A stretch of DNA of 64,000 bases, from positions 62,001 through 126,000 of the forward strand of contig JACPYM010000007.1 of assembly GCA_016196035.1 (NCBI GenBank), read 5' to 3'. The notes beneath the pieces were generated by a model. It made no database searches. It was not told the DNA's origin and saw only the letters and a program-made list of their open reading frames with translations. A program made the translations under genes and the position numbers. This stretch comes from Acidobacteriota bacterium (lineage in GTDB: Bacteria; Acidobacteriota; Blastocatellia; RBC074). This document shows, one piece after another, positions 1 through 64,000 of this stretch; the stretch's first letter is position 1; the number at the start of each line of letters is the position of its first letter.

Positions 1-1763
1 CCGATGTGCTGGCGGTGGGCGTCACGAAAACGCGCTGGAATAAACCGGTCGAGCGAGCCACCACGCGCTTCACCGCCTGAGCAGCCAAACATCTGCTCGG
101 CGGCGGGATTGAACAACAGGATGCGTTGCGCGGCATCTACGACGATGACGGCATCCATTGCCGAATTGATCAATCCGGCCAAGCGCGCTTCACTCCCGCG
201 CAAAGCTTCCTCTGCCCGTTTGCGCTCCGTAATGTCCATCCCACCTGCGAGCGCGCCCCGCACTTTGCCTGCCGAATCGTAAAGCGGAGCGGCGTGCATG
301 AGAAGGTGAACGCGCCGCCCATCGCTCAGGACCAGTTCGTACTCTTCATCCTGAACCAGGACCCGTTCATGCGCCGCCCGCTGCATCGGCAATTGCTCGG
401 GTGGAACATCCACGCCAGCGCGCAACGTGCGATAAACGACCGCCTCGCTGGCTGGGGTACTGCGCGAGACATTTCCTCCGGCGGAAGCGCCCAGCAGAGC
501 GTTGGCCACAGGGTTGCCGACGATGTGTTTGCAGTCGGGATCGTCAGACCGCCAGATGGGGGTTGGCATAGTCGCAAACAGCGCTTCTAACTCTTTGGCG
601 CGCGCTCGCTCGCGGGCCTCGCTTGCACGCAACGCTTCCTCCGCCCGCTTGCGCTCGGTGATGTCCATGTTCGTCTCGAGCACGGAGCCGGGCTGCCCTT
701 GCGCGTCGCATTCCAGCACCCAGCAACTGAGCACGGTCACAAGCTGACCGTCCTTGCACGTGTGGATCAGTTCGCCTTGCCAACGGCGGTTGCGGCGCAA
801 GTCGGTGACGATCTCAGGGAGCGGTTTGGGAAAGACGGTTTTGAAGAGCGTGTGCGTGACTTGGCCCAGCGCTTCCTCGCTCGTCCACCCGTAGAGTTCC
901 GCCGCCGCGCGATTCCAGCGCATGATATGGTCTTGCGCGTCGCGCACGATGATGGCATCGAAGCCGGAATCAAGCATCCGGGCCAGTTCAACGAGCAAAG
1001 CGCGTTCTTTTTCGACCTGGCGGCGCTCGGTTATATCGCGGAAGATCAGCACTGCGCCAATGACCTTTCCTTCAGCATCTTTGATGGGCGCGCCGCTGTC
1101 ATCAATTGGGATTTCTGCCCCATCCCGTGCGATCAGCAGCGTGTGATTTGCCAGGCCGACAATGATGCTTTCCTGCATCGCCCGCAGCGCCGGATTCTCG
1201 ACCGGCTGGCGCGTTTCTTCGTTGATGATGTGGAAGACCTTTTCTAACGGTAGGCCCGCCGCCTCAGTGTTTTGCCAGCCAGTCAACGTTTCCGCCACCG
1301 GGTTCATAAACGTCACCTGGCCGTGGGCGTCAGTGGCAATCACCGCATCCCCGATGCTGCTGAGGGTGACGCGGTAGCGTTCGCGTTGTTCCCGCTCTCG
1401 GGCTTCACTCGCTTCGGTTTTCCGGCGCGCCCGATGCAGGCTTTCGGCCAGCCAACAGTTGAACACACCCGCCAGCGTAAAAATGATCAATTGTGCTGGT
1501 GCCGTCGGCTCTGTCACCACGAATGAAAATTGCGGCGGAAGAAAGACGTACCAGGTCGTGATGGCGCTGAGCACGGTCGCCAGCAGCCCTGGCCCCATCC
1601 CGCCAAACCACGCACACAGGACAACCGTCGGTAAATAAATAATGAACGGCGCTCTGAGTTCAAGGATTGGGTCGAGCGCAAACCGCAAGAGCGTGGCGAG
1701 CGTTACCGCCACGATCGTAAAGGCATAGCGCGTTACAAACGTAGGATTACGGGAGAAGATCAT
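1..1763 (-). CDS. Membrane sensor protein, DUF4118 plus four PAS domains (3' end outside window)
   Basis: The minus-strand frame stays open from an ATG at 1763 to the window edge, giving about 587 codons without the C-terminus. AGGAGG lies just upstream of the ATG. Residues 1-115 form several hydrophobic segments with the KdpD-like DUF4118 look ([20 protein letters not shown]). PAS/PAC units follow, each closing with a linker of the [12 protein letters not shown] or [12 protein letters not shown] type and separated by short coiled-coil segments. A histidine kinase or diguanylate cyclase output is expected beyond position 1 but cannot be seen. This is probably a membrane sensor of redox state or small ligands. 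The domain reading is firm; the output is unknown. Confidence 0.85.
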
Positions 1764-1843
1764 TTCGCCTCCTGAGTTGTTTGGATGAGTGGGTGACCGG
1801 CGAACTTTATCATAGGCACAGCGGAAGATTAAGAAAGGGGACT

Positions 1844-2021
1844 TAGATCAGTTTGCAATTGCGTGTACGGGCAGCGTGGGGGGTGCGGTACCGCGCGCGT
1901 GAGCAAGCGGAGGCGCTGCCCTGCTGCCAATTCGCCTCACTTGACGCGCCGCTTGCTCACGCGCGCGGTACCGCACCGCCGTTCAGTGGTTTTCCCGTAC
2001 ACGGAAGTGAAAACCGATCTA
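1844..2021. repeat. MITE-like palindromic element, family A copy 1
   Basis: Two nested inverted repeats fill most of the gap between the sensor gene and the next gene. The outer arms start TTAGATCAGTTT and end AAAACCGATCTA, each bounded by TA. The inner arms (1885-1910 and 1949-1974) carry GGTACCGCGCGCGTGAGC and its complement. A full second copy lies at 16030-16197 and an inner-arm-only copy at 4126-4210. Terminal inverted repeats with flanking TA suggest a non-autonomous element moved by an IS630/Tc1-type transposase, which is inference. Apart from the SD of the next gene, I see nothing else in 1764-2175. Confidence 0.75.
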
Positions 2022-2175
2022 GGACGCTGAGGCCGTTGCCATAACCAAAGTGAAACACGTCGTTGCCGCCGCCCCGCTTGCTTGTTTTGCTCGCCCTGAT
2101 GTTGTAGAAAGTCTGCACCCCTTTCGGAAATCCCCTGACGCAACCGCTGTGTAGAAATAGCAGAAGGAGACAATA

Positions 2176-3243
2176 ATGAAAGTGAGTTCCCGCCTTTTTA
2201 TCCACGCGCTCGCCGCCGTGGCGCTGTGCGTTTTCAACTTGCAAGCACAAACCCGAACCACCAGTTCCGGCCAGGCACGTCCGACCGTTCGTACCAACGA
2301 TCCCGCGACCTATCGCTATCCCTGGGAACACGGCTATCGCGCGGGTTACGAAGACGGTTACGTCAAGGGCAAGAGCGATTTCAACGACGCCAGCCCGCGC
2401 AATGCGCAAAGCAGCGAAGCCTATCGCCGTGCCGACCGGGGCTACGCGGAAAGAATGGGACGTCTGGCCGAGTTTCAGGACGCCTACCAAATCGGCTTTG
2501 AATTAGGCTATGACGATGGCTATTTCGGGCGCGGTTACACGGTGGCCATCCCGCCGAATCTAGGCAAAGTCGTGGCTGCCGATGTGGCGGCCAGCGCGGA
2601 AACGACACCCGCGCCGCCCACGCCCGCGCCCAGCAATCGCACGCGGACGGCGGATGCCACGCCCGCGCCGCGCCAGGATGACCGTCGCCCAGCCAGTGCG
2701 CGCGACCGCATCGTGGTGCGCGACGGCGTCGAGATGAAAGTCCGGCTGCAAACGCCGATCAGCACCAAAACCAACCGCGAAGGCGACCAATTCACCGCCG
2801 TCGTGCTCGATCCGTCCGAATACGCCGACGCCACCGTCACCGGCCACATCGCCAAACTCAACAAGTCGGGCAAGCTGTCCGGCAAGACCGAACTGTCACT
2901 GACGTTCGATTCGATTGAAATGCCCAACGGCCAGCGCGGACGCTTTGCCGCGCAGGTCGAACGCGTTTATGAAAGCGAACAGGTCAAAACCGTTGACGAA
3001 GAGGGCAATGTCGAAACCGGCAGCCGCACCAAAGACACCGCCGTGCGCACCGGCGGCGGCGCAGTGCTCGGCGCAATCCTTGGCGGCGTCATCGGCGGTG
3101 GTAAAGGCGCAGCCATCGGCGCCGCTGTCGGCGCGGGCGCGGGCGCAGGCTCCGTGATTTATCAAGGCAGCAAAGACCTGCAACTCGACCCCGGCACAGA
3201 GATGCTGATTCGCACGGCGGCCCCGGCGCAATCACGCGACTAA
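2176..3243 (+). CDS. Exported protein with glycine-zipper segment, function unknown
   Basis: The ATG follows GAAGGAG. Residues 1-24 are a signal peptide ending near LQAQ. Residues 50-120 carry YxxGYxxG-type tyrosine/glycine repeats ([29 protein letters not shown]). A Pro/Thr/Ala-rich linker follows, then a beta-rich domain of about 100 residues (VKVRL-like, [13 protein letters not shown]). Near residues 295-330 is a glycine zipper of GxxxG repeats, as in envelope proteins that insert into or span the outer membrane. It stands alone, followed at once by a palindromic repeat. An envelope role is inferred from signal peptide and zipper; I do not recognise a named family. Confidence 0.75.
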
Positions 3244-3320
3244 CCGATTGCGGATTTGGGATTGCGGATTGCGGATTCATCCTCCCAATCCACAATCCAC
3301 AATCCGCAATCCGCAATCGA
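3244..3320. repeat. Palindrome with 7-bp tandem arms (GATTGCG type)
   Basis: The left arm is a run of heptamers (GATTGCG, GATTTGG, GATTGCG, GATTGCG) and the right arm is the complementary run (CAATCCA twice, CAATCCG twice). The element begins directly after the TAA at 3241-3243 and ends directly before the ATG at 3321, so it occupies the whole spacer between two genes. Confidence 0.8.
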
Positions 3321-4112
3321 ATGATTACCCTGCTCACCGATTTCGGCACGACCGATTATTTCGTGCCCGCCGTCAAAGGCGTCATCCTCACGCTTCAGCC
3401 AAGCGCCCAACTGATTGACCTGACGCATGACATTCCCGCCCAGGACATTCAGCACGCCGCCTTCACGCTCGGCGCGTGTTACCGCAACTTTCCGCCCGGC
3501 ACGATTCACCTCGCTGTGGTTGACCCCGGCGTAGGCTCCGCCCGTCGTCCCCTCGTCGTCGCAGCCGGACAGTATTTTTTTGTCGGCCCCGACAACGGGC
3601 TTTTCAGTTTTGTCTACGCCCGCGAACCGGAAGTGCGCGTCTATCACGCCGCTCGTCCCGAATTTCACCGCCCGCAACCGAGCGCCACCTTTCACGGACG
3701 CGACGTCTTTGCCCCGCTGGTCGCCTGGCTCGCGCGCGGCATTCATCCCACTTCGTTCGGGCCGGAGATCAGCGATTACGTCCGCCTTGCCATTCCGCAA
3801 CCACAAGCCGACGCGGACGCCAACACGATTAGTGGCGAGATCATCCACATTGACCGCTTCGGCAACTGCCTCACGAACTTCACTGAAAGCGAATTGCCGC
3901 TCACTTCCGCACTCTGCCCGCCGCCGCCTATGTTTAGCATCGGCGAGCACGCGGTCACCCAATTCGGCACGCACTTCGCGCAAGCCGCGCAGCCGGAGCA
4001 ACTGTTCGCGTATTTGGGCAGTGCGGGGTATTGGGAAGTGGCGTTGTGGTGCGGGTCAGCGGCAGCGAGAGGTGGGATTGTACGGGGGGCGAAGGTGAAA
4101 CTGATTTGGTGA
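3321..4112 (+). CDS. S-adenosyl-L-methionine hydrolase / hydroxide adenosyltransferase (DUF62)
   Basis: Family members use an activated water or hydroxide to split SAM into adenosine and methionine; related chlorinases and fluorinases use halides. The N-terminus ITLLTDFGTTDYFV, the VDPGVGSARRPLVV segment, FVGPDNGLF and the HGRDVFAPLVAWLA motif are typical, and the C-terminal beta-barrel domain contains IDRFGNCLTN. At 263 residues the length is normal. The ATG is preceded directly by the 3244-3320 repeat and has no recognisable SD, so initiation may be weak, leaderless or coupled. The physiological role of this family in most bacteria is unsettled. Confidence 0.88.
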   Translation: MITLLTDFGTTDYFVPAVKGVILTLQPSAQLIDLTHDIPAQDIQHAAFTLGACYRNFPPGTIHLAVVDPGVGSARRPLVVAAGQYFFVGPDNGLFSFVYAREPEVRVYHAARPEFHRPQPSATFHGRDVFAPLVAWLARGIHPTSFGPEISDYVRLAIPQPQADADANTISGEIIHIDRFGNCLTNFTESELPLTSALCPPPPMFSIGEHAVTQFGTHFAQAAQPEQLFAYLGSAGYWEVALWCGSAAARGGIVRGAKVKLIW

Positions 4113-4125
4113 ATGACGGCGATGA

Positions 4126-4210
4126 ACCGCGCGCGTAAGCAAGCGGCAGTCGGCAACTCAGGCACAATGCGCGCCAGGCGACGGCTCCGCTTGCGCGCGC
4201 GCGCGGTACC
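4126..4210. repeat. Palindromic repeat, family A copy 2 (inner arms only)
   Basis: Arms ACCGCGCGCGTAAGC at 4126 and a complementary GCGCGCGCGCGGT ending at 4208 enclose about 40 bp. This is the inner hairpin of the element at 1844-2021. The outer TA-bounded termini are missing, so it is a decayed or shorter variant. Confidence 0.65.
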
Positions 4211-4225
4211 GTACCAGCGAGGCCG

Positions 4226-4498
4226 TCAGCGCCGCTTTTCAATGACGGTTTCCAGCAACGGTTGGTCTTGCGCTTGAAGCGGCGGAAAAGTGAGCGGCGG
4301 CAGCGGCGCATCAGCTTCGACAAATACGTCTGCGTCCGGCACGGGCACCCGTTTGGGCGGCAGCGTCACGACGATGCGATTTTCCGCCTCTTGCCGTTGG
4401 CGCAAGTCGGCCACCATGGCGTGAATGTCATAGTTGAATTGCGCCGCCCACTCTTCACGAATTTTGTGCAGTTCCTCAAGGATTGGGTCTTCCAGCAT
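4226..4498 (-). CDS. Small PIN-toxin partner protein, copy 1
   Basis: This is a 90-residue protein whose first half (DPILEELHKIREEWAAQFNYD, then VADLRQRQ) closely matches the partner protein at 6194-6394. In both places the gene follows a PIN-domain gene on the same strand. The C-terminal half is longer here and Pro/Val rich. By position it is probably the antitoxin or an accessory factor of a VapC-like toxin, although the toxin-first order is the reverse of most type II modules. Here the toxin is only a 3' remnant, so this copy is likely an orphan. Confidence 0.65.
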   Translation of the reverse strand: MLEDPILEELHKIREEWAAQFNYDIHAMVADLRQRQEAENRIVVTLPPKRVPVPDADVFVEADAPLPPLTFPPLQAQDQPLLETVIEKRR

Positions 4499-4501
4499 TT
4501 C

Positions 4502-4640
4502 TCACACTCCAAATTCTTCCGGCGTGCCGATGGCCGGAGGTTGATAACCTGCGGCGCGGCAGCTTTGCTCAATCGCGCCGCGCATCGTCAGGTTGGCGAT
4601 GTGCTTGCAGTTCCAGGTCAACAAATAGAGCACCCGGAGT
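4502..4640 (-). pseudogene. 3' remnant of a PIN-domain (VapC-like) toxin gene
   Basis: The minus-strand frame ending in TGA at 4502-4504 reads LYLLTWNCKHIAN, then CRAAGYQPPAIGTPEEFGV. This aligns with the C-terminus of the intact PIN protein at 6391-6864 (DYLLSWNCKHIAN, then FRATGYEPSVICTPEELGEIL). Upstream of about 4640 the similarity stops and no start or N-terminal PIN motif is found, so roughly the first two thirds are missing. Three bases separate its stop from the ATG of the partner gene at 4498. It is the decayed half of a duplicated toxin module. Confidence 0.7.
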
Positions 4641-4724
4641 GGCGTCCCCCGCTTGCGCCGCCTCGCTCACACGAAGGCGGCGGAAGAGCAATGGATCAGC
4701 CCGATCCAAAATTCTCAAAAAATT

Positions 4725-6038
4725 TCATGCGCTTCGCGCATAGTTAAAAGGGTAAAGAGGGTAAAAGGGCAAAGGGCTACGGAGTCCTCGAACCGGACAC
4801 AACACGAAAGCCGATAAAGAGGCCGCGGTGGCCGGGCGTATTATTGAGACGATAGGCCGAGCGGCAGTACCTTGAATTGAAGTGCTCCAGGAACCGCCGC
4901 GCAGCACCCGGCGACTTGAGTCTCCGCCACTCAACCAAGCTGAGCCATCCGCCGGCGCGTCCTTGTAATCACTATGCCAAACATCTTCGCACCATTCCCA
5001 CACATTGCCGTGCATATCGTAAAGCCCAAACTTGTTCGCCTGTTTCTGCCCGACCGGATGCGTCGTGCTGCCAGCGTTCTTGCCATACCAAGCCATCGCC
5101 TCCAACTCACCCGCGTAATCGCCCGTCGTGCCCGCGCGGCAAGCGTATTCCCATTCAGCTTCGCTCGGCAGCCAATACGTTTTGCCCGTCAACTCGCTCA
5201 GCTTTTTGCAGAAGGCTTGCGCATCTTCCCACGAAACCAGTTCAACCGGACGCTTGAGATCGCCTGTGAAGTGGGACGGATTGCTGCCCAGCACAGCCTG
5301 CCATTGCGCCTGTGTCACTGCGAACTTGCCGCAATAAAACGCGGGCACAATGACTTCGTGCTGCGGCCTTTCGTTGTCATAGCCCGTGTTCTTTGGCGAA
5401 CCCATCAGGAATTTGCCACCGGGCACGAGCAGCATTTCAAGCGGCACACCGTTGAGGTTTTCGCTGAATTGGGGGGCAAGCACCGCTTCATTGAGAAGTA
5501 TAGCGGGCGAGGGCATCGAAGCACTTAAATGTGCTGGGTGTGGCCGCACTCTTGGGGAAGGCTCAACACGCGGCGCGGGCGTGGGCTGTTGAGGCGGCTG
5601 TGGCTGTGCTGGTGGCTGCGGGGACGGCTTTCCAAGCTTCCGTAAGCCAACCTCAAACGCGCCCAGCAAATCCTCCCAGCCATAATCCTCAAACAAATCC
5701 ACCCATTGCAGGTGCTCCAAAATGTCCGGCACCACGCAATCATCCAGCCGCGCCGGGATCAGGTAAACGTCGTCTTCGAATTTGTCCTGCGCCTGTTCAA
5801 GCGCCTGTTTGATCTCGCGCCGCAAAAAGCCGCGCTTGTTGATCGAAGTTTCCGACAGACACACCAGCACGAAATCGGAGCCTTTGAGCGCGCGTTTGAG
5901 CACCGGTTCCCACTGCTGGCCCGGCACGATATGTTCGCGGTCGAGCCAGGGTTCAAACCCCGCGTCTTTCAAACGCTGATGCAAAGCCTTGACTCGCGTC
6001 GAGTCTTCGCGGGCATAGCTGATGAAGATTTGCGCCAT
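4725..6038 (-). CDS. TIR-domain protein fused to a formylglycine-generating-enzyme-like domain; 3' end frameshifted
   Basis: Residues 1-140 are a TIR domain (IFISYAREDSTRVKALHQRL, then LVCLSETS). Glu75 in FLRREIKQAL sits where NADase-type TIRs keep the catalytic Glu. A Pro/Gln-rich linker leads to an FGE-sulfatase (SUMF1-like) domain from about residue 195 (LVPGGKFLMGS, WLPSEAEWEYACRAG, DMHGNVWEWCEDVW, RVLRGGSW). After GGSW the frame is lost. The expected ending (YCRSAYRLNNTPGHRG, then IGFRVVSG) lies in another frame and ends at a TAG at 4777-4779, whereas the shifted frame runs to 4725. Bacterial TIR proteins often deplete NAD+ in defence or signalling. It lies between two PIN modules on the same strand. 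Confidence 0.8.
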   Translation of the reverse strand: MAQIFISYAREDSTRVKALHQRLKDAGFEPWLDREHIVPGQQWEPVLKRALKGSDFVLVCLSETSINKRGFLRREIKQALEQAQDKFEDDVYLIPARLDDCVVPDILEHLQWVDLFEDYGWEDLLGAFEVGLRKLGKPSPQPPAQPQPPQQPTPAPRVEPSPRVRPHPAHLSASMPSPAILLNEAVLAPQFSENLNGVPLEMLLVPGGKFLMGSPKNTGYDNERPQHEVIVPAFYCGKFAVTQAQWQAVLGSNPSHFTGDLKRPVELVSWEDAQAFCKKLSELTGKTYWLPSEAEWEYACRAGTTGDYAGELEAMAWYGKNAGSTTHPVGQKQANKFGLYDMHGNVWEWCEDVWHSDYKDAPADGSAWLSGGDSSRRVLRGGSWSTSIQGTAARPIVSIIRPATAASLSAFVLCPVRGLRSPLPFYPLYPFNYARSA

Positions 6039-6193
6039 CGAGGGATACCTGAAGTTGCATTGAAGGGTTGCGGCTCAGCGTTGGGGCTTGTTGCAGCGGA
6101 CTGAGCGCGCACTATCTAACCGATGTGCGCGTGGCAGCGCAAGCCTGCCAGACGCAAGCTTGGCCGAAGCTGACAAAGTGGTTCCACCGCCCG

Positions 6194-6394
6194 TTAGGCC
6201 GCGCGTTGACTGTTGGCAACTTCTGCCGGTTCGTCAACGGGGATGCGTTGTGGCGCAAACGAGACGACGGGGCGGTCTTCAGTTTTTTCCTGCGCTTGCA
6301 GATCAGCCACGATGGCTTGCAGGTCGTAATTGAATTTGGCGGCCAGTTGGTCGCGGATTTGGTGCAACTCTTCAATGATCGGATCGGTCGTCAT
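6194..6394 (-). CDS. Small PIN-toxin partner protein, copy 2
   Basis: This 66-residue protein begins MTTDPIIEELHQIRDQLA, continues KFNYDLQAIVADLQAQE and has a short Pro/Val-rich tail. It overlaps the upstream PIN gene by ATGA (stop at 6391, start at 6394), so the two are translationally coupled. It is a paralogue of 4226-4498. Small proteins of this type commonly sit downstream of PIN-domain genes. An antitoxin role is inferred from this linkage; no DNA-binding motif is obvious. Confidence 0.7.
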   Translation of the reverse strand: MTTDPIIEELHQIRDQLAAKFNYDLQAIVADLQAQEKTEDRPVVSFAPQRIPVDEPAEVANSQRAA

Positions 6395-6864
6395 AGTATT
6401 TCTCCTAATTCTTCAGGTGTGCAGATGACTGACGGCTCATAGCCAGTAGCGCGAAAGATGCGCTCAACCATACGCCGCACGTGCGCATTGGCGATGTGTT
6501 TGCAATTCCAAGATAGCAAATAATCAATCCCGTTGGCCGTTGCTACGGCAATATGCAAGGCGTCACGTTGCGCTTTCACCGGCAAGGCTCCGCGTTTAAG
6601 TAGCTCATCCGCCAGCGCGTGCGCTTCATTCGTCACTTTCAGCAAGGACAGTCCGGCCAGTGCCTGCATCCGTTTGGCAATCTCGCCAGGATCACCTAAG
6701 CGCGCTTCTTGCAACACGACTTCTGAAATAAACAGGTCATATTTTTCCCGTTCATTGTCCCACCAGTCATTGGCCAATTGTTGCCGCGCGGCCACAATCA
6801 AATCACGGCTGCGGCGTGCGACCAGGTAGCTGACCATGCTGGTTTCAATGTAGACTTTTGCCAT
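6391..6864 (-). CDS. vapC: PIN-domain ribonuclease, VapC-like toxin
   Basis: A 157-residue PIN domain: VYIETSMVSYL at the N-terminus (Glu replaces the usual first Asp), an acidic residue in VVLQEA, RDALHIAVA and a C-terminal DYLLSWNCKHIAN. PIN toxins cleave tRNA or mRNA with Mg2+/Mn2+ bound by these acidic residues. It is the first gene of a two-gene unit with the overlapping small partner, and a decayed copy of the same unit lies at 4226-4640. The family call is solid. The RNA target and whether it is toxic cannot be read from sequence. Confidence 0.82.
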   Translation of the reverse strand: MAKVYIETSMVSYLVARRSRDLIVAARQQLANDWWDNEREKYDLFISEVVLQEARLGDPGEIAKRMQALAGLSLLKVTNEAHALADELLKRGALPVKAQRDALHIAVATANGIDYLLSWNCKHIANAHVRRMVERIFRATGYEPSVICTPEELGEIL

Positions 6865-6887
6865 TGGCTGTGCTCCTTTTGCGGTGG

Positions 6888-8882
<1,995 letters not shown>

Positions 8883-8922
8883 AGGATTACTCGTGATTAG
8901 TGCAGTACCCGGTCGCTTGAAT

Positions 8923-9042
<120 letters not shown>

Positions 9043-9122
9043 TTGCGCCAGTGACCTCGACAATCCGTGGCCGATGCACATTTTTCGCCATTCAAAGCCA
9101 ATGCTATGATGCCCACCGCGCT

Positions 9123-10739
9123 ATGGAAAATCTCAAGCTTTACACCCGCACGACCTTGCTGACCTCCGCTGTCATGACGGCGGTGTTGGTGGTGGTGGCG
9201 TTCTTTTTTATCACGAAGGCGCGCGCCATCGAGCGGCAGGAGCAGGAGCAGCGTGCGGAGTTATGGGCCACCGTGCTCGCCAATCAAATCGCCATCAACC
9301 CCTCGAAAAAGACGCTGGAATTGCACAGCCGTGTGATTTCCTTCGGGCAAGAGCACGAGCGGCAGATTCGCCAAATTCGGATTTACAGCGCAACCGGACG
9401 TGAGGTCGTCAGCCTCGTGGCTGACGAACCGGAAACCCTGGCGCAAAATGATCTGAACAGTTTGCACCGTGGCGCTTCGCTGGCGCGTCCAAAAGAGAAT
9501 GAGGCGGCGGGTGAACCGCTAATCTATGCCGCCGCGCCCATCTTCAATGAAGACCGCTTTGAAGGCGTCGTCACGCTGACGGCGCGGCGTGACCAATTCT
9601 CGTCGTTGGCGCGCCGTTTGATTACGTTGACGCTGGCCTTGCTGGCGCTGGCGCTGCTTTCGATCACGGCGCTGCTTTACTTTCTGTTCAGCCAGGTGCT
9701 CTATCGCCCGGTGGAAAGTTTGTTGTCGGCCATGACCGAAGCGCGCACAGGCCGCCTGGAGGCCGTCGCCCCCGTGCACGCACACGATGAATTTGGACAG
9801 TTGGCCGTCTCGTTCAATCATTTGCTGGCCCAGTTGCGCGCGATGACGGCGGAGCGCGAGGCCTATCAGAAACAGTTGGAAGAGCGCGTGCACGACGCCA
9901 CCACCGAGTTGGCCGAACGCAACACGCAGCTCGAAGAAGCCAACGCCGCGTTGTTTGAAATCCAGCGCGAACTGACCAAATTCGAGCGTCTGGCCGCGGC
10001 CGGACAGATGGCCGCGCAATTCGCCCACGAAGTCGGCACGCCGCTCAATCTGATTTCGGGCCACGTGCAATTGCTGGCCGCGCGCAAGGGCGACGCCAAA
10101 ACGGCGGAGCGGTTGGAACTGATCGGTTCGCAAATCGCGCGCATCGAGCGCATTGTGCGCAATATGCTCGACGCCACGCGCCGCCCACAGCCACAGTTCG
10201 AAGCGCTTGATCTCAATGCCTTGCTGACTCGCATTTTTGAAATCACCGCGCCGACCCTGGCCGCGCATCAGGTTGAATTGCAGACCGAACTCGCTGAAAC
10301 GTTGCCGTTCGTGCAGGCTGACAACGAACAGTTGCAGCAGGTTTTCATCAATCTGATCAACAATGCGCTCGATGCGATGCCGCAAGGCGGAGAGCTGTGC
10401 TTTCGCACCGCCGTGGTTGATGACTTTGCGCTGGTCAGTTGCCGTGATTCGGGCGAGGGCATTCGCGCCGAGATCAAAGCGCGCGTCTTCGATCCGCTCT
10501 TCACGACCAAATTGCGCGGGCTTGGCACCGGCTTGGGTTTGGCCGTCGCGCAACAAATCGTGCGCGAACACGGCGGCGAAATCACCGTGGAAAGCGAACT
10601 GGGACAAGGCGCGGAATTTCAGTTGCGCCTGCCGTTGGCGGGCATCGAGAATTTAGCTACGCACGAAGCCCAAGAGCATGGAGTTCAGCCTTTAGGCTGT
10701 CTGGGCGCGCTGCCGCGCGCTGAACAAGCTAACGCTTGA
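9123..10739 (+). CDS. Membrane sensor histidine kinase (HAMP, NtrB-type)
   Basis: Residues 1-30 hold the first membrane span, about 150 periplasmic residues follow, then a second span (LITLTLALLALALLSITALL). Next come a HAMP domain, a coiled coil (KQLEERVHDATTELAERN), the H-box FAHEVGTPLN with the phospho-accepting His, and N, G1 and G2 ATP-binding boxes (INLINNALDAMP, DSGEGI, GTGLGLAV). I start at 9123 because this gives a clean membrane anchor. The last 20 or so residues are encoded by the palindromic repeat at 10668-10756, which supplies the stop codon. It is followed by a sigma54-type response regulator, its likely partner. Confidence 0.9.
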   Translation: MENLKLYTRTTLLTSAVMTAVLVVVAFFFITKARAIERQEQEQRAELWATVLANQIAINPSKKTLELHSRVISFGQEHERQIRQIRIYSATGREVVSLVADEPETLAQNDLNSLHRGASLARPKENEAAGEPLIYAAAPIFNEDRFEGVVTLTARRDQFSSLARRLITLTLALLALALLSITALLYFLFSQVLYRPVESLLSAMTEARTGRLEAVAPVHAHDEFGQLAVSFNHLLAQLRAMTAEREAYQKQLEERVHDATTELAERNTQLEEANAALFEIQRELTKFERLAAAGQMAAQFAHEVGTPLNLISGHVQLLAARKGDAKTAERLELIGSQIARIERIVRNMLDATRRPQPQFEALDLNALLTRIFEITAPTLAAHQVELQTELAETLPFVQADNEQLQQVFINLINNALDAMPQGGELCFRTAVVDDFALVSCRDSGEGIRAEIKARVFDPLFTTKLRGLGTGLGLAVAQQIVREHGGEITVESELGQGAEFQLRLPLAGIENLATHEAQEHGVQPLGCLGALPRAEQANA

Positions 10740-10756
10740 ACTCCATGCTCTTGGGC
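10668..10756. repeat. Palindromic repeat, family F, inside the 3' end of the kinase gene
   Basis: The arms GCCCAAGAGCATGGAGTTCA (10668-10687) and its complement (10737-10756) flank about 49 bp. The coding frame of the sensor kinase runs through the element and stops within the right arm at 10739, so the final residues of that protein derive from the repeat. Confidence 0.75.
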
Positions 10757-10786
10757 CGTGTGGCGTGAATTGGCGCAAAGCGGCCT

Positions 10787-12173
10787 ATGACAGATAACAA
10801 AACAATTCTAGTGATTGACGACGATCCCGACACGTGCAACTTCCTGCGCGAGATTTTCGAAGAGGAAGGCTGGCAGGTGCGGACGGCCTCCAATGCCAAT
10901 GCCGCGCTGGCGGCGGTGCAGGCAGAACCGTTTGCGCTCATCGTCAGCGACATCAATCTGAACGAAGAACTCAACGGGCTGGCGTTGCTCAAGCATTTCC
11001 GCCAACTCGCGCCCGAGACGCAGGTGATTCTCGTCAGCGGTTTCGGCACGCTCGAAACCGCCATCGAAGCCGTGCGCGAGGGGCGCCTTCGATTTCATCA
11101 GCAAGCCGTTCAACGTGCAGGAAATCGTGGCGATGGCGCGGCGCGCGCTCTCGCTGACCCGCGCCGAACAACGCGCCGAAACCGCAGCCTTGCAGGAACT
11201 GTCGGTGCGTTACGCCACCTCGGGGCTGGTCGGCCACAGCCGCCAGATGATTGAGTTGTATATGGAAATCGCGCGCGTGGCGGCCTATCGCTCGACCGTG
11301 CTCATCATCGGCGAATCGGGCACGGGTAAGGAACTGGTCGCGCGCGCCATCCACGCGCACAGCCCGCGTGTGACGCAGCCGTTCGTCGCCGTCAATTGCG
11401 GCGCGCTCACCGAAACGCTGCTCGAAGCCGAACTCTTCGGCCACACCAAAGGCAGCTTCACGGGCGCAATCGCCGACAAGAAAGGGTTGTTTGAAGAAGC
11501 CGAGGGCGGCACCTTGTTTCTGGATGAAATCGGCGAGACCTCGCCCGCCTTGCAGGTCAAGCTGTTGCGCGCCTTGCAGGAAAGCGAAATCCGCCGCGTC
11601 GGTTCGAGCAAACCCGTCACGGTGGACGTGCGCGTCGTGGCCGCCACCAATCGCAAGCTGGAAGATGAAGTCAAAGCGGGCCGCTTTCGCGAAGATTTGT
11701 ATTACCGGCTCAGCGTTATCACATTGCGTGTTCCCCCCTTGCGCGAACGGCGCGAAGACATTCCGCTGCTCGCGCATCACTTCCTGCAACGGGCCTGCCA
11801 GGAGACGGGCAAGCGCGTGACGCTGGCCGAAGGCGCACTCGAAACCTTGCGCCATTACGCCTGGGTCGGCAACGTGCGCGAGTTAGAGAACACCATCGAA
11901 CACGCCGTGTTACACGCGCGTGGCGCGTTGATTACGCCGGATGATTTGCCCGCCCGTGTGCGTGGCCAGGACGTGCAAGCGCAACCACAGCCGGTGACCG
12001 AGGCGCAATTCTTTGCCGACCTGCCTGCGCTGGAAGAATTGGAGCGGCGCTATTTGATTTACGTGCTCGACGCCGTTGCGGGCAATCGCACCCGGGCCGC
12101 CGAGGTCTTGCAGATTGACCGACGCACGCTTTATCGCATGGCGGAACGCTTCAAACTCAAACTGGACGAATAA
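10787..12173 (+). CDS. NtrC-family sigma54-dependent response regulator, split by one frameshift
   Basis: The receiver domain (residues 1-100: VIDDDPDTC, phospho-acceptor in IVSDINLN, VSGFG) is in one frame up to 11080. The AAA+ domain (GESGTGKE Walker A, GSFTGA sigma54 loop, EAEGGTLFLDEIGE Walker B, R-finger region) and a Fis-type HTH (RTRAAEVLQIDRRTLYRMAERF) are in the next frame, ending at 12173. At the G run 11080-11083 one extra G breaks the reading EGAFDFISKPF. Removing it joins the halves into a normal protein of about 460 residues. It sits 47 bp after the sensor kinase and should be its partner. The indel may be a real mutation or an assembly error. Confidence 0.85.
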
Positions 12174-12297
12174 CCTGGGTACGCACCGCTTCCAGCGTGC
12201 GGGCTTGGCTACAGACGAATCAGTGCCGGAGGGTTTCCTTTCAGCATCCGTCCGCCAATTGCCAAGCCTGCACGCTGGAAGCGGTGCGTACCCAGGG
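12174..12297. repeat. REPIN-like palindrome, family C copy 1
   Basis: It starts on the base after the TAA of the sigma54 activator. The arms CCTGGGTACGCACCGC and the complement include a mini-palindrome (GCTTCCAGCGTGC). The loop contains GCCGGAGGG and TTTCCTTTCAGCAT, shared with copy 2 at 39252-39377 even though the arm sequences differ. Copy 3 is at 61934-62037. Confidence 0.8.
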
Positions 12298-12306
12298 ATA
12301 AAGACT

Positions 12307-13512
12307 ATGATTCTGCGCGAACGAATTCTCGAACAATTGACCGCCAAGAAAACCAGCCTGCTGGCCTTTGAAGACGAGTTTCAGCAGGAGGCCGAAACCT
12401 ATGCCGCCGCGCTGGAACAGTTCTGCCAATTGTCGCTGGCGGAATTGGAAAGCCGGCTGAGCGCGCACGAATGCCCCGGCGCTTTGCCGACGCCCGAGTT
12501 TGGCAGCGTGCCGCAGATGTGCCTGGACTTCGCGCCGCAATTCAACCATCACGCCGACGCGCGCGCCTGGGCCAGCGCAATGTTGCTGGGCCACACCACG
12601 GTCGCCGCCGATGGCAGCCAGATTTTGCCGAATGATGAAATGAGCATCCCGGTCGCGGCGGTGCAGGTGGCCTGGTTCAGCAATGCGCACACGCGCGCGG
12701 GGCGTTATGTCAAAGACTTGGTGTTTGAATTGTTGCCGCCCGAAGACTTGTTGATCGAATTGCGCGGTGAGCGCCAGTTTTCCGAACAGGCGGTCAGCGT
12801 GCGGCGCTTTCGGTTGGAGGTCAAAACACTTTGCGAGCAGATGTGCGCGCTGGCTGCCGATGAAACGCAGCGGGCGCAATTGCCGCTGGTGCTCTTTGAC
12901 AGTTCCCTCGTGATTTCGTTTGCCGAACAGTTGCACGAAGAGTTGGGGCAGCAATACATCAGCGCGGTACTCGAACTGTTGCGCTGTTCGGAACAGACGC
13001 GCGTGCCCGTGGTGGGTTATGTGGATTCCAGCCGCGCGCACGATCTGACGAAACTGCTTTCCATCTGCTTCAACCTGCGCGAAGCCGAGCGCGTGCACGA
13101 TGCGCAGTTGTTGAGCGCGCGTATGAACTGGGGCGCTCGCTCGCCGTTTTTCATTTGCGCGCGGGGCAGTTCGCGCAGCAATCAGCCAAGCGTGTTGGAA
13201 GGGTTTGCCGAATATCGGCGCGGCATCGGGTTTGTTTATCTGAAGACCAACGCGCAGGCGCCACCCGCGCGCTTGGAAATTCCGCGCTGGGTCTATGAAC
13301 AGGGGTTGCTGGATGAAGTCGTTGATCTGGTGCGCGCGGAGGTGATCGTCGGCAACGGCTATCCTTACGCGCTGGAAACCGCCGACGCGGCAGCCGTGTT
13401 GAGCGGCTCCGACCGCGAGGCGTTTTATCGCATCTTTCAACGCTTCGCCGAAGAACAGGGCATCAAGCTGCGCATTTCACCAAAGGCCGCCAGCAAGGCG
13501 CGCCGCAGGTGA
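12307..13512 (+). CDS. NurA-domain nuclease, stand-alone
   Basis: NurA proteins are 5'-3' exo/endonucleases that work with HerA ATPases in DNA end resection in archaea and in some bacterial systems. The 401-residue protein has the family motifs VAADGSQI (about residue 97), VLFDSSL, VGYVDSSRAHDL and NGYPYALETADAAAVL. Start: ATG at 12307, since the open frame upstream is only repeat sequence. No HerA gene is adjacent, unlike the second NurA gene at 55631-56992, to which it is only distantly similar. It may act in general repair. Confidence 0.8.
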   Translation: MILRERILEQLTAKKTSLLAFEDEFQQEAETYAAALEQFCQLSLAELESRLSAHECPGALPTPEFGSVPQMCLDFAPQFNHHADARAWASAMLLGHTTVAADGSQILPNDEMSIPVAAVQVAWFSNAHTRAGRYVKDLVFELLPPEDLLIELRGERQFSEQAVSVRRFRLEVKTLCEQMCALAADETQRAQLPLVLFDSSLVISFAEQLHEELGQQYISAVLELLRCSEQTRVPVVGYVDSSRAHDLTKLLSICFNLREAERVHDAQLLSARMNWGARSPFFICARGSSRSNQPSVLEGFAEYRRGIGFVYLKTNAQAPPARLEIPRWVYEQGLLDEVVDLVRAEVIVGNGYPYALETADAAAVLSGSDREAFYRIFQRFAEEQGIKLRISPKAASKARRR

Positions 13513-13547
13513 ACGCAGACAAACGCAGATTTAAGGGAGGTTTTTGA

Positions 13548-14792
13548 TTGATGAAATCATTGCTGCTGAGCGCGCTGTGCGCGCTCTTTTCGTGCGCGGC
13601 GTCTGCGCAGACGCCTGACCAACTCTTTGCCGCGCCCAACGTGCGCCGCGCGCTGGATTACCTGAAAGCCACCGAGGCTGAAACGCTAAGCGACCAGATC
13701 AAGGCGTGCGAGATTCCCGCGCCGACGTTTCAGGAAGAGCAGCGCGCGGCCTGGTTCAAGCAGCGGTTTACTGAATTGGGTTTGAAGAACGTCCGGATTG
13801 ATCGCATCGGCAACGTGATCGGCGAACGTCCGGGCGCGGGCGGCGGGCCTGTGTTGGTGCTGGCCGCGCATCTCGACACGGTTTTCCCGGCGGGCACCGA
13901 CGTGCGCGTCAAACGCGACGGCACGATGCTGAGCGCGCCCGGCATCGGCGACGATTCGCGCGGCTTGGGCGTGATCGTTGGCGTGGCGCGCGCGCTGAAC
14001 GAAGCGAAAATCGAAACGGCGGGCACGATCCTATTCGTTGCCAACGTCGGCGAAGAGGGCCTGGGCGATCTGCGCGGCGTGCGGCATTTGTTCAACGAAG
14101 AACTCAAAGGGCGCGCGACACATTTTATTTCGGTGGATGGCACGGGACTGGGCATCACGAATACAGCGGTCGGCGTGGTGCGTTACCGCGTGACGTTGCA
14201 CGGGCCGGGCGGACACAGCTACGGCGCATTCGGGTTGCCGAGTCCGATTCACGCGCTGGGCCGGGCGATTGAAAAGATCGCGCGTTTCCAGGTACCGCAA
14301 GCGCCGAAGACGACCTTCAACGTCGGCAAAATCGAAGGCGGCACCTCGGTCAATTCCATCGCGCACACGGCGTGGATGGAAGTGGACATGCGTTCGGAAA
14401 GCGCCGCTGAATTGAACAAGCTCGAAGCCGAATTCAAACGCGCCGTGCAAGCCGCGCTGGATGAAGAGAACGAGCGCGGCACGGGCGACAAGAAACTGAT
14501 GGCGGAATTGAAGATCGTCAGCCAGCGTCCGGCGGGCGTGACGCCGGCGGATGCGCCGATTGTGCAAATCGCGCGCGCGGCGGATCGCGCGTTGGGCCTC
14601 ACGACCAAGTTGAGTTCGGGCAGCACTGATTCAAACATCCCGATCAGTTTGGGCATTCCCGCAATCACGATTGACGGCGGTGGGCAGGGCTTCGGCGCAC
14701 ATGCGCTGGATGAACGCTTTGACACGACGAACAGTCACCTGGGCACACAGCGCGCGTTGTTAATTGCGTTGGGTATCGTGGGAGTGAGGTGA
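13548..14792 (+). CDS. Secreted M20-family metallopeptidase
   Basis: A 414-residue zinc peptidase with signal peptide (cleavage near AASAQ). Metal-binding motifs are visible: LAAHLDTV (His-x-Asp), [11 protein letters not shown] (bridging Asp), GEEGLGD (catalytic Glu pair) and a late FGAHALDE His. The dimerisation domain in the middle contains [12 protein letters not shown]20 enzymes cleave dipeptides, tripeptides or N-acyl amino acids; the substrate here is not evident. The dtd gene starts four bases after its stop, so the two may be co-transcribed. Confidence 0.88.
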
Positions 14793-14796
14793 GCCG

Positions 14797-15255
14797 ATGC
14801 GGGCATTATTGCAACGCGTGACGCGCGGGCGCGTGACGGTGGGCGAGCGAGTCACTGGCGAAATTGGCAATGGCTTGGTGATCCTGTTAGGTGTTGGCGC
14901 TGACGATACTGAGGCCGAAATCGAATTGCTGGCGCAAAAGATCGCCAACCTGCGCATCTTTGCGGACGTCGACGGCAAGTTCAATTTGTCGGCGCTGGAC
15001 GTGCGGGCCGAATTGCTGGTCGTCTCGCAATTCACGCTGTATGCCGATGTGCGCAAGGGGCGGCGGCCCAGTTTTACTGACGCGGCGCGCCCTGAGTTCG
15101 CCGCGCCCTTGTGCGACAAGTTCGTGGCGCGGTTGCGCGAGTTGGGTTTCAAAGTCGAGACCGGCGAATTCCAGGCGCTGATGGAAGTCGAGATTCACAA
15201 CACGGGGCCGGTGACGATTTGGATTGATACGGCGGATTTGCCGCGCGCGAAATGA
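14797..15255 (+). CDS. dtd: D-aminoacyl-tRNA deacylase
   Basis: DTD removes D-amino acids (and Gly from mischarged tRNA-Ala) from tRNA. The 152-residue sequence starts [15 protein letters not shown] and contains the SQFTLYAD motif and the C-terminal [10 protein letters not shown] with the cross-subunit Gly-Pro. The active site lies at the dimer interface. Length and motifs are complete. It follows the M20 peptidase gene with a 4-bp gap. Confidence 0.95.
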
Positions 15256-15298
15256 CGTTTGGTTTTCAGTCTATTCGGGGCGAGATTTTGAAACGAGA

Positions 15299-15372
15299 GG
15301 TTTCTTCCCACGAAGGCACACGAAGTCCTGTGACGATCTTCGTGCTTCTTCGTGTGCCTTCGTGGGAGATTT
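15299..15372. repeat. Palindrome with 10-bp spaced arms (CACGAAG type)
   Basis: The left arm CCCACGAAGGCACACGAAG (15307-15325) pairs with CTTCGTGTGCCTTCGTGGG (15348-15366). ACGAAG/TTCGTG recurs at 10-bp intervals. The element ends 12 bp before the ATG of the HAD gene and its right flank (TTTTTTGAGGAG) supplies the SD region. Confidence 0.75.
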
Positions 15373-15384
15373 TTTGAGGAGCAA

Positions 15385-16032
15385 ATGCAGCAACGAGCAG
15401 TGATCTGGGATTTGGATGGGACGTTGATTGATTCGGTCGCCTATCACTGGCAAGCCTGGCGCGCCGTGATGGAAGCCGAAAACTTTGTCTACACGCACGC
15501 CGATTTCGTCGCGGATTTCGGCAAGCGCAATGACGAGATTTTGCGCTTGCGGGTAGCGTCCGACATGCCAGACGCTGAGATTGCGCGCATCGCATTGGCG
15601 AAAGAAGAGCAGTATCGGCATTTCGTGCGCACACAGGGTTTGGCATTGTTGCCGGGCGGCGCGGACTGGTTGCAACGCTTGCGCGACGACGGCTGGTTAC
15701 AGGCGTTGGGCACTTCGGCCCCGCGCGGCAACGTCGAAGCCGTGTTTGACGCAATTGAGATGGAATCCTATTTCGCGGCGGTGCTGTCTTCGGAACAGGT
15801 CAAACACGGCAAGCCCGCGCCGGATGTTTTCTTGGCAGCAGCCGCACAAATGAAGGTCGCACAGGAACATTGTTTTGTGGTCGAAGACGCACCCGCCGGG
15901 ATCGAAGCGGCGCGCCGGGCTGGTATGAAAGCGGTCGGCGTGCGCACGACGCATCCTGATTTGGAAGCCGATTGGGTCTTTACATCATTGGCTGAAATGC
16001 CGCGCGACTTCTTTGCGCGGCTGGCCGGCTAG
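15385..16032 (+). CDS. HAD-family phosphatase / beta-phosphoglucomutase-like
   Basis: Motif I is [10 protein letters not shown] (nucleophile Asp), motif II LGTSAPR, motif III the Lys in [10 protein letters not shown], and motif [19 protein letters not shown], with a helical cap between. At 215 residues this is the common subclass that hydrolyses sugar phosphates or isomerises beta-glucose-1-phosphate; the substrate is unknown. The ATG at 15385 follows GAGGAGCAA. The TAG stop overlaps the terminal TA of the MITE at 16030-16197. Confidence 0.85.
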
Positions 16033-16197
16033 AGCGGTTTGCAATTGCGTTTACGGGAGCAGCTTGTGTCGGGACAGTACCGCGCGCGTGAGCAAGCGGT
16101 GCGTCAAGCTTACGCCATTGGCCGAATCGCACAGGCTCCGCTTGCTCACGCGCGCGGTACCGTCTCGCGCCCGTAAACTGAAGCGAAAACCGATCTA
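16030..16197. repeat. MITE-like palindromic element, family A copy 3
   Basis: It has the same nested structure as 1844-2021: outer ends CTAGAGCGGTTTGCAATTGC and AAAACCGATCTA, inner arms TACCGCGCGCGTGAGC and its complement. It fits exactly between two convergent genes. Its first TA lies in the stop codon of the HAD gene, and its last TA is two bases from the stop codon of the aminotransferase gene. Confidence 0.8.
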
Positions 16198-16199
16198 AG

Positions 16200-17324
16200 T
16201 TATTGCGGCAAGTGTTCGAGCAGCCGTTCAATGTCGGCGTGGGTATTGTAAAAATGCGGTGAAATGCGCAACCGTCCCAACCGCGCGGTCGTGATGATTT
16301 GTTGCGCTTCGAGTTGCTGGTAAAGCTGTTCGGCAGTGTGATGGTCGTGTTGACAGGCAATAATGGCTGACGCCTCGTCGGGGCGGCGCGAACTGACGAG
16401 CTGATAGCCGCGCTCGCGCAAGCCTGTGCAAAGATAATCGCCGAGTTCGAGCAAGTGAGTTTCGATGCGTTCAAGCCCCACTTGCAAAAACAGTTCAACC
16501 GCCGCGCCCAAGCCGCGCACGCCTGCCGTGTTGAGCGCGCCGGGTTCAAAACGTTGTGCGTTGGCCGCCCAGGGCTGGTTGAAATTGTCCATGTCAAAAG
16601 GCCGTTCGACCGAGAGCCAGCCGACCAAGGTAGGTTTAACGCGCTCCAGCGCACGACGCGAAACATAAAACAACGCGACGCCTTCCGGCCCCAGCAAAAA
16701 CTTGTGTGCATCGGCAGCGAGCGCGTCAATACAGGCCGCTTGCACATCCAGCCGCAACGCGCCCAGCCCTTGAATCGCATCCACGACAAACAAAATATCG
16801 CGCGCGCGGCAATGGCGGCCAATCGTCACGAGGTCGTTGCGAAAGCCGCTGGCGAATTCGACAAAGCTGAGCGTGACGGCGCGGGTGCGTTCGTCAATCA
16901 GGCTGAGGATTTCTTCCGTCTCCAACCGCCCGTCTCGTTCCTGGGCGAAACGGATTTCAACACCGTGTTTACGCGCCACTCGTTGCCAGGGAATGACATT
17001 GGCGGGGAATTCGCACGCCGCCGTGACGAGGTTGTCGCCCGCGCGCCAGCCAATGCCGTTGGCGATCATGGCCAAGCCAGCGGAGGTGTTGGGCGCAAAG
17101 GCGATTTCATCCGGCTGGGCGTTGATGAATTGCGCGCACAATTCACGCGTGCGTTTGACTGCGGCAAACCAGTCCAAATAGTTGATGGCGCCGTGATCCC
17201 GCTGGTCGCGCAGATGGCGCTCCATCGCTGTGTAAACGGGCACGGGCAGCACGCCGACAGCGGCGTGGTTGAGATAGGTGCAGTGTTGCGTGACAGGGAA
17301 GAGTTGGCGGATTTCGTCATTCAT
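16200..17324 (-). CDS. Class V aminotransferase / cysteine-desulfurase-like PLP enzyme
   Basis: A fold-type I PLP enzyme of 374 residues. LNHAAVGVLP lies near the N-terminus, NTSAGLAMIANGI in the cofactor-binding loop, VVDAIQGLGA carries the Asp that binds the pyridine nitrogen, and DAHKFLLGPEG holds the Schiff-base Lys. No neighbouring Fe-S or sulfur-relay genes are present, and the desulfurase Cys loop is not clear, so a selenocysteine-lyase or isopenicillin-epimerase-like member is equally possible. Its 5' end is followed by the 7-bp-unit palindrome at 17331. Confidence 0.82.
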   Translation of the reverse strand: MNDEIRQLFPVTQHCTYLNHAAVGVLPVPVYTAMERHLRDQRDHGAINYLDWFAAVKRTRELCAQFINAQPDEIAFAPNTSAGLAMIANGIGWRAGDNLVTAACEFPANVIPWQRVARKHGVEIRFAQERDGRLETEEILSLIDERTRAVTLSFVEFASGFRNDLVTIGRHCRARDILFVVDAIQGLGALRLDVQAACIDALAADAHKFLLGPEGVALFYVSRRALERVKPTLVGWLSVERPFDMDNFNQPWAANAQRFEPGALNTAGVRGLGAAVELFLQVGLERIETHLLELGDYLCTGLRERGYQLVSSRRPDEASAIIACQHDHHTAEQLYQQLEAQQIITTARLGRLRISPHFYNTHADIERLLEHLPQ

Positions 17325-17330
17325 AACAGC

Positions 17331-17392
17331 AGTGGTCAGCGGTCAGTGGTCAGTGGTCGGATACGGTTACCGTTCACTGATCACTGACCGCT
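17331..17392. repeat. Palindrome with 7-bp tandem arms (GGTCAGT type), copy 1
   Basis: The left arm is heptamers GTGGTCA, GCGGTCA, GTGGTCA; the right arm is TCACTGA repeated, then CCGCT. The asparaginase gene ends inside the right arm, which encodes its last residues (AVSDQ) and stop. A second copy of the same family is at 30172-30242. Confidence 0.8.
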
Positions 17393-18435
17393 AATTCAAA
17401 GCAAGTGCGAACCATCCCAACCGCGAGCTTGCGATGGTTGTAAATGGTGGCGTGGGCGTAGGGTGCGAGCTGCGCGAGTTGCTCAGCGTTGAGCACGCCG
17501 AGTTGCCGCAGCGTTTCGATGACGACGGGATCGCGGGCGCGCCTGATGTCGCCGTCTTCGACTTTGATTGCGATGCCCAGTCCGCGCGGGTAGCGTTCGC
17601 AAGGGAGCAAGCCGAGCAATTGCACGCCTTCCGCCCCGACTTTGGAAATGAGCTGGCCGTGCGCCACCCGCATCAAATCGGTGTCGAGGCGATTGCGCGT
17701 GCCGCCGATCATGACCGGGTGCAGGATGAACGCCTGAACGATGCGCTGGGCGGCTTGAGTTAAGGATTGGTCGGTGGCGAGGTCGTTGTGCTCGATGCCC
17801 ACGAGTTGGGCGTAACTGCGCGCCAGCGCCGCCATTGTGGTGATAAAGACCGGGGCGCTGCAACCATCTACGGCCACGCCAATTTCAGCTTCGGGCACAG
17901 CGGCAAAACGGGCCAGCGTCGCGCGAATCAAGCGTTGAATCGGATGTGCGGGATCAAGGTAATTTTCGATGGGATGATGCAGATGTTTTGCCAGCGCCAG
18001 CATGCCGGCGTGTTTGCCGGAACAATTGTTGTGCAGCACGCGCGGCGCTTGCCCAGCCGCCCGCAACTGTTTGGTGGTCACCTCGTCAAAAGGCATGTGT
18101 GCGCCGCATTGCAACGCCGCCTCGGTCAGGCCGATTTTGTCGAAGATGGATTGGACGGTGGCTAAGTGCTGTGGCTCGCCGCTGTGTGAGCCATTGATGA
18201 CGGCCAATTCCCGGGGCGTGAATTGGAAGTGATCCGCCGCGCCTGTGGTCACAATAGGCAGGGCCTGAAAGGGTTTGGCAGCAGAGCGAAAATGTGTGCG
18301 GGTTTCAATGTCGCCGAGTTGCGCGAGCGTGTTACCAGCCGGGTCAACAACGGCTATGAATCCACGATGCCGCGCTTCGACTTCGTCACCGCGAGTGACT
18401 TCGACGAGTGGTATGGATGTTCCAGGTTCAAGCAT
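17374..18435 (-). CDS. L-asparaginase II-type (thermolabile, Rhizobium AnsA-like)
   Basis: The 353-residue protein has the family's signatures: FRSAAKPFQALP, INGSHSGEPQH, LHNNCSGKHAGMLA (with the conserved Cys/Ser-Lys set) and VAVDGCSAPVF. Enzymes of this family hydrolyse asparagine to aspartate and ammonia and are unrelated to the E. coli AnsB fold. I use the ATG at 18435 because the region upstream (Cys-rich, no SD) is not conserved-looking. The final codons and TGA come from the palindromic repeat at 17331-17392. Confidence 0.88.
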   Translation of the reverse strand: MLEPGTSIPLVEVTRGDEVEARHRGFIAVVDPAGNTLAQLGDIETRTHFRSAAKPFQALPIVTTGAADHFQFTPRELAVINGSHSGEPQHLATVQSIFDKIGLTEAALQCGAHMPFDEVTTKQLRAAGQAPRVLHNNCSGKHAGMLALAKHLHHPIENYLDPAHPIQRLIRATLARFAAVPEAEIGVAVDGCSAPVFITTMAALARSYAQLVGIEHNDLATDQSLTQAAQRIVQAFILHPVMIGGTRNRLDTDLMRVAHGQLISKVGAEGVQLLGLLPCERYPRGLGIAIKVEDGDIRRARDPVVIETLRQLGVLNAEQLAQLAPYAHATIYNHRKLAVGMVRTCFELAVSDQ

Positions 18436-18570
18436 GCGGGCATCATAGGAGAGGTTGGCGATGCCGCACAAATTACAGTCACAAAAAAGAATCGCCGCCT
18501 GCTTTAGCAGCAAGCGGCGAACAAGGAAAGAGACGAAAGGAGACGAAAACCAAGTAACTCGAAGAAAAAC

Positions 18571-19281
18571 CTATTTCTGCGCAACCGGTTTATTTTGACC
18601 AGGGTAACGCAAAACCACCAATTTTACATTGCGGCGGCCAAAGCGGCGCGCTTCTTTGACGCTTGGCACCCAGACATCCACGCGATTGCCTTTGATTGCG
18701 CCGCCAATGTCATGCACGGTGTAAACGCCCGTATATTTCCCCGCGCTCATCTGTACGACCGTTCCCAGCGGCAGCACGCGCGGGTCAGCCGCGACGACAC
18801 CTTTTTCGGTCTTAGCTCCGCTGCGTGTGCGGCCCTGAATCGCATAGGCCGAAGCGTGAAATGTTTTGGGTGCGTGCTTGCTGTCTTTCTCGGGTTCAGC
18901 AAAGTTGACCTCGTGCAGCTTTTGCACGGGCGGTTGTGCCACTAGATTTGATTTGGCCACAGCAGCCTGAACTTTCGGTTGCTTCGGTGTCATGTATTGT
19001 GGCGTTACCGTGAAAGACTCAAGCAATACTTCCGGCGAACAAAGCATTTCGTTGTTGAGCGCAGTGAAATCAAAATTCTCAACCAGCGTAGCAGCGGTTG
19101 TTTTATCAATTGCCGTTTGGGCCGCAACCGTCTGATTTACGGCTTGCGCGGGTTGATTGGTTTCAACCGTTTGGGCCGCGTCGCTCGCAGGTTTCGCTTG
19201 CGCGCAGGCGGCAAATTGAATAATTGCTGTCAAACAGATTGCCGCAACAATCTGTGGGAAGAGATGCTTAAAGCTAACCAT
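18571..19281 (-). CDS. Exported 3D-domain protein, probable murein-active
   Basis: A signal peptide (IVAAICLTAIIQFAACAQA) leads into about 110 low-complexity Ala/Gln/Thr-rich residues. From about residue 142 there is a 3D domain (double-psi beta-barrel): FHASAYAIQGRTRSGAKT, then ADPRVLPLGTVV, VHDIGGAIKGNRVDVWV. The Asp residues of HDIGG and NRVDVW are the ones that name the domain and act in lytic transglycosylases of the MltA/YocH type. No other catalytic domain is present. The gene is preceded by a roughly 270-nt leader with several strong hairpins. Confidence 0.82.
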   Translation of the reverse strand: MVSFKHLFPQIVAAICLTAIIQFAACAQAKPASDAAQTVETNQPAQAVNQTVAAQTAIDKTTAATLVENFDFTALNNEMLCSPEVLLESFTVTPQYMTPKQPKVQAAVAKSNLVAQPPVQKLHEVNFAEPEKDSKHAPKTFHASAYAIQGRTRSGAKTEKGVVAADPRVLPLGTVVQMSAGKYTGVYTVHDIGGAIKGNRVDVWVPSVKEARRFGRRNVKLVVLRYPGQNKPVAQK

Positions 19282-19784
19282 AAATTTCTTATACCCTTGT
19301 GTGCCTTTTTGATTGCGCAGGCTCCAAACCGCAATCTACTTCCGTTATCTGCATTGTTGTGGATCTGACACCATCAAGCTCGACAGGCTCTCCGGTAAAT
19401 GCCGAAAATAAGCAGCCCGGTCGAGTAAGGGATTTTATGCTTGAGTCGTCTTCAGTTGGGGTTGAATCCCCGGCGGCCGCAATTTGAATCAGCAGCCACT
19501 GTGAAAGAATTTCACAGTTGAAGTTGGAGCTTCTCTTAAGACGCCTCGGATACTAGCACGCGCCCCAGCTTCCCGCAGCACACGATTTCGAGTAGCGAAG
19601 TAACCCGAATTTACGGGCAAATTTAGCGACCAATTTTTTTTTCGTAACGAGGCAACCTGGCAAAGCCGCCGACGGGTTTTGGATTAGAAAGCAAGAAGTG
19701 GATTGAAAAGAGACGTGGAGATTAGCGCTAACTGACTCGTTTCAATTCGGCTGTTAGGATGAGAAATCGGGACAATTTTATCGG
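19282..19784 (-). promoter_or_regulatory. Long intergenic region with structured leader of the 3D-domain gene
   Basis: On the minus strand upstream of 19281 I see a hairpin ACTGTGAAA/TTTCACAGT with a 3-nt loop (19497-19518), a GGGGATTCAACCCC hairpin near 19460-19475, and a longer stem CTCGACCGGGCT pairing with AGCCTGTCGAG (about 19375-19420) around an inner CGGCATTTACCG. A possible -10 (TAGTAT) is near 19550. The arrangement resembles a cis-regulatory RNA. I could not match it to c-di-AMP, c-di-GMP or cobalamin consensus sequences. Nothing identifiable in 19560-19784. Confidence 0.35.
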
Positions 19785-20774
19785 CTAAGCAGCCGGCAGA
19801 TTGACGAGTGAGGTGAGTAATTCGGCCCGGGTCAAGGTGGCGGTACCTACTTTTCCTACGACTATGCCCGCCGCGTGGTTGGCAAGGACGGCGGCTTCGA
19901 GCAGGGTGGCGCCAGCCGCCAGCGCTAACGTCAAGGTGGCGATGACGGTGTCACCTGCGCCGGTGACGTCATAAACCTCGCGAGCGACGGTGGGAATGTG
20001 GAAAAGCGACTCGTCTTCGGCCAATAAACTCATGCCGTGTTCGCCGCGCGTAATCAGCACATTTTTGCAACCTAACTGGTGGCGGATACTGGCGGCGGCA
20101 GTGCGCGCTGAAGCCTCGTCGGTGATTTCCAGATTGGCGGCGCGTTCGGCTTCGTGTTGGTTGGGCGTGATGACGTCCACGCCGCGATAGTGCTGGAAGT
20201 TTTTGAGCTTGGGATCGAGGCAAACCGGTTTCTGCAACGTTTGGCTGCGCTCGATCACCTGCTGCAACAGAAGCGGCGTCAACAGCCCTTTATCGTAATC
20301 CGAGATGATCACGGCGTTGGTCTTTGCCACAGCTCGTTCAAACACCGTTGCGATCTGCGCTTCGTTCTTTGGGTGAATGGGAGTGCGGTCTTCGCGATCG
20401 GTCCGAAGCATTTGCTGGCTGTGGGCGACGATGCGCGTTTTCAGTGTAGTGGGGCGTGCCGCGTCAACGACCAAGCCGGAGGTGTCTGCGTGGCTTGCCT
20501 CGAATGCCTCGCGCAAGCGCGCGCCTGCGGTATCATCACCGATCAGGCCGATGGGGATGGCTTGCGCGCCCAGCGCCAGCAGATTCGAGACGACATTGCC
20601 CGCACCGCCCAAATGCCACGATTCGCGTTTGACTTCGACGACGGGTACGGGCGCTTCGGGCGAGATGCGGCGCACTTCGCCCCAGATGAATTCGTCCAGC
20701 ATTAGGTCGCCGAGTACGACGATGGTTTGACGATTGAAGTGTTGCAGGATTTGTTGGGCGCGGGCTTGGTTCAT
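19785..20774 (-). CDS. rfaE1: D-glycero-beta-D-manno-heptose 7-phosphate kinase
   Basis: A ribokinase/PfkB-family kinase that phosphorylates heptose-7-phosphate at C1 on the way to ADP-heptose for the LPS inner core. Typical features are VVLGDLMLDEFIWGEVRRISPEAPVPVV near the N-terminus, SWHLGGAGNVVSNL, SDYDKG and the VYDVTGAGDTVIATL anion-hole/base motif. At 329 residues it corresponds to the kinase half of HldE without the nucleotidyltransferase half. It starts at 20774, four bases after the upstream glycosyltransferase gene, so it is third in an operon with Trm112 and GT9. Confidence 0.92.
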   Translation of the reverse strand: MNQARAQQILQHFNRQTIVVLGDLMLDEFIWGEVRRISPEAPVPVVEVKRESWHLGGAGNVVSNLLALGAQAIPIGLIGDDTAGARLREAFEASHADTSGLVVDAARPTTLKTRIVAHSQQMLRTDREDRTPIHPKNEAQIATVFERAVAKTNAVIISDYDKGLLTPLLLQQVIERSQTLQKPVCLDPKLKNFQHYRGVDVITPNQHEAERAANLEITDEASARTAAASIRHQLGCKNVLITRGEHGMSLLAEDESLFHIPTVAREVYDVTGAGDTVIATLTLALAAGATLLEAAVLANHAAGIVVGKVGTATLTRAELLTSLVNLPAA

Positions 20775-20778
20775 GACT

Positions 20779-21870
20779 TTATTCGCATAACTCAAAACGC
20801 GGATCGCTGGTGACGTTGGCAATGGCGTGCAGCACTTGTTGGGTGCTGATCGAACGGATGCATTCGGGTTCGGCAAATGCTTCGCAAGTGTACATCGCGC
20901 AGGGATTGCAGGCGAAGTGGTTCTGCACCAACTCCGCCGGCGCGCGCCAGGGCCGCCAGCGTTGCGCCGAAGCGGGGCCAAAGAGCACTACTTGCGGCGT
21001 TTTGACGGCGGCGGCGATATGCGCGGGGCCGCTGTCATTGCCGACAAAAAGCTTGGCATCGGCAATCAGCGCGACCAGTTCGCCGATGTTCAAACTGCTC
21101 AACGCCGCCAGCGGTTGCGCTGTGGCAGCTTGCACGGCGGCGAGTTGCTGGCGCTGTTCAGCGGTTGGCGCGCCCGTCATCACGATTTGAAAGCCGCGCG
21201 CGCTCAAGCGTTCAGCCACAACGGCGAAGCGTTCGGGCAGCCAGCGTTTGGTGTAAAACTCGTTGGTCGGCGCGAGCACGGCGTAGGGTCTTGCCGCATC
21301 AACGCTCGCCGCGCGCAGTTGCGTGTGCGTGCGACTGCGCGCGGCTTCATCCACGAAAAGCTGCGTCGGTTCCGGCTCGTCCAACGGCAGCCCCAGCCAT
21401 TTGAACCAGCCGAATTGGTATTCAACTGTGTGCAGATCGGCGCGGCCCAGAATCTCTTCGGCAGGCGGCAGCCGCAGGTTGTAAGCGTAACCGTTGCGAA
21501 AATGTTGCGCGCCCAGGCGGTGTTTGGCGCCGCTCAGCAGCGTTAATTGCGCGCTGGTTGGGCCGCCGTGCAGGTTGATGACGGCGTGGAATTTGTGGCG
21601 GCGGATCGTCTGGATGATCTGCAACCGCGCGGCCAACGAACTGCGCTGGTGTTGCACCGCGCGCGGCAGCGGGAGCGCGGTGATGTCCGGGTCGGTGGTG
21701 TACAGGCCGGTGTAAAGCGCCTCGACCAGCGTGGTGATTTGCAAATCGGGCCGGTAGCGTTTGAGCGCGCGCAAACTCGCCGTATCCAGCACGGCTTCGC
21801 CCAGATTGCGCAGGCGTATGAAAAGCACGCGCGCATTAGCCGGAAGCTGTTGAAAGAAGGAAGGCGGCAT
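20779..21870 (-). CDS. Glycosyltransferase family 9 (ADP-heptose:LPS heptosyltransferase type)
   Basis: A GT-B fold enzyme of 363 residues: RVLFIRLRNLGEAVLDTASL at the N-terminus (family start motif), INLHGG, and C-terminal GNDSGPAHIAAAVKTPQVVLFGP, the donor-binding signature. A cluster of Cys near the end (FACNPCAMYTCEAF, then PEC) is common in this family. Placed directly before the heptose kinase, it should add heptose to lipid A core on the cytoplasmic face of the inner membrane. Confidence 0.92.
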   Translation of the reverse strand: MPPSFFQQLPANARVLFIRLRNLGEAVLDTASLRALKRYRPDLQITTLVEALYTGLYTTDPDITALPLPRAVQHQRSSLAARLQIIQTIRRHKFHAVINLHGGPTSAQLTLLSGAKHRLGAQHFRNGYAYNLRLPPAEEILGRADLHTVEYQFGWFKWLGLPLDEPEPTQLFVDEAARSRTHTQLRAASVDAARPYAVLAPTNEFYTKRWLPERFAVVAERLSARGFQIVMTGAPTAEQRQQLAAVQAATAQPLAALSSLNIGELVALIADAKLFVGNDSGPAHIAAAVKTPQVVLFGPASAQRWRPWRAPAELVQNHFACNPCAMYTCEAFAEPECIRSISTQQVLHAIANVTSDPRFELCE

Positions 21871-21876
21871 GTGGCG

Positions 21877-22065
21877 TTAGCGAGGCGCGGGCGCTTCGGC
21901 TTCGATTTGCGCTTCGTCAATCAGCATGATCGGGATGTCGTCGCGGATCGGATAGACGCGGCGGCATTCGACGCATTTCAAGCCGCTGCCATCGGGCTTC
22001 AATTCGACGCGCGCTTTGCAGGCCGGGCAGCGGACGATTTCTAAAAAGTCAGGACTCAAACTCAT
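21877..22065 (-). CDS. Trm112-family small zinc protein
   Basis: A 62-residue protein: FLEIVRCPACKARVEL, then GLKCVECRRVYPIRDDIPIMLIDEA. The CPxC and CxxC pairs fit the zinc site of Trm112/YcaR proteins, which activate methyltransferases in eukaryotes and often sit in lipid A or LPS operons in bacteria. It is first of three co-directional genes with the heptosyltransferase and heptose kinase. I start at 22065 after GGAAGCAGA. Confidence 0.88.
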   Translation of the reverse strand: MSLSPDFLEIVRCPACKARVELKPDGSGLKCVECRRVYPIRDDIPIMLIDEAQIEAEAPAPR

Positions 22066-22158
22066 TCTGCTTCCTTGTCGGTGTGATGGGATTTGCTTCC
22101 GCAGCGCGGGCATTCTAAATCAGAACATGTAACATTGGAATCGCCGTGATTGCATCGT

Positions 22159-22269
22159 ATTCTCAATTCTCAATTTTGCATTCTCAATTCCTTGCAATGG
22201 GGTATTTGGCTAAAGGCAGACCGCTGCAAAGGAATTGAGAATGCAAAATTGAGAATTGAGAATTGAGAA
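22159..22269. repeat. Palindrome with 7-bp tandem arms (TTCTCAA type)
   Basis: The left arm is TTCTCAA, TTCTCAA, TTTTGCA, TTCTCAA. The right arm is the complementary series with TTGAGAA units. The arms are separated by about 30 bp. It is AT-rich in a GC-rich region and lies between the divergent Trm112 and ilvE genes. Confidence 0.8.
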
Positions 22270-22475
22270 TGCCGGTTGCTGACTTGATCCAATCATTTCA
22301 GTCAAGCCACAAACCCGGACGAATCTCAGCAAACAAGCGCCGACCATTGGCCCAGCCAATCAGCGCGCCGAATTTTGCCGAATTGAATCTTGAACTTGCC
22401 AGAGGCCGCCCGTATGATGCCCAGGCTTTTGCGCATCCCGCACCCACAACCACTGAAGAAGGAGTTCGCAACAAA

Positions 22476-23402
22476 ATGTCTACCGAAACCGCCAAGAAGG
22501 TTTGGCACAATGGCAAATTCATTGATTGGAACGACGCCCACATTCACGTGATGTCGCACGTGATTCACTACGGCTCGGCGCTGTTTGAAGGCATTCGCTG
22601 TTACGCGACGCCGCAGGGGCCGGCTGTCTTCCGCCTGCGCGAACACATGAAACGACTGCACGATAGCTGCCACGTTTACCGCATGCCGCTCGAATACACG
22701 GTCGAGCAACTCAGCGCAGCCTGTTTAGAAACCATTCGCATCAACGAATTCAAAGAGTGCTATCTGCGGCCCGTCGTCTTTCGCGGCTACGGCGCCTTTG
22801 GCGTGAATCCGCTCAACAATCCGGTCGAGACCTACATCGCCAGTTGGATGTGGGGCAAGTATTTGGGCGCCGAAGCCATCGAAGAGGGCGTGGATGTTTG
22901 CGTCTCGAGTTGGGCGCGCATGCACAGCAACACGCTGCCGCCGACCGCCAAGGCCGCCGCCAATTACATGAACTCGCAACTCATCAAGATGGAAGCCATC
23001 ACCAACGGCTACGTCGAAGGCATCGCGCTCGACACGCAAGGTTACGTCAGCGAAGGCAGCGGCGAGAACATCTTCGTCGTGCGCGACGGCAAGCTGTATA
23101 CGCCGCCCTTGTCGAGCGCGGGCCTGACCGGTATCACGCGCGATTCGGTGATGCAAATCGCACGCTTGCACGGTTACGAAGTCATCGAGGCACTGATTCC
23201 GCGCGCGACGCTTTACACCGCTGACGAAGTCTTCTTCACCGGCACCGCCGCCGAAATTACGCCCATCCGCACGATTGACCGCATCAAGATCGGCGATGGC
23301 AAACGCGGCCCCGTCGCCGCCGCTTTGCAAAAAGAATTCTTTGCCATCACGTCAGGCGAAAAGGAAGCGCCGGGCGATTGGCTGACCTTCGCTAAGCAAT
23401 AA
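22476..23402 (+). CDS. ilvE: Branched-chain amino acid aminotransferase
   Basis: A fold-type IV PLP enzyme that transfers amino groups between Leu/Ile/Val and 2-oxoglutarate. The ATG at 22476 follows AAGGAG. The 308-residue protein begins KVWHNGKFIDWNDAHIHV, has the SALFEGIRCY motif, YLRPVVFRGYG, the Schiff-base Lys in TAKAAANYMNSQLIKMEA, EGSGENIFVV, and TGTAAEITPIRTID near the end. This is the standard class IV layout. A palindrome follows one base after the stop. Confidence 0.95.
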   Translation: MSTETAKKVWHNGKFIDWNDAHIHVMSHVIHYGSALFEGIRCYATPQGPAVFRLREHMKRLHDSCHVYRMPLEYTVEQLSAACLETIRINEFKECYLRPVVFRGYGAFGVNPLNNPVETYIASWMWGKYLGAEAIEEGVDVCVSSWARMHSNTLPPTAKAAANYMNSQLIKMEAITNGYVEGIALDTQGYVSEGSGENIFVVRDGKLYTPPLSSAGLTGITRDSVMQIARLHGYEVIEALIPRATLYTADEVFFTGTAAEITPIRTIDRIKIGDGKRGPVAAALQKEFFAITSGEKEAPGDWLTFAKQ

Positions 23403-23403
23403 A

Positions 23404-23486
23404 GTGGCAGTAGTCTGACCGTGAGTCCGTGAGGGAGGACGCCGGCCTCATCCGCCAACCCTCCTCACGGTCGGGCTACTGCCACG
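23404..23486. repeat. Palindromic repeat, family G
   Basis: The left arm GTGGCAGTAG followed by CTGACCGTGAG pairs with CTCACGGTCGGGCTACTGCCAC on the right; about 30 bp lie between. It begins one base after the ilvE stop codon and ends about 10 bp before the alkD start. Confidence 0.7.
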
Positions 23487-23496
23487 GCCTTTATCA

Positions 23497-24255
23497 ATGG
23501 CAAAGACGCACACCACCCAAACAATCACTGTCAAACAACTGGCCCGGCAAGCGCTGCAAAGTTTGCAGGCCGGCGCGGACGGACGTGTCGCCGCACAGTC
23601 CCGCGTCTATTTCAAAAGCCACGAAGAGGTGCATTTCTTCGGTGTTTCAGTGCCGGCCCTGCGCCAACTCGAACGCGCGTTGTATCAGCAGGTCAAAGGC
23701 AGTTGGACCGTCACCGAGGCCACTGCCTGTTGCGAGTTGCTGCTGAAAGACAAACGCCACGAAGCGCGGATGTTCGGCATACTGTTGCTGGCGCGCTTTC
23801 ACAAAACGTATGAGCGCGCGTTGTTGGGCAAGTGTGAAAACTGGCTGACCCGTAATTACTGCGACAACTGGGCGCTGGTGGATACGCTGGCCCCCTCCGT
23901 GCTCGCGCCGTTGTTACGCCGCTTTCCCGATTTATTGCCGCAGGTCGCAGTCTGGACGCAGGCTGAGAATTTGTGGGTACGGCGCGCTTCGGTCGTGGCC
24001 TTGATTCCGCTGGCGCGCAAGAGCGAACACCTCGACGCCGCCTATGCCAATGCCGAACGCCTGTTTGGCTACCCCGAAGACCTCATTCACAAAGCCATCG
24101 GCTGGCTGTTGCGCGAAGCGGGCAGGGCCGATCTGCCGCGCTTGCGGGCCTTTCTGTTGCAACACGGCCCGCGCCTGCCGCGCACGGCGTTGCGTTACGC
24201 CATCGAACGCTTCCCTGAAGCTGAGCGCAAACAATTGCTGGCGCAAACACGTTGA
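23497..24255 (+). CDS. DNA alkylation repair protein, AlkD-like HEAT-repeat glycosylase
   Basis: A 252-residue all-helical protein of the AlkC/AlkD family, which excises N3- and N7-alkylated purines without base flipping. The conserved FGVSVPALRQLER, CDNWALVDTLAPSVLAP and NLWVRRASVVALIPLAR segments match HEAT-like repeats; Trp and Asp in DNWALVD and Arg in WVRRAS are the DNA-contacting and catalytic positions in the family. Start at 23497, as the sequence upstream is repeat. Confidence 0.87.
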   Translation: MAKTHTTQTITVKQLARQALQSLQAGADGRVAAQSRVYFKSHEEVHFFGVSVPALRQLERALYQQVKGSWTVTEATACCELLLKDKRHEARMFGILLLARFHKTYERALLGKCENWLTRNYCDNWALVDTLAPSVLAPLLRRFPDLLPQVAVWTQAENLWVRRASVVALIPLARKSEHLDAAYANAERLFGYPEDLIHKAIGWLLREAGRADLPRLRAFLLQHGPRLPRTALRYAIERFPEAERKQLLAQTR

Positions 24256-24263
24256 AGCTGCTG

Positions 24264-24452
24264 CAGTACCGGCAGCAGTAACGACCGGGTGAGCGTCAAT
24301 GCGCGTGTCATGAAAGAAATCAGTCGCTTGGATGTTCGACAAGCTGCCAGCTTGTCGAAGTCTCGGCTGGCAGCCAGTCGGTTGAACGGCCGCGCCTCGA
24401 CAAGCTGGCAGCTTGTCGAACATCCCCGTCGCCACTGCTGCCGGTACCGTCC
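24264..24452. repeat. REPIN-like palindrome, family B copy 2
   Basis: The inner arms GTTCGACAAGCTGCCAGC (from 24334) and complement (to about 24422) match copy 1 at 8923-9010. Outer arms GTACCGGCAGCAGT (from 24267) and ACTGCTGCCGGTAC (to 24447) extend the inverted repeat. It lies between alkD and the FadR-type regulator and ends about 20 bp before that regulator's promoter. Confidence 0.75.
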
Positions 24453-24472
24453 CGCCCTGACATTAGCCAACG

Positions 24473-24515
24473 TTGACAACCCCATTACGCAAACTTATAT
24501 TGCGCCGGTCTTACC
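24473..24515 (+). promoter_or_regulatory. Promoter and probable operator of the FadR-type regulator gene
   Basis: TTGACA (24473-24478), 17 bp, TATATT (24496-24501) is a near-perfect housekeeping promoter. Six bases after the -10 is GGTCTTACC (24507-24515), which on the other strand reads GGTAAGACC, the half-site layout (GGTnnnACC) bound by FadR/PdhR-type GntR regulators. The gene downstream encodes such a regulator, so autorepression is likely. The same type of site occurs at 25388-25398. Confidence 0.75.
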
Positions 24516-24537
24516 AAGCCACCAAAAAAGGAGCCGT

Positions 24538-25293
24538 ATGGCGAAACAGAACGAGAATCATCTCAACACGAAGATGGTTCCGATAGATCGTGCTGGGATC
24601 ACGGAACTGGTTGTCCAACGCATCAAGGAGTTGCTCGAGCAAGGCGATTTGAAAGCCGGCAGCCGGTTGCCGCCCGAACGCGAACTGGCCGACATGCTCA
24701 GCATCAGCCGCCCTAGCTTGCGCACCGCGCTCAAGGCGCTCTCGGTGATGGGCATCATCCGCGCCAAACCGGGCGCGGGCACTTACATCGCCGAATCGTT
24801 GCCCGAAGTTTTCACCGAGCCGATGCGTTTCATGACGCTCATCAACAACACGAGCGATGAAGAATTGTTCGAAGCGCGCTTGATTATCGAAGCCGGACTG
24901 GGGGAACTGGCCGCCGAACGCGCGACCTCTTCGGATCTGCGGGCGCTCTCCGTCGAAATCGAAGCGATGCGCGAAACGCTGGACGACCCCGAACAGTTCC
25001 TGCGCCACGACGTGCGCTTTCATCAGGCGATTGCGCGCGCCGCCGGCAACCGGGTGATGAGCGGCGTGATGGATACGATTGCCCATCTGCTTTATCAAAT
25101 GCGGCGCGAATTCATCTCGCAGGCCAGCGACTTTCACGAAGCGATTGCCTGGCACGAGAAGATTTATGAGGCGCTGAAAAAACGCGATCCCAAACGTGCC
25201 AAAGAGGTCATGACCGGCCATCTCAGGGCGGCGCTGGCCGGTTGGAAGCGCGACCATCAAGCAGAGCGTCCCAAACAGAATGGCGCGCGTTGA
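24538..25293 (+). CDS. GntR-family regulator, FadR subfamily
   Basis: A 251-residue transcription factor. The N-terminal winged helix (VVQRIKELLEQGDLKAGSRL, PPERELADMLSISRPSLRTA, GAGTYIAES) is followed by an all-helical FCD ligand-binding domain with the metal-binding Asp/His set (FEARLIIEAGLGELAA, FLRHDVRFHQAIARAAGN, FHEAIAWHEKIYEAL, GHLRAAL). FCD proteins usually sense organic acids. The ATG at 24538 follows AAAAAAGGAG. It precedes a TonB receptor locus bearing a matching operator, so it probably represses uptake and catabolism of a carbohydrate-derived acid. Confidence 0.9.
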   Translation: MAKQNENHLNTKMVPIDRAGITELVVQRIKELLEQGDLKAGSRLPPERELADMLSISRPSLRTALKALSVMGIIRAKPGAGTYIAESLPEVFTEPMRFMTLINNTSDEELFEARLIIEAGLGELAAERATSSDLRALSVEIEAMRETLDDPEQFLRHDVRFHQAIARAAGNRVMSGVMDTIAHLLYQMRREFISQASDFHEAIAWHEKIYEALKKRDPKRAKEVMTGHLRAALAGWKRDHQAERPKQNGAR

Positions 25294-25348
25294 GTGGTGC
25301 TGAGAGGGGGCGCGGCACGATTTCTTTGTGCGCCAGACGGCTTTACTG

Positions 25349-25398
25349 CTGACAGAGGCCGTGCGTGTGCATATAATGCCAGTGAAGTGGTATGACCA
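25349..25398 (+). promoter_or_regulatory. Promoter and FadR-type operator of the TonB-receptor locus
   Basis: CTGACA (25349-25354), 17 bp, TATAAT (25372-25377) is a strong promoter. TGGTATGACCA (25388-25398) begins 10 bp past the -10, i.e. across the start of transcription, and has the GGTnnnACC layout of FadR/PdhR operators. It differs by one base from the site in front of the regulator gene. A leader of about 200 nt follows before the receptor ATG at 25593. I see no other element in it. Confidence 0.75.
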
Positions 25399-25592
25399 TT
25401 TTCAACCTCTAAATTTTATCCTTCACCAAAATCGTTCGCGCGAGCAGTGAAGGGCGACGCGCAAGGTCAAGCTGGGATGGCTTGGCGGTGGTGTTGGCCA
25501 GGAGCTTGCGGCCATGAGCTAATAGCCATGAGCCGGCAGTTGGCATTCTGGCGCCACGGCCTTTTTATCAACGAAGTCATCAGGAGGAAGTA

Positions 25593-28500
25593 ATGATGTT
25601 CACCCTTAAACGAATGTTGCTCATGCTGGCGCTGGTTGTGCTGACCGGCGCGGCGCTCAAGGCCCAGGATTTTCGCGGCGCGATTTCAGGGCGCGTCACC
25701 GAAGCATCAGGCGCAGCGGTCAACAATGCCGTCGTGACCGTCACCAACACGGCCACCAATGCCGCCACCAACACGACCACCAACGACAGCGGCGAATACA
25801 GTGTGCTTTACCTGACGCCGGGCCAATACAAGGTCAGCGTCGAAGCTAAAGGGTTCAAGAAATCCTTGCGGCAAAACGTAGAGGTGCGCATCGGCGACAA
25901 GCTGGCGCTGGATGTGCAACTCGAAGTCGGCGCGGTGCAGGAAACCGTCAACATCACGTCTGACGCGCCCTTGCTTGAAACCAATTCGGCTTCGGCGGGG
26001 CAGGTGATTGACCAGCGGCGCATCGCCGATTTGCCTTTGTCGGATGGCAATCCGTTTGTGCTCTCGCGGCTGGCGCCGGGCATCGCTTACACGGGCGATT
26101 TGAAATTCTCGCGCCCCTTCGACAACGCGGGCACGGCGGGCATCGTGGCCGATGGCGCGCCGGGCCGTAACGAATTCACGCTGGACGGCGTGCCGAATAT
26201 GGCGAGCGGTGGCGGCATTGGCCGCGTGGCGTTTGTGCCGCCCGCTGATGCGGTGCAAGAGTTCAAGGTCGAAACCGCAAACTACGACGGGCAGCAGGCG
26301 CACACGGCGGGCGCGACGGTCAACGTGACGCTCAAGAGCGGCACCAATCAGTTGCACGGCTCGGTTTATGAGTTCGTGCGCAATGACGTGCTCTCGGCCA
26401 ACGATTACTTTATCAACCGCACCAACCTGACGGCCAATCCTTCGCGCGATGCGAACAAGGACGGTAAGGCCGACCGCGACTCGTTGCGTTACAACCGCTA
26501 CGGTTTGACCGTCGGTGGCCCCATCTGGACACCGAAGAAAGTCTTCGGGCCGGCGGCTTATGATGGCCGCAATCGCAGCTTTTTCTTCTTCGCGCTGGAG
26601 AAGCTGAAGGACGTTTTCCCGGAGCCGGGTTTGTTCACCGTGCCGACGGAGGCCGAACGCAACGGGAATTTTTCCGCGCTGCTGCCGAGCATTGTCATCT
26701 ACGACCCGGCAACGGCGCGTGCTGAAGGCGCACGCGTGCGCCGCGATCCCTTCCCCGGCAACATTATTCCGGCCAACCGCCTCAGCGAGATTGCCAAAAA
26801 CTACTTGAAATATTACCCGCTGCCGAATCAGCCGGGCGATTCGCAAGGCCGCAACAATTACATCAGCGGCCAACCGCGCACCGACACCTTTCATTCCGAG
26901 TCTTACCGCTTCGATCAGGTGCTGAGCGACCGGCAGCGTCTCTTTGCCCGTTACACGCACAACAGCCGCCGCGAGGCGCGCAGCAATTGGACGGAAGTGG
27001 TCAACGGCATTCGCCCGACGGGCAATTACCTATTCCGCATCAACAACGGTGGCGCGGTTGATCATCTCTATAACTTCGGCCCGACCGTCGTACTCAACAC
27101 GCGCGTTGGTTTCACGCGCTTCAATGAACCGAACATCCGCCAGCATCAAGGCGCGATTGATCCGGCCAGCTTGGGCTTTCCGGCGGCGACAGCGGCCTTG
27201 TTCGGGCCGGAAAAGTATTTGCCGCAATTCGACATCGGCAACTTTTCGACGCTCGGTTCGGACTATGGTGGCGGCTCGACCTTTAACATTTACTCGGTGC
27301 AACCGACGTTGACCAAGATCGCGGGGCGGCATTCGTTCAAGGCGGGCTATGATTTCCGCAGCTACCGCGAAAATGCGTATGGCGCGGGGCATTCAGCCGG
27401 CAACTATCAATTCTCCAACGCCTATACCAGGGGGCCGCTCGATAATTCGGCGGGTGGCGCCATTGGGCAGGAATTGGCCTCGTTCCTGTTGGGGCGGACG
27501 ACGGGCGGATCAATCGCTCGCAACACTTCGCGTTCAAACCAGACGCTCTTTAACGGCATGTTCTTCCACGACGACTGGAAGGTGTCGAACAAGCTGACGC
27601 TCAACCTGGGCTTGCGCTATGAGTACGAAGGCGCGGCGACAGAGCGGTACAACCGCAACATCTTCACCTTCGACACGACCGTTGCCAGCCCCATCGAAGC
27701 GGCAGCCAAAGCAGCTTATGCGGCCAGCCCGATCCCCGAAGTCCCGGCGGCCAGCTTCCAGGTCAAAGGCGGCGTCATTTTCGCCGATGACAAGCACCGC
27801 AGTTTCTGGGACGCGGACAAGAACAACGTGCAGCCGCGCGCCGGGTTTGCTTATAAGTGGAACGACAAGACCGTGCTGCGGGGCGGTTGGGGGCTTTACA
27901 CGGTGCCTTTCGTCAGTTCGCCGGTCATTAACCAGGCCGGCTTCTCGCTCTCGACGCCGATTGTGGGCAGCAATGACAATGGCTTGACCTTCGTCTCCAG
28001 CCTCGCCACGCCGTTTCCGAGCGGCGTGCTGGTGCCAGCGGGCGCGAGTTTGGGGTTGTCGGTACTGCTCGGTCAGGGCGTGACTTTCTTGCCCAGAGAG
28101 TTGAACAACACGCAGGCGCAACGTTGGTCGTTCGGCCTCCAGCGTGAATTGCCCGCCAATTGGCTGGTCGAGTTGCAATACGTTGGCAACCATGGTTATG
28201 ACGGCGTGGTCAGCACGAACATTCTTAACACCATACCCAGGAAGTATCTTTCGACCAGCGCTATCCGCGATCAAAGCCAGATTGACGCGAACAGCTTCCT
28301 CAACACGACGGTGACGAATCCGTTCCGCAATCTGATTCCAGGCACCGGCCTTAACAATGCGACGACTTCGCGCTCGCAACTGCTGCGCGCCTTCCCCGAA
28401 TTCGGCACCCTCACGTCAACACGCAACGACGCGACCAGCGATTATCACAGCGCGCAGGCGCGCCTTGAGAAACGCTTTAGCCACGGCTACACCTTCCTGG

Positions 28501-29178
28501 CGAGCTTATACCTGGTCGAAGTTCCTCGAAGCCGGGTCGTTCCTCAATGAAGTGGACACCGAGTACGAGCGCCGCTTGTCCGACTCCGATATTCCACATC
28601 GCCTGATTATCAGCGGGATTTGGGAGCTTCCTTTCGGACATGGCCGCAAGTTCGGCGCGGGCTGGCATAAGGCGGTGAATGTCGTGCTCGGCGGCTGGCA
28701 GTTCCAGGGCATCGGACAGTTGCAGAGCGGACGCCCGATCACCATGGGCGATGTTTACTACAACGGCGACATCACCAAGCTCAAGACCAGCGTCAAGAGC
28801 AGCAACATTGACGGCACGGTCTTCGACATCAGCGGTTTTTACTTCACCGATGCGGCGGTGCAAACCAACGGCGTGGTGGATGCGGCCAAGCAGCGGGCTG
28901 ACCCGCGCATCGCGCTGCAAAGCCATTACCGCAGTTTACCGTCGCGGTTCGCGCAATTCCGGGGCGACAACCTGAATCTGTGGGACTTGTCGGTGAGCAA
29001 GAATGTCGCGTTTACCGAGACGATCAAGCTGCAACTGCGCGGCGAATTTCTGAATGCGTTCAACACGCCGAATTTCGCCAACCCGAACCTGACGCCGAAC
29101 AACTCCAATTTCGGCAAGATCACGGGCCAGAACAATCTGGCGCGAAACGTGCAAATCGGGTTGCGGCTGGTCTTTTAA
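25593..29178 (+). CDS. Oar-like TonB-dependent receptor, split by one frameshift
   Basis: A signal peptide (LMLALVVLTGAALKAQ) leads to a carboxypeptidase-regulatory-like domain (SGRVTEASGAAVNNAVVTVTN, YLTPGQYKVSVEAKGF), a plug (LDGVPNMASGGGIG) and a long beta-barrel ending NVQIGLRLVF, total about 1194 residues. This architecture is characteristic of Acidobacteriota outer-membrane uptake systems. The first frame ends at 28550. The true continuation (YTWSKFLEAGSFLNEVDTEY) is in the next frame to 29178. One extra T in TT at 28506-28507 explains the break. It is the first gene of a locus with a hydrolase, oxidoreductase and DUF6807 protein. Confidence 0.9.
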
Positions 29179-29203
29179 CCCGTCGCTTCTTATCACTTGG
29201 AGT

Positions 29204-29243
29204 CGGTTGCCCGGTGCCGTTGAGTGACGGCACCGGACAACCG
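29204..29243. repeat. Hairpin between receptor and hydrolase genes
   Basis: CGGTTGCCCGGTGCCGT (29204-29220) pairs with ACGGCACCGGACAACCG (29227-29243) across a 6-nt loop. No U tract follows, so it may attenuate or protect the message rather than terminate it fully. Confidence 0.6.
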
Positions 29244-29262
29244 AGCCATTCAGGTCAAGCAG

Positions 29263-30174
29263 ATGAAACGATGCTGGAAAACCGGGTTGGCCTTGCTGCT
29301 GATCGGTTTGTGCGGCAAGGTTGCGGCACAGGAATTCAAACTCGAAACGATTAAATTTCGGGCTACCGAAGATGTCGTCTATGGGCATAAAGATGGCTTG
29401 GCGTTGACCTATGATGTGTTGATTCCTGAAACCAAAGCGAAGGGATTAGGCGTCCTCATACTTTCCAGCGGCAGTTGGAAATCGAAAAAGTCATTGCCGG
29501 CAGACGAAGCGAAGTTGCGTGGCCAGCATTGGATTCAAGGGCTGTTGAATGGCGGCTTCACGGTCTTTGTCGTGCGGCACGGCAGCAGCCCGCGCTACTT
29601 CGTGCCGGAAATGATCGGCGACGTGCAACGCGCGATTCGGTTTGTCAGGCTGCACGCCAAGGAATATGGCATTGATCCACAGCGCCTCGGCTTGACTGGC
29701 GGTTCATCGGGCGGGCATTTATCCTTGATGGCGGCGCTACAGGCGGACGATGGCAAGGCGGAGGCAAAGGATGAAGTCGAGCGCGTCAGCAGTCGTGTCC
29801 AGGCGTTGGTGACTTGGTTTCCCCCGACTGACATCGTAAATTTCGGCGCGGAGAACGCTTACAAGCTGATGCAGACGACGCGCCCGCAACTGTTCACCGA
29901 TATTTTCGGCAAGATCACCGATCTGAAAGCCCAGTTGAAAGCGATCTCGCCGATCAATTTTGTCACGGCGACTGCACCGCCAGTGCTGTTGATTCACGGC
30001 GATGCGGACAAGACGGTGCCCGTGCAGCAAGCCCATATTTTCAAAGCGAAGTACGAAACGTTGAAACGCCCCATACAGGTAATCATTCAACCGGGCGGCG
30101 GCCACACTTACTGGCTTGGACTGGAAAAAAACTATCCGACAGTGTGGGAATGGTTCGACCGTTATCTGAAATAG
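29263..30174 (+). CDS. Secreted alpha/beta hydrolase (prolyl-oligopeptidase / esterase type)
   Basis: A signal peptide (LALLLIGLCGKVAAQ) supports the start at 29263 rather than the ATG at 29224. The alpha/beta hydrolase fold shows the nucleophile motif GGSSGGHLS (Ser near residue 147), the acid in LLIHGDADKTVP, and the His in QPGGGHTYW. HGSSPRYFVPEMIGDVQRAIRFV is typical of carbohydrate-esterase-like members. Its place after the TonB receptor suggests deacylation of imported sugar derivatives; the substrate is unknown. The TAG stop overlaps the repeat at 30172-30242. Confidence 0.85.
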   Translation: MKRCWKTGLALLLIGLCGKVAAQEFKLETIKFRATEDVVYGHKDGLALTYDVLIPETKAKGLGVLILSSGSWKSKKSLPADEAKLRGQHWIQGLLNGGFTVFVVRHGSSPRYFVPEMIGDVQRAIRFVRLHAKEYGIDPQRLGLTGGSSGGHLSLMAALQADDGKAEAKDEVERVSSRVQALVTWFPPTDIVNFGAENAYKLMQTTRPQLFTDIFGKITDLKAQLKAISPINFVTATAPPVLLIHGDADKTVPVQQAHIFKAKYETLKRPIQVIIQPGGGHTYWLGLEKNYPTVWEWFDRYLK

Positions 30175-30242
30175 TGGTCAGTGGTCGGTGGTTGCGCAAT
30201 GCCATTGCCAACTGACCACTGACCACTGACCACTGACCACTT
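30172..30242. repeat. Palindrome with 7-bp tandem arms (GGTCAGT type), copy 2
   Basis: The left arm TGGTCAG, TGGTCGG and the right arm of four ACTGACC units flank about 20 bp. It is the same family as 17331-17392. It begins within the stop codon of the hydrolase and ends 16 bp before the next ATG. Confidence 0.8.
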
Positions 30243-30258
30243 TTGCAAGGAGCTACTT

Positions 30259-31611
30259 ATGAGCAACACATCACGTAGAGATTTTATCAAGACCGGCACG
30301 GCGGCGACCGCCCTGAGCGCGCTCAGTTACAGCCGCGTGCTAGGTGCGAACGACAAAGTACGGACGGCGATCATCGGCGCGGGCGACCGCATGATGGGTT
30401 CGCTCGTCCCCGCATTCTTCACCCACACCAGCGAACTGAATTTCGAGTTGGCCGCCGTGTGCGACATCTGGAAGTATCACCGCGAGACTAATAGCGACAA
30501 GATCAAAAACAACGCCAAGTACACCGCGAAAGACGCCAACCTCGCGTTGGCGCGCAACACCGATGAACTGTACGCCATGAAGAACATTGACGCGGTGATG
30601 ATTGCGACGGCGGATTTTCAGCATGCCTATCACGCCACCGAAGCCGTGCGCGCGGGCAAGGATGTTTATTGCGAAAAGCCCTTCGCCAACATTATGGAAG
30701 ACGCGAACCTGGCACTGAAGGTCATCGGCGGCTCGAAGCAGGTCTTTCAGGTCGGCACGCAACGGCGTTCGACTTCGAGTTACATGAAAGCCAAAGAGTA
30801 TCTGGATTCGGGCAAGTTCGGCGACATCGTCTTTGCCGACATGACCTGGAACGTCAATCAACCGGGCCGCTGGCGGCGTCCGAACGTCGTGCCGTTGATG
30901 AAAGAGGCCGACACCGATTGGAAGCGCTTCCTCATCAACCGCGACCCGAAGATTGCCTTCGATGCGCGCAAGCATCTTGAATTCCGCCTATTCTGGCCCT
31001 TCTCATCGGGCATTCCCGATCAATGGATGGTGCACCAGATTGACACCGTGCACTGGTTCACCGGCATCCCGCATCCGCGCAGCGTCGTGGCGAACGGCGG
31101 CATTTACCTGTGGAAAGACGGGCGCGCGAATTGGGACACCATGACGGCGGTGTTTGATTATCACAATCCGAAAACCGACAAGGCGTTCCAAGTGCTGTAC
31201 TCGTCGCGGCAAACCAACGCGCAGGGCGCGACCAATGACGAAGGCAACATCCGCGAGCTGTACATGTCGAATCAGGGCACGATCAATCTCGATACGAACA
31301 AAGTCTCGCGCGACGGCGGCTTGATCGAGAAACACGCGCGGGCGATGGGCATGAAAGCCAGCGACCTCGCGGAAGTCACGCTCACCGACGAAGGCGGCGT
31401 GACCACGGCGGCCAACACCGGCGTGGACAAGCAGACGCTGGCGCATATGCGCAACTGGATGGAATGCGTGAAGTCGCGCAATCAAAAGACGAATGCCGAC
31501 ATTCACGCGGCCTACAACCATTCGACGGCGCTGTGCATGACGATCAAGGCGATTCAAACCGGATCGCGTGTGACTTTCGACGATGTCAAACGCCAGGTCG
31601 TCGCCGCTTAG
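30259..31611 (+). CDS. Gfo/Idh/MocA-family oxidoreductase with Tat signal
   Basis: A twin-arginine signal (SRRDFIKTGTAATALSALS) shows export of a folded NAD(P)-dependent enzyme. The Rossmann domain follows: RTAIIGAGDR, AAVCDIWKY, AVMIATADFQHAYHATEAVRAGKDVYCEKPFA, the last holding the conserved EKP Lys. The C-terminal alpha/beta domain includes DQWMVHQIDTVHWFTG. Exported family members oxidise or rearrange sugars and cyclitols in Acidobacteriota and Planctomycetes. It is co-directional with the hydrolase and DUF6807 genes and preceded by AAGGAGC. Confidence 0.9.
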   Translation: MSNTSRRDFIKTGTAATALSALSYSRVLGANDKVRTAIIGAGDRMMGSLVPAFFTHTSELNFELAAVCDIWKYHRETNSDKIKNNAKYTAKDANLALARNTDELYAMKNIDAVMIATADFQHAYHATEAVRAGKDVYCEKPFANIMEDANLALKVIGGSKQVFQVGTQRRSTSSYMKAKEYLDSGKFGDIVFADMTWNVNQPGRWRRPNVVPLMKEADTDWKRFLINRDPKIAFDARKHLEFRLFWPFSSGIPDQWMVHQIDTVHWFTGIPHPRSVVANGGIYLWKDGRANWDTMTAVFDYHNPKTDKAFQVLYSSRQTNAQGATNDEGNIRELYMSNQGTINLDTNKVSRDGGLIEKHARAMGMKASDLAEVTLTDEGGVTTAANTGVDKQTLAHMRNWMECVKSRNQKTNADIHAAYNHSTALCMTIKAIQTGSRVTFDDVKRQVVAA

Positions 31612-31629
31612 TGCTTGCCTTATGCCAAC

Positions 31630-31662
31630 GAACGGGAGGAGCCACACATGCTTCTCCCGTTC
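31630..31662 (+). terminator. Hairpin after the oxidoreductase gene
   Basis: GAACGGGAG (31630-31638) and CTCCCGTTC (31654-31662) form a perfect 9-bp stem with a 15-nt loop, 18 bp after the stop codon. A T-rich tract is missing, so termination may be partial. Confidence 0.45.
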
Positions 31663-31699
31663 TCCATTCACGCCTGCTTTGACAGGCTGAGCAACTGTT

Positions 31700-32119
31700 A
31701 TGGGACAAATCAAAACGACGCTTACTGTGGTGAATCATGCGGATGAAGTGCTTGCCCGTCGCGGTGTGATTGCTTCGGAGCAAGTCAGATCCGTTACGCT
31801 CGATGATGTGCTGGTGGATACGGGCGCGACCGTGCTGTGTTTGCCGCGCGCAATCATTCAGCAGCTTGGCCTGAACCCGGTGCGGGCCGTGGCGGTCTCG
31901 ACGGCAAATGGTTATTCACATACGCAGGTGTTTGAGGACGCTAAGATCGCTTTGCTCGGACGCGCGGGTACGTTTGAATGTCTTGAATTGCCGGGCGGCG
32001 AGCGTCCGCTGTTGGGCGTTGTGCCGCTCGAAGCGATGGGCATCGAACTCGATCTGCAAAAGCAGTCCTTGCGTTTGCTGCCGACTGAAGGTTGGGATAC
32101 TTACCTGACCATCCTGTGA
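31700..32119 (+). CDS. Retropepsin-like aspartic protease (clan AA)
   Basis: A 139-residue single-domain protein with the catalytic motif VLVDTGATVLCLP and the flap/hydrophobic segments typical of clan AA proteases, which act as homodimers with one Asp per subunit. The later LLGVVPLEAMGIELDL corresponds to the conserved hydrophobic-Gly stretch after the flap. No signal peptide is seen. It sits between the oxidoreductase and DUF6807 genes, but no link to sugar catabolism is evident, so its substrate remains open. Confidence 0.78.
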   Translation: MGQIKTTLTVVNHADEVLARRGVIASEQVRSVTLDDVLVDTGATVLCLPRAIIQQLGLNPVRAVAVSTANGYSHTQVFEDAKIALLGRAGTFECLELPGGERPLLGVVPLEAMGIELDLQKQSLRLLPTEGWDTYLTIL

Positions 32120-32145
32120 CTTTCCTGAAACTTTTTTGAACCACT

Positions 32146-33198
32146 ATGAAAAACACATTGCTATTTGCTTGTTTGTTGACGGCCCTGGCGACGATTAGCC
32201 TGCCGGCCCAAACCATCAAACTGGTTGACGCGAAGGAGAAGAAACAAGTTGACGTGCTGGTGGATGGGCAGCCCTTCACTTCTTACGTTTACTGGGACAA
32301 TCAGAAAAAGCCGATTCTCTATCCGCTGCGCACGTCGAAGGGCACGACGGTGACGCGCGGCTATCCGCTCGAAAAAGTCGCGGGCGAACGCACGGATCAT
32401 CCGCACCACATTTCAAGCTGGTTCAATTACGGCAACATCAACGGCGTAGATTTCTGGAATACGCCGCCCGAAGGCGTCACGCGCGACCGCGGCGCGATTG
32501 AAAAGTTCGGCACGATCAAACACACCGCGCTAAAGAATTTGAAAAGCGGCAAAAGCACAGCCTCGCTCGATGTTTCGATGGATTGGCTCATGCCCGACGG
32601 TGCGAAGATCATGCAGGAAGACGATCAAATCTTTTTCCGCGCGGCCAACAACATCCGCATCGTTGACCGCGTCATCACGCTGACCGCGCAAAAAGAAAAG
32701 GTCGTTTTCAACGACAGCAAGGAAGGCGCGCTCGGCATACGCGTCACGCGCACGCTGGAAGAGCCGACCAAAGAACCGCTGGTTTTCACCGATCAGAATG
32801 GCGTGCCAACGACCGTCAAGGCGCTCGACAATACCGGCGTCGCGGGCGTTTACCTGAGCAGTGAGGGCAAGGTCGGTGAGAAAGAAGGCTGGGGCACACG
32901 CGCCAAATGGATGACGCTGAGCGGCACGGTCAAAGGTGAAGACGTGGTCATCGGCATCTTCGATCACCCGAAGAATCCGACCTATCCGACGTATTGGCAC
33001 GCGCGGGGCTATGGCTTATTCGCCGCGAATCCGTTTGGCGCCAAGGAATTCACCAAGGGCGCAACCACGCTCAATTACACCTTACAGCCCGGGCAAAGCG
33101 TGACCCTGCGTTTCCGCATCCTGATCCATTCGGGCAAGCTGACCAAAGAGCAGACCGAGGCTCTTTACCAGCAATTCTTGAAAGATGTAACCCAGTAA
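32146..33198 (+). CDS. Exported DUF6807 (PmoA-like) protein
   Basis: A signal peptide (LLFACLLTALATISLPAQ) precedes a beta-rich domain with FTSYVYWDNQKKPILYPL, TDHPHHISSWFNYGNINGVDFW and GIFDHPKNPTYPTYWHARGYGLFAANPFG. These are conserved blocks of the family annotated as PmoA-like or DUF6807, which resembles galactose-mutarotase-like folds. The HPHH motif and the late His-rich DHP segment could form a ligand or metal site. Family members repeatedly accompany exported Gfo/Idh/MocA enzymes, as here, suggesting a shared role in processing sugar derivatives in the periplasm. Confidence 0.83.
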   Translation: MKNTLLFACLLTALATISLPAQTIKLVDAKEKKQVDVLVDGQPFTSYVYWDNQKKPILYPLRTSKGTTVTRGYPLEKVAGERTDHPHHISSWFNYGNINGVDFWNTPPEGVTRDRGAIEKFGTIKHTALKNLKSGKSTASLDVSMDWLMPDGAKIMQEDDQIFFRAANNIRIVDRVITLTAQKEKVVFNDSKEGALGIRVTRTLEEPTKEPLVFTDQNGVPTTVKALDNTGVAGVYLSSEGKVGEKEGWGTRAKWMTLSGTVKGEDVVIGIFDHPKNPTYPTYWHARGYGLFAANPFGAKEFTKGATTLNYTLQPGQSVTLRFRILIHSGKLTKEQTEALYQQFLKDVTQ

Positions 33199-33233
33199 CG
33201 CGAACCGGCGGGGAAGTTTATCCAAGTGGAAAG

Positions 33234-33276
33234 TGGGCAGGCGTAGCGCTATCGGTTACGGCTTGCCCTTCTTTTT
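33234..33276 (+). terminator. Intrinsic terminator after the DUF6807 gene
   Basis: GGGCAGGCGTA and TACGGCTTGCCC form an imperfect stem followed by TTCTTTTT, 36 bp after the stop. It probably marks the end of the FadR-controlled locus. Confidence 0.65.
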
Positions 33277-33295
33277 GCGGAAATAAGATTTTGCT

Positions 33296-33523
33296 TCAGG
33301 ATTCAGCCGAAGCCGAGCCATAGCCGCGCCAGCTACGCTTCAAATGAGCCAGCCAGAAATCGAAGCGCGTCGTTGCCGTGGTTGGATTCGGCGGAACGGC
33401 AGTGAAAGAGGTGGTGGCCGCTTCTTCGACAGAACGGCTGCACATGGGACAGCAGCGGTGATAATCAAAAATAGGATAATTGCAAGACGCGCAATGCGTG
33501 GGGCATCGCTCGGATATTCTCAT
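33296..33523 (-). CDS. Possible small zinc-ribbon protein
   Basis: A 75-residue open frame: MRISERCPTHCASCNYPIF, then DYHRCCPMCSRS. CxxC pairs on both sides of a short loop would make a zinc ribbon; the rest is low complexity and basic. AGCAGG lies upstream of the ATG. There is no recognised family and no partner gene, so it may be a chance frame. The gap to the next gene, 33524-33830, shows no repeat, promoter or RNA that I can support. Confidence 0.35.
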   Translation of the reverse strand: MRISERCPTHCASCNYPIFDYHRCCPMCSRSVEEAATTSFTAVPPNPTTATTRFDFWLAHLKRSWRGYGSASAES

Positions 33524-33830
33524 TACTACTACCTGCTGACTTTCTTGGGGGAAAGTTGATCTCACTTGGGATGTCGCTGATTACGGGTAAAAGAACAAGC
33601 AATCAGCGTGCAAATTATAAATACCCCGGATTAATTGTCCAGCCGGATAGTTATGCCGTGCCAAGCGCCAGTCAAATAGCCGGTCAAAATAGGCTTGTCA
33701 GACTAGATGATCCTGGTATGAGCAGTTGTGTGGTGGTACCAAGAGCGCTTAAACCGTCGCCTTTACAAACAGTACGCGCTTGCGTAAGTGATATGAAACG
33801 ATGCCATTCTAATTCGGCGGTAGCAAAGCT

Positions 33831-34715
33831 ATGAACACAGACCTCTCGACTTATCACTACCCGATTGGAAATTTGCTGACGCTGCCAGCCACAGCAGAGC
33901 AATGGGATGCCTATCGGTTGAGTGAATCCCAAATCGCCTTTTTTCACGAATACGGCTATCTGGCCGGCTTGCGATTGCTTGATGATGCACAAGTCGAACA
34001 ACTGCGTGTTGAGCTGGCGCAATTGATGGACGGCGCGCATCCGCAGCGGCATCTGTTTTACGAATTTCACCGCAATGAGTCGCTTGATCCGGCGCGCGTG
34101 CTCTTTCATGCGTTGGGCGCGTGGCGTATCGCGCCAGGCTTTCATGATTTGCTTTGGCATCCGCAATTCACGGTGGCCGCCGCGCAATTGTTGGGCGGCG
34201 CGGTGCGCTTCTGGCACGATCAATTGTTTTGCAAACCGGCGCGGCACGGCGGAGTCGTCGCCTGGCATCAGGATTATTCCTATTGGACGCGCACGCAGCC
34301 GCTGGCCCACCTGACTTGCTGGATTGGGCTGGACGATGCAACGCGCGCCAATGGCTGTGTGCAATATGTGCCGGGCAGTCAGCGCTGGCCTGATTTGCCT
34401 GTCACTGGTTTGGCGGGCGATATGGACGCGGTGCAGAGCAGCTTAAGCGACGAGCTAAGAGCGCAATTCAAACCTGTTGCCATTGAGTTGAAAAAGGGCG
34501 AATGCTCGTTTCACCATCCGCGCCTGCTGCACGGTTCATACGGCAACGAAACCGGCACGCCGCGCCGCGCCACGGTCATCAATGTCTTTCGTGAGGGGGT
34601 CTGGTCAAACTCCGCGGAACCGCCGCTCGCAGGCGTGCCGCCGATTCCGCCGGGCGCAAAGATGGAAGGGCAATTCTTCCCGTTGCTGTTTGACCCGCAG
34701 GATCACGGGTGGTGA
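33831..34715 (+). CDS. Phytanoyl-CoA dioxygenase (PhyH) family protein
   Basis: A 294-residue non-haem Fe(II)/2-oxoglutarate oxygenase. The metal triad is visible: His and Asp in AWHQDYSYW and the distal His in [13 protein letters not shown], with the 2-oxoglutarate-binding Arg soon after (PRRATVI). [13 protein letters not shown] near the N-terminus and [18 protein letters not shown] are typical. Substrates range from fatty acyl-CoA to natural products and sugars. It follows the sugar locus but is separated by about 630 bp and a terminator. Confidence 0.87.
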
Positions 34716-34821
34716 CGGCGAGAAAGAACCTCCCGCGCTTATCAATAGCTTGGCTATGAATCGTTGCTCTGTGCGTTTGGAAAATCTGTGCGCTGCTGAG
34801 TTGGCACTGTAAGAAAAGAAA

Positions 34822-34914
<93 letters not shown>

Positions 34915-35231
34915 GAACGCCGTGCATTGTCTTCATCCGGGCGCGGGCTGTCAAGCAGCGGCTTTCGCCGGAAATTTTTCAGCCGCGCCGAACTTTTTGA
35001 CGACTCAAGGCCGCCCGCGCAAACTTTGCTGGCAGCCCTGATTGGCGTGCCGTGCGCGTTTTCGCGCAATAGCCACCGCTAGAGCGCTGTGCTAGACTGC
35101 GCGCGTTTTTCAATTGGGCAGCCTTTGAATGCGCCAGGTTTTCAGAGACCGAATTCATCTGCCGCATTGTTTGAGTTGACCAAGAGCGGCGCTCAGGCAA
35201 AGCGTCAAAGCTTATCTCTCAAATCAGCGCA

Positions 35232-35357
35232 ATGTTTTGTAGCAAGTGTGGCAGTCAAGTGAGTGCGGGCGCGAGCCAGTGCCCGGATTGTGGAATGTCT
35301 GTGAACTCAATGAGTCCAATGAGTCCAATGAGTCCAATGAGTCCAATGAATCAATGA
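35232..35357 (+). CDS. Zinc-ribbon mini-ORF overlapping the kinase start
   Basis: ATG at 35232 opens [20 protein letters not shown], a clear two-CxxC zinc ribbon, followed by (Met-Ser-Pro) repeats encoded by a 9-bp tandem repeat. The frame ends at TGA 35355-35357, which overlaps the ATG of the kinase at 35354. In many Acidobacteriota such ribbons form the N-terminus of Ser/Thr kinases in one frame. Here the two are in different frames, so either this is a translationally coupled leader cistron or an indel has split a fusion protein. Confidence 0.6.
35309..35353 (+). repeat. 9-bp tandem repeat (AATGAGTCC)
   Basis: Four perfect AATGAGTCC units (35309-35344) plus one degenerate unit AATGAATCA. 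It encodes Met-Ser-Pro in the zinc-ribbon frame and Asn-Glu-Ser in the kinase frame. Copy number can change without shifting frame, so it would alter linker length only. Confidence 0.85.
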
Positions 35358-37978
35358 ATAACGAAGCCGGAAAACCAAGTGCAACCCAGGCCGCCGCGAC
35401 AGGCCCGACGACAGGTGGCGCTGACATGGCGCCCGCACCAGGTCAATTGGCGGGCCGTCTGTTGGGCGGACGTTATCAACTGGGCGAGTTGATCGGCAGC
35501 GGCGGGATGGGGGAAATCTATCGCGCGCGCCGCACGCACATCGGCGATGCCGTGGCGGTGAAAGTCTTGCGCGCGGATGTGGTCGGCAATGAGAAGACGC
35601 GCCAGCGCTTCTATCGCGAAGCCCGCGCCGCCGCGATGCTGCATCATCCGAACGTGGTGGTGATCCACGACTTTGGCGAAGATGATGGCGGCGCGGTGGG
35701 GCAGATTGCCTACATCGTGATGGAACTGCTCAACGGGCGCAGTCTGCGGCAGGTGTTGGCGGATGAGGGTGCGCTTGATCCCTTGCGGGCGTACAGCATT
35801 ATTCGGCAGGCTTGCGCCGCGCTCGAAGCCGGTCATCGCAGCGGCGTCATTCACCGTGACATCAAGCCCGACAACATCATCCTGCTCAGCCACGACGAAG
35901 ACAGCGATCACGTCAAGATTCTGGATTTCGGCATCGCCAAATTACGCGACAAAGCGCTCGACACGTTGAGCGTCGAGAACAATCTGACCAACGTCGGCAC
36001 CGTCATCGGCACGCCCAATTACATGTCGCCCGAACAATGCCAGGGCGAAGACGCCGATGCGCGGTCGGATGTGTATTCGCTGGGCGTGGTGATGTACGAG
36101 ATGTTGACCGGCGTCATGCCCTTCGTCGCCAAAACAGCCACCGCCGTGGCGATCAAGCACGTCACCGAAGCGCCGCGCCCCTTGCGCGAATTACAGCCGG
36201 GGTTGCCCCCCGAAGTCGAAGCCGTCGTGCTGCACGCCTTGGAAAAAACGCCCGAAGCGCGTCCGCAATCCATGCTGGAACTCGCGCGCGCTTTTGCCGC
36301 TGCCTTGAAACAGGCTGATGCCACATCCTTGCTCGGCCGTCCGCTGCAAGCGGGCACCAAAGCCATCAACATCGAAACGCCGCGCACGGATGAGGTGCAG
36401 GGCACGCGGGCGACGCTGGTGATGTCAAAGGGTGATCCAAAGGACGATGATGAAGGCGACAATTTTAAGACCTCTGTTACCGAAGCAGCGCCAGCGCCCG
36501 CCGCGCCGCCAGCCCCGGCACCGGCTCCGCGCCTGACGGCTGTGTTGCCGTCCATGACAGAGTATGTGGCAGAGGATGGGACAGCAGATGATTTCAAAAC
36601 CACGGTCAGCGCCGAAACCGAAAACAAGTTCAGAACGGACATCAGTGCTGAATCAGCCGCCGCTTCCTTCGATACGATCTTCACCGATGAGCCATTGGCG
36701 GCGTCAGTGCTCCCGCGTGATGCTTATGCGACGATGATTCCAGCGCCGCCCGCGCCGGAACCGGTGCGCGATGCCTATGCGACGATGATCCCTGCCGCCC
36801 CCGAACCTAACGCGGAACCGCGCGCCAGTGCCACCGAAAGCATGCCGCTGCCATTTACCACCATGGCGCAGGTTTTCGAGGGTACGGAATTGCTCGATGC
36901 GAAGGCCCCCGCCGTTCCGCCAGCGGCCAAAGCACAAACCGAAACCAAAACTGTCCAGAGTGGCGCGCGTTCAGAAAAGAAAGAAAAGAAGAAAGGCAAA
37001 GATAAGCCTGCGGCCAAAGCCGCCGCGTTCGCCGCTGCCCCGGTCATCGAGATTCCGCAGTCCGCTGTCGCCAGCACCATCGTTCACACGGCTTCCAAGA
37101 GCGGCGCACAAAAAGTCCTGTTGATGGGGATCGCGGCCATTGCTTTGGCCGGAGCCATTGCGGCCTGGGCGTTTTTGACAAAGGACAACAAACCGCTGGT
37201 GGTCGAGAAACCCGCGACGCCGGCCGCACCTGTCGCCGCCAACACGCCGATTGCAAACGCGCCCGTCGTGCCTGCCGGAATGGTTTACATCCCTGGTGGC
37301 GAATTCAAAGTCGGGCGCGAGGACGGCGAGGAAAACGAACGGCCCGCGCATTCGCTCATTGTCGCGCCGTTTTACCTTGATCAGACCGAAGTCACCAACG
37401 AACAGTACGCTAAATTCATCGAGGCGACCGGTTATCTGTTGCCGCCTTTCTGGCAGGGCAAACGCTACCCGGTGGGCGCTGACAAATTGCCCGTGACCGA
37501 TGTGACCTGGGCGGACGCCAACGAATACGCCAAGTGGGCGCAGAAGCGTTTGCCCACCGAAGAGGAATGGGAAATTGCGGCGCGCGGCACAGATGGCCGC
37601 GTGTATCCGTGGGGCAGCGCCTGGGCCGACGATTTGGCAAACGTCGCCAAAGATGAAGCGGACAAACGTCAGCTCGCGCCCGTCGGCACCTATTTGCGCG
37701 GGCAAAGTTTTTATGGCGCGTTTGATATGGTGGGGAATGCCTGGGAATGGACGGCGAGCGATTACAAAGAATATGCCGGGGGAAAACCGGTGACGATTCC
37801 CGAAGGCTATCAAAATTTGAAAGTGATTCGCGGCTGCTCTTACGGCTGTTCGGCAAAACTGGCGACCGCCACGTACCGGCGCGGCTGGCCCGCCACCCGT
37901 AACGATATGCCCGAAGGCGCGCCGCTGGATTACAAACAAACCGGTTTCCGCTGCGCCCAGGATGCGCCGCAGAAATAG
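35354..37978 (+). CDS. Membrane Ser/Thr protein kinase with extracytoplasmic FGE-sulfatase-like domain
   Basis: Residues 38-310 are a complete Hanks-type kinase: glycine loop [11 protein letters not shown], Lys70, HRDIKPDN (167-174), DFG (191-193), [10 protein letters not shown], and [16 protein letters not shown] long Pro/Ala-rich, Thr/Ser-containing linker with two DAYATMIP copies follows, then a single membrane span ([20 protein letters not shown]) and a C-terminal FGE-sulfatase/SUMF1-like domain ([47 protein letters not shown]). The kinase is cytoplasmic and the FGE-like domain outside. Start chosen at ATG 35354, overlapping the stop of the zinc-ribbon ORF. Confidence 0.88.
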
Positions 37979-38003
37979 TTCAAAGGCAGATAGTGGTTCA
38001 GAG

Positions 38004-38084
38004 GGGAGAGTTTGTAGTCCCGGCTTCAGCCGGAAAGCTTAGCGCTTGACGCTTCCGGCTGAAGCCGGGACTACAAACTCTCCC
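38004..38084. repeat. REPIN-like palindrome, family E
   Basis: GGGAGAGTTTGTAGTCCCGG and its complement form the outer arms. The next bases, CCGGCTTCAGCCGG, make each arm internally palindromic, giving a double hairpin. It starts 26 bp after the kinase stop. Similar GTAGTCCCGGCTTCAGCC elements are, to my knowledge, widespread in GC-rich genomes, but I cannot verify that here. Confidence 0.75.
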
Positions 38085-38113
38085 AGTTGAGCCACCACCC
38101 AAAGGCAAAGCGT

Positions 38114-39250
38114 ATGAAAAGACCGCAACTCTATCGTCTGACCTTGAGTTTTGCGCTGACAGCTTTTCTGGCCTTGTCAGCCAGCGCGCAGGGCAGCGGC
38201 GATTTGCCGCCGGCCACCAAACCGAAAGCGAAACCTACGCCCGCGCCAAAAGGCAAGCCCAGCACGCCGAAACCTGCGCCTGGCACGACTGCCGGCACGA
38301 ATGCGCCCAGCGAGAGCAAGCCTTCAGCGCTAACGCGCCGTCCGGCCAGCACACCCGCGTTGACCTTCAACCAGCCGGTGATCGCGAGCCTGGAAGCACC
38401 GGGCACAGGCCGCCTGGCAACCGGGCATTACTACAACGAATACGTGCTCACGGCGAAGGCGTCCGACTTGCTGATGATTCAGTTTCAACCGGACAGCACT
38501 CCGCTCAGTTTGCATGTTTACGATCAAGCGCGCGCCGAATTGCCCATCGTCAAAGATTCGATGACGGGCGATTACCGCTTCGATACGCCCACCGGCACTG
38601 TGCCCGCCGATGGCGAATATCGCGTGCGCGTGCTGAACGCGACCGATGACAAAAAAGCGCTGGGCGCTTATTCGCTGAAAGTCATGCGCACCGGCATGAC
38701 GGAAGCGGCGTATAGCGCGCGCCTGCAACTGATTTCAGGCCGCTTCAAAGCGGGCGAAACGGCCAGCGTGGACGAGACGATCAAACAGCTCGATGAACTG
38801 ATCGCCGAAGACGCCACCAAACCGGGCGCGTATGAACTGCTGGGCGTGCTGCATCTTTACTACAAGAACGACCCCGCCAAAGCCGTGAGCCAGATGGAAC
38901 AGGCGATCAAACTGGGCGGCGCGGGCATGTTCAAAGTTTCATACGACAGCCAGTGGCGGCGGCCCAAACGCACACCTGGCGGTTTTGTTTGGGAAGACCC
39001 GAAGACCGCCTGGTTGCGCGTGCAAGAAGGTAAGGCTGTGCTGGCCGATGTCAGCAATCCGAACCAAACGATCTCGACGTTGCAAGGCGCACAGGTCAGC
39101 AAGCTCGAACGGCTGCCCGTCGCGCCGGTCGTTGTGGTGCAAACGATGGCGCGCCTCGTCATTCAATTCTCGCCCGCTTCAAAGAACGGCGCGGAGGCGG
39201 ATTTGATCGTCAGGTTGCTGCAAACTTACGTTACGAAAAAGACACGCTAA
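38114..39250 (+). CDS. Exported protein with PPC-like and TPR-like regions, function unknown
   Basis: A signal peptide (LSFALTAFLALSASAQ) supports the start at 38114. A Pro/Lys-rich stretch of 60 residues follows. Residues 80-200 resemble a bacterial pre-peptidase C-terminal (PPC) beta-sandwich: RLATGHYYNEYVLTAKASDL, then FDTPTGTVPADGEYRVRVLN, AYSLKVMRT. Residues 205-275 are helical and TPR-like (KPGAYELLGVLHLYYKNDPAKAV). The end is unassigned. It lies directly after the kinase gene on the same strand, which may hint at a shared signalling or envelope function. Confidence 0.7.
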   Translation: MKRPQLYRLTLSFALTAFLALSASAQGSGDLPPATKPKAKPTPAPKGKPSTPKPAPGTTAGTNAPSESKPSALTRRPASTPALTFNQPVIASLEAPGTGRLATGHYYNEYVLTAKASDLLMIQFQPDSTPLSLHVYDQARAELPIVKDSMTGDYRFDTPTGTVPADGEYRVRVLNATDDKKALGAYSLKVMRTGMTEAAYSARLQLISGRFKAGETASVDETIKQLDELIAEDATKPGAYELLGVLHLYYKNDPAKAVSQMEQAIKLGGAGMFKVSYDSQWRRPKRTPGGFVWEDPKTAWLRVQEGKAVLADVSNPNQTISTLQGAQVSKLERLPVAPVVVVQTMARLVIQFSPASKNGAEADLIVRLLQTYVTKKTR

Positions 39251-39251
39251 A

Positions 39252-39377
39252 CCCTGGGTACGCACGCTTCGTGAGCGTGCAGGCGTGGCATGAGACGGAA
39301 TCAAGCCGGAGAATTTCCTTTCAGCATGAATCGGTCTGACGCCACGCCCGCACGCTCACGAAGCGTGCGTACCCAGG
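39252..39377. repeat. REPIN-like palindrome, family C copy 2
   Basis: It starts one base after the stop at 39250. The arms CCTGGGTACGCACGCTTC and complement contain the mini-palindrome GCTTCGTGAGC. The loop shares GCCGGAG and TTTCCTTTCAGCAT with copy 1 (12174-12297), while the middle of the arms differs on both sides in a complementary way. Confidence 0.8.
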
Positions 39378-39394
39378 TAGAAATACACAAAACA

Positions 39395-40780
39395 ATGAGC
39401 CTTTGGGGAGGCCGGTTCACCGGCGAGACCGACGCATTCTTCGCTTATTACAACGCCAGTTTCCGCTTTGATCGCCGCCTGCTGCACGCCGATTTGCAAG
39501 CCTGCGCCGTGCAGGCCCAGGCGCTCGGCCAAGCAGGCGTGTTGCAAGACAATGAAGTCGCGGCCATCGTCAACGGCCTGCAACAAATCGGCGCAACCTT
39601 TGCCGATCCCGCCACCCTCGACGATCCCAACTTCGCCGACGCCGAAGACGTCCACAGCTTCATCGAAGCGCGCCTCGTCGAATTGATTGGCCCAACGGGC
39701 TTCAAACTGCACACAGGCCGCAGCCGCAACGATCAAGTGGCCGTCGCCACGCGCGTATTCTTGCGCGGCGAAATTGACGCCACCGCTGAATTGCTGTGCG
39801 ATGTGCAACGCGCGTTGATTGAACTGGCGGAAAAGTATCAAGACGCTCCGCTGCCCGGTTACACGCATTTGCAGAAGGCGCAGCCGGTGCTGTTCGCGCA
39901 CTACCTGCTAGCCTATTTCCAAATGCTGGCGCGCGACCGCGACCGGCTGCGCGATGTGCGCAAACGCGTGAACGTGTTGCCGCTCGGTTCCGGGGCGTTG
40001 GCAGGCACGAACTTCGCGGTTGATCGTGAATGGATGGCCGCCGAGCTTGGCTTCGACAACGTGACGCGCAACAGCCTGGATGCTGTGAGTGACCGCGATT
40101 ACGTGATCGAATTCGTCCACACGGCGGCGCTGACGATGATGCATCTCTCGCGGCTGGCCGAAGATTTGATTATCTATTCGACGCAGGAGTTCGGCTTTAT
40201 CAAATTGGGCGATGCGATTGCCACCGGCAGCAGCCTGATGCCGCAAAAGAAAAACCCCGACTCGCTGGAATTGATGCGCGGCAAAGCGGCCCGTGTCTTT
40301 GGCCATTCGACCGCGCTGCTGACGCTGGCGAAGGGGACGCCGCTCGCCTACAACAAAGATTTTCAGGAAGATAAAGAAGCCCTCTTTGACACCCTGGATA
40401 CGCTCAACGGCAGCTTGCGCGTGGCGGCGACGGTGTTACGCAACATCGAATTCAATGCCGAACGCGCGCGGGCCGCCGCGATCAGCGATTACACCAACGC
40501 GACGGACCTGGCGGATTACCTGGTGCGCAAAGGCTTGGAATTCCGCAAGGCCCACGAAGTCATCGGGCGCATCGTGGTTTTTGCGATGCAGCAGGGCCGG
40601 GAGTTACACGAATTGACGCTGGCCGAATGCCAACAATTTTCGCCGCTGTTTGAGGCTGATTTGTTTGAGGCGATTTCGTTGGAAGCTTCGCTGGCGGGGA
40701 AACGGGCAATTGGCGGGACGGCGCCGGAGCAGGTGCGGCAGGAATTGAAGGCGGCGCGTGCAGCCGGTTCAATAGATTGA
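39395..40780 (+). CDS. argH: Argininosuccinate lyase
   Basis: The last enzyme of arginine synthesis, splitting argininosuccinate to arginine and fumarate in the cytoplasm as a tetramer. The 461-residue protein starts SLWGGRFTGETDAFFAYYNAS and has the fumarase/aspartase signature GSSLMPQKKNPDSLELMRG with the catalytic Ser, plus TGRSRNDQVAVATR and PGYTHLQKAQPV. The upstream in-frame sequence is repeat-derived, so I start at ATG 39395. The 3' end overlaps the convergent PIN gene by 12 bp. Confidence 0.96.
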   Translation: MSLWGGRFTGETDAFFAYYNASFRFDRRLLHADLQACAVQAQALGQAGVLQDNEVAAIVNGLQQIGATFADPATLDDPNFADAEDVHSFIEARLVELIGPTGFKLHTGRSRNDQVAVATRVFLRGEIDATAELLCDVQRALIELAEKYQDAPLPGYTHLQKAQPVLFAHYLLAYFQMLARDRDRLRDVRKRVNVLPLGSGALAGTNFAVDREWMAAELGFDNVTRNSLDAVSDRDYVIEFVHTAALTMMHLSRLAEDLIIYSTQEFGFIKLGDAIATGSSLMPQKKNPDSLELMRGKAARVFGHSTALLTLAKGTPLAYNKDFQEDKEALFDTLDTLNGSLRVAATVLRNIEFNAERARAAAISDYTNATDLADYLVRKGLEFRKAHEVIGRIVVFAMQQGRELHELTLAECQQFSPLFEADLFEAISLEASLAGKRAIGGTAPEQVRQELKAARAAGSID

Positions 40781-41175
40781 GAAGGTGTGGCTGTAAGCTT
40801 GGTAAAAGGGCTTGGTCGGTTTTTCGGCGGAGATGAAATCCGCCTTCGCCGCGATGGCGGCAGCGAGGTGCAACGCATCCATCCCGCCGATCCCGTATTG
40901 GCAAGCCAATGTGAGCGCAGGTTGAATGAGTGACGCTTCGTCAACCCAGATGGCGACGTTGTTAAAAAAGCGATTGTAGAAATTCAACTCCCTGGTCAAC
41001 CGATACTTGGTTGGAATCGCAAGCACTTCAAGCAGCAGAAATTTGGTGGCAACGAACTCGCGGGTTGTATCCGCGAGAATCCCCAACGCCCGCAGCTTTC
41101 GCGCCGGGTCTTTCCCAGCGATGGCGTTGATAGTACGGAAGAATCTACGACGGTTGGCTGTTTATTCGTCGTCAT
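40769..41175 (-). pseudogene. PIN-domain (VapC-like) toxin gene with a 1-nt frameshift
   Basis: From ATG 41175 the frame reads MTTNKQPTVVDSSVL, the canonical PIN start with the first metal-binding Asp, then drifts out of frame. The continuation INAIAGKDPARKLRAL, then LILVEVL-like EFVATKFLLLEVLA, GGMDALHLAAAIAAKADFIS, is in the next frame and ends at 40769. Adding one base near 41133 restores a protein of about 134 residues. The ATG overlaps the 3' end of the antitoxin gene, the usual antitoxin-toxin order. Either the toxin is dead or the indel is an assembly error. Confidence 0.7.
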
Positions 41176-41389
41176 CGGGATAATATCCGCCCTTCCTGCG
41201 CTTCAACTCCCGTTCGAGTTCCTCTTCGGTATAAAGCTTTTCACCGGAAGCCGCATACTCCTGACTTAGATCGAATAGCTCGCGCCCCATCTCCGACATC
41301 GTTTCATACGTTAGGTCAGGCGGAATGTAGGCCCGGCGCACCGGCGGCAATGGCTCGGCTTCAGTGACCGCGTGTTTTGGGTTCGGCAT
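41162..41389 (-). CDS. Antitoxin of the PIN-toxin pair
   Basis: A 75-residue acidic protein starting MPNPKHAVTEAEPLPPVRRA, followed by YIPPDLTYETMSEMGRELFDLSQEY and a charged C-terminus (EEELERELKRRKGGYY). ATG 41389 has GGAAAGGAG upstream, better than the ATG at 41410. It overlaps the start of the PIN toxin gene by 14 bp. No ribbon-helix-helix or AbrB motif is obvious, so family assignment is left open. An imperfect inverted repeat at 41425-41461 upstream may be its operator. Confidence 0.65.
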   Translation of the reverse strand: MPNPKHAVTEAEPLPPVRRAYIPPDLTYETMSEMGRELFDLSQEYAASGEKLYTEEELERELKRRKGGYYPDDDE

Positions 41390-41424
41390 AAACTGCGACT
41401 CCTTTCCCATGCACGAAAATAGAA

Positions 41425-41461
41425 GAGCCGACCGTCCGGCTTGGGACCTTCGGGTCGGCTC
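41425..41461. promoter_or_regulatory. Inverted repeat upstream of the antitoxin gene
   Basis: GAGCCGAC (41425-41432) and GTCGGCTC (41454-41461) with a GGCTTGGGACC core lie 36 bp upstream of the antitoxin start. Type II modules are usually autoregulated at such palindromes. Role inferred from position only. Confidence 0.35.
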
Positions 41462-41463
41462 GG

Positions 41464-41499
<36 letters not shown>

Positions 41500-41596
41500 G
41501 CTGTCATTTTTGCCACAAGCGTGTAGGAGCGTCAAGCCCAATTCCATTTTGAAGAGAACATAATTTTGGCGCTCCATCCGCTTGCGGCTTAATGCT

Positions 41597-42766
41597 TTAC
41601 TTGAGCTTTTGCAGCTTCTCCGCCGCTGCCTGCAAGGTTTCTTCGCGTTTGCAGTAACAGAAGCGGATTTGTTGCGCACCCAATTCCGGCTGGCTGTAAA
41701 AGCTGCTGCCGGGGACGACCGCGACACCGATTTCACTGATCAGATACTTAGTGAATTCGACATCGTTGGCAAAGCCGAACCTGGAGATGTCGGTCATGAT
41801 GTAATAGGCCCCATCCGGTTTGTAACAACGAAAGCCCGCCTCTTCCAACACGCCCAGCAGAAAATCCCGCTTTTGCAGATAGGTCGTTTGCAGCTTGTCG
41901 TAATAGCTCTGCGGCAAGCTCAGCGCGTGTACGCCCGCTTCCTGCAACGGCGCGGCGGCCCCCACAGTAAGGAAGTCGTGCACCTTGCGAATCGCGTCGG
42001 TCACGGCGGGCGGCGCGATCGCATAACCCACGCGCCAGCCCGTCACCGAATAGGTTTTGGACATGCCATTGATCGTCACCGTGCGTTCGCGCATCCCGTC
42101 CAGCGTCGCCATCGCAATGTGGCGCACGTCGCGTGTCGCAGCGGGATACCAGATGTGTTCGTAGATTTCATCCGTAAAGGCAAACGCGTCGAATTCGATG
42201 CACAGATCGGCGATACAACGCAGCTCGTCGTAGCTGAACACCTTGCCCGTCGGATTGTGCGGATTGGTGATGATGATGGCTTTGGTGTTGGCGTTGAACG
42301 CGGCGCGCAATTCCGCCGGATCAAAGCTCCAATTCGGTGGATGGAGCGTGACATACCGCACTTTCGCCTCAGTCAAAATCGCATCCGGGCCGTAGTTTTC
42401 ATAATACGGCTCAAACACGATCACTTCTTCATCAGGATCAACCGTGCCCAGCATCGTGGCGATCATCGCTTCGGTCGAACCGCAGGTGACGACGATTTCG
42501 CGGTCAGGGTCAACGTCCAGCCCCAGATTCCATTTGGTCTTGGCCGCGATAGCGTCACGAAAACGTTTTGACCCCCAGGTGACCGCGTACTGATTGATGT
42601 CGGCATTGATCGCGTCGCAGGCCGCCTGCTTCAGTTCATCCGGGGCGGGGAAGTCAGGGAAACCTTGCGATAGATTGATGGCACCGTGCAATTGCGCCTG
42701 GCGCGTCATTTCGCGAATGACCGATTCGGTGAACAGAGCCGCTTTGCGGGAAATAAATTCTTTCAT
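41597..42766 (-). CDS. Class I/II aminotransferase (aspartate / kynurenine-glutamine transaminase-like)
   Basis: A fold-type I PLP enzyme of 389 residues: INLSQGFPDFPAPDEL, TCGSTEAMIA, FEPYYENYGPDA, ITNPHNPTGKVFS, DEIYEHIWY and the Schiff-base Lys in INGMSKTYSVTGWRVGYA. The GFPDFP start and the MSKTYS lysine motif fit the methionine/kynurenine-glutamine aminotransferase subgroup rather than classical AspC. ATG 42766 is chosen because the upstream in-frame extension overlaps the HTH gene. Likely substrates are aromatic or sulfur amino acids. Confidence 0.9.
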   Translation of the reverse strand: MKEFISRKAALFTESVIREMTRQAQLHGAINLSQGFPDFPAPDELKQAACDAINADINQYAVTWGSKRFRDAIAAKTKWNLGLDVDPDREIVVTCGSTEAMIATMLGTVDPDEEVIVFEPYYENYGPDAILTEAKVRYVTLHPPNWSFDPAELRAAFNANTKAIIITNPHNPTGKVFSYDELRCIADLCIEFDAFAFTDEIYEHIWYPAATRDVRHIAMATLDGMRERTVTINGMSKTYSVTGWRVGYAIAPPAVTDAIRKVHDFLTVGAAAPLQEAGVHALSLPQSYYDKLQTTYLQKRDFLLGVLEEAGFRCYKPDGAYYIMTDISRFGFANDVEFTKYLISEIGVAVVPGSSFYSQPELGAQQIRFCYCKREETLQAAAEKLQKLK

Positions 42767-42773
42767 CGGATTC

Positions 42774-42995
42774 TTACGCCGAAAGCCTGCTGACCACGCG
42801 CGTGCCCGCGCCCTGTTTGACCGTGCGTTTGACGAATTGTTCCAGCGCCGGGCGCGGCAGCCAGCGCGCACCGTCCTGTTCGATCACCCGTAGATTGCCC
42901 TCTTCGGCAGCCAGTTCCAGCGTCGTGACGGGCACGTCGTATTCGCGCGCCGCACCTTTGAAACTCAACAAATCATTGCTATCGAAAACACTCAT
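42774..42995 (-). CDS. Small helix-turn-helix protein (excisionase/MerR-like)
   Basis: A 73-residue protein: LSFKGAAREYDVPVTTLELAAEEGNLRVIEQDG, then WLPRPALEQFVKR. This is the pattern of a winged-helix excisionase-type DNA-binding domain, with the helix-turn-helix at residues 12-34 and the wing at the end. AAAGGA precedes the start. It ends 7 bp before the aminotransferase gene, so the two may be co-transcribed. No integrase is nearby. Confidence 0.65.
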   Translation of the reverse strand: MSVFDSNDLLSFKGAAREYDVPVTTLELAAEEGNLRVIEQDGARWLPRPALEQFVKRTVKQGAGTRVVSRLSA

Positions 42996-43113
42996 CTAGT
43001 TGTTGTTCCTTTCGGGATTGTTGGTTGAAGGGAGCGAGGATTCTACCGGCTAGGCTGCATTCCGCCAACCGCTTCCCGGCGATTCCGCCACATTGGCGAC
43101 CAGTTCAGAGTCA

Positions 43114-43182
43114 CCCGTTCAGAGTTCACGCTTCAGCGTGTTTGAAGCGCCCAGACACGCTGAAGCGTGAACTCTGAACGGG
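43114..43182. repeat. REPIN-like palindrome, family D copy 1
   Basis: CCCGTTCAGAGTTCACGC and complement form arms, each containing the internal palindrome CACGCTTCAGCGTG, with a 13-bp loop. It lies 15 bp beyond the 3' end of the last gene of the CHAT operon. A second copy at 47700-47771 lies beyond the operon's 5' end. Confidence 0.8.
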
Positions 43183-43197
43183 TCGTGAACTCCAAAC

Positions 43198-43674
43198 TCA
43201 CAGCTTCATCCGCAACGCCACCAACACAAACGCCGCCAGCAATCCGCCCAGCATCCAGTAAAACGCCAGCTCGAGTTCGCGCTGTTTCTCTTTGGCCAAC
43301 TCGCCCAGCTTATGGCGAATGTCAGCGGGCGCGTGGCGATAGAGGCGCAGTTCTTCGGTCTTCACCACCTTCAGGCATTGGTACAGCCCCAGCATCCAGC
43401 ACAGCAGCGGCGCGAGGAACAGCGCCTTCATCCACAACTCCGCCGTTTCGGGGACGAATTTCGCAAAGCCGAGCATGCCGAGGTAGATGCCCTGCAATGC
43501 ACCCAGTCCGGTCATCAGCGACGCGGCTGCTGCCCTGACCGCCGGCAACGATTCGACGATCAGCTTGTTCGCCTGCTCCAGCCAGAAATCATCATCCGGC
43601 TCGGACGGCGCGCTCTGGTAAATGACTTCAGCCTGCTTGGATGGGTTGGCCCGGTCGGTTTGGATGTCAGGCAT
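43198..43674 (-). CDS. Membrane protein of the CHAT operon, function unknown
   Basis: A 158-residue protein with a polar N-terminus (about 45 residues) and hydrophobic segments near residues 47-75 (VRAAAASLMTGLGALQGIYLGMLGF), 83-100 (ALFLAPLLCWMLGLYQCL) and 138-158 (ELAFYWMLGGLLAAFVLVAL). A charged cytoplasmic loop (EELRLYRHAPADIRHKLGEL) lies between. The ATG overlaps the stop of the preceding small gene by 8 bp. As third gene after a CHAT protease-type protein it could be the membrane effector or target, but no pore-forming family is recognised. Confidence 0.65.
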   Translation of the reverse strand: MPDIQTDRANPSKQAEVIYQSAPSEPDDDFWLEQANKLIVESLPAVRAAAASLMTGLGALQGIYLGMLGFAKFVPETAELWMKALFLAPLLCWMLGLYQCLKVVKTEELRLYRHAPADIRHKLGELAKEKQRELELAFYWMLGGLLAAFVLVALRMKL

Positions 43675-43912
43675 GGTCTGCTCCCAGCATCTCTTCGAGC
43701 ATCGGGCGCGTGATGACGATGCGGCCTTCCGCGCACGCGCGACACCGCAACGTCACGCGCTCCGGCAAATTTTGCAGCCGCGCCTCTGCGCCCCTGTACA
43801 CCACTGCTTCTTCCAGCGCGCGGTCTAAATCCACGTCGTTGATGTGCTGCCCCGCGCCATTGCATTTAATCTTGATGAGTTTTGCCATTCCTGTCTGTCC
43901 TTCGTCGCTCAT
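43667..43912 (-). CDS. Small Cys-motif protein of the CHAT operon
   Basis: An 81-residue protein (or 73 from the second ATG at 43888): KLIKIKCNGAGQHINDVDLD, then LPERVTLRCRACAEGRIVIT, RPMLEEML. One Cys lies in KCNG and a CRAC pair in the second half, with conserved-looking His and Asp, suggesting a small metal-binding fold. The ATG overlaps the TGA of the CHAT gene (ATGA), and its own stop overlaps the next gene, so all three are translationally coupled. I recall similar KCNG/GxHIN proteins beside CHAT genes elsewhere, but cannot check. Possibly a regulator or cleavage substrate. Confidence 0.65.
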   Translation of the reverse strand: MSDEGQTGMAKLIKIKCNGAGQHINDVDLDRALEEAVVYRGAEARLQNLPERVTLRCRACAEGRIVITRPMLEEMLGADHA

Positions 43913-46900
43913 GACATCTTGCCTTTGAAGGCGCTGCGAAATTGGCTAATCGCTTGCTTTACGCTTTTCCATAGCAACTTCAGAATACCGCGAATTCCTA
44001 CGCCTTTTTTGATGTCATCTGTGCCTTTTTTGATGTCATCAGATACTTCTCCACCAGTTACTTCACGCCACGCCGCATCAAAATTTCTCACGCCCCACAT
44101 TACGCGAAGCATTATGAGATTATTTACCACAATCCGCGCGTGCGGAGATTTCGGAGATTGCAGTTCAAGACGTATCGTCTGCGCGTTCAGTAACATCAGG
44201 AAGGCCTCGGTATATCGCCCGATTTCGGTGAAGAGCTGGCCAAGCTGACAGAGCGAAATCGCTACACCTTCGCGACGGCCAAGTTCCTTATTGATCGCCA
44301 GTGAGTGTTGATACTGCTCCAAAGCTAATCCATAATCACCGCATTCTTGATGAATCATCCCGATCTCATGTAGCAACCTCGCCAGGCCAGGGCGATTACC
44401 CAACTCTTCTGTAATCGCTAGAGAACGCCGATAATGCTCCAAAGCCGCATCGTATTCGCCGCGATCGTGATGGATAATCCCAATATGATACAACGTACCA
44501 GCCAGGCCAATTCGATGACCCAACTCCTCACTAATCGCCAGCGAGCGCTGATAATGCTCCAAAGCCAATCCGTAATCTCTGCGATAGAAATGAATCGTCC
44601 CAATCTGATGCAGCGTACTAGCCATACCAGCGCGATCACCCAACTCCTCTCGGATTGCATGTGAGCACCGGTACTGCTCCAAAGCCATACCATACTCGCC
44701 GCACTCTTGATGAATGATTCCAATCTGCTGCAATGAACTCGCCACACCTGCTTGATGACCTAAGCCCTCACTGATCGCCAACGAACGATGATAATGCTCC
44801 AAGGCAGCCTTGTACTCGCAGCGATCATGATGAATATTTCCAATGTGAAGCAACGAACTCGCCACACCTGCTTGATTACCCTGTTTCTCCGCGATCTTCA
44901 CTGAGCGTTGAAACTGCTCTAAGGCCGCGTCGTACTCGTTTTGATCCAGCATCGTCCTGGCCTGATGGTGTAAAAAAGTAGCCAGCACGTCACTATCACT
45001 ATCTAGTTTGCTTGATAATCGCCGAAATTGTTCTCCAACAAAACGGTTGAAGCCCCAGTTCTCAAGTAGCGAGTGTGCGTTTGCCAGTAACCACGTGGCA
45101 TCTTCGAACTCTTCGGCTTCCATTAGCAACTTGAATGCTTCCATCTCGCTCCACACGTCGGCCGGGGTTTTATCTTCCTTTCGAGTCAATAGTGTATGGT
45201 TTGTGAAGAACTTTGCGGCGTCCCGCAATCGTTCGCGCCATGTTTCGCGCAAATGTTGACCACAACAAAAATCGCGCACCAGACTGTGAACCGACAGCGC
45301 GCGCATTTGACCGTCTTCACTGACGGGCGTGACCAACCCCCATTCGATCAATTCGCGGATCTCGTTGGCGAGTTCGAGCGTTGACCTCTGTTCCGGCAAT
45401 TCCTTTTCAATTTGCGCCCGCAACGCAGCATCATCGCACTGGTTCCATTCAACGGGCAATTTGTTGCGGTCGAGCGATGCAAGAATCCGATCGACTTCAT
45501 CAGCTTGCGAAACCTTTTCGCCCATCATCCATTCCGCTGCATCGGTGGGCACTGTCTGCTGGAATGCAGCAAGCTGGGTGAGTAGTTCGCGCGCCCGGTC
45601 GGACAATCGCCGATAGTTCAATTCAATCGCCAGAAATTCGCGCAGTTCCGACTTGAGCAAACTTGCGTCCTGCAAGGCTTGGTCGAGCGGCTGATGGCTG
45701 CAATGCCGATCCAGCGTGACCAGCGCGTAAGGATGACCGCCGAACTTTTCCAGCACCGCCGGTTTGTCACGATACGCAGCCTGCGCCAGATTCGGCAGCT
45801 TCTGCATCAGCATCAGAGCTTCGGGGCGGCTGAGATCGCCGAGCGGCAACTCCTGCAAATTGCCGAGCCGTTCGCCGTCGAGATCGAACAGATACCGCGT
45901 CGTGAACAGAAACCGGCTGCCCGTCGCCGTCGCCCGCACCAGCGTCGTCAGGAAGACGCGCAAATCTTCGTTGATGAATTCGCGCCGCTCATCAAGTTGC
46001 GATTCAAAATTATCGAAGACGATCAGCAGCGGCCACTCGGTCAGCAGTTTCTCGATTTCATTCGCCAACGTTTCCGGCGGCAGGTTCTGCCCGATCAAGG
46101 ATTGCAGTTGCGGCTTTCCCTGCGCCGCAAAGTAACGATGCAGTTCCAGCAGAATCGTTTCCGGCCCGAGCGCGGCGCGGCGGCAATCAAAGCTCATCAC
46201 GTCTTTGAAGCGTGGGCGCAAACGATTAATGGCGTGGGTGAGCAGCGCCGTCTTGCCGATGCCCCCGATGCCGTGAATGATGACGGCGCGCTGATCCTGA
46301 TGCAGCAAGGCATCACGAAGCTTGCGATACTCGCGGCGACGGCCATAAAAGCCGTGCGCCAGCGGGTCTAGCCTGTCGCCAAGATAGGTTGCGCCTGGCT
46401 CAGTTTGCGGCGCTGAGCTTTGCGCTTCGGTCGTCTGCAAGCAAGCGCCGTCAGCCGCGAGCAAAACGATGGCCAGCGCGTCGTTGTTGATGAAGAACCT
46501 TTCGTCCGCAAGCAGCACACGCCGCGCCGCGTGAACCGCGCGTTCCAGTTCGACGCCTTTGGCAATCTCCCGGTACAAAACTTCCGCGAACTTCAAACCG
46601 CCTTCATCGGTGATGGAAAACTGCATCGCAATCACGGCGGGCACGCGCTGCCGCAGCAGTTCGCGCGCCAGATCGTTGAAAGCCCCCGTGTGCAGCGTGC
46701 GCGCCGTCTGGCAACCGGAGATCACCGCCAGCCGCAGCCTGTCCACACCGCTCTCGACGGCCTGCATCACTTCGGCAATGGAGGCGGGCAGCTTCTTCCC
46801 GTGCGCATCTTCCAGCAGCAAGCCGCCGCCGTCGCGCGGGCTGATGCCGTGGCCGGTGAAATGCAGAATGTGGTAGCCGTCTTTTAAGCTGCGTGCGAGG

Positions 46901-47505
46901 ATTTCCAGCTTCGCTTCGTCTTCAAAATCGGCGGAGATGCGTCCCTGAGCCGCCGGGTCGTTGATCGCTTCGAGCAGGATTTCCTGTTCACGTTCGGCGT
47001 TCAAGCGCTCGTGGTCTTGCAAATCGAGCGGGCTGGCAAAGAAACCGAAGAGCTTCAACTGACGCGGAATCGGCGGCAGTTCGCTTGGCGGCGCGACATC
47101 CAACGGCAGCCGCGTCAGCGTCGTCTTGGTTCCGGCGGCGATGAATTCCGCGCCGTCGTGCAGCGTCTCCCAGGGCAAGACTTCCAGCTTTGCCGCGTCT
47201 TTGGCAAAACGCAGACAGAGAATCAGAAACTCGCTGCGCTGTTTGTATTCGTGCCAGACCTGCTCGACGGCGGGCAGGAAGAGTTTTTGATAAAGCTCGC
47301 GCCCAAGCTTCTGCAATTCATCGAAGCGTTCCGCCGCGTCCTTTGTTGAAGCGTTGAGCCGATCCACGCTGAAATCGGTCAGGAAATCCACGCGGTGGCT
47401 GAACGTGGCGGACGCGAGCGGCTGGGACGAACTGCGTTCGCAAACGGCGAGCGAATAGCTTTCGGCGGACAAGGGCTGAATCTGAAAATCGAGGATCGTT
47501 GGCAT
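43909..47505 (-). CDS. CHAT protease - NB-ARC/STAND ATPase - TPR protein
   Basis: A 1198-residue protein. CHAT domain (about residues 90-350) with the caspase-like dyad His219 in HFTGHG and Cys265 in VISGCQTA. NB-ARC/AP-ATPase (about 375-720) with P-loop GIGGIGKT (412-419), Walker B LLIVFDNFES and a winged-helix region. TPRs from about residue 850: six or more 40-residue repeats (RSLAISEELGH, GIIHHDRGEYDAALEHY). This is the layout of STAND-type conflict sensors in which ligand binding by the repeats triggers oligomerisation and protease action. Start at 47505 after GAAAGG. First gene of a three-gene overlapping operon. Confidence 0.88.
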   Translation of the reverse strand: MPTILDFQIQPLSAESYSLAVCERSSSQPLASATFSHRVDFLTDFSVDRLNASTKDAAERFDELQKLGRELYQKLFLPAVEQVWHEYKQRSEFLILCLRFAKDAAKLEVLPWETLHDGAEFIAAGTKTTLTRLPLDVAPPSELPPIPRQLKLFGFFASPLDLQDHERLNAEREQEILLEAINDPAAQGRISADFEDEAKLEILARSLKDGYHILHFTGHGISPRDGGGLLLEDAHGKKLPASIAEVMQAVESGVDRLRLAVISGCQTARTLHTGAFNDLARELLRQRVPAVIAMQFSITDEGGLKFAEVLYREIAKGVELERAVHAARRVLLADERFFINNDALAIVLLAADGACLQTTEAQSSAPQTEPGATYLGDRLDPLAHGFYGRRREYRKLRDALLHQDQRAVIIHGIGGIGKTALLTHAINRLRPRFKDVMSFDCRRAALGPETILLELHRYFAAQGKPQLQSLIGQNLPPETLANEIEKLLTEWPLLIVFDNFESQLDERREFINEDLRVFLTTLVRATATGSRFLFTTRYLFDLDGERLGNLQELPLGDLSRPEALMLMQKLPNLAQAAYRDKPAVLEKFGGHPYALVTLDRHCSHQPLDQALQDASLLKSELREFLAIELNYRRLSDRARELLTQLAAFQQTVPTDAAEWMMGEKVSQADEVDRILASLDRNKLPVEWNQCDDAALRAQIEKELPEQRSTLELANEIRELIEWGLVTPVSEDGQMRALSVHSLVRDFCCGQHLRETWRERLRDAAKFFTNHTLLTRKEDKTPADVWSEMEAFKLLMEAEEFEDATWLLANAHSLLENWGFNRFVGEQFRRLSSKLDSDSDVLATFLHHQARTMLDQNEYDAALEQFQRSVKIAEKQGNQAGVASSLLHIGNIHHDRCEYKAALEHYHRSLAISEGLGHQAGVASSLQQIGIIHQECGEYGMALEQYRCSHAIREELGDRAGMASTLHQIGTIHFYRRDYGLALEHYQRSLAISEELGHRIGLAGTLYHIGIIHHDRGEYDAALEHYRRSLAITEELGNRPGLARLLHEIGMIHQECGDYGLALEQYQHSLAINKELGRREGVAISLCQLGQLFTEIGRYTEAFLMLLNAQTIRLELQSPKSPHARIVVNNLIMLRVMWGVRNFDAAWREVTGGEVSDDIKKGTDDIKKGVGIRGILKLLWKSVKQAISQFRSAFKGKMS

Positions 47506-47699
47506 AGGCCGACCTTTCATCAGGAAATCTGCTGGAAGCGTGTCACGCCGCAACATCGCCGAAGTAGCAAGAGCACTGAACTCGCCATGAACTTTCTCCT
47601 GCTTGATTCGTAGTGCGAAGTGACGATGAGAGGCTGCGATGATAAGGAGGCGGGCAGACGGTGTCAAAATTCAGGGCTACAAAGGCAAAATGGCGTTCG

Positions 47700-47771
47700 T
47701 TCAGGTTCAGAGTTCACGCTTCAGCGTGTTTAAGATTGAAGACACGCTGAAGCGCGAACTCTGAACCTGAA
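47700..47771. repeat. REPIN-like palindrome, family D copy 2
   Basis: The arms TTCAGGTTCAGAGTTCACGC and complement carry the same internal palindrome as copy 1 (43114-43182), with the loop TTTAAGATTGAAG. It lies about 195 bp upstream of the CHAT gene. The rest of 47506-47871 shows the promoter at 47811 and nothing else. Confidence 0.8.
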
Positions 47772-47810
47772 TTGAATGGTCGTTGGTCTTGTGAGGCTCG
47801 AATGCACGGC

Positions 47811-47839
47811 TTGAAATCTGGGAAGCGCGTCCCTACAAT
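47811..47839 (+). promoter_or_regulatory. Promoter of the anti-sigma-like gene
   Basis: TTGAAA (47811-47816), 17 bp, TACAAT (47834-47839). The ATG at 47872 follows after AAGGGAG. Confidence 0.65.
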
Positions 47840-47871
47840 GCGCGCGTGATTCTGTAAGGGAGTTCAATGCA

Positions 47872-48348
47872 ATGAATCAATTGGTGCTGGATCATCTCCA
47901 CTTCGAAGATTTAATCAGCGATTATTTGGACCATAATTTGGATCGTCCGACGCGGCGTTCGTTCGCGGAGCATCTGTTGGCGTGCCGTCCGTGCCACCAT
48001 ACGTTCAATGACGTGCGCGAGGCGATTGATGCCTGCCACGAATTGAAAGAGGCGCAGATGCGCGAGATCGCGTTGATGACCGATGTCGAACGCCGGATTA
48101 TCAGCGCAACGACGGCGGGCGAAATGCTGAGTTGCCGGACGCTGGATGCGCTGATTTCGGATTACTTTGATGGCCTGATTGAGTCTTCTTATGAGCGCAT
48201 CTTTCACGAGCATTTTGCCGTGTGCGCAAGCTGCCGCCGTTTGGTGGAAGGCGTGCGCGAATCGCTGGAAGAAAGCGAACAGGTTGATGTGCCGGATGAA
48301 CTTTACGGCAGAATTTTTAAGGCGACCGTGTGGGCACGCTGCGCTTAG
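47872..48348 (+). CDS. Anti-sigma-factor-like protein with two zf-HC2-type motifs
   Basis: A 158-residue soluble protein made of two similar halves: FEDLISDYLDHNLDRPTRRS, FAEHLLACRPCHHTF, and LDALISDYFDGLIESSYERI, FHEHFAVCASCRRLV. Each half has the HxxxCxxC pattern of the zinc-binding anti-sigma domain (zf-HC2) plus the preceding helix. No sigma factor gene is adjacent and no membrane span follows, so the partner is unknown. The internal duplication is unusual. It could also be a stand-alone redox or zinc sensor. Confidence 0.72.
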   Translation: MNQLVLDHLHFEDLISDYLDHNLDRPTRRSFAEHLLACRPCHHTFNDVREAIDACHELKEAQMREIALMTDVERRIISATTAGEMLSCRTLDALISDYFDGLIESSYERIFHEHFAVCASCRRLVEGVRESLEESEQVDVPDELYGRIFKATVWARCA

Positions 48349-48443
48349 GGCGGATGTGCTGCGCGTCGTTCCAATTTGAATTGAACTCCCACAATTGTGC
48401 TTCCCCCGCAGCTTTGATTTTGTGACTCATCGCCCCGGATTCC

Positions 48444-50966
48444 ATGCCTCAAACGAAGTATTTCCTCGCTATCCTCTTCACCCTCAGCGCCGCATTTCCA
48501 GTTGCCTATGCGCAACTGCCGATTCAAGCCGAACGAAAAGTCGAAAACCCGATTGGCGCGGCTGAGGCGCAACGCAAAGCCAAACGTCAGGAACCTGCGC
48601 AACAAGTAAAGATTTCCGCTCAACTCGGTGCCACCACGACCGAAGATGTCACGATCACGGCCGATAAACAAGAAGGCGAGGGGCGAGATAAAGTCACGAT
48701 CTATACTGGCAATGTCGAAGTCCACTATCACGGTCGGTATGGTGACATCGCCATATACGCTGACCGGCTTACCTACAATGGTTTGACCGAGGATGCCCAG
48801 GCGGAAGGCAACGTTTACTTTGAGCAAAACGGCGAGAAGTTCGTGGGAGAGCGCATGGAATTCAATTTGAAGACCGAACGCGGTTCGATCTTCAAACCGA
48901 CCGGCTTTACCAGCAGCACGCGGGACGGCACGGTGCTGACGATTGATGCCTCGCGCGCGGACAAGACGGGCGAAGACACCTATAACCTGAGCGATGCGAC
49001 GTTGACGGCGTGTGGCGACCGCGTGCCGAAATGGGCGTTCACTGCGAAACGTGCCCGCATTCGCGTGGATCATCGGGCGAAGGTTTATAACGCGTTCTTT
49101 CGTGTGAAAGGCGTGCCGGTGTTGTGGGTGCCCTACGCTTCGATTTCGATTGATAAAAAGGATCGTTCGTCAGGTTTCTTGCTGCCGAGTACGGGGTCGT
49201 CAAATTTGAAAGGGCGGACGGCGCACATCGCCTATTACCAGACCTTGGGCCGTAGTGCGGACATCCTCTTTCGGACAGACTTTTTCTCGAAGCGCGGCGT
49301 TGGGCTGGGCTTCGATTTTCGCGCGCGCACGAACGAGACTTCGCGCCTTTATATCGGTTCGTTCACCGTGCTGGATCGGTTGTTCGGTCAAAAGGGTGAT
49401 GATGCCAGCGGTACCAGCTTTTATGCTGACGGGGTGCACTACTTCAAGAATGGCTTTGTGGCGGTCGCTGACGTCAACATCACTTCTTCATTCACGTTTC
49501 GCAATGTGTTTGCCGAAAACGTGTTCACCGCCATTTCACCGGAAGAACGTTCGATCTTTTATTTGAACAAAAATTGGGGATCCTATAGTTTCAATGCGCT
49601 TTTTGGCGAACAGAGCTTTTTTATCGGGCGCTTTTTGTCGAGCGACGGGAAATACCTGCGCAATCCTGATGGTGGTCTGGTCGGAGACGACCAGATCGTC
49701 AAGATGCGGCAGTTCCCGGCGATTGAACTGAATAAGCGCAGCACCAAGATTTCAGATAGGCTGCCATTTTATTTCTCCTTTGAATCGTCGTTGGGTGGCG
49801 TGCGGCGCAGCGAGACGCGCGGGGATCAAGCGCTGCTCAAAACCCCCTCCATCGTTCAGCGGCTGGATTTCTTTCCGCGCTTTACCTTCCCGTTAAAACC
49901 CATCGCGGGGTTTACTTTGACGCCGACCGTGGCGGTGCGTTCGACGTTTTATAGCGATAGCCTCGATCCGGTGCAGCGGCAAGTCGTAGGCGCAAATCTC
50001 TTCCGCCACTATGCCGAGGTTAGCGTAGACATACGGCCGCCTGCGTTGGCCAAGGTCTATCGTCACAAAGACAATTCGCCGTGGTTCAAACACGTCATCG
50101 AGCCGTATGCCGAATACCGGCGTATTATCGGGATTGATGATTTTGCGCGCACCATCCGTACAGATGAGCGCGATGTCGTGGCCGACACCAACGAGATTGA
50201 ATACGGCGTAACGAATCGTTTTTTTGTCAAACGCCCATCCGCTGACGGCCAGAGCACGCAGGCGCATGAATGGCTGGACCTCACGATTGTACAAAAATAC
50301 TTTTTTGATCCGACCTTTGGCGGCGCGTTCAAAAGCTGCACGCAGGCGGAATTTCTCAGTTCAAACTGTACCCGTAATCAATTTCTTCCGTTGATGACTT
50401 TGACCGGATTTAACTACGCCGGGCTGAAACGGAATGCCTCGCCGCTCAACGTTCGTGCGCGGATGCGGCCCAATGACACGCTTTTCGCGGACGTAAAATT
50501 GAATTATGACACCGAATTCCACCAATTGCGCGATGTGGTTTTTGGGGGCGGGGCTGCCAAAGGCATTTTTCAAGTGAGCAATTCCTGGTATTACACGCGT
50601 CGTGTCGCTGTGGATAACTCTCGTGAAGGCTTGACGAATGACCCTTCAAGCCTGCCGGGCAACCAATTCGACTTTTCAGCCTTTGCCGGCAATCCGGGGC
50701 GCGGCCCGTATGGCGGCTTCACCATCATTTACGATCTGCGCAATAAGTATTTTGACGGCACGGCGCGCAAGAGCTTCGATGGCTCGCCTTATCGTAGAAT
50801 GACTGCGCTGGTATCTTCGGCGGGTTGGGCTTGGGATTGTTGCAGCGTTCAGATTAATAGCTTTACCTTCAACGCCGGAGTGCGTAATGAGACTCGTTAC
50901 ATCTTTGCATTCACCTTAAAAGGCATCGGCACCTTTGGCACGCAAAACATCGGTCAGCGGCGCTAA
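48444..50966 (+). CDS. lptD: LPS-assembly outer-membrane protein LptD
   Basis: LptD is the beta-barrel that inserts LPS into the outer leaflet with LptE. The 840-residue protein has a signal peptide (FLAILFTLSAAFPVAYAQ), an OstA/LptA-like beta-jellyroll (VTITADKQEGEGRDKVTIYT, YADRLTYNGLTEDAQAEGNV) and the LptD C-terminal barrel starting near FFRVKGVPVLWVPYASI and ending with aromatic-rich strands. Length is typical. It is separate from the heptose genes at 19785-22065 but serves the same envelope pathway. Confidence 0.9.
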   Translation: MPQTKYFLAILFTLSAAFPVAYAQLPIQAERKVENPIGAAEAQRKAKRQEPAQQVKISAQLGATTTEDVTITADKQEGEGRDKVTIYTGNVEVHYHGRYGDIAIYADRLTYNGLTEDAQAEGNVYFEQNGEKFVGERMEFNLKTERGSIFKPTGFTSSTRDGTVLTIDASRADKTGEDTYNLSDATLTACGDRVPKWAFTAKRARIRVDHRAKVYNAFFRVKGVPVLWVPYASISIDKKDRSSGFLLPSTGSSNLKGRTAHIAYYQTLGRSADILFRTDFFSKRGVGLGFDFRARTNETSRLYIGSFTVLDRLFGQKGDDASGTSFYADGVHYFKNGFVAVADVNITSSFTFRNVFAENVFTAISPEERSIFYLNKNWGSYSFNALFGEQSFFIGRFLSSDGKYLRNPDGGLVGDDQIVKMRQFPAIELNKRSTKISDRLPFYFSFESSLGGVRRSETRGDQALLKTPSIVQRLDFFPRFTFPLKPIAGFTLTPTVAVRSTFYSDSLDPVQRQVVGANLFRHYAEVSVDIRPPALAKVYRHKDNSPWFKHVIEPYAEYRRIIGIDDFARTIRTDERDVVADTNEIEYGVTNRFFVKRPSADGQSTQAHEWLDLTIVQKYFFDPTFGGAFKSCTQAEFLSSNCTRNQFLPLMTLTGFNYAGLKRNASPLNVRARMRPNDTLFADVKLNYDTEFHQLRDVVFGGGAAKGIFQVSNSWYYTRRVAVDNSREGLTNDPSSLPGNQFDFSAFAGNPGRGPYGGFTIIYDLRNKYFDGTARKSFDGSPYRRMTALVSSAGWAWDCCSVQINSFTFNAGVRNETRYIFAFTLKGIGTFGTQNIGQRR

Positions 50967-51025
50967 CTCGGTAAGCGCTGGTTTTATGATAGCCTGCTCA
51001 TAACTCCTTTCATTGTCGCTGTTCC

Positions 51026-51054
51026 TTGACACACTGCGGCAAAAGCCCTGTAAA
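51026..51054 (+). promoter_or_regulatory. Probable promoter upstream of carD
   Basis: TTGACA (51026-51031), 17 bp, TGTAAA (51049-51054). A TATAGT near 51133 lacks a matching -35. The SD GAGGAG lies just before the TTG start at 51175. Confidence 0.45.
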
Positions 51055-51174
51055 TTAAGGATTTTAGCGCGGCAGCGCCAGCAAACCACAGAAAATAAAA
51101 AAGATGCCCCCCTCAAACCGACATTTCCGTGCTATAGTATGCGAAAATTTCACGGTATGTGAGGAGATCAAACG

Positions 51175-51690
51175 TTGACATACAGAGAAGGCAACAAAGT
51201 TATCTATCCGCGTTTAGGCATTTGCCGTGTCGCCGGCGTGGTTGAGTTAGCTGCCGGTGGAATGACGGTTAAGTGCTACGAGTTACAGCCCTTAGACTTC
51301 CAGGAAACAACGGTGGTGCGCGTGCCAGTCAATAAAGCCGAAGATGTTGGCGTGCGCAAATTGATTGAAAAGACTGATATTCCCAAGTTGCTTAAGTTTT
51401 TGAGCAAGGACATTGAGGTCGCCAGTGATCACCGCAAGCGCAACGCCAAGAATGCCGAGCGCATGGCTTCCGGTGAAATTAATGAAATTGCCGATTCGCT
51501 GAAGACGATGGCGAAGTTGAGCAAAAGTAAGACGCTTTCGCCAGAGGAGCAACAAATGATGGGCCGCGCGCGCTATTTACTGATCCGCGAAATCTCCTAC
51601 GTGACGAAACAGACAACGGAAGAAGTCGAGCAGATGATTGAAGATGCGCTGGTCGGTAAAAAACCTAAAGCCAAGAAACTTGCGGCCTAA
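51175..51690 (+). CDS. carD: CarD-family RNA polymerase-binding regulator
   Basis: A 171-residue protein that binds the beta subunit of RNA polymerase and stabilises the open complex at many promoters. The N-terminal RNAP-interaction (Tudor-like) domain reads REGNKVIYPRLGICRVAGV, and the C-terminal helical DNA-interacting domain contains LIREISYVTKQTTEEVEQMI. The start codon is TTG at 51175 after TGAGGAG. It is followed by a strong terminator, so it is transcribed alone. Confidence 0.9.
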   Translation: MTYREGNKVIYPRLGICRVAGVVELAAGGMTVKCYELQPLDFQETTVVRVPVNKAEDVGVRKLIEKTDIPKLLKFLSKDIEVASDHRKRNAKNAERMASGEINEIADSLKTMAKLSKSKTLSPEEQQMMGRARYLLIREISYVTKQTTEEVEQMIEDALVGKKPKAKKLAA

Positions 51691-51707
51691 ATTTCTTGTT
51701 TCAATAG

Positions 51708-51752
51708 GCGCGCGGCCAAAGCTATTAGCTTTGGCCGCGCGCTTTCGTTTTA
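51708..51752 (+). terminator. Intrinsic terminator of carD
   Basis: GCGCGCGGCCAAAGCTA and its perfect complement form a 17-bp stem followed by TTTCGTTTT. The remaining stretch to the next gene (51753-52154) is AT-richer and I see no gene, repeat or clear promoter in it. Confidence 0.88.
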
Positions 51753-52154
51753 GAGACCGTTCGTTATCTTTGTTGCATGGCCTAAACAAACGAAACAGTT
51801 TTGGCTGCACGCGAAAGCAGCAAAAACTGCCTTGATTCTCGTTAAAGCTTCCGCCAGACAGCCTGTCGGAAAGTTTTCCACAATGTGCAAAAAGCATTTA
51901 TTTAAGTTGTTAGGTATGGCTTTAAGTTTCACGCTTGAAACCATTGCCAAATAAGACCTTTACTCAATTTTCGACCTATGTTACTTTGCTTACGCTTGAG
52001 GAGAAGCAAGCATTTTTGGTGTGAGGGTAACGGAAGCAGCGGGCAAGCAGACGCTTCCGCAACGGCCAGGTGATTCTGATTTTTCCACAACAATTCAAAA
52101 CAGACGATTGAAGCGCCATCTTCCTGCCTACGGAAGACGGAAAGAGGGGGTGCA

Positions 52155-53561
52155 ATGGGCATCACTTTCGGTACATCCGGTTGGCGTGCGATCATTGCCG
52201 AAGAGTTCACCTACGCCAACGTGCGTTTGGTCACGCAGGCGATTGCCTCTGTGCTCAACGAAGAGCGTGCGGGCGGAGCCATGATCGTCGGCTATGACAC
52301 GCGCTTTTTGAGTGAGCATTTCGCGGCGGCGTGCGCGGCGGAGTTTGCCGGGTTGGGTTTTGAAACCTACCTGACCAACCGTGAAACGCCGACGCCGGTG
52401 ATCTCGTATTGCATCCGCACCAAGGGCGCGCGCGGCGGAATTAACTTCACCGCCAGCCACAATCCGCCGCAATACAACGGCATGAAATTCTCGACCGCAG
52501 ATGGGGCACCGGCTTTGCCGGAGATCACCCGGCGGATCGAACATCGCATCGCCGAATTGCAGACAGGTTCTGCCCCAGCGCCTGCGATGACAAGCAAGGC
52601 CAAAGCGATTGAGTTGAATCCGCTGGAAGATTATCTCAATTCGCTGGCTGACAAGATTGATTTCGCCAAGATAGCCTCGGCCAAACTCAAGCTGGCCTAC
52701 GATCCACTTTGGGGAACTGGCCGAGGCTATCTGGACGAAGCGTTGCGGCGGCACGGTTGCGAAGTCACGAACGTGCACGATTACCGCGACGTGCTTTTCG
52801 GTGGTTTTAGCCCGGAACCTTCAGAACGCAACCTGGCCGTGCTGCGCGCGCTGGTGCTTGAGAAAGGTTTGGCGCTGGGCCTTTCGACCGATGGCGATGC
52901 CGACCGGTTCGGATTCATAGACCGCGATGGCACGTTCATTTCAGCCAACCATTTGTTGGCAATTTTGTTGGATTACTTATGTGATACGCGCCCGCATTGG
53001 TCGGGCGGCGTGGCGCGTTCGGTCGCCACGACGCATCTGCTGGATCGCGTCGCCGCGCGGCACGGACGCGAGAGCTTTGAAACGCCGGTGGGCTTCAAAT
53101 TCATCGGCGAATTGATCAACGCGGACAAGATCATTTTGGGTGGCGAAGAGAGCGCCGGCCTGACGGTCAAAGGCCATTTCCCCGAAAAAGACGGCATTCT
53201 CGCCTGTCTCTTAGTCGCGGAAATGGTGGCGGCGCGCGGTGCAAGTCTGGGGGAAATGATCACTGAACTTTTCACCAAAGACGGGGCGCTTTACAGTGAC
53301 CGTCGCGGCATCAAGCTGACGCCTGAAGTCAAAGCTCGTTTGTCTGAACGGCTCCAAGCCGACCCGCCCACCCAGATTGGTGGACGCGCGGTCACCGGCG
53401 TGAATCGTATGGACGGCGTGAAATATCTGTTTGACGACGGCTCTTGGATGCTCTTGCGCATGTCTGGCACCGAACCTGTGGTGCGGTGCTACGCTGAAAC
53501 CCATACGAAAGAAGATTTGGAGGTGTTACTTGAAACCGGTAGCCAATACGTACTCAGTTAA
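52155..53561 (+). CDS. Phosphoglucomutase / phosphomannomutase family protein
   Basis: An alpha-D-phosphohexomutase that interconverts sugar 1- and 6-phosphates. The four domains are marked by FGTSGWRAII (substrate phosphate), TASHNPPQYNGMK (catalytic phospho-Ser), STDGDADRFG (metal-binding Asp loop), GGEESAGL (sugar-binding loop) and RMSGTEPVVRCYAE (phosphate-binding loop). At 468 residues it has standard length. It probably provides sugar nucleotides for envelope polymers. The next gene starts inside its 3' end. Confidence 0.93.
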   Translation: MGITFGTSGWRAIIAEEFTYANVRLVTQAIASVLNEERAGGAMIVGYDTRFLSEHFAAACAAEFAGLGFETYLTNRETPTPVISYCIRTKGARGGINFTASHNPPQYNGMKFSTADGAPALPEITRRIEHRIAELQTGSAPAPAMTSKAKAIELNPLEDYLNSLADKIDFAKIASAKLKLAYDPLWGTGRGYLDEALRRHGCEVTNVHDYRDVLFGGFSPEPSERNLAVLRALVLEKGLALGLSTDGDADRFGFIDRDGTFISANHLLAILLDYLCDTRPHWSGGVARSVATTHLLDRVAARHGRESFETPVGFKFIGELINADKIILGGEESAGLTVKGHFPEKDGILACLLVAEMVAARGASLGEMITELFTKDGALYSDRRGIKLTPEVKARLSERLQADPPTQIGGRAVTGVNRMDGVKYLFDDGSWMLLRMSGTEPVVRCYAETHTKEDLEVLLETGSQYVLS

Positions 53562-53889
53562 TCTTGCTGTCAATGACTACTCACCGGCCATTCGTGAACG
53601 GCTTGCAGCCTTTGTGCCGACGGTTCCCAACGCTGTCTGGCTGGCAATGATATTGTTGGCGGTCAGTTTGTTGGCTGTTTCCACGCTAGCGCGTTCGCGT
53701 GGCCAGATGATGGCCATGAAAACCAAACACGCGGTCACGCAGAATCGTTTGACCGCAGCGCAAAACGCCAATGACGAACTGAAAGCGCAGACCCAACAAT
53801 TGCGCACCAATGCACGGGCGGTGGCACAAGCCGCGCAGACGCAATTGCATCTCGTCAAGTCTAACGAAATCGTCATCGCCACGCGCTAA
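53530..53889 (+). CDS. Single-span coiled-coil membrane protein (FtsL/DivIC-like layout)
   Basis: TTG start at 53530 preceded by GGAGG inside the end of the phosphohexomutase gene. The 119 residues comprise a short cytoplasmic N-terminus, one membrane span (VWLAMILLAVSLLAVSTLA) and a coiled coil (QNRLTAAQNANDELKAQTQQL). This is the layout of FtsL/DivIC-type septal proteins, but no sequence motif ties it to that family. Translational coupling with the mutase suggests an envelope role. Confidence 0.65.
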   Translation: MKPVANTYSVNLAVNDYSPAIRERLAAFVPTVPNAVWLAMILLAVSLLAVSTLARSRGQMMAMKTKHAVTQNRLTAAQNANDELKAQTQQLRTNARAVAQAAQTQLHLVKSNEIVIATR

Positions 53890-53936
53890 TTCCGAGTTAC
53901 TTCACGCTGGCTGTAAGGCCAGACCGGCCACGTACC

Positions 53937-53979
53937 GTCTCTGGTTGGCTACCCGGGCTGACCAGAGACATTTCCTTTT
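53937..53979 (+). terminator. Terminator-like hairpin before gene 53988
   Basis: GTCTCTGGT (53937-53945) and ACCAGAGAC (53961-53969) form a 9-bp stem followed by ATTTCCTTTT. Confidence 0.6.
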
Positions 53980-53987
53980 GAAGCGTT

Positions 53988-54398
53988 ATGGCAGAGACCT
54001 TTGAAGAGCAGTACATGGGCGTGCTGCAAAACATCGAATTCGCCCTCGTCACCGCCTATCGCCAAAATCCCAAGCTGAACGACCACGCCGCGCTTTACGC
54101 CGTCGAAATGCTCGTCAAGGTTTACGCCGCCGAAGCGCAAGGCCGCACCATCGCCACGCCACAGTTTCAACCGCACGAACAGGAAGCCTACGATAGTGTG
54201 AAAGCACTTTGCGATTGGCGGTTGGGCAAACAGGCGTTGGTGAATGAGGACGGCAGTGAGGTCAATGTCGGGGCTGATGCGCACACGCACGCCGAAATCA
54301 TCGCCTGTCTCAAACGCATTGCGAAATCCATCCAGGGTTGGACAAAACGCGGCGGGAATCGCGGCTATTTCGATTTCGTCAGCCAGTACGTCCAGTGA
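53988..54398 (+). CDS. Conserved-looking helical protein of unknown function (gene X)
   Basis: A 136-residue protein: EEQYMGVLQNIEFALVTAYR, NDHAALYAVEMLVKVYAAEA, a polar middle, and EIIACLKRIAKSIQGWTKRG ending FDFVSQYVQ. It looks all-helical with no membrane or metal motif, and I do not recognise a named family. The last codons (VSQYV) and following DNA recur at 59286-59308 on the same strand, so a 3' fragment of a second copy lies on the far side of the methyltransferase-NurA-HerA cassette. It is convergent with the Imm35-like remnant. Confidence 0.65.
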   Translation: MAETFEEQYMGVLQNIEFALVTAYRQNPKLNDHAALYAVEMLVKVYAAEAQGRTIATPQFQPHEQEAYDSVKALCDWRLGKQALVNEDGSEVNVGADAHTHAEIIACLKRIAKSIQGWTKRGGNRGYFDFVSQYVQ

Positions 54399-54501
54399 AT
54401 CAAGCGGCGGCGACCGCGTTTGGCTGGGCTTGGTGTGCGGCAGCTTTTGCATATAAAACTGCTCGACCTCCGCCATACTCAACACACGCCCGTTTTCGTG
54501 G
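54386..54501. repeat. Left imperfect direct repeat bracketing the HerA cassette
   Basis: Starting at GCCAGTACGTC, this stretch spans the 3' end of gene X and the 3' end of an Imm35-like gene. It aligns with 59292-59412 with roughly three quarters of positions identical by eye, including GCGGCAGCTTTT and GAACTGCTC-like blocks. It ends about 9 bp from the methyltransferase stop codon. Confidence 0.65.
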
Positions 54502-54505
54502 TCTA
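54400..54505 (-). pseudogene. 3' remnant of an Imm35-like gene
   Basis: The minus strand reads HENGRVLSMAEVEQFYMQK, matching KEDGRVWSMAEVEQFYLQK of the intact gene at 59314-59619. After a 1-nt shift it continues KAAAHQAQPNAVAAA and stops at 54400, parallel to the intact copy's KAAARQTQPNAAAAA. Everything upstream of this C-terminal part is missing, replaced by the methyltransferase gene. Confidence 0.65.
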
Positions 54506-54509
54506 GCGG

Positions 54510-55628
54510 TCAGTGCGGTCTAAGCACCAAGTCCATTTCCCCAGGCTTCTCTTCTTTATCTCCAAACAACGCTGTCTGGGTTTGTTTGAGAAACGGGCGC
54601 TCGATAACTTGCAGCTCTTTCTGCGGGAATACTTGCCCAAGCACTTGGATGGTCGTGTTTAAGGTAAAGTCTCGAGCATCCGTTCTCACGTAGACAGTAG
54701 CGCGATCATCCAGCACTTCCGCGCAATCCTGAAATACGGTCGTCAATAAATGGCGGTAAGCGTCTTTGGAGGCGAAACGGCCTTGCCATTGCTTGCCGGT
54801 TCGAGTGGCCGCAGCCGGTCCACCCAGCATCCAAAGGCGTAACCACTGGTCATAATAATAATCGGTGATTTCACGATAAGGCGGTGAGGTGAACAACAGG
54901 TTAAAGCGTTTCTGCTGCCCAGCAGTTACCTTCTTTTTTAGAGCCTTGCCCAGCTTAGTGCTATCACCAAGATAAACTTTTCCGAGTGCGCCTTCAGGTG
55001 TTCCTTTAGCATAGCGCCAGCCAATTCGGTCGCGGAGAAAGTCCACCGGGTGAATGTCGGGCGGCAGCGAGTCGTGCTCATTCCACCAGTTCACCGAATA
55101 GTCCGGGCTCATCGCTTTACCCTGACGCATTTGATTTGAAAGCGAGCCGTCTTTTTTGCCATGTAGGTTGACGAGAATGAGCGCCATCAGCGTCGCGTCT
55201 ACGCCACGTTCCTTCCATCGCAGCAAATCACGCGAGAACAACAAATAGTTAAGCACTTGCCGGGAGTAGCAATGGCGGAAAAATTGTGGCATTCGGTTTA
55301 GCTGTGGATGCTTGGTAACTTCGGCAATTTTCCAAATGTCTTCCACACGCGCGAGCACATGTTGTTTGGAAGCAGGCTTGAGTTTGACGTGCCCGTAGAG
55401 CCAGCCTACCGGGTTAATCTCTATTCCGACAGCCTCCCTTTGCGTCACTGCGGCGGCATAGACGCTTGAGGCGCGGCCAGCGAAAGGGTCAAGCACCGCG
55501 TCGCCCGGTCGTGAGTACTCCTCTATAACTTGAAAGGCAAAATCGGTGGGGAACATCGCATAGTAAGGCCCGAGGCATGACCAACGCCCCACGGCTGTTC
55601 GGTGGTTGTTCAACGGGTGTTGGCTCAT
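54510..55628 (-). CDS. DNA N6-adenine/N4-cytosine methyltransferase of the HerA-NurA cassette
   Basis: A 372-residue amino-methyltransferase. SAM-binding motif I is LDPFAGRASS (residues 46-55), followed by VGIEINP; the catalytic motif IV is LFTSPPYREI (about 245-254). About 190 residues separate them and probably hold the target-recognition part, giving the alpha-type order. No endonuclease domain is present. It lies 2 bp after the NurA gene and is the last gene of the operon. A role in marking self DNA for a HerA-NurA nuclease complex is inferred from this linkage. Confidence 0.82.
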   Translation of the reverse strand: MSQHPLNNHRTAVGRWSCLGPYYAMFPTDFAFQVIEEYSRPGDAVLDPFAGRASSVYAAAVTQREAVGIEINPVGWLYGHVKLKPASKQHVLARVEDIWKIAEVTKHPQLNRMPQFFRHCYSRQVLNYLLFSRDLLRWKERGVDATLMALILVNLHGKKDGSLSNQMRQGKAMSPDYSVNWWNEHDSLPPDIHPVDFLRDRIGWRYAKGTPEGALGKVYLGDSTKLGKALKKKVTAGQQKRFNLLFTSPPYREITDYYYDQWLRLWMLGGPAAATRTGKQWQGRFASKDAYRHLLTTVFQDCAEVLDDRATVYVRTDARDFTLNTTIQVLGQVFPQKELQVIERPFLKQTQTALFGDKEEKPGEMDLVLRPH

Positions 55629-55630
55629 CG

Positions 55631-56992
55631 CTAGCTCTTTGAAATGAGTTCCTTGGCCAAACGTTCTAACACCTTCTTGCCCAAATTGAGGGGGATGGCT
55701 GCTTCAGCATTGGCCGCAACCAGCGGAGATAATGCATTGGGGTAACGCGAACTGACAAGCTGATTCAATAATCCGATGGCATCTGTCAGGCGCGGGAACT
55801 GCCAAAGTTCAGCCGTGTTCAAATTCTCGTGAGCTTCTGCCAGAAAAGGAAGCATCGCCACGATCTGCGCTCCTGAGCTTGTCTTGTAGAAGAACTTCCT
55901 GCCGAAATAGGTGTCGCGCCCATACGGCTTCGGGCTTTCCGAGAAGATGATGTTCTGCTTGATGTAGGAATCTGTCAGCAGCGCAATCGAGTTGAGCGGG
56001 AATTGGCCGGAGTTGCCTTCTTCATCCGTGTCCAACTGCTTGAAGTGCTCGACGAATTCGCCGGTCTTCTCAATTCCGATCAGCAGCAATTCCTGCCCAT
56101 CAGTTGCTTCTTTGACCAGAGCATTTATCCGCGTCAGTTCTTTGGAAATTGACTGACTCAGCCAGGCTGGATGCCCAAAGATTGCCAGCGGGCCGTCTAT
56201 CACGATCGCCAGCTTGCGCAATGATGAGAGCCAGTTCTTCTGCTCGAGCGTCCTGAGAATATGAACGACCCAGACTCGCTCAAGCACTTGCATAATCTCG
56301 GCAAACATTTTGCCGTTGGTACCTGCCGGGTTCATTCCTTCGTGAATGCGCAAGGCATCGGTCGCGTAAAGCGTCTGGCTCAGTTGGCAGTTGCAAGTGT
56401 ATTTGCCTTGGCCTCGCACATACTCCCCGTCTTGAATCGGGCAGTCTTCATAGGGACAGCGCTGCTCGCGCGTGTTCTGCGGTTTGTGGGCCAGCAATGC
56501 TTCGTAGGTCTCCAACAGTGACTCACTGTCTTCGGACATGCGCTTAGCGCCCAGCACTTCAAAGAGCGCTTTTCTGAGCGAGTCTTTGGCTGACTGCTCG
56601 CCTGCGGCAATGACATTGCTGCCCGGAAAAGCCCAATCAATGGATTCCGCCTGTTCGGTCGTGCGAAAGACCTTGGGATCAACCGGGCGGTTCTGATCGA
56701 GTTGCCTGATCTTTTCCACATCCAGCAGCACCGAAGCGATGGTCAGATAGGACGCCTCCGCGCCGGGGAAGCCGTTCTTGACCTGTACCTCATGATGGCT
56801 GCCATCAACGGCCAGCACCCAATCGGGCTGCCATTTGCTCAGGGGCAATTCCGCCGCCTGAAGTTTATCGAGCGAAGCCGTCGCGCCGGTTGCCAGGCGA
56901 ATCTTGTAAGCGCCCAGCAACTGTTTAACCTTTTCGCTTTCGGCCAGGCGGCGCAACGATCTGTACTGCGCAAACTCCCCTTCGTATGGCAT
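55631..56992 (-). CDS. NurA-domain nuclease of the HerA cassette
   Basis: A 453-residue NurA-like protein: WVLAVDGSHHEVQV (Asp63-Gly-Ser, the first metal-site motif), SYLTIASVLLDVEKI, a Cys cluster in the middle (REQRCPYEDCPI, KYTCNC) that may bind zinc and is not part of ordinary NurA, AIVIDGPLAIFGHPAWL and LLLIGIEKTGEFVEHF. It starts 2 bp after the HerA gene. Together they should form a DNA-translocating nuclease. It is clearly different from the stand-alone NurA at 12307-13512. Confidence 0.8.
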   Translation of the reverse strand: MPYEGEFAQYRSLRRLAESEKVKQLLGAYKIRLATGATASLDKLQAAELPLSKWQPDWVLAVDGSHHEVQVKNGFPGAEASYLTIASVLLDVEKIRQLDQNRPVDPKVFRTTEQAESIDWAFPGSNVIAAGEQSAKDSLRKALFEVLGAKRMSEDSESLLETYEALLAHKPQNTREQRCPYEDCPIQDGEYVRGQGKYTCNCQLSQTLYATDALRIHEGMNPAGTNGKMFAEIMQVLERVWVVHILRTLEQKNWLSSLRKLAIVIDGPLAIFGHPAWLSQSISKELTRINALVKEATDGQELLLIGIEKTGEFVEHFKQLDTDEEGNSGQFPLNSIALLTDSYIKQNIIFSESPKPYGRDTYFGRKFFYKTSSGAQIVAMLPFLAEAHENLNTAELWQFPRLTDAIGLLNQLVSSRYPNALSPLVAANAEAAIPLNLGKKVLERLAKELISKS

Positions 56993-56994
56993 GG

Positions 56995-59106
56995 CTAGAC
57001 CTCGAATTTCCTGACTTGAATTGGCACGACGAACAGGTTGCTCAGCGTCTTGACCCGGATGAAGCCGCGATCCTGCGCGCGCCGGATGGAGGCTTCAAAA
57101 TCCTCAAAGTCGTAATACTTGCAAAGCTCTTTGGTTTCGTCGGTGTTGTTCAAATGGCCGATGAACCAGTTGGCGGTGTTTTTGAGAATGTTGCGTTGAA
57201 TGCTGCTGACTTCCTGCGTGGCGTATACCATCCCGATGCGGTACTTGGCGCCTTCCTTCGCCGTGCGTACCCAAACGTCCCGCATCTCCATATCAGAGCC
57301 AGCCGGAAGAATGTTGTGCGCTTCTTCCACGTAGACCAGAATTTCCGGTAAGGCTTGCTCACCCTGCCGGAAACGACTCTGATTGGCGCGGAAGATGTGC
57401 CACATGATTCGGTCCGCCGAGGACTTGTTGATTTCAGGGTCGCCGCTAGACTGGTCAATGATGACAAGCTTGCCCGCCACTAAATCGTTGTAGATGTCGT
57501 CGGCAAAGTCAGTTGTGGTACTACCCGCGTGAAGTTTACTGACCTTGCCTAGTTGTTTAGGGCCATTGGCGCGATTAGGGGCAAACATCTCAAGAAGCTT
57601 TTCTAAATCCTTGTCAGCCCAAGAATCACCAGAGGCTTTTGGTCTTTCGTTAATGTACCAAGCCGCGAATCTCTGATAGCCACTGTCTTTCGTGGTCATA
57701 AATTCGTGCAAGCCAGCAAGAGCCATTGCCAATTGTGCCCAAGAAGGCTGTTTATTGCTTAGTATTTTAGCCGCAGAGATGAAGCGGTTTTTCGCCTCAA
57801 CGTCCTTGGTCTCACTTTCATTCATCGCCTTCAGAAGGTTCTCGTTAAATATCTTTTCTGTACTAGGTAGCAGGGCGTTTGGTGGCTTAAACCCTGCGAG
57901 CACTAATAGCGCGCGATAAACAAGTACCTTTCTTTTGTATCGGGTCAGGGCTGACCAATCGGCCTCAGGGGGTTGTTCAAAAGACACTTGGCAAAAGTTT
58001 TCGATGAACTTGACATCGTAGCTTTCCAAGGCCCTATCTATCATTTCTTTCCCGATTTGCAGATTGTTTTCCTCGAAAAAATTCAACAGCATCAAACGGC
58101 GGCCCAGGTCATTCGGGTGTGGCTGGATGCCATAAGTCACGACATCCTCTTTCTTCCCATTGGTATTGGCTTGCCAGACGTTTTTGATCGCCGAAGGGTT
58201 TTTCTGCTTGTTCACATCCTGCGCGTTCTCATTGGCATACTCGCCATTCGGATCGAAAACGATTTGCCCGATGCGCAACGGCCTGTCTTGATCGAACCGC
58301 AGTTCGAAGACGGACTTCAGCACGATCTTCGTCGTGTTCGATTTACCAGTGCGCGTCATCCCGAAGAGCGCTGTCTTTTGACTCAGCAAATCGGCTGGCT
58401 GCAAGGTGACGGGGACATCCGACACGCCCTGAAAATCCCGATTGGTTGAGGCATACCGTACTTCACCGACCGTGACGGACTTGTCGGAAAGTTGATCGGT
58501 GCGCGACGGGTCACGATAGTTGACGATCATTCCCAGCGCCGCGCCGTTCGATTTGTAGACCTTCAGCCCGCGATTGGGGTAGTAGTTCGATAAGTCGCTG
58601 CCAAACCGCAGACTCAGCGACACACGATTTTCGACTTGCGGATTTTGTTCGAGATAAAACGTCCCGATGACGCGGCATTTCACGCCTGCAAACGAGAGAA
58701 TGTTATTGGTCGCCGCATCCATCATGCTTGGGTCATCCCAATGCGTATCTGTCTCTCCGCTGACGCGCTGGGCGATCTCCGCCCTGATTCGTTCAGCTTC
58801 GGAACTGTTCGGCAGCGCAGCAGCATCCATGACCCGCAAAAGAATGACGGACGCGTCCTCGGCTTTATAGTCAATGTCCTCCTCCGGATTGACGCGCGTG
58901 GCAATCAAAAAGCTGAGACTGGGAATGCCTCCCACTTGCTGACGATGGTAATCGTGAATTTGCACCAACGCTGTTTCGTAATTGACGGAGTAAACTTCAC
59001 CGACGTATTGAGCCTTTTGAATCAGTCTTCCGAATATCTCTTTGGTTTGAGTGACGGATGATTTCTTTTGGTCTTCGGCAAAAGCTTCGTTGAGCGGAGA
59101 TGGCAT
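56995..59106 (-). CDS. HerA-like DNA-translocating ATPase
   Basis: A 703-residue FtsK/HerA-superfamily ATPase. The N-terminal region resembles a HAS-barrel (FGRLIQKAQYVGEVYSVN). The Walker A is FGMTRTGKSNTTK (residues 248-260), FDPNGEYAN follows, and the Walker B is LVYVEEAHNILP (about 590). The C-terminus contains a sensor-like YATQEVSSIQRNIL and an Arg-rich segment. HerA hexamers pump DNA into bound NurA. An AGGAG lies before the start. First gene of the HerA-NurA-methyltransferase operon, with about 180 bp of leader inside the bracketed segment. Confidence 0.88.
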   Translation of the reverse strand: MPSPLNEAFAEDQKKSSVTQTKEIFGRLIQKAQYVGEVYSVNYETALVQIHDYHRQQVGGIPSLSFLIATRVNPEEDIDYKAEDASVILLRVMDAAALPNSSEAERIRAEIAQRVSGETDTHWDDPSMMDAATNNILSFAGVKCRVIGTFYLEQNPQVENRVSLSLRFGSDLSNYYPNRGLKVYKSNGAALGMIVNYRDPSRTDQLSDKSVTVGEVRYASTNRDFQGVSDVPVTLQPADLLSQKTALFGMTRTGKSNTTKIVLKSVFELRFDQDRPLRIGQIVFDPNGEYANENAQDVNKQKNPSAIKNVWQANTNGKKEDVVTYGIQPHPNDLGRRLMLLNFFEENNLQIGKEMIDRALESYDVKFIENFCQVSFEQPPEADWSALTRYKRKVLVYRALLVLAGFKPPNALLPSTEKIFNENLLKAMNESETKDVEAKNRFISAAKILSNKQPSWAQLAMALAGLHEFMTTKDSGYQRFAAWYINERPKASGDSWADKDLEKLLEMFAPNRANGPKQLGKVSKLHAGSTTTDFADDIYNDLVAGKLVIIDQSSGDPEINKSSADRIMWHIFRANQSRFRQGEQALPEILVYVEEAHNILPAGSDMEMRDVWVRTAKEGAKYRIGMVYATQEVSSIQRNILKNTANWFIGHLNNTDETKELCKYYDFEDFEASIRRAQDRGFIRVKTLSNLFVVPIQVRKFEV

Positions 59107-59177
59107 ACTGGCTTGCTCCTGTGAGTTTAACTGGATGAAATCGCTTTTTGTCTCGGGGCTGCAATCAATACATTGAG

Positions 59178-59260
59178 TGACTGGCGCAAAGCAGTCTATC
59201 CGACACCCTGTGATCAGGCCAACGATTTTTGCTCAAGTGATGAAAGCGCCAGTCACGTTG
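59178..59260. repeat. Inverted repeat in the leader of the HerA operon
   Basis: GTGACTGGCGC near 59178 and GCGCCAGTCAC near 59250 form an 11-bp inverted repeat with about 60 bp between. It may be a regulatory site or the edge of the inserted segment. Confidence 0.4.
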
Positions 59261-59291
59261 AAGAAGTTCGGAACTGTCAGGATAACGATTG

Positions 59292-59412
59292 GTAAGCCAG
59301 TACGTCAGGTAAATCATGCCGCAGCCGCAGCATTCGGTTGAGTCTGGCGCGCGGCAGCTTTTTGCAAATAGAACTGCTCAACCTCTGCCATGCTCCACAC
59401 CCGTCCGTCTTC
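59292..59412. repeat. Right imperfect direct repeat bracketing the HerA cassette
   Basis: GCCAGTACGTC and the following 110 bp align with 54386-54501. On the plus strand the first bases read VSQYVR-stop, a remnant of the 3' end of a gene X copy. The rest is the 3' end of the intact Imm35-like gene. Confidence 0.65.
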
Positions 59413-59619
59413 TTTGCCGATACACGCATAAACCGCGCCAGGCACATAACCTTCTTCAACCAGTTGCGCCGAGCCACTTAAAAATGTCCAGAAACTTTCA
59501 TTCTCGGACTGCAATCCCACTTCGCCGAATTCGTAACGAGACAGGCGCGCGGAATTTAGGATGCGTTCGCTGATGTAGCGCTCAGCAATGCGCAGGGCCG
59601 CTTCATAGTTCAAAGCCAT
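59314..59619 (-). CDS. Imm35/YrhB-like small protein
   Basis: A 101-residue protein: YEAALRIAERYISERILNSA, FWTFLSGSAQLVEEGYVPGA, VYACIGKEDGRVWSMAEVEQ, then an Ala/Gln tail. The central aromatic FWTFL, GYVPGA and GKEDGRVWS pattern resembles Imm35/YrhB immunity-type proteins. It starts 5 bp after the cysteine-peptidase gene and the SD lies in that gene's end, so they form a coupled pair. An immunity or chaperone role for the peptidase is inferred. A 3' fragment of a second copy is at 54400-54505. Confidence 0.55.
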   Translation of the reverse strand: MALNYEAALRIAERYISERILNSARLSRYEFGEVGLQSENESFWTFLSGSAQLVEEGYVPGAVYACIGKEDGRVWSMAEVEQFYLQKAAARQTQPNAAAAA

Positions 59620-59623
59620 TGTT

Positions 59624-60139
59624 CTACCTCACTGCAATTGCCGCCTGGCCACGCCCATTTGAGTGCAGCCAAAACGTGAGAAATTCTGATACGCCGACAC
59701 GATATGCCTTGCCTTCCAATTCTGGCAAGGGATCACGAATTGCTACCAACCCATCTTTAATTTGATCTACCAGCAAAGCGTGTCCGGCCTTGCTACGAGG
59801 CTTGGTCACGAAAACCAGTGCCGGACCTGTTGTCACGGCTTGCCGCAATTCGTCAAAGGACAAATCGTTGCGGTATTGATGAATGGCCGATAGGCCAAAC
59901 TGCTGGAGCACCGAAGGAACCCTTGAAATGAAGGCTCCCTTCTCATCATCCAACCAAGTGCGAAGCTCAGCTTCTGAAACCGTCACGCCTGCATCCACCA
60001 GTAGCATTCGGCAACATGCTGCTACACAAGAGTCAGGCAAGTACTGCCCGAAAAGCACGCCGTTCGGCTGGTAAGGCTGCACTTCAAGCGCGGCAAAGAA
60101 ATAGCCGCGCGCTTTGCTTGTATCAGGGTAATTCGGCAT
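59624..60139 (-). CDS. C39-like papain-fold cysteine peptidase
   Basis: A 171-residue single domain with the full catalytic set: Cys38 in DSCVAACCRMLL, His120 in KAGHALLVDQI and Asp136 in VAIRDPLPE. The Gln before the Cys region (FGQYLPDSC) can form the oxyanion hole. This matches C39 bacteriocin-processing peptidases and papain-like toxin domains. There is no transporter or leader peptide nearby. Followed directly by an Imm35-like gene, it may be a toxin-immunity style pair or a self-contained protease with its inhibitor. Confidence 0.75.
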   Translation of the reverse strand: MPNYPDTSKARGYFFAALEVQPYQPNGVLFGQYLPDSCVAACCRMLLVDAGVTVSEAELRTWLDDEKGAFISRVPSVLQQFGLSAIHQYRNDLSFDELRQAVTTGPALVFVTKPRSKAGHALLVDQIKDGLVAIRDPLPELEGKAYRVGVSEFLTFWLHSNGRGQAAIAVR

Positions 60140-60190
60140 CGTCACACTGTTCTTTTAGCGCCAAGCAAGCCGCAAACTACTTCGCACCAT

Positions 60191-61801
60191 TCAGCCCCCA
60201 TTCAGCAATGACGGTGGAGGTGGTGTGTTGCCCGTCAAATCATCCCAAAACATCTTGGCCGCCATCTTGGTCAGCTTCCACATCTTGCCCCATTGAATCT
60301 CGCCCTGTTCACCGTAAAGCAAGCGTTTGATGACTTGGTCGCGGAAGAAGCGGCCCTCGCGTTTGAGCATGAATTCTTTGGCGAAGGGCTTGGCCACTTC
60401 AAAAAAGCTGAAGTTCGGATCGAGCGTGATGCCGACGCCTTCGAGCGTCATAATCGCTTTCATGATGTAGGTGAAGTGCGCCGGAATGCGGAAGGGATAT
60501 TGGTAAATCACTTCGGCCAGTTCGTAGGTCAATTCTTTGAACCGTATGTCGCCGAGTTTCATGTTGAGGTAATCGCTGAAAAGTTTTTCGACCACCGGGC
60601 GGATCGTATTTGGGTCAATCGTCGGCGGCAGGAAGTTCAGGTTGATGAGGTCTTGCGTCAGGCCGGGCACGTCTTTGTCAACGATATGAAAGAAGGCGTC
60701 AATCATCTTGTCCTGTAACTCCGGCGTGATGCGCCCGACCATGCCGAAATCGAAGAAAGCCAGGCGGCCATCGTCCAGCACGCGCAGATTGCCCGGATGC
60801 GGATCGGCGTGAAAGTAGCCGTCTTCCAGTAATTGTTTCAGGTACGTCCGCGCGATCAGGCGCACGACTTCAATGCGGTTCAGGCCGCGTTCGTCCAGTG
60901 TTTGCAGGTCAATGACTTTGGTGCCTTCGATAAACTCCATCGTCAGCACGCGCGGGCTGACGTGTGACCAATAAATCTTGGGCACGTAGACTTCGCGCCA
61001 CCGTTTGAAGTTGTCGCGGAAGGCCTCAGCATTGCGGCCTTCTTGCACATAATCCATCTCTTCAAACACGACGGCGGCGAATTCGTCAAGGGTGCCCACC
61101 CAATCCACGCCGCGCGCGATGTTTGGGTAACGCGCCATAAAACGCGCCAGGCTGCGCAACACAGCCAAGTCAAAATTGATCGTGTTGGCGAGTTCGGGCC
61201 GCTGTACCTTGATCGCCACGACTTCGCCTGAATGCAAGCGCGCGCGATAGACCTGACCTAGCGAAGCCGCGGCGACGGGCGGCGTTTCAATCTCAGCATA
61301 AAGCTCGTTGACCGGCCTGCCCAACTCGCGTTCGATGATCGCCATCGCCTGTTCGTGCGGGAATTCGGGCACGCGGTCTTGCAGCTTGCTCAGTTCCTTG
61401 ATGTAAGCCAGCGGCAACAGATCGGCGCGCGTCGAAACGGCCTGACCGATCTTGATGAAGGTCGGGCCGAGCTTGAGCAACTGGCGCGACAGCCAATCGG
61501 CCTGCCATTGCAGATGTTTTTCTTCGGATTCTTCCTTGCCGCCAATGAACCAGCCGCGATGATAGCTGTACACAAACAAGTGATAGAGCACGAAGGTGCT
61601 GATGATGTGCGCCGCACGCACCCACGCCCGCCAGCCGTGGCCGCTGATCGTCTCATCCGGGTTGTAACGGGCGACGTTGACGGCGGGCCAATGCTGGGGT
61701 GTCGCTGCGAGCGGCGCGACGTCTATTGTTTGTGGCGTAACGGCGAGCGCGTCGTTCGTTGCTACGATTTGTTGTTCAATCTCTTGTTGGACTACGGCCA
61801 T
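60191..61801 (-). CDS. ABC1/AarF/UbiB-family protein kinase-like ATPase
   Basis: A 536-residue atypical kinase: the family's KxGQ motif in [17 protein letters not shown], the Ala-rich loop [16 protein letters not shown] replacing the Gly loop, [19 protein letters not shown] (catalytic) and [10 protein letters not shown] (DFG). Two hydrophobic segments occur near residues 70-90 and the C-terminus. In proteobacteria UbiB assists ubiquinone synthesis; in other phyla the role is lipid or quinone metabolism at the membrane. GGAGAAGGA precedes the ATG. Confidence 0.9.
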
Positions 61802-61933
61802 TCCTTCTCCTGCCTTACAAAGGTTGTTGCGCGCCGCCCCGAAAGGACGGCCGGGGCGCAGTATACACGCGATGGCTTACGAAGTTGCGGCGCAGACGTT
61901 GCAAATAATCTGAAGCGCACAGCCTGCAAGACG

Positions 61934-62037
61934 CCCAACCTGGGTACGCACCGCTGCCAGCGTGCAGTCTCGGCGCGCGGCGGCTAAACGTCTGCTGCCG
62001 AGACTGCACGCTGGCAGCGGTGCGTACCCAGGTTGGG
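61934..62037. repeat. REPIN-like palindrome, family C copy 3
   Basis: CCCAACCTGGGTACGCACC and its complement form the outer arms, with the mini-palindrome GCTGCCAGCGTGC inside and a shorter loop than in copies 1 and 2. It lies between divergent genes. In the rest of 61802-62198 I see only the SD of the next gene and no clear promoter. Confidence 0.8.
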
Positions 62038-62198
62038 GCTGCAAAGATAATCGGCAACACCCTTGCAAGACGCGCACGGGCACTGCGTTCAATCGTCGCT
62101 GCGGATGTAACCAAACAATAAACCAGCTTTGCCAAAGCCAGTCTCACGACGGCCTCGCTAACCCTATCAATTGCTGCTTTCCGACTCAGGAGATTTGT

Positions 62199-64000
62199 AT
62201 GCACACGTGTGTCCGCAACTTGCTGCTCAGTATTTTTCTGTTGTTCTGCATCGCCGCCAACACGGCAGCGCAAACCGAAAACACGCCGCCGTCCTTGCGC
62301 CGCGTGACGCTCTACAAACACGGCGTGGGCTATTTTGAGCGGCAAGGCAAGGTGAATGGCGACGGCCAGGTCACTTTCCTGTTCGACGCCGCGCAGATGA
62401 ATGACGTGTTGAAATCGCTGGTCGCGCTCGATCTGGGCAAAGGGGCGAACGCCGGCAAGATCACGGGCGTGACTTACGATTCGACCAAGCCGCTCGACCG
62501 GCGGTTGGAAGAATTCGGCGTCACACTCGATGGCAGCAACGCCGCCGGGATGACCGCGTTGATCGGCCAGTTCAAAGGCGCGCGCGTCAGTGTGCGCACC
62601 GGCGGCGCCAGCGCGAATGCGATCACTGGCACGGTGGTCGGCATCGAGAAACGCGCCAAAGTTCAGAACGGCGAGCGCAGCGAAACGCAGGAACTGGTTT
62701 TGCTGAACGAAGCTGGCGAGCTTTTCAGCTTACCCTTCGAGCAGATGCGCAGCCTCAAATTGCTCGACGCCAAATTGCGCGAAGACCTCGATCAATACTT
62801 GTCCATCCTGCAATCCACGCTGCACAAAAACCTGCGCAAGCTGACCATCGCCACGCAGGGGACGGGCGAACGTGACTTGTTCATTAGCTACGTCGTCGAA
62901 GCGCCCGTCTGGAAAACGACCTACCGCATCGTGCTGGACAAACAGGCCAAGCCCTTTCTGCAAGGCTGGGCCGTGGTGGACAACGTGCAGGATGAAGATT
63001 GGACGAACGTGACGCTGTCGCTGATTGCGGGCGCGCCGGTGTCATTCATCCAGGATTTGCAGCAGCCGCGCTACAAACAAAGGCCCGTAGTGGGGATGCC
63101 GGATGACGTTTCGATTACGCCGATGGTGCCGGAGGCGGCCAGGCCCGAAGCCCTCAAGCCTATTTCGTCCAGTCGCGGTGGGGCGGTGGAAGGCGTGATC
63201 ACCGATGCGCAAGGCGCGGTGATTCCTGGCGTTACCATCCGCGTCCGCCAAGTCGGGTCGAACGCTGCTTTAACGGCGACGGCGGATAGCGAAGGTCGCT
63301 ATCGTGTGCGTGGCGTGCCGCAGGGGCTTTACGCCCTCAGCTTTGAGGCTAGTGGTTTTCAAAAGACCACTATCAATAGCGTCAGCGTAGGTGTGGGGCG
63401 AACGACCAATCAAAATGCCGAGTTGCGCGTTGGTTCAGTATCAGAAACAGTGACGGTCACTGCCAGCGCTGCCACCCTGCACACGGATTCGTCCGCGATT
63501 GCCACCGTCAGTTCGATGCGTGACAAAGACTCCGGCATTGAGATTCACGCGGACACGCAAGAGATCGGCGAACTCTTTGAATATCGCATCGCGCATCCCG
63601 TCACCATCAAACGCAACAGTTCCGCGCTCATCCCCATCCTGCAAAACGAAGTCGCGGGCGAACTCGTCTCGCTCTACAACAAAGCCACGCGCGCACAGAA
63701 TCCGATGAGCGCGTTTTACCTGCACAACACCACCGGCCTGACGCTCGAAAGCGGGCCGCTGACCGTGATTGAGAATGACACCTATGCGGGCGAAGCGCTG
63801 ACCGCGCGCATCAAACCGAACGAGAAACGCTTCATCACCTACGCCGTTGACCTCGGCGTGCGCGTCAGCGTCAAAGAAGACGAGCAGGACGAGAAGCCCT
63901 TCTTCGCCGAAATCCGCGACGGCGAATTCCGGCTCAAATACAAACAAGCGCGCGCCACCGTTTACACGCTCGCCAACGTGACCGACCGTGCGAAGACCGT
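62199..64000 (+). CDS. Exported DUF4139-like protein with nested carboxypeptidase-regulatory domain (3' end outside window)
   Basis: ATG 62199 follows CAGGAG. A signal peptide ([18 protein letters not shown]) leads to [30 protein letters not shown] and [19 protein letters not shown], typical of DUF4139/mucoidy-inhibitor-like proteins. At about residues 325-425 a carboxypeptidase-regulatory-like domain is inserted ([20 protein letters not shown], then [27 protein letters not shown]), the type seen at the start of Oar receptors. After it the first domain resumes ([40 protein letters not shown]). The frame is open to the window end. Function unknown. Confidence 0.82.

Follow-up and report, generated by a model that had tools for sequence, protein, structure and literature searches.

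The window, a stretch of 64,000 nt from an Acidobacteriota bacterium, contains a cassette of less than 5 kb in which three adjacent genes encode a HerA-like ATPase, a NurA-like nuclease and a DNA amino-methyltransferase (MTase; Table 1). The Pfam matches of all three products exceed the curated cut-offs, and both intergenic gaps measure 2 bp, as an earlier sequence-only reading of the window had stated.

Table 1 Features of the cassette and its surroundings (window positions)
Feature	Position	Strand	Length	Remarks
Gene X	53988-54398	plus	136 aa	native to the PGM-DivIC-X locus
Left copy of imperfect direct repeat	54375-54497			end of gene X and frameshifted Imm gene tail
DNA amino-methyltransferase	54510-55628	minus	372 aa	Pfam N6_N4_Mtase, E 5e-14
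NurA-like nuclease (TdpB-like)	55631-56992	minus	453 aa	Pfam NurA, E 3e-14
HerA-like hexameric translocase ATPase	56995-59106	minus	703 aa	Pfam DUF87/HerA, E 6e-12
Right copy of imperfect direct repeat	59289-59412			final 7 codons of an X-like gene with their stop; end of the intact Imm gene
Imm gene	59314-59619	minus	101 aa	weak Imm-NTF2-2 match, E 0.02
C39-peptidase-like gene	59624-60145	minus	173 aa	right flank, outside the cassette

Cassette genes and flanking repeats

The Walker A motif of the ATPase (GMTRTGKS) starts at residue 249. In the nuclease, D63 and D266 are invariant among 23 aligned NurA relatives. The extra Cys cluster noticed in the sequence-only reading is borne out: C179, C184, C200 and C202 are the only cysteines of the window NurA, and exactly four Cys occupy the corresponding stretch in 23/23 aligned proteins, including archaeal plasmid and Vibrio phage copies. 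This insert is zinc-ribbon-like. The MTase carries motif I (DPFAG) at residue 47 and motif IV (TSPPY, with SPPY at 248), and its predicted structure (pLDDT 88) adopts a methyltransferase fold. The segment around motif I finds its matches among beta-class enzymes (for example 2zie), yet lies N-terminal to motif IV; by its motif order (I then IV) the enzyme is circularly permuted relative to the beta class, which is also the nearest class in sequence. Among the PADLOC 2023 models, HerA and the MTase gave generic matches, HerA additionally matched mad8 weakly (E 2e-11), and the window NurA matched none. A second NurA gene, of the canonical type and with no HerA adjoining, lies at 12076-13512 of the window.

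The imperfect direct repeats of about 120 bp that the sequence-only reading had placed around the cassette are real: on nucleotide comparison the two copies are 76.6% identical over 124 bp (E 2e-21). When two 1.5-kb flanks were slid along the whole window at the cassette spacing (n = 141 tiles), the cassette repeat was the sole pair with E<1e-8. The described arrangement also proved correct, with a whole gene X and a broken Imm gene on the left and a whole Imm gene and a broken X on the right. The two X copies end in FVSQYVQ and LVSQYVR, each followed by the stop, and both cassette junctions rebuild a convergent X/Imm pair. Gene X matches no Pfam family, and the label "Imm35-like" found no support, the weak match given in Table 1 being the only one for this gene. 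Pairing of the C39-peptidase-like gene with the NTF2-like immunity-type gene is conserved (window 59314-60145; L051:7395-8210) and is also seen in genome G006.

Differences between the two Imm tails fall at 2/29 first, 3/28 second and 16/29 third codon positions. Because they concentrate at third positions, the copies diverged as working coding genes, one of which was truncated later. This pattern argues against a simple, fresh target-site duplication as the origin of the repeats. The earlier idea of an insertion between duplicated modules is thus supported in part: it keeps its repeats and its rebuilt X/Imm junctions, but has to accommodate copies that diverged as genes before truncation. The cassette may have come in together with part of a diverged X/Imm junction, or the duplication may be older; the repeats fit both histories. 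Relatives lacking the segment between the repeats were not found: X and Imm were each sought in 58 relatives, and none has X directly against Imm without a cassette. A genome of the same genus (G001) keeps the PGM-DivIC-X order without the cassette and has a different gene after X, with the contig ending soon after, and G006 has its C39-Imm pair without X. Imperfect direct repeats bracket two other cassettes, namely L069 (7079-7164 and 12744-12829; 86 bp, 79%) and L056 (6619-6675 and 12635-12691; 57 bp, 91%), while the other tiles of the control loci show no such repeats. Since only these two other loci have them, bracketing repeats are not a defining part of the cassette.

Conservation, co-inheritance and exchange of the methyltransferase

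When a two-row NurA alignment was searched against 84,980 GTDB species genomes, 23 loci were retrieved. Leaving out L071 (distant, 29%) and L074 (broken, with a HerA end and 34 NurA codons), all 21 close and unbroken NurA relatives keep the three genes in the order HerA-NurA-MTase, so the neighbourhood read from the window recurs across genomes. These relatives span about eight phyla, with host labels of Cyanobacteria, Abditibacteriaceae, Chloroflexi, Poribacteria, Acidobacteria, Gammaproteobacteria, Gemmatimonadetes and Planctomycetes; many hosts are metagenome bins, and L062 and L065 have common flanks and may be one source. Gaps between the genes are mostly -4 to +24 bp; apparently larger ones arise where the HerA frame is split or a start further upstream was chosen. 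Three cassettes that are intact in other respects have a broken HerA frame (L054:7785-9883, L064:7862-9971, L072:7885-9978), by decay or assembly error.

Clustering of 315 ORFs from the 23 loci returned HerA, NurA and the MTase as the only widely recurring genes; a conserved fourth gene was sought in the same set and not found. The distance matrices of the three gene trees correlate strongly (Mantel r 0.85-0.94), a level reached in 0/2000 permutations (permuted maximum 0.51), while host phyla are mixed. The association also holds from the side of the MTase: among 190 relatives, its family occurs at full strength in G000 and G128 only, both times within the cassette, and in each of 19 host genomes the copy at full strength was the one in the cassette. 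The nuclease itself is patchily distributed (8/396 Acidobacteriota genomes in a profile survey). Taken together, these sequence comparisons support the view that HerA-NurA and the MTase are conserved together under selection, whichever side the search starts from.

Cassettes are carried by many bacteria, some archaea, viruses and plasmids, with most copies being chromosomal. A Vibrio temperate phage holds one as cargo beside genes labelled Shedu and Gabija, and a second record carries a NurA identical to this phage copy. HerA-NurA with an MTase is also found on three IMG/VR contigs, a Halorarius plasmid and a Deferribacter megaplasmid. An IS200/IS605 element carrying TnpB splits the HerA gene on the Deferribacter plasmid (L078:1955-5753). 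Defence genes occur among the genes flanking the cassettes, and neither neighbour clustering nor Pfam annotation of the flanks revealed mobile-element genes recurring beside them.

A wider NurA profile survey, in which loci were not chosen for the presence of methyltransferases, covered about 1060 genomes comprising Acidobacteriota, Cyanobacteria and the classes of one planctomycete and one Anaerolineae genome. It returned 21 genomes, four of which had previously been counted and one of which lay on a cut contig (G999), leaving 16 informative loci. An MTase directly adjoins HerA-NurA in 16/16 of them, placed first, last or convergently. The interchange of METHYLTRANSFERASES in this survey involves three kinds: permuted SPPY enzymes in four loci (G276, G361, G466, G1127), ordinary non-permuted beta enzymes in four (G586, G645, G857, G1115) and D12/Dam enzymes in eight (G011, G033, G068, G290, G840, G1009, G1066, G1070). 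Canonical solitary NurA loci contained an MTase in 0/11 cases (123 ORFs). Because unrelated MTases exchange on one engine, methylation itself, and not a particular protein contact, would be what is selected. This exchange of classes is the strongest argument from the sequences that the system needs methylation rather than a given partner surface.

Other partners also occur. In the Roseithermus locus L071 (7872-16702), HerA-NurA lies directly upstream of a Type I restriction-modification operon (HsdR-HsdM-HsdS). A cyanobacterial plasmid clade (Calothrix, Tolypothrix, Nostoc; L077, L122, L123) encodes an HTH regulator, HerA and NurA with no MTase nearby; therefore, the engine can exist alone, or its mark lies elsewhere. 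A second type of NurA-HerA pair was observed in Acidobacteriota (L109:5061-9435, L110:2582-7032, L112:3672-7680), L110 coming from a genome in the window's own family. A TGT-family gene follows this pair (PF01702 in L109 and L110), and DUF6884 precedes it in L109 and L112. The TGT-family partner suggests a 7-deazaguanine DNA mark.

Structural kinship and comparison with known systems

Profiles built from the NurA sequences matched no NurA or TdpB among solved structures, so the link to TdpB required a predicted structure. The AF2 model of the window NurA (pLDDT 81) has TdpB (8wfd_G) as its best PDB match (Z 20.5, rmsd 4.3, 319/358 residues aligned), and Foldseek likewise ranked TdpB first; the next NurA match of the model is Sulfolobus NurA (Z 14.1). 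For HerA, the best solved-structure match by phmmer is TdpA (8wet_A, E 4e-14, 55 bits; next match 34 bits). Nuclease and motor are closest to TdpB and TdpA of TdpABC, as modelled for NurA and by sequence for HerA.

TdpABC is a phosphorothioation-based antiphage system of thermophiles. TdpC reportedly marks DNA with phosphorothioate, and TdpAB (PDB 8WET/8WFD) is said to degrade unmarked phage DNA and to be inhibited by this mark. Like TdpABC, the cassette combines in three genes a HerA-like motor, a NurA-like nuclease and a DNA-modifying enzyme. Its third gene, however, is an N6_N4_Mtase (DPFAG, TSPPY) in place of TdpC, and no other gene recurs. Furthermore, the cassette NurA exceeds the solved TdpB chain by about 95 residues and has the four-Cys insert, and the cassette is distributed over many phyla, mostly not thermophiles. 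Since TdpC is absent, we do not count the cassette as a member of TdpABC, but it probably works in a similar way.

Other systems share parts of this design. HerA-DUF4297 and HerA-SIR2 are likewise compact defence units joining a HerA motor to a partner effector, but their partners are not NurA and they contain no modification gene (PMC11291478). In the HerA/FtsK capture, DndFGH and BREX-related capture systems, a motor feeds foreign DNA to a nuclease, as would be the case here, and a DNA-modification partner is sometimes present; they are larger, multi-gene systems, and NurA is absent from the text of both descriptions (PMC10853773, PMC12839542). The methylation-associated defence system MADS, to which the weak mad8 match points, has a large gene set including mad8 and mad2, compared with three recurring genes here. 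The cassette resembles restriction-modification in the broad sense, with a modification enzyme and a nuclease engine inherited together, but unlike in Type II systems no sequence-specific restriction endonuclease recurs and NurA is the only nuclease. HerA-NurA-MTase was not described as a defence system in the open-access literature that we searched; an earlier mention may exist.

A candidate restriction-modification-like system

We consider it likely that the cassette is a self-contained, three-gene restriction-modification-like defence system, in which a TdpAB-like translocase-nuclease would degrade unmarked DNA. The MTase would mark host DNA with m4C or m6A. HerA would assemble as a ring on double-stranded DNA and NurA would dock there, and the ATP-driven complex would pull in and degrade DNA without the mark. 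On self DNA, methylation may block loading, translocation or cutting, as phosphorothioate reportedly does for TdpAB. This reading builds on the observed gene content and order, conservation, co-inheritance, interchange of MTase classes and the fold kinship to TdpA and TdpB, from which we infer that the proteins form a complex, that methylation is the self mark and that the system acts against viruses. The copies on a phage beside genes labelled Shedu and Gabija, on viral contigs and on plasmids, the defence genes in the flanks and the Type I operon next to HerA-NurA in Roseithermus also speak for it, whereas the cyanobacterial plasmid clade with no MTase nearby and the donation role of a related operon in Thermus speak against it. 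The sequence-only reading had proposed that the cassette might tell self from non-self with no classical restriction enzyme; the conserved two-way linkage fits this proposal.

The grouping of NurA, a HerA-like ATPase and a methylase also calls to mind the Thermus element ICETh1. There, the type IIG enzyme TthHB27I is co-transcribed with NurA, a HerA-like ATPase (TdtA) and a presumed methylase, and DNA donation depends on both TdtA and NurA (PMC5365140, PMC7767461). A donation or transfer module of this sort, exporting or processing chromosomal DNA with the methylase as an accessory, is nevertheless improbable for the cassette. ICETh1 has another gene order, a type IIG enzyme and an integrase with att repeats, and neither neighbour clustering nor flank Pfam annotation found a type IIG enzyme, an integrase or an att site recurring with the cassette; the repeat in the window is made up of coding sequence from the flanking genes. 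The methylase is nearly dispensable in ICETh1 (PMC5365140, PMC7767461) but an invariant partner here, the cassette is itself cargo of a temperate phage, and its nearest solved relatives are defence proteins. We attach just as little likelihood to a classical end-resection or repair pair with a regulatory MTase as a chance neighbour. HerA-NurA is known as an end-resection pair in archaea and Deinococcus and shares both enzyme folds with the cassette (PMC9960219), although a study of the Thermococcus pair itself doubts this role (PMC12977600). Those pairs come without a methyltransferase, and the window NurA is farther from them (Z 12-14) than from TdpB. Linkage of the pair to three distinct kinds of MTase sits poorly with chance neighbourhood. 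The patchy presence of NurA and the copies on mobile elements likewise speak against a repair role, and mre11-rad50, which defines the archaeal HerA-NurA module, is not a recurring neighbour in the 23 loci.

The precedent of DUF4297-HerA, which defends by degrading host and phage DNA alike (PMC11291478), lends some plausibility to abortive infection, with HerA-NurA as a suicidal nuclease that guards the MTase or its methylation state and is triggered when an invader causes loss of methylation. Exchange between MTase classes whose target sites are expected to differ would be easier to reconcile with a self mark than with a host factor under guard, and we rate this possibility as small, if marginally above the previous two. 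Least probable of all, to the point of being remote, is protection of mobile elements, whereby the MTase would shield its element from host restriction and HerA-NurA would exclude competitors. Copies on phage, plasmids and viral contigs point in this direction; against it, most copies are chromosomal and have no recurrent mobile-element gene beside them, and the mechanism overlaps with the restriction reading. Restriction-modification accounts for the exchange of MTases more simply than any of these four alternatives.

A wider idea, towards which we lean slightly less than away from it, is that HerA-NurA is a general restriction engine accepting chemically different self marks, with the sensing of the mark being independent of one chemistry. 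The marks concerned would be amino-methylation by at least three MTase layouts, Type I restriction-modification methylation, a TGT-family or 7-deazaguanine-type mark and the phosphorothioate of TdpABC. If the restriction-modification reading is true, TdpABC would be one branch of a wide restriction family that extends beyond thermophiles and combines a shared motor-nuclease with swappable DNA-marking enzymes. This would raise the question of how related translocases stop at a base methyl, at a backbone sulfur and perhaps at 7-deazaguanine.
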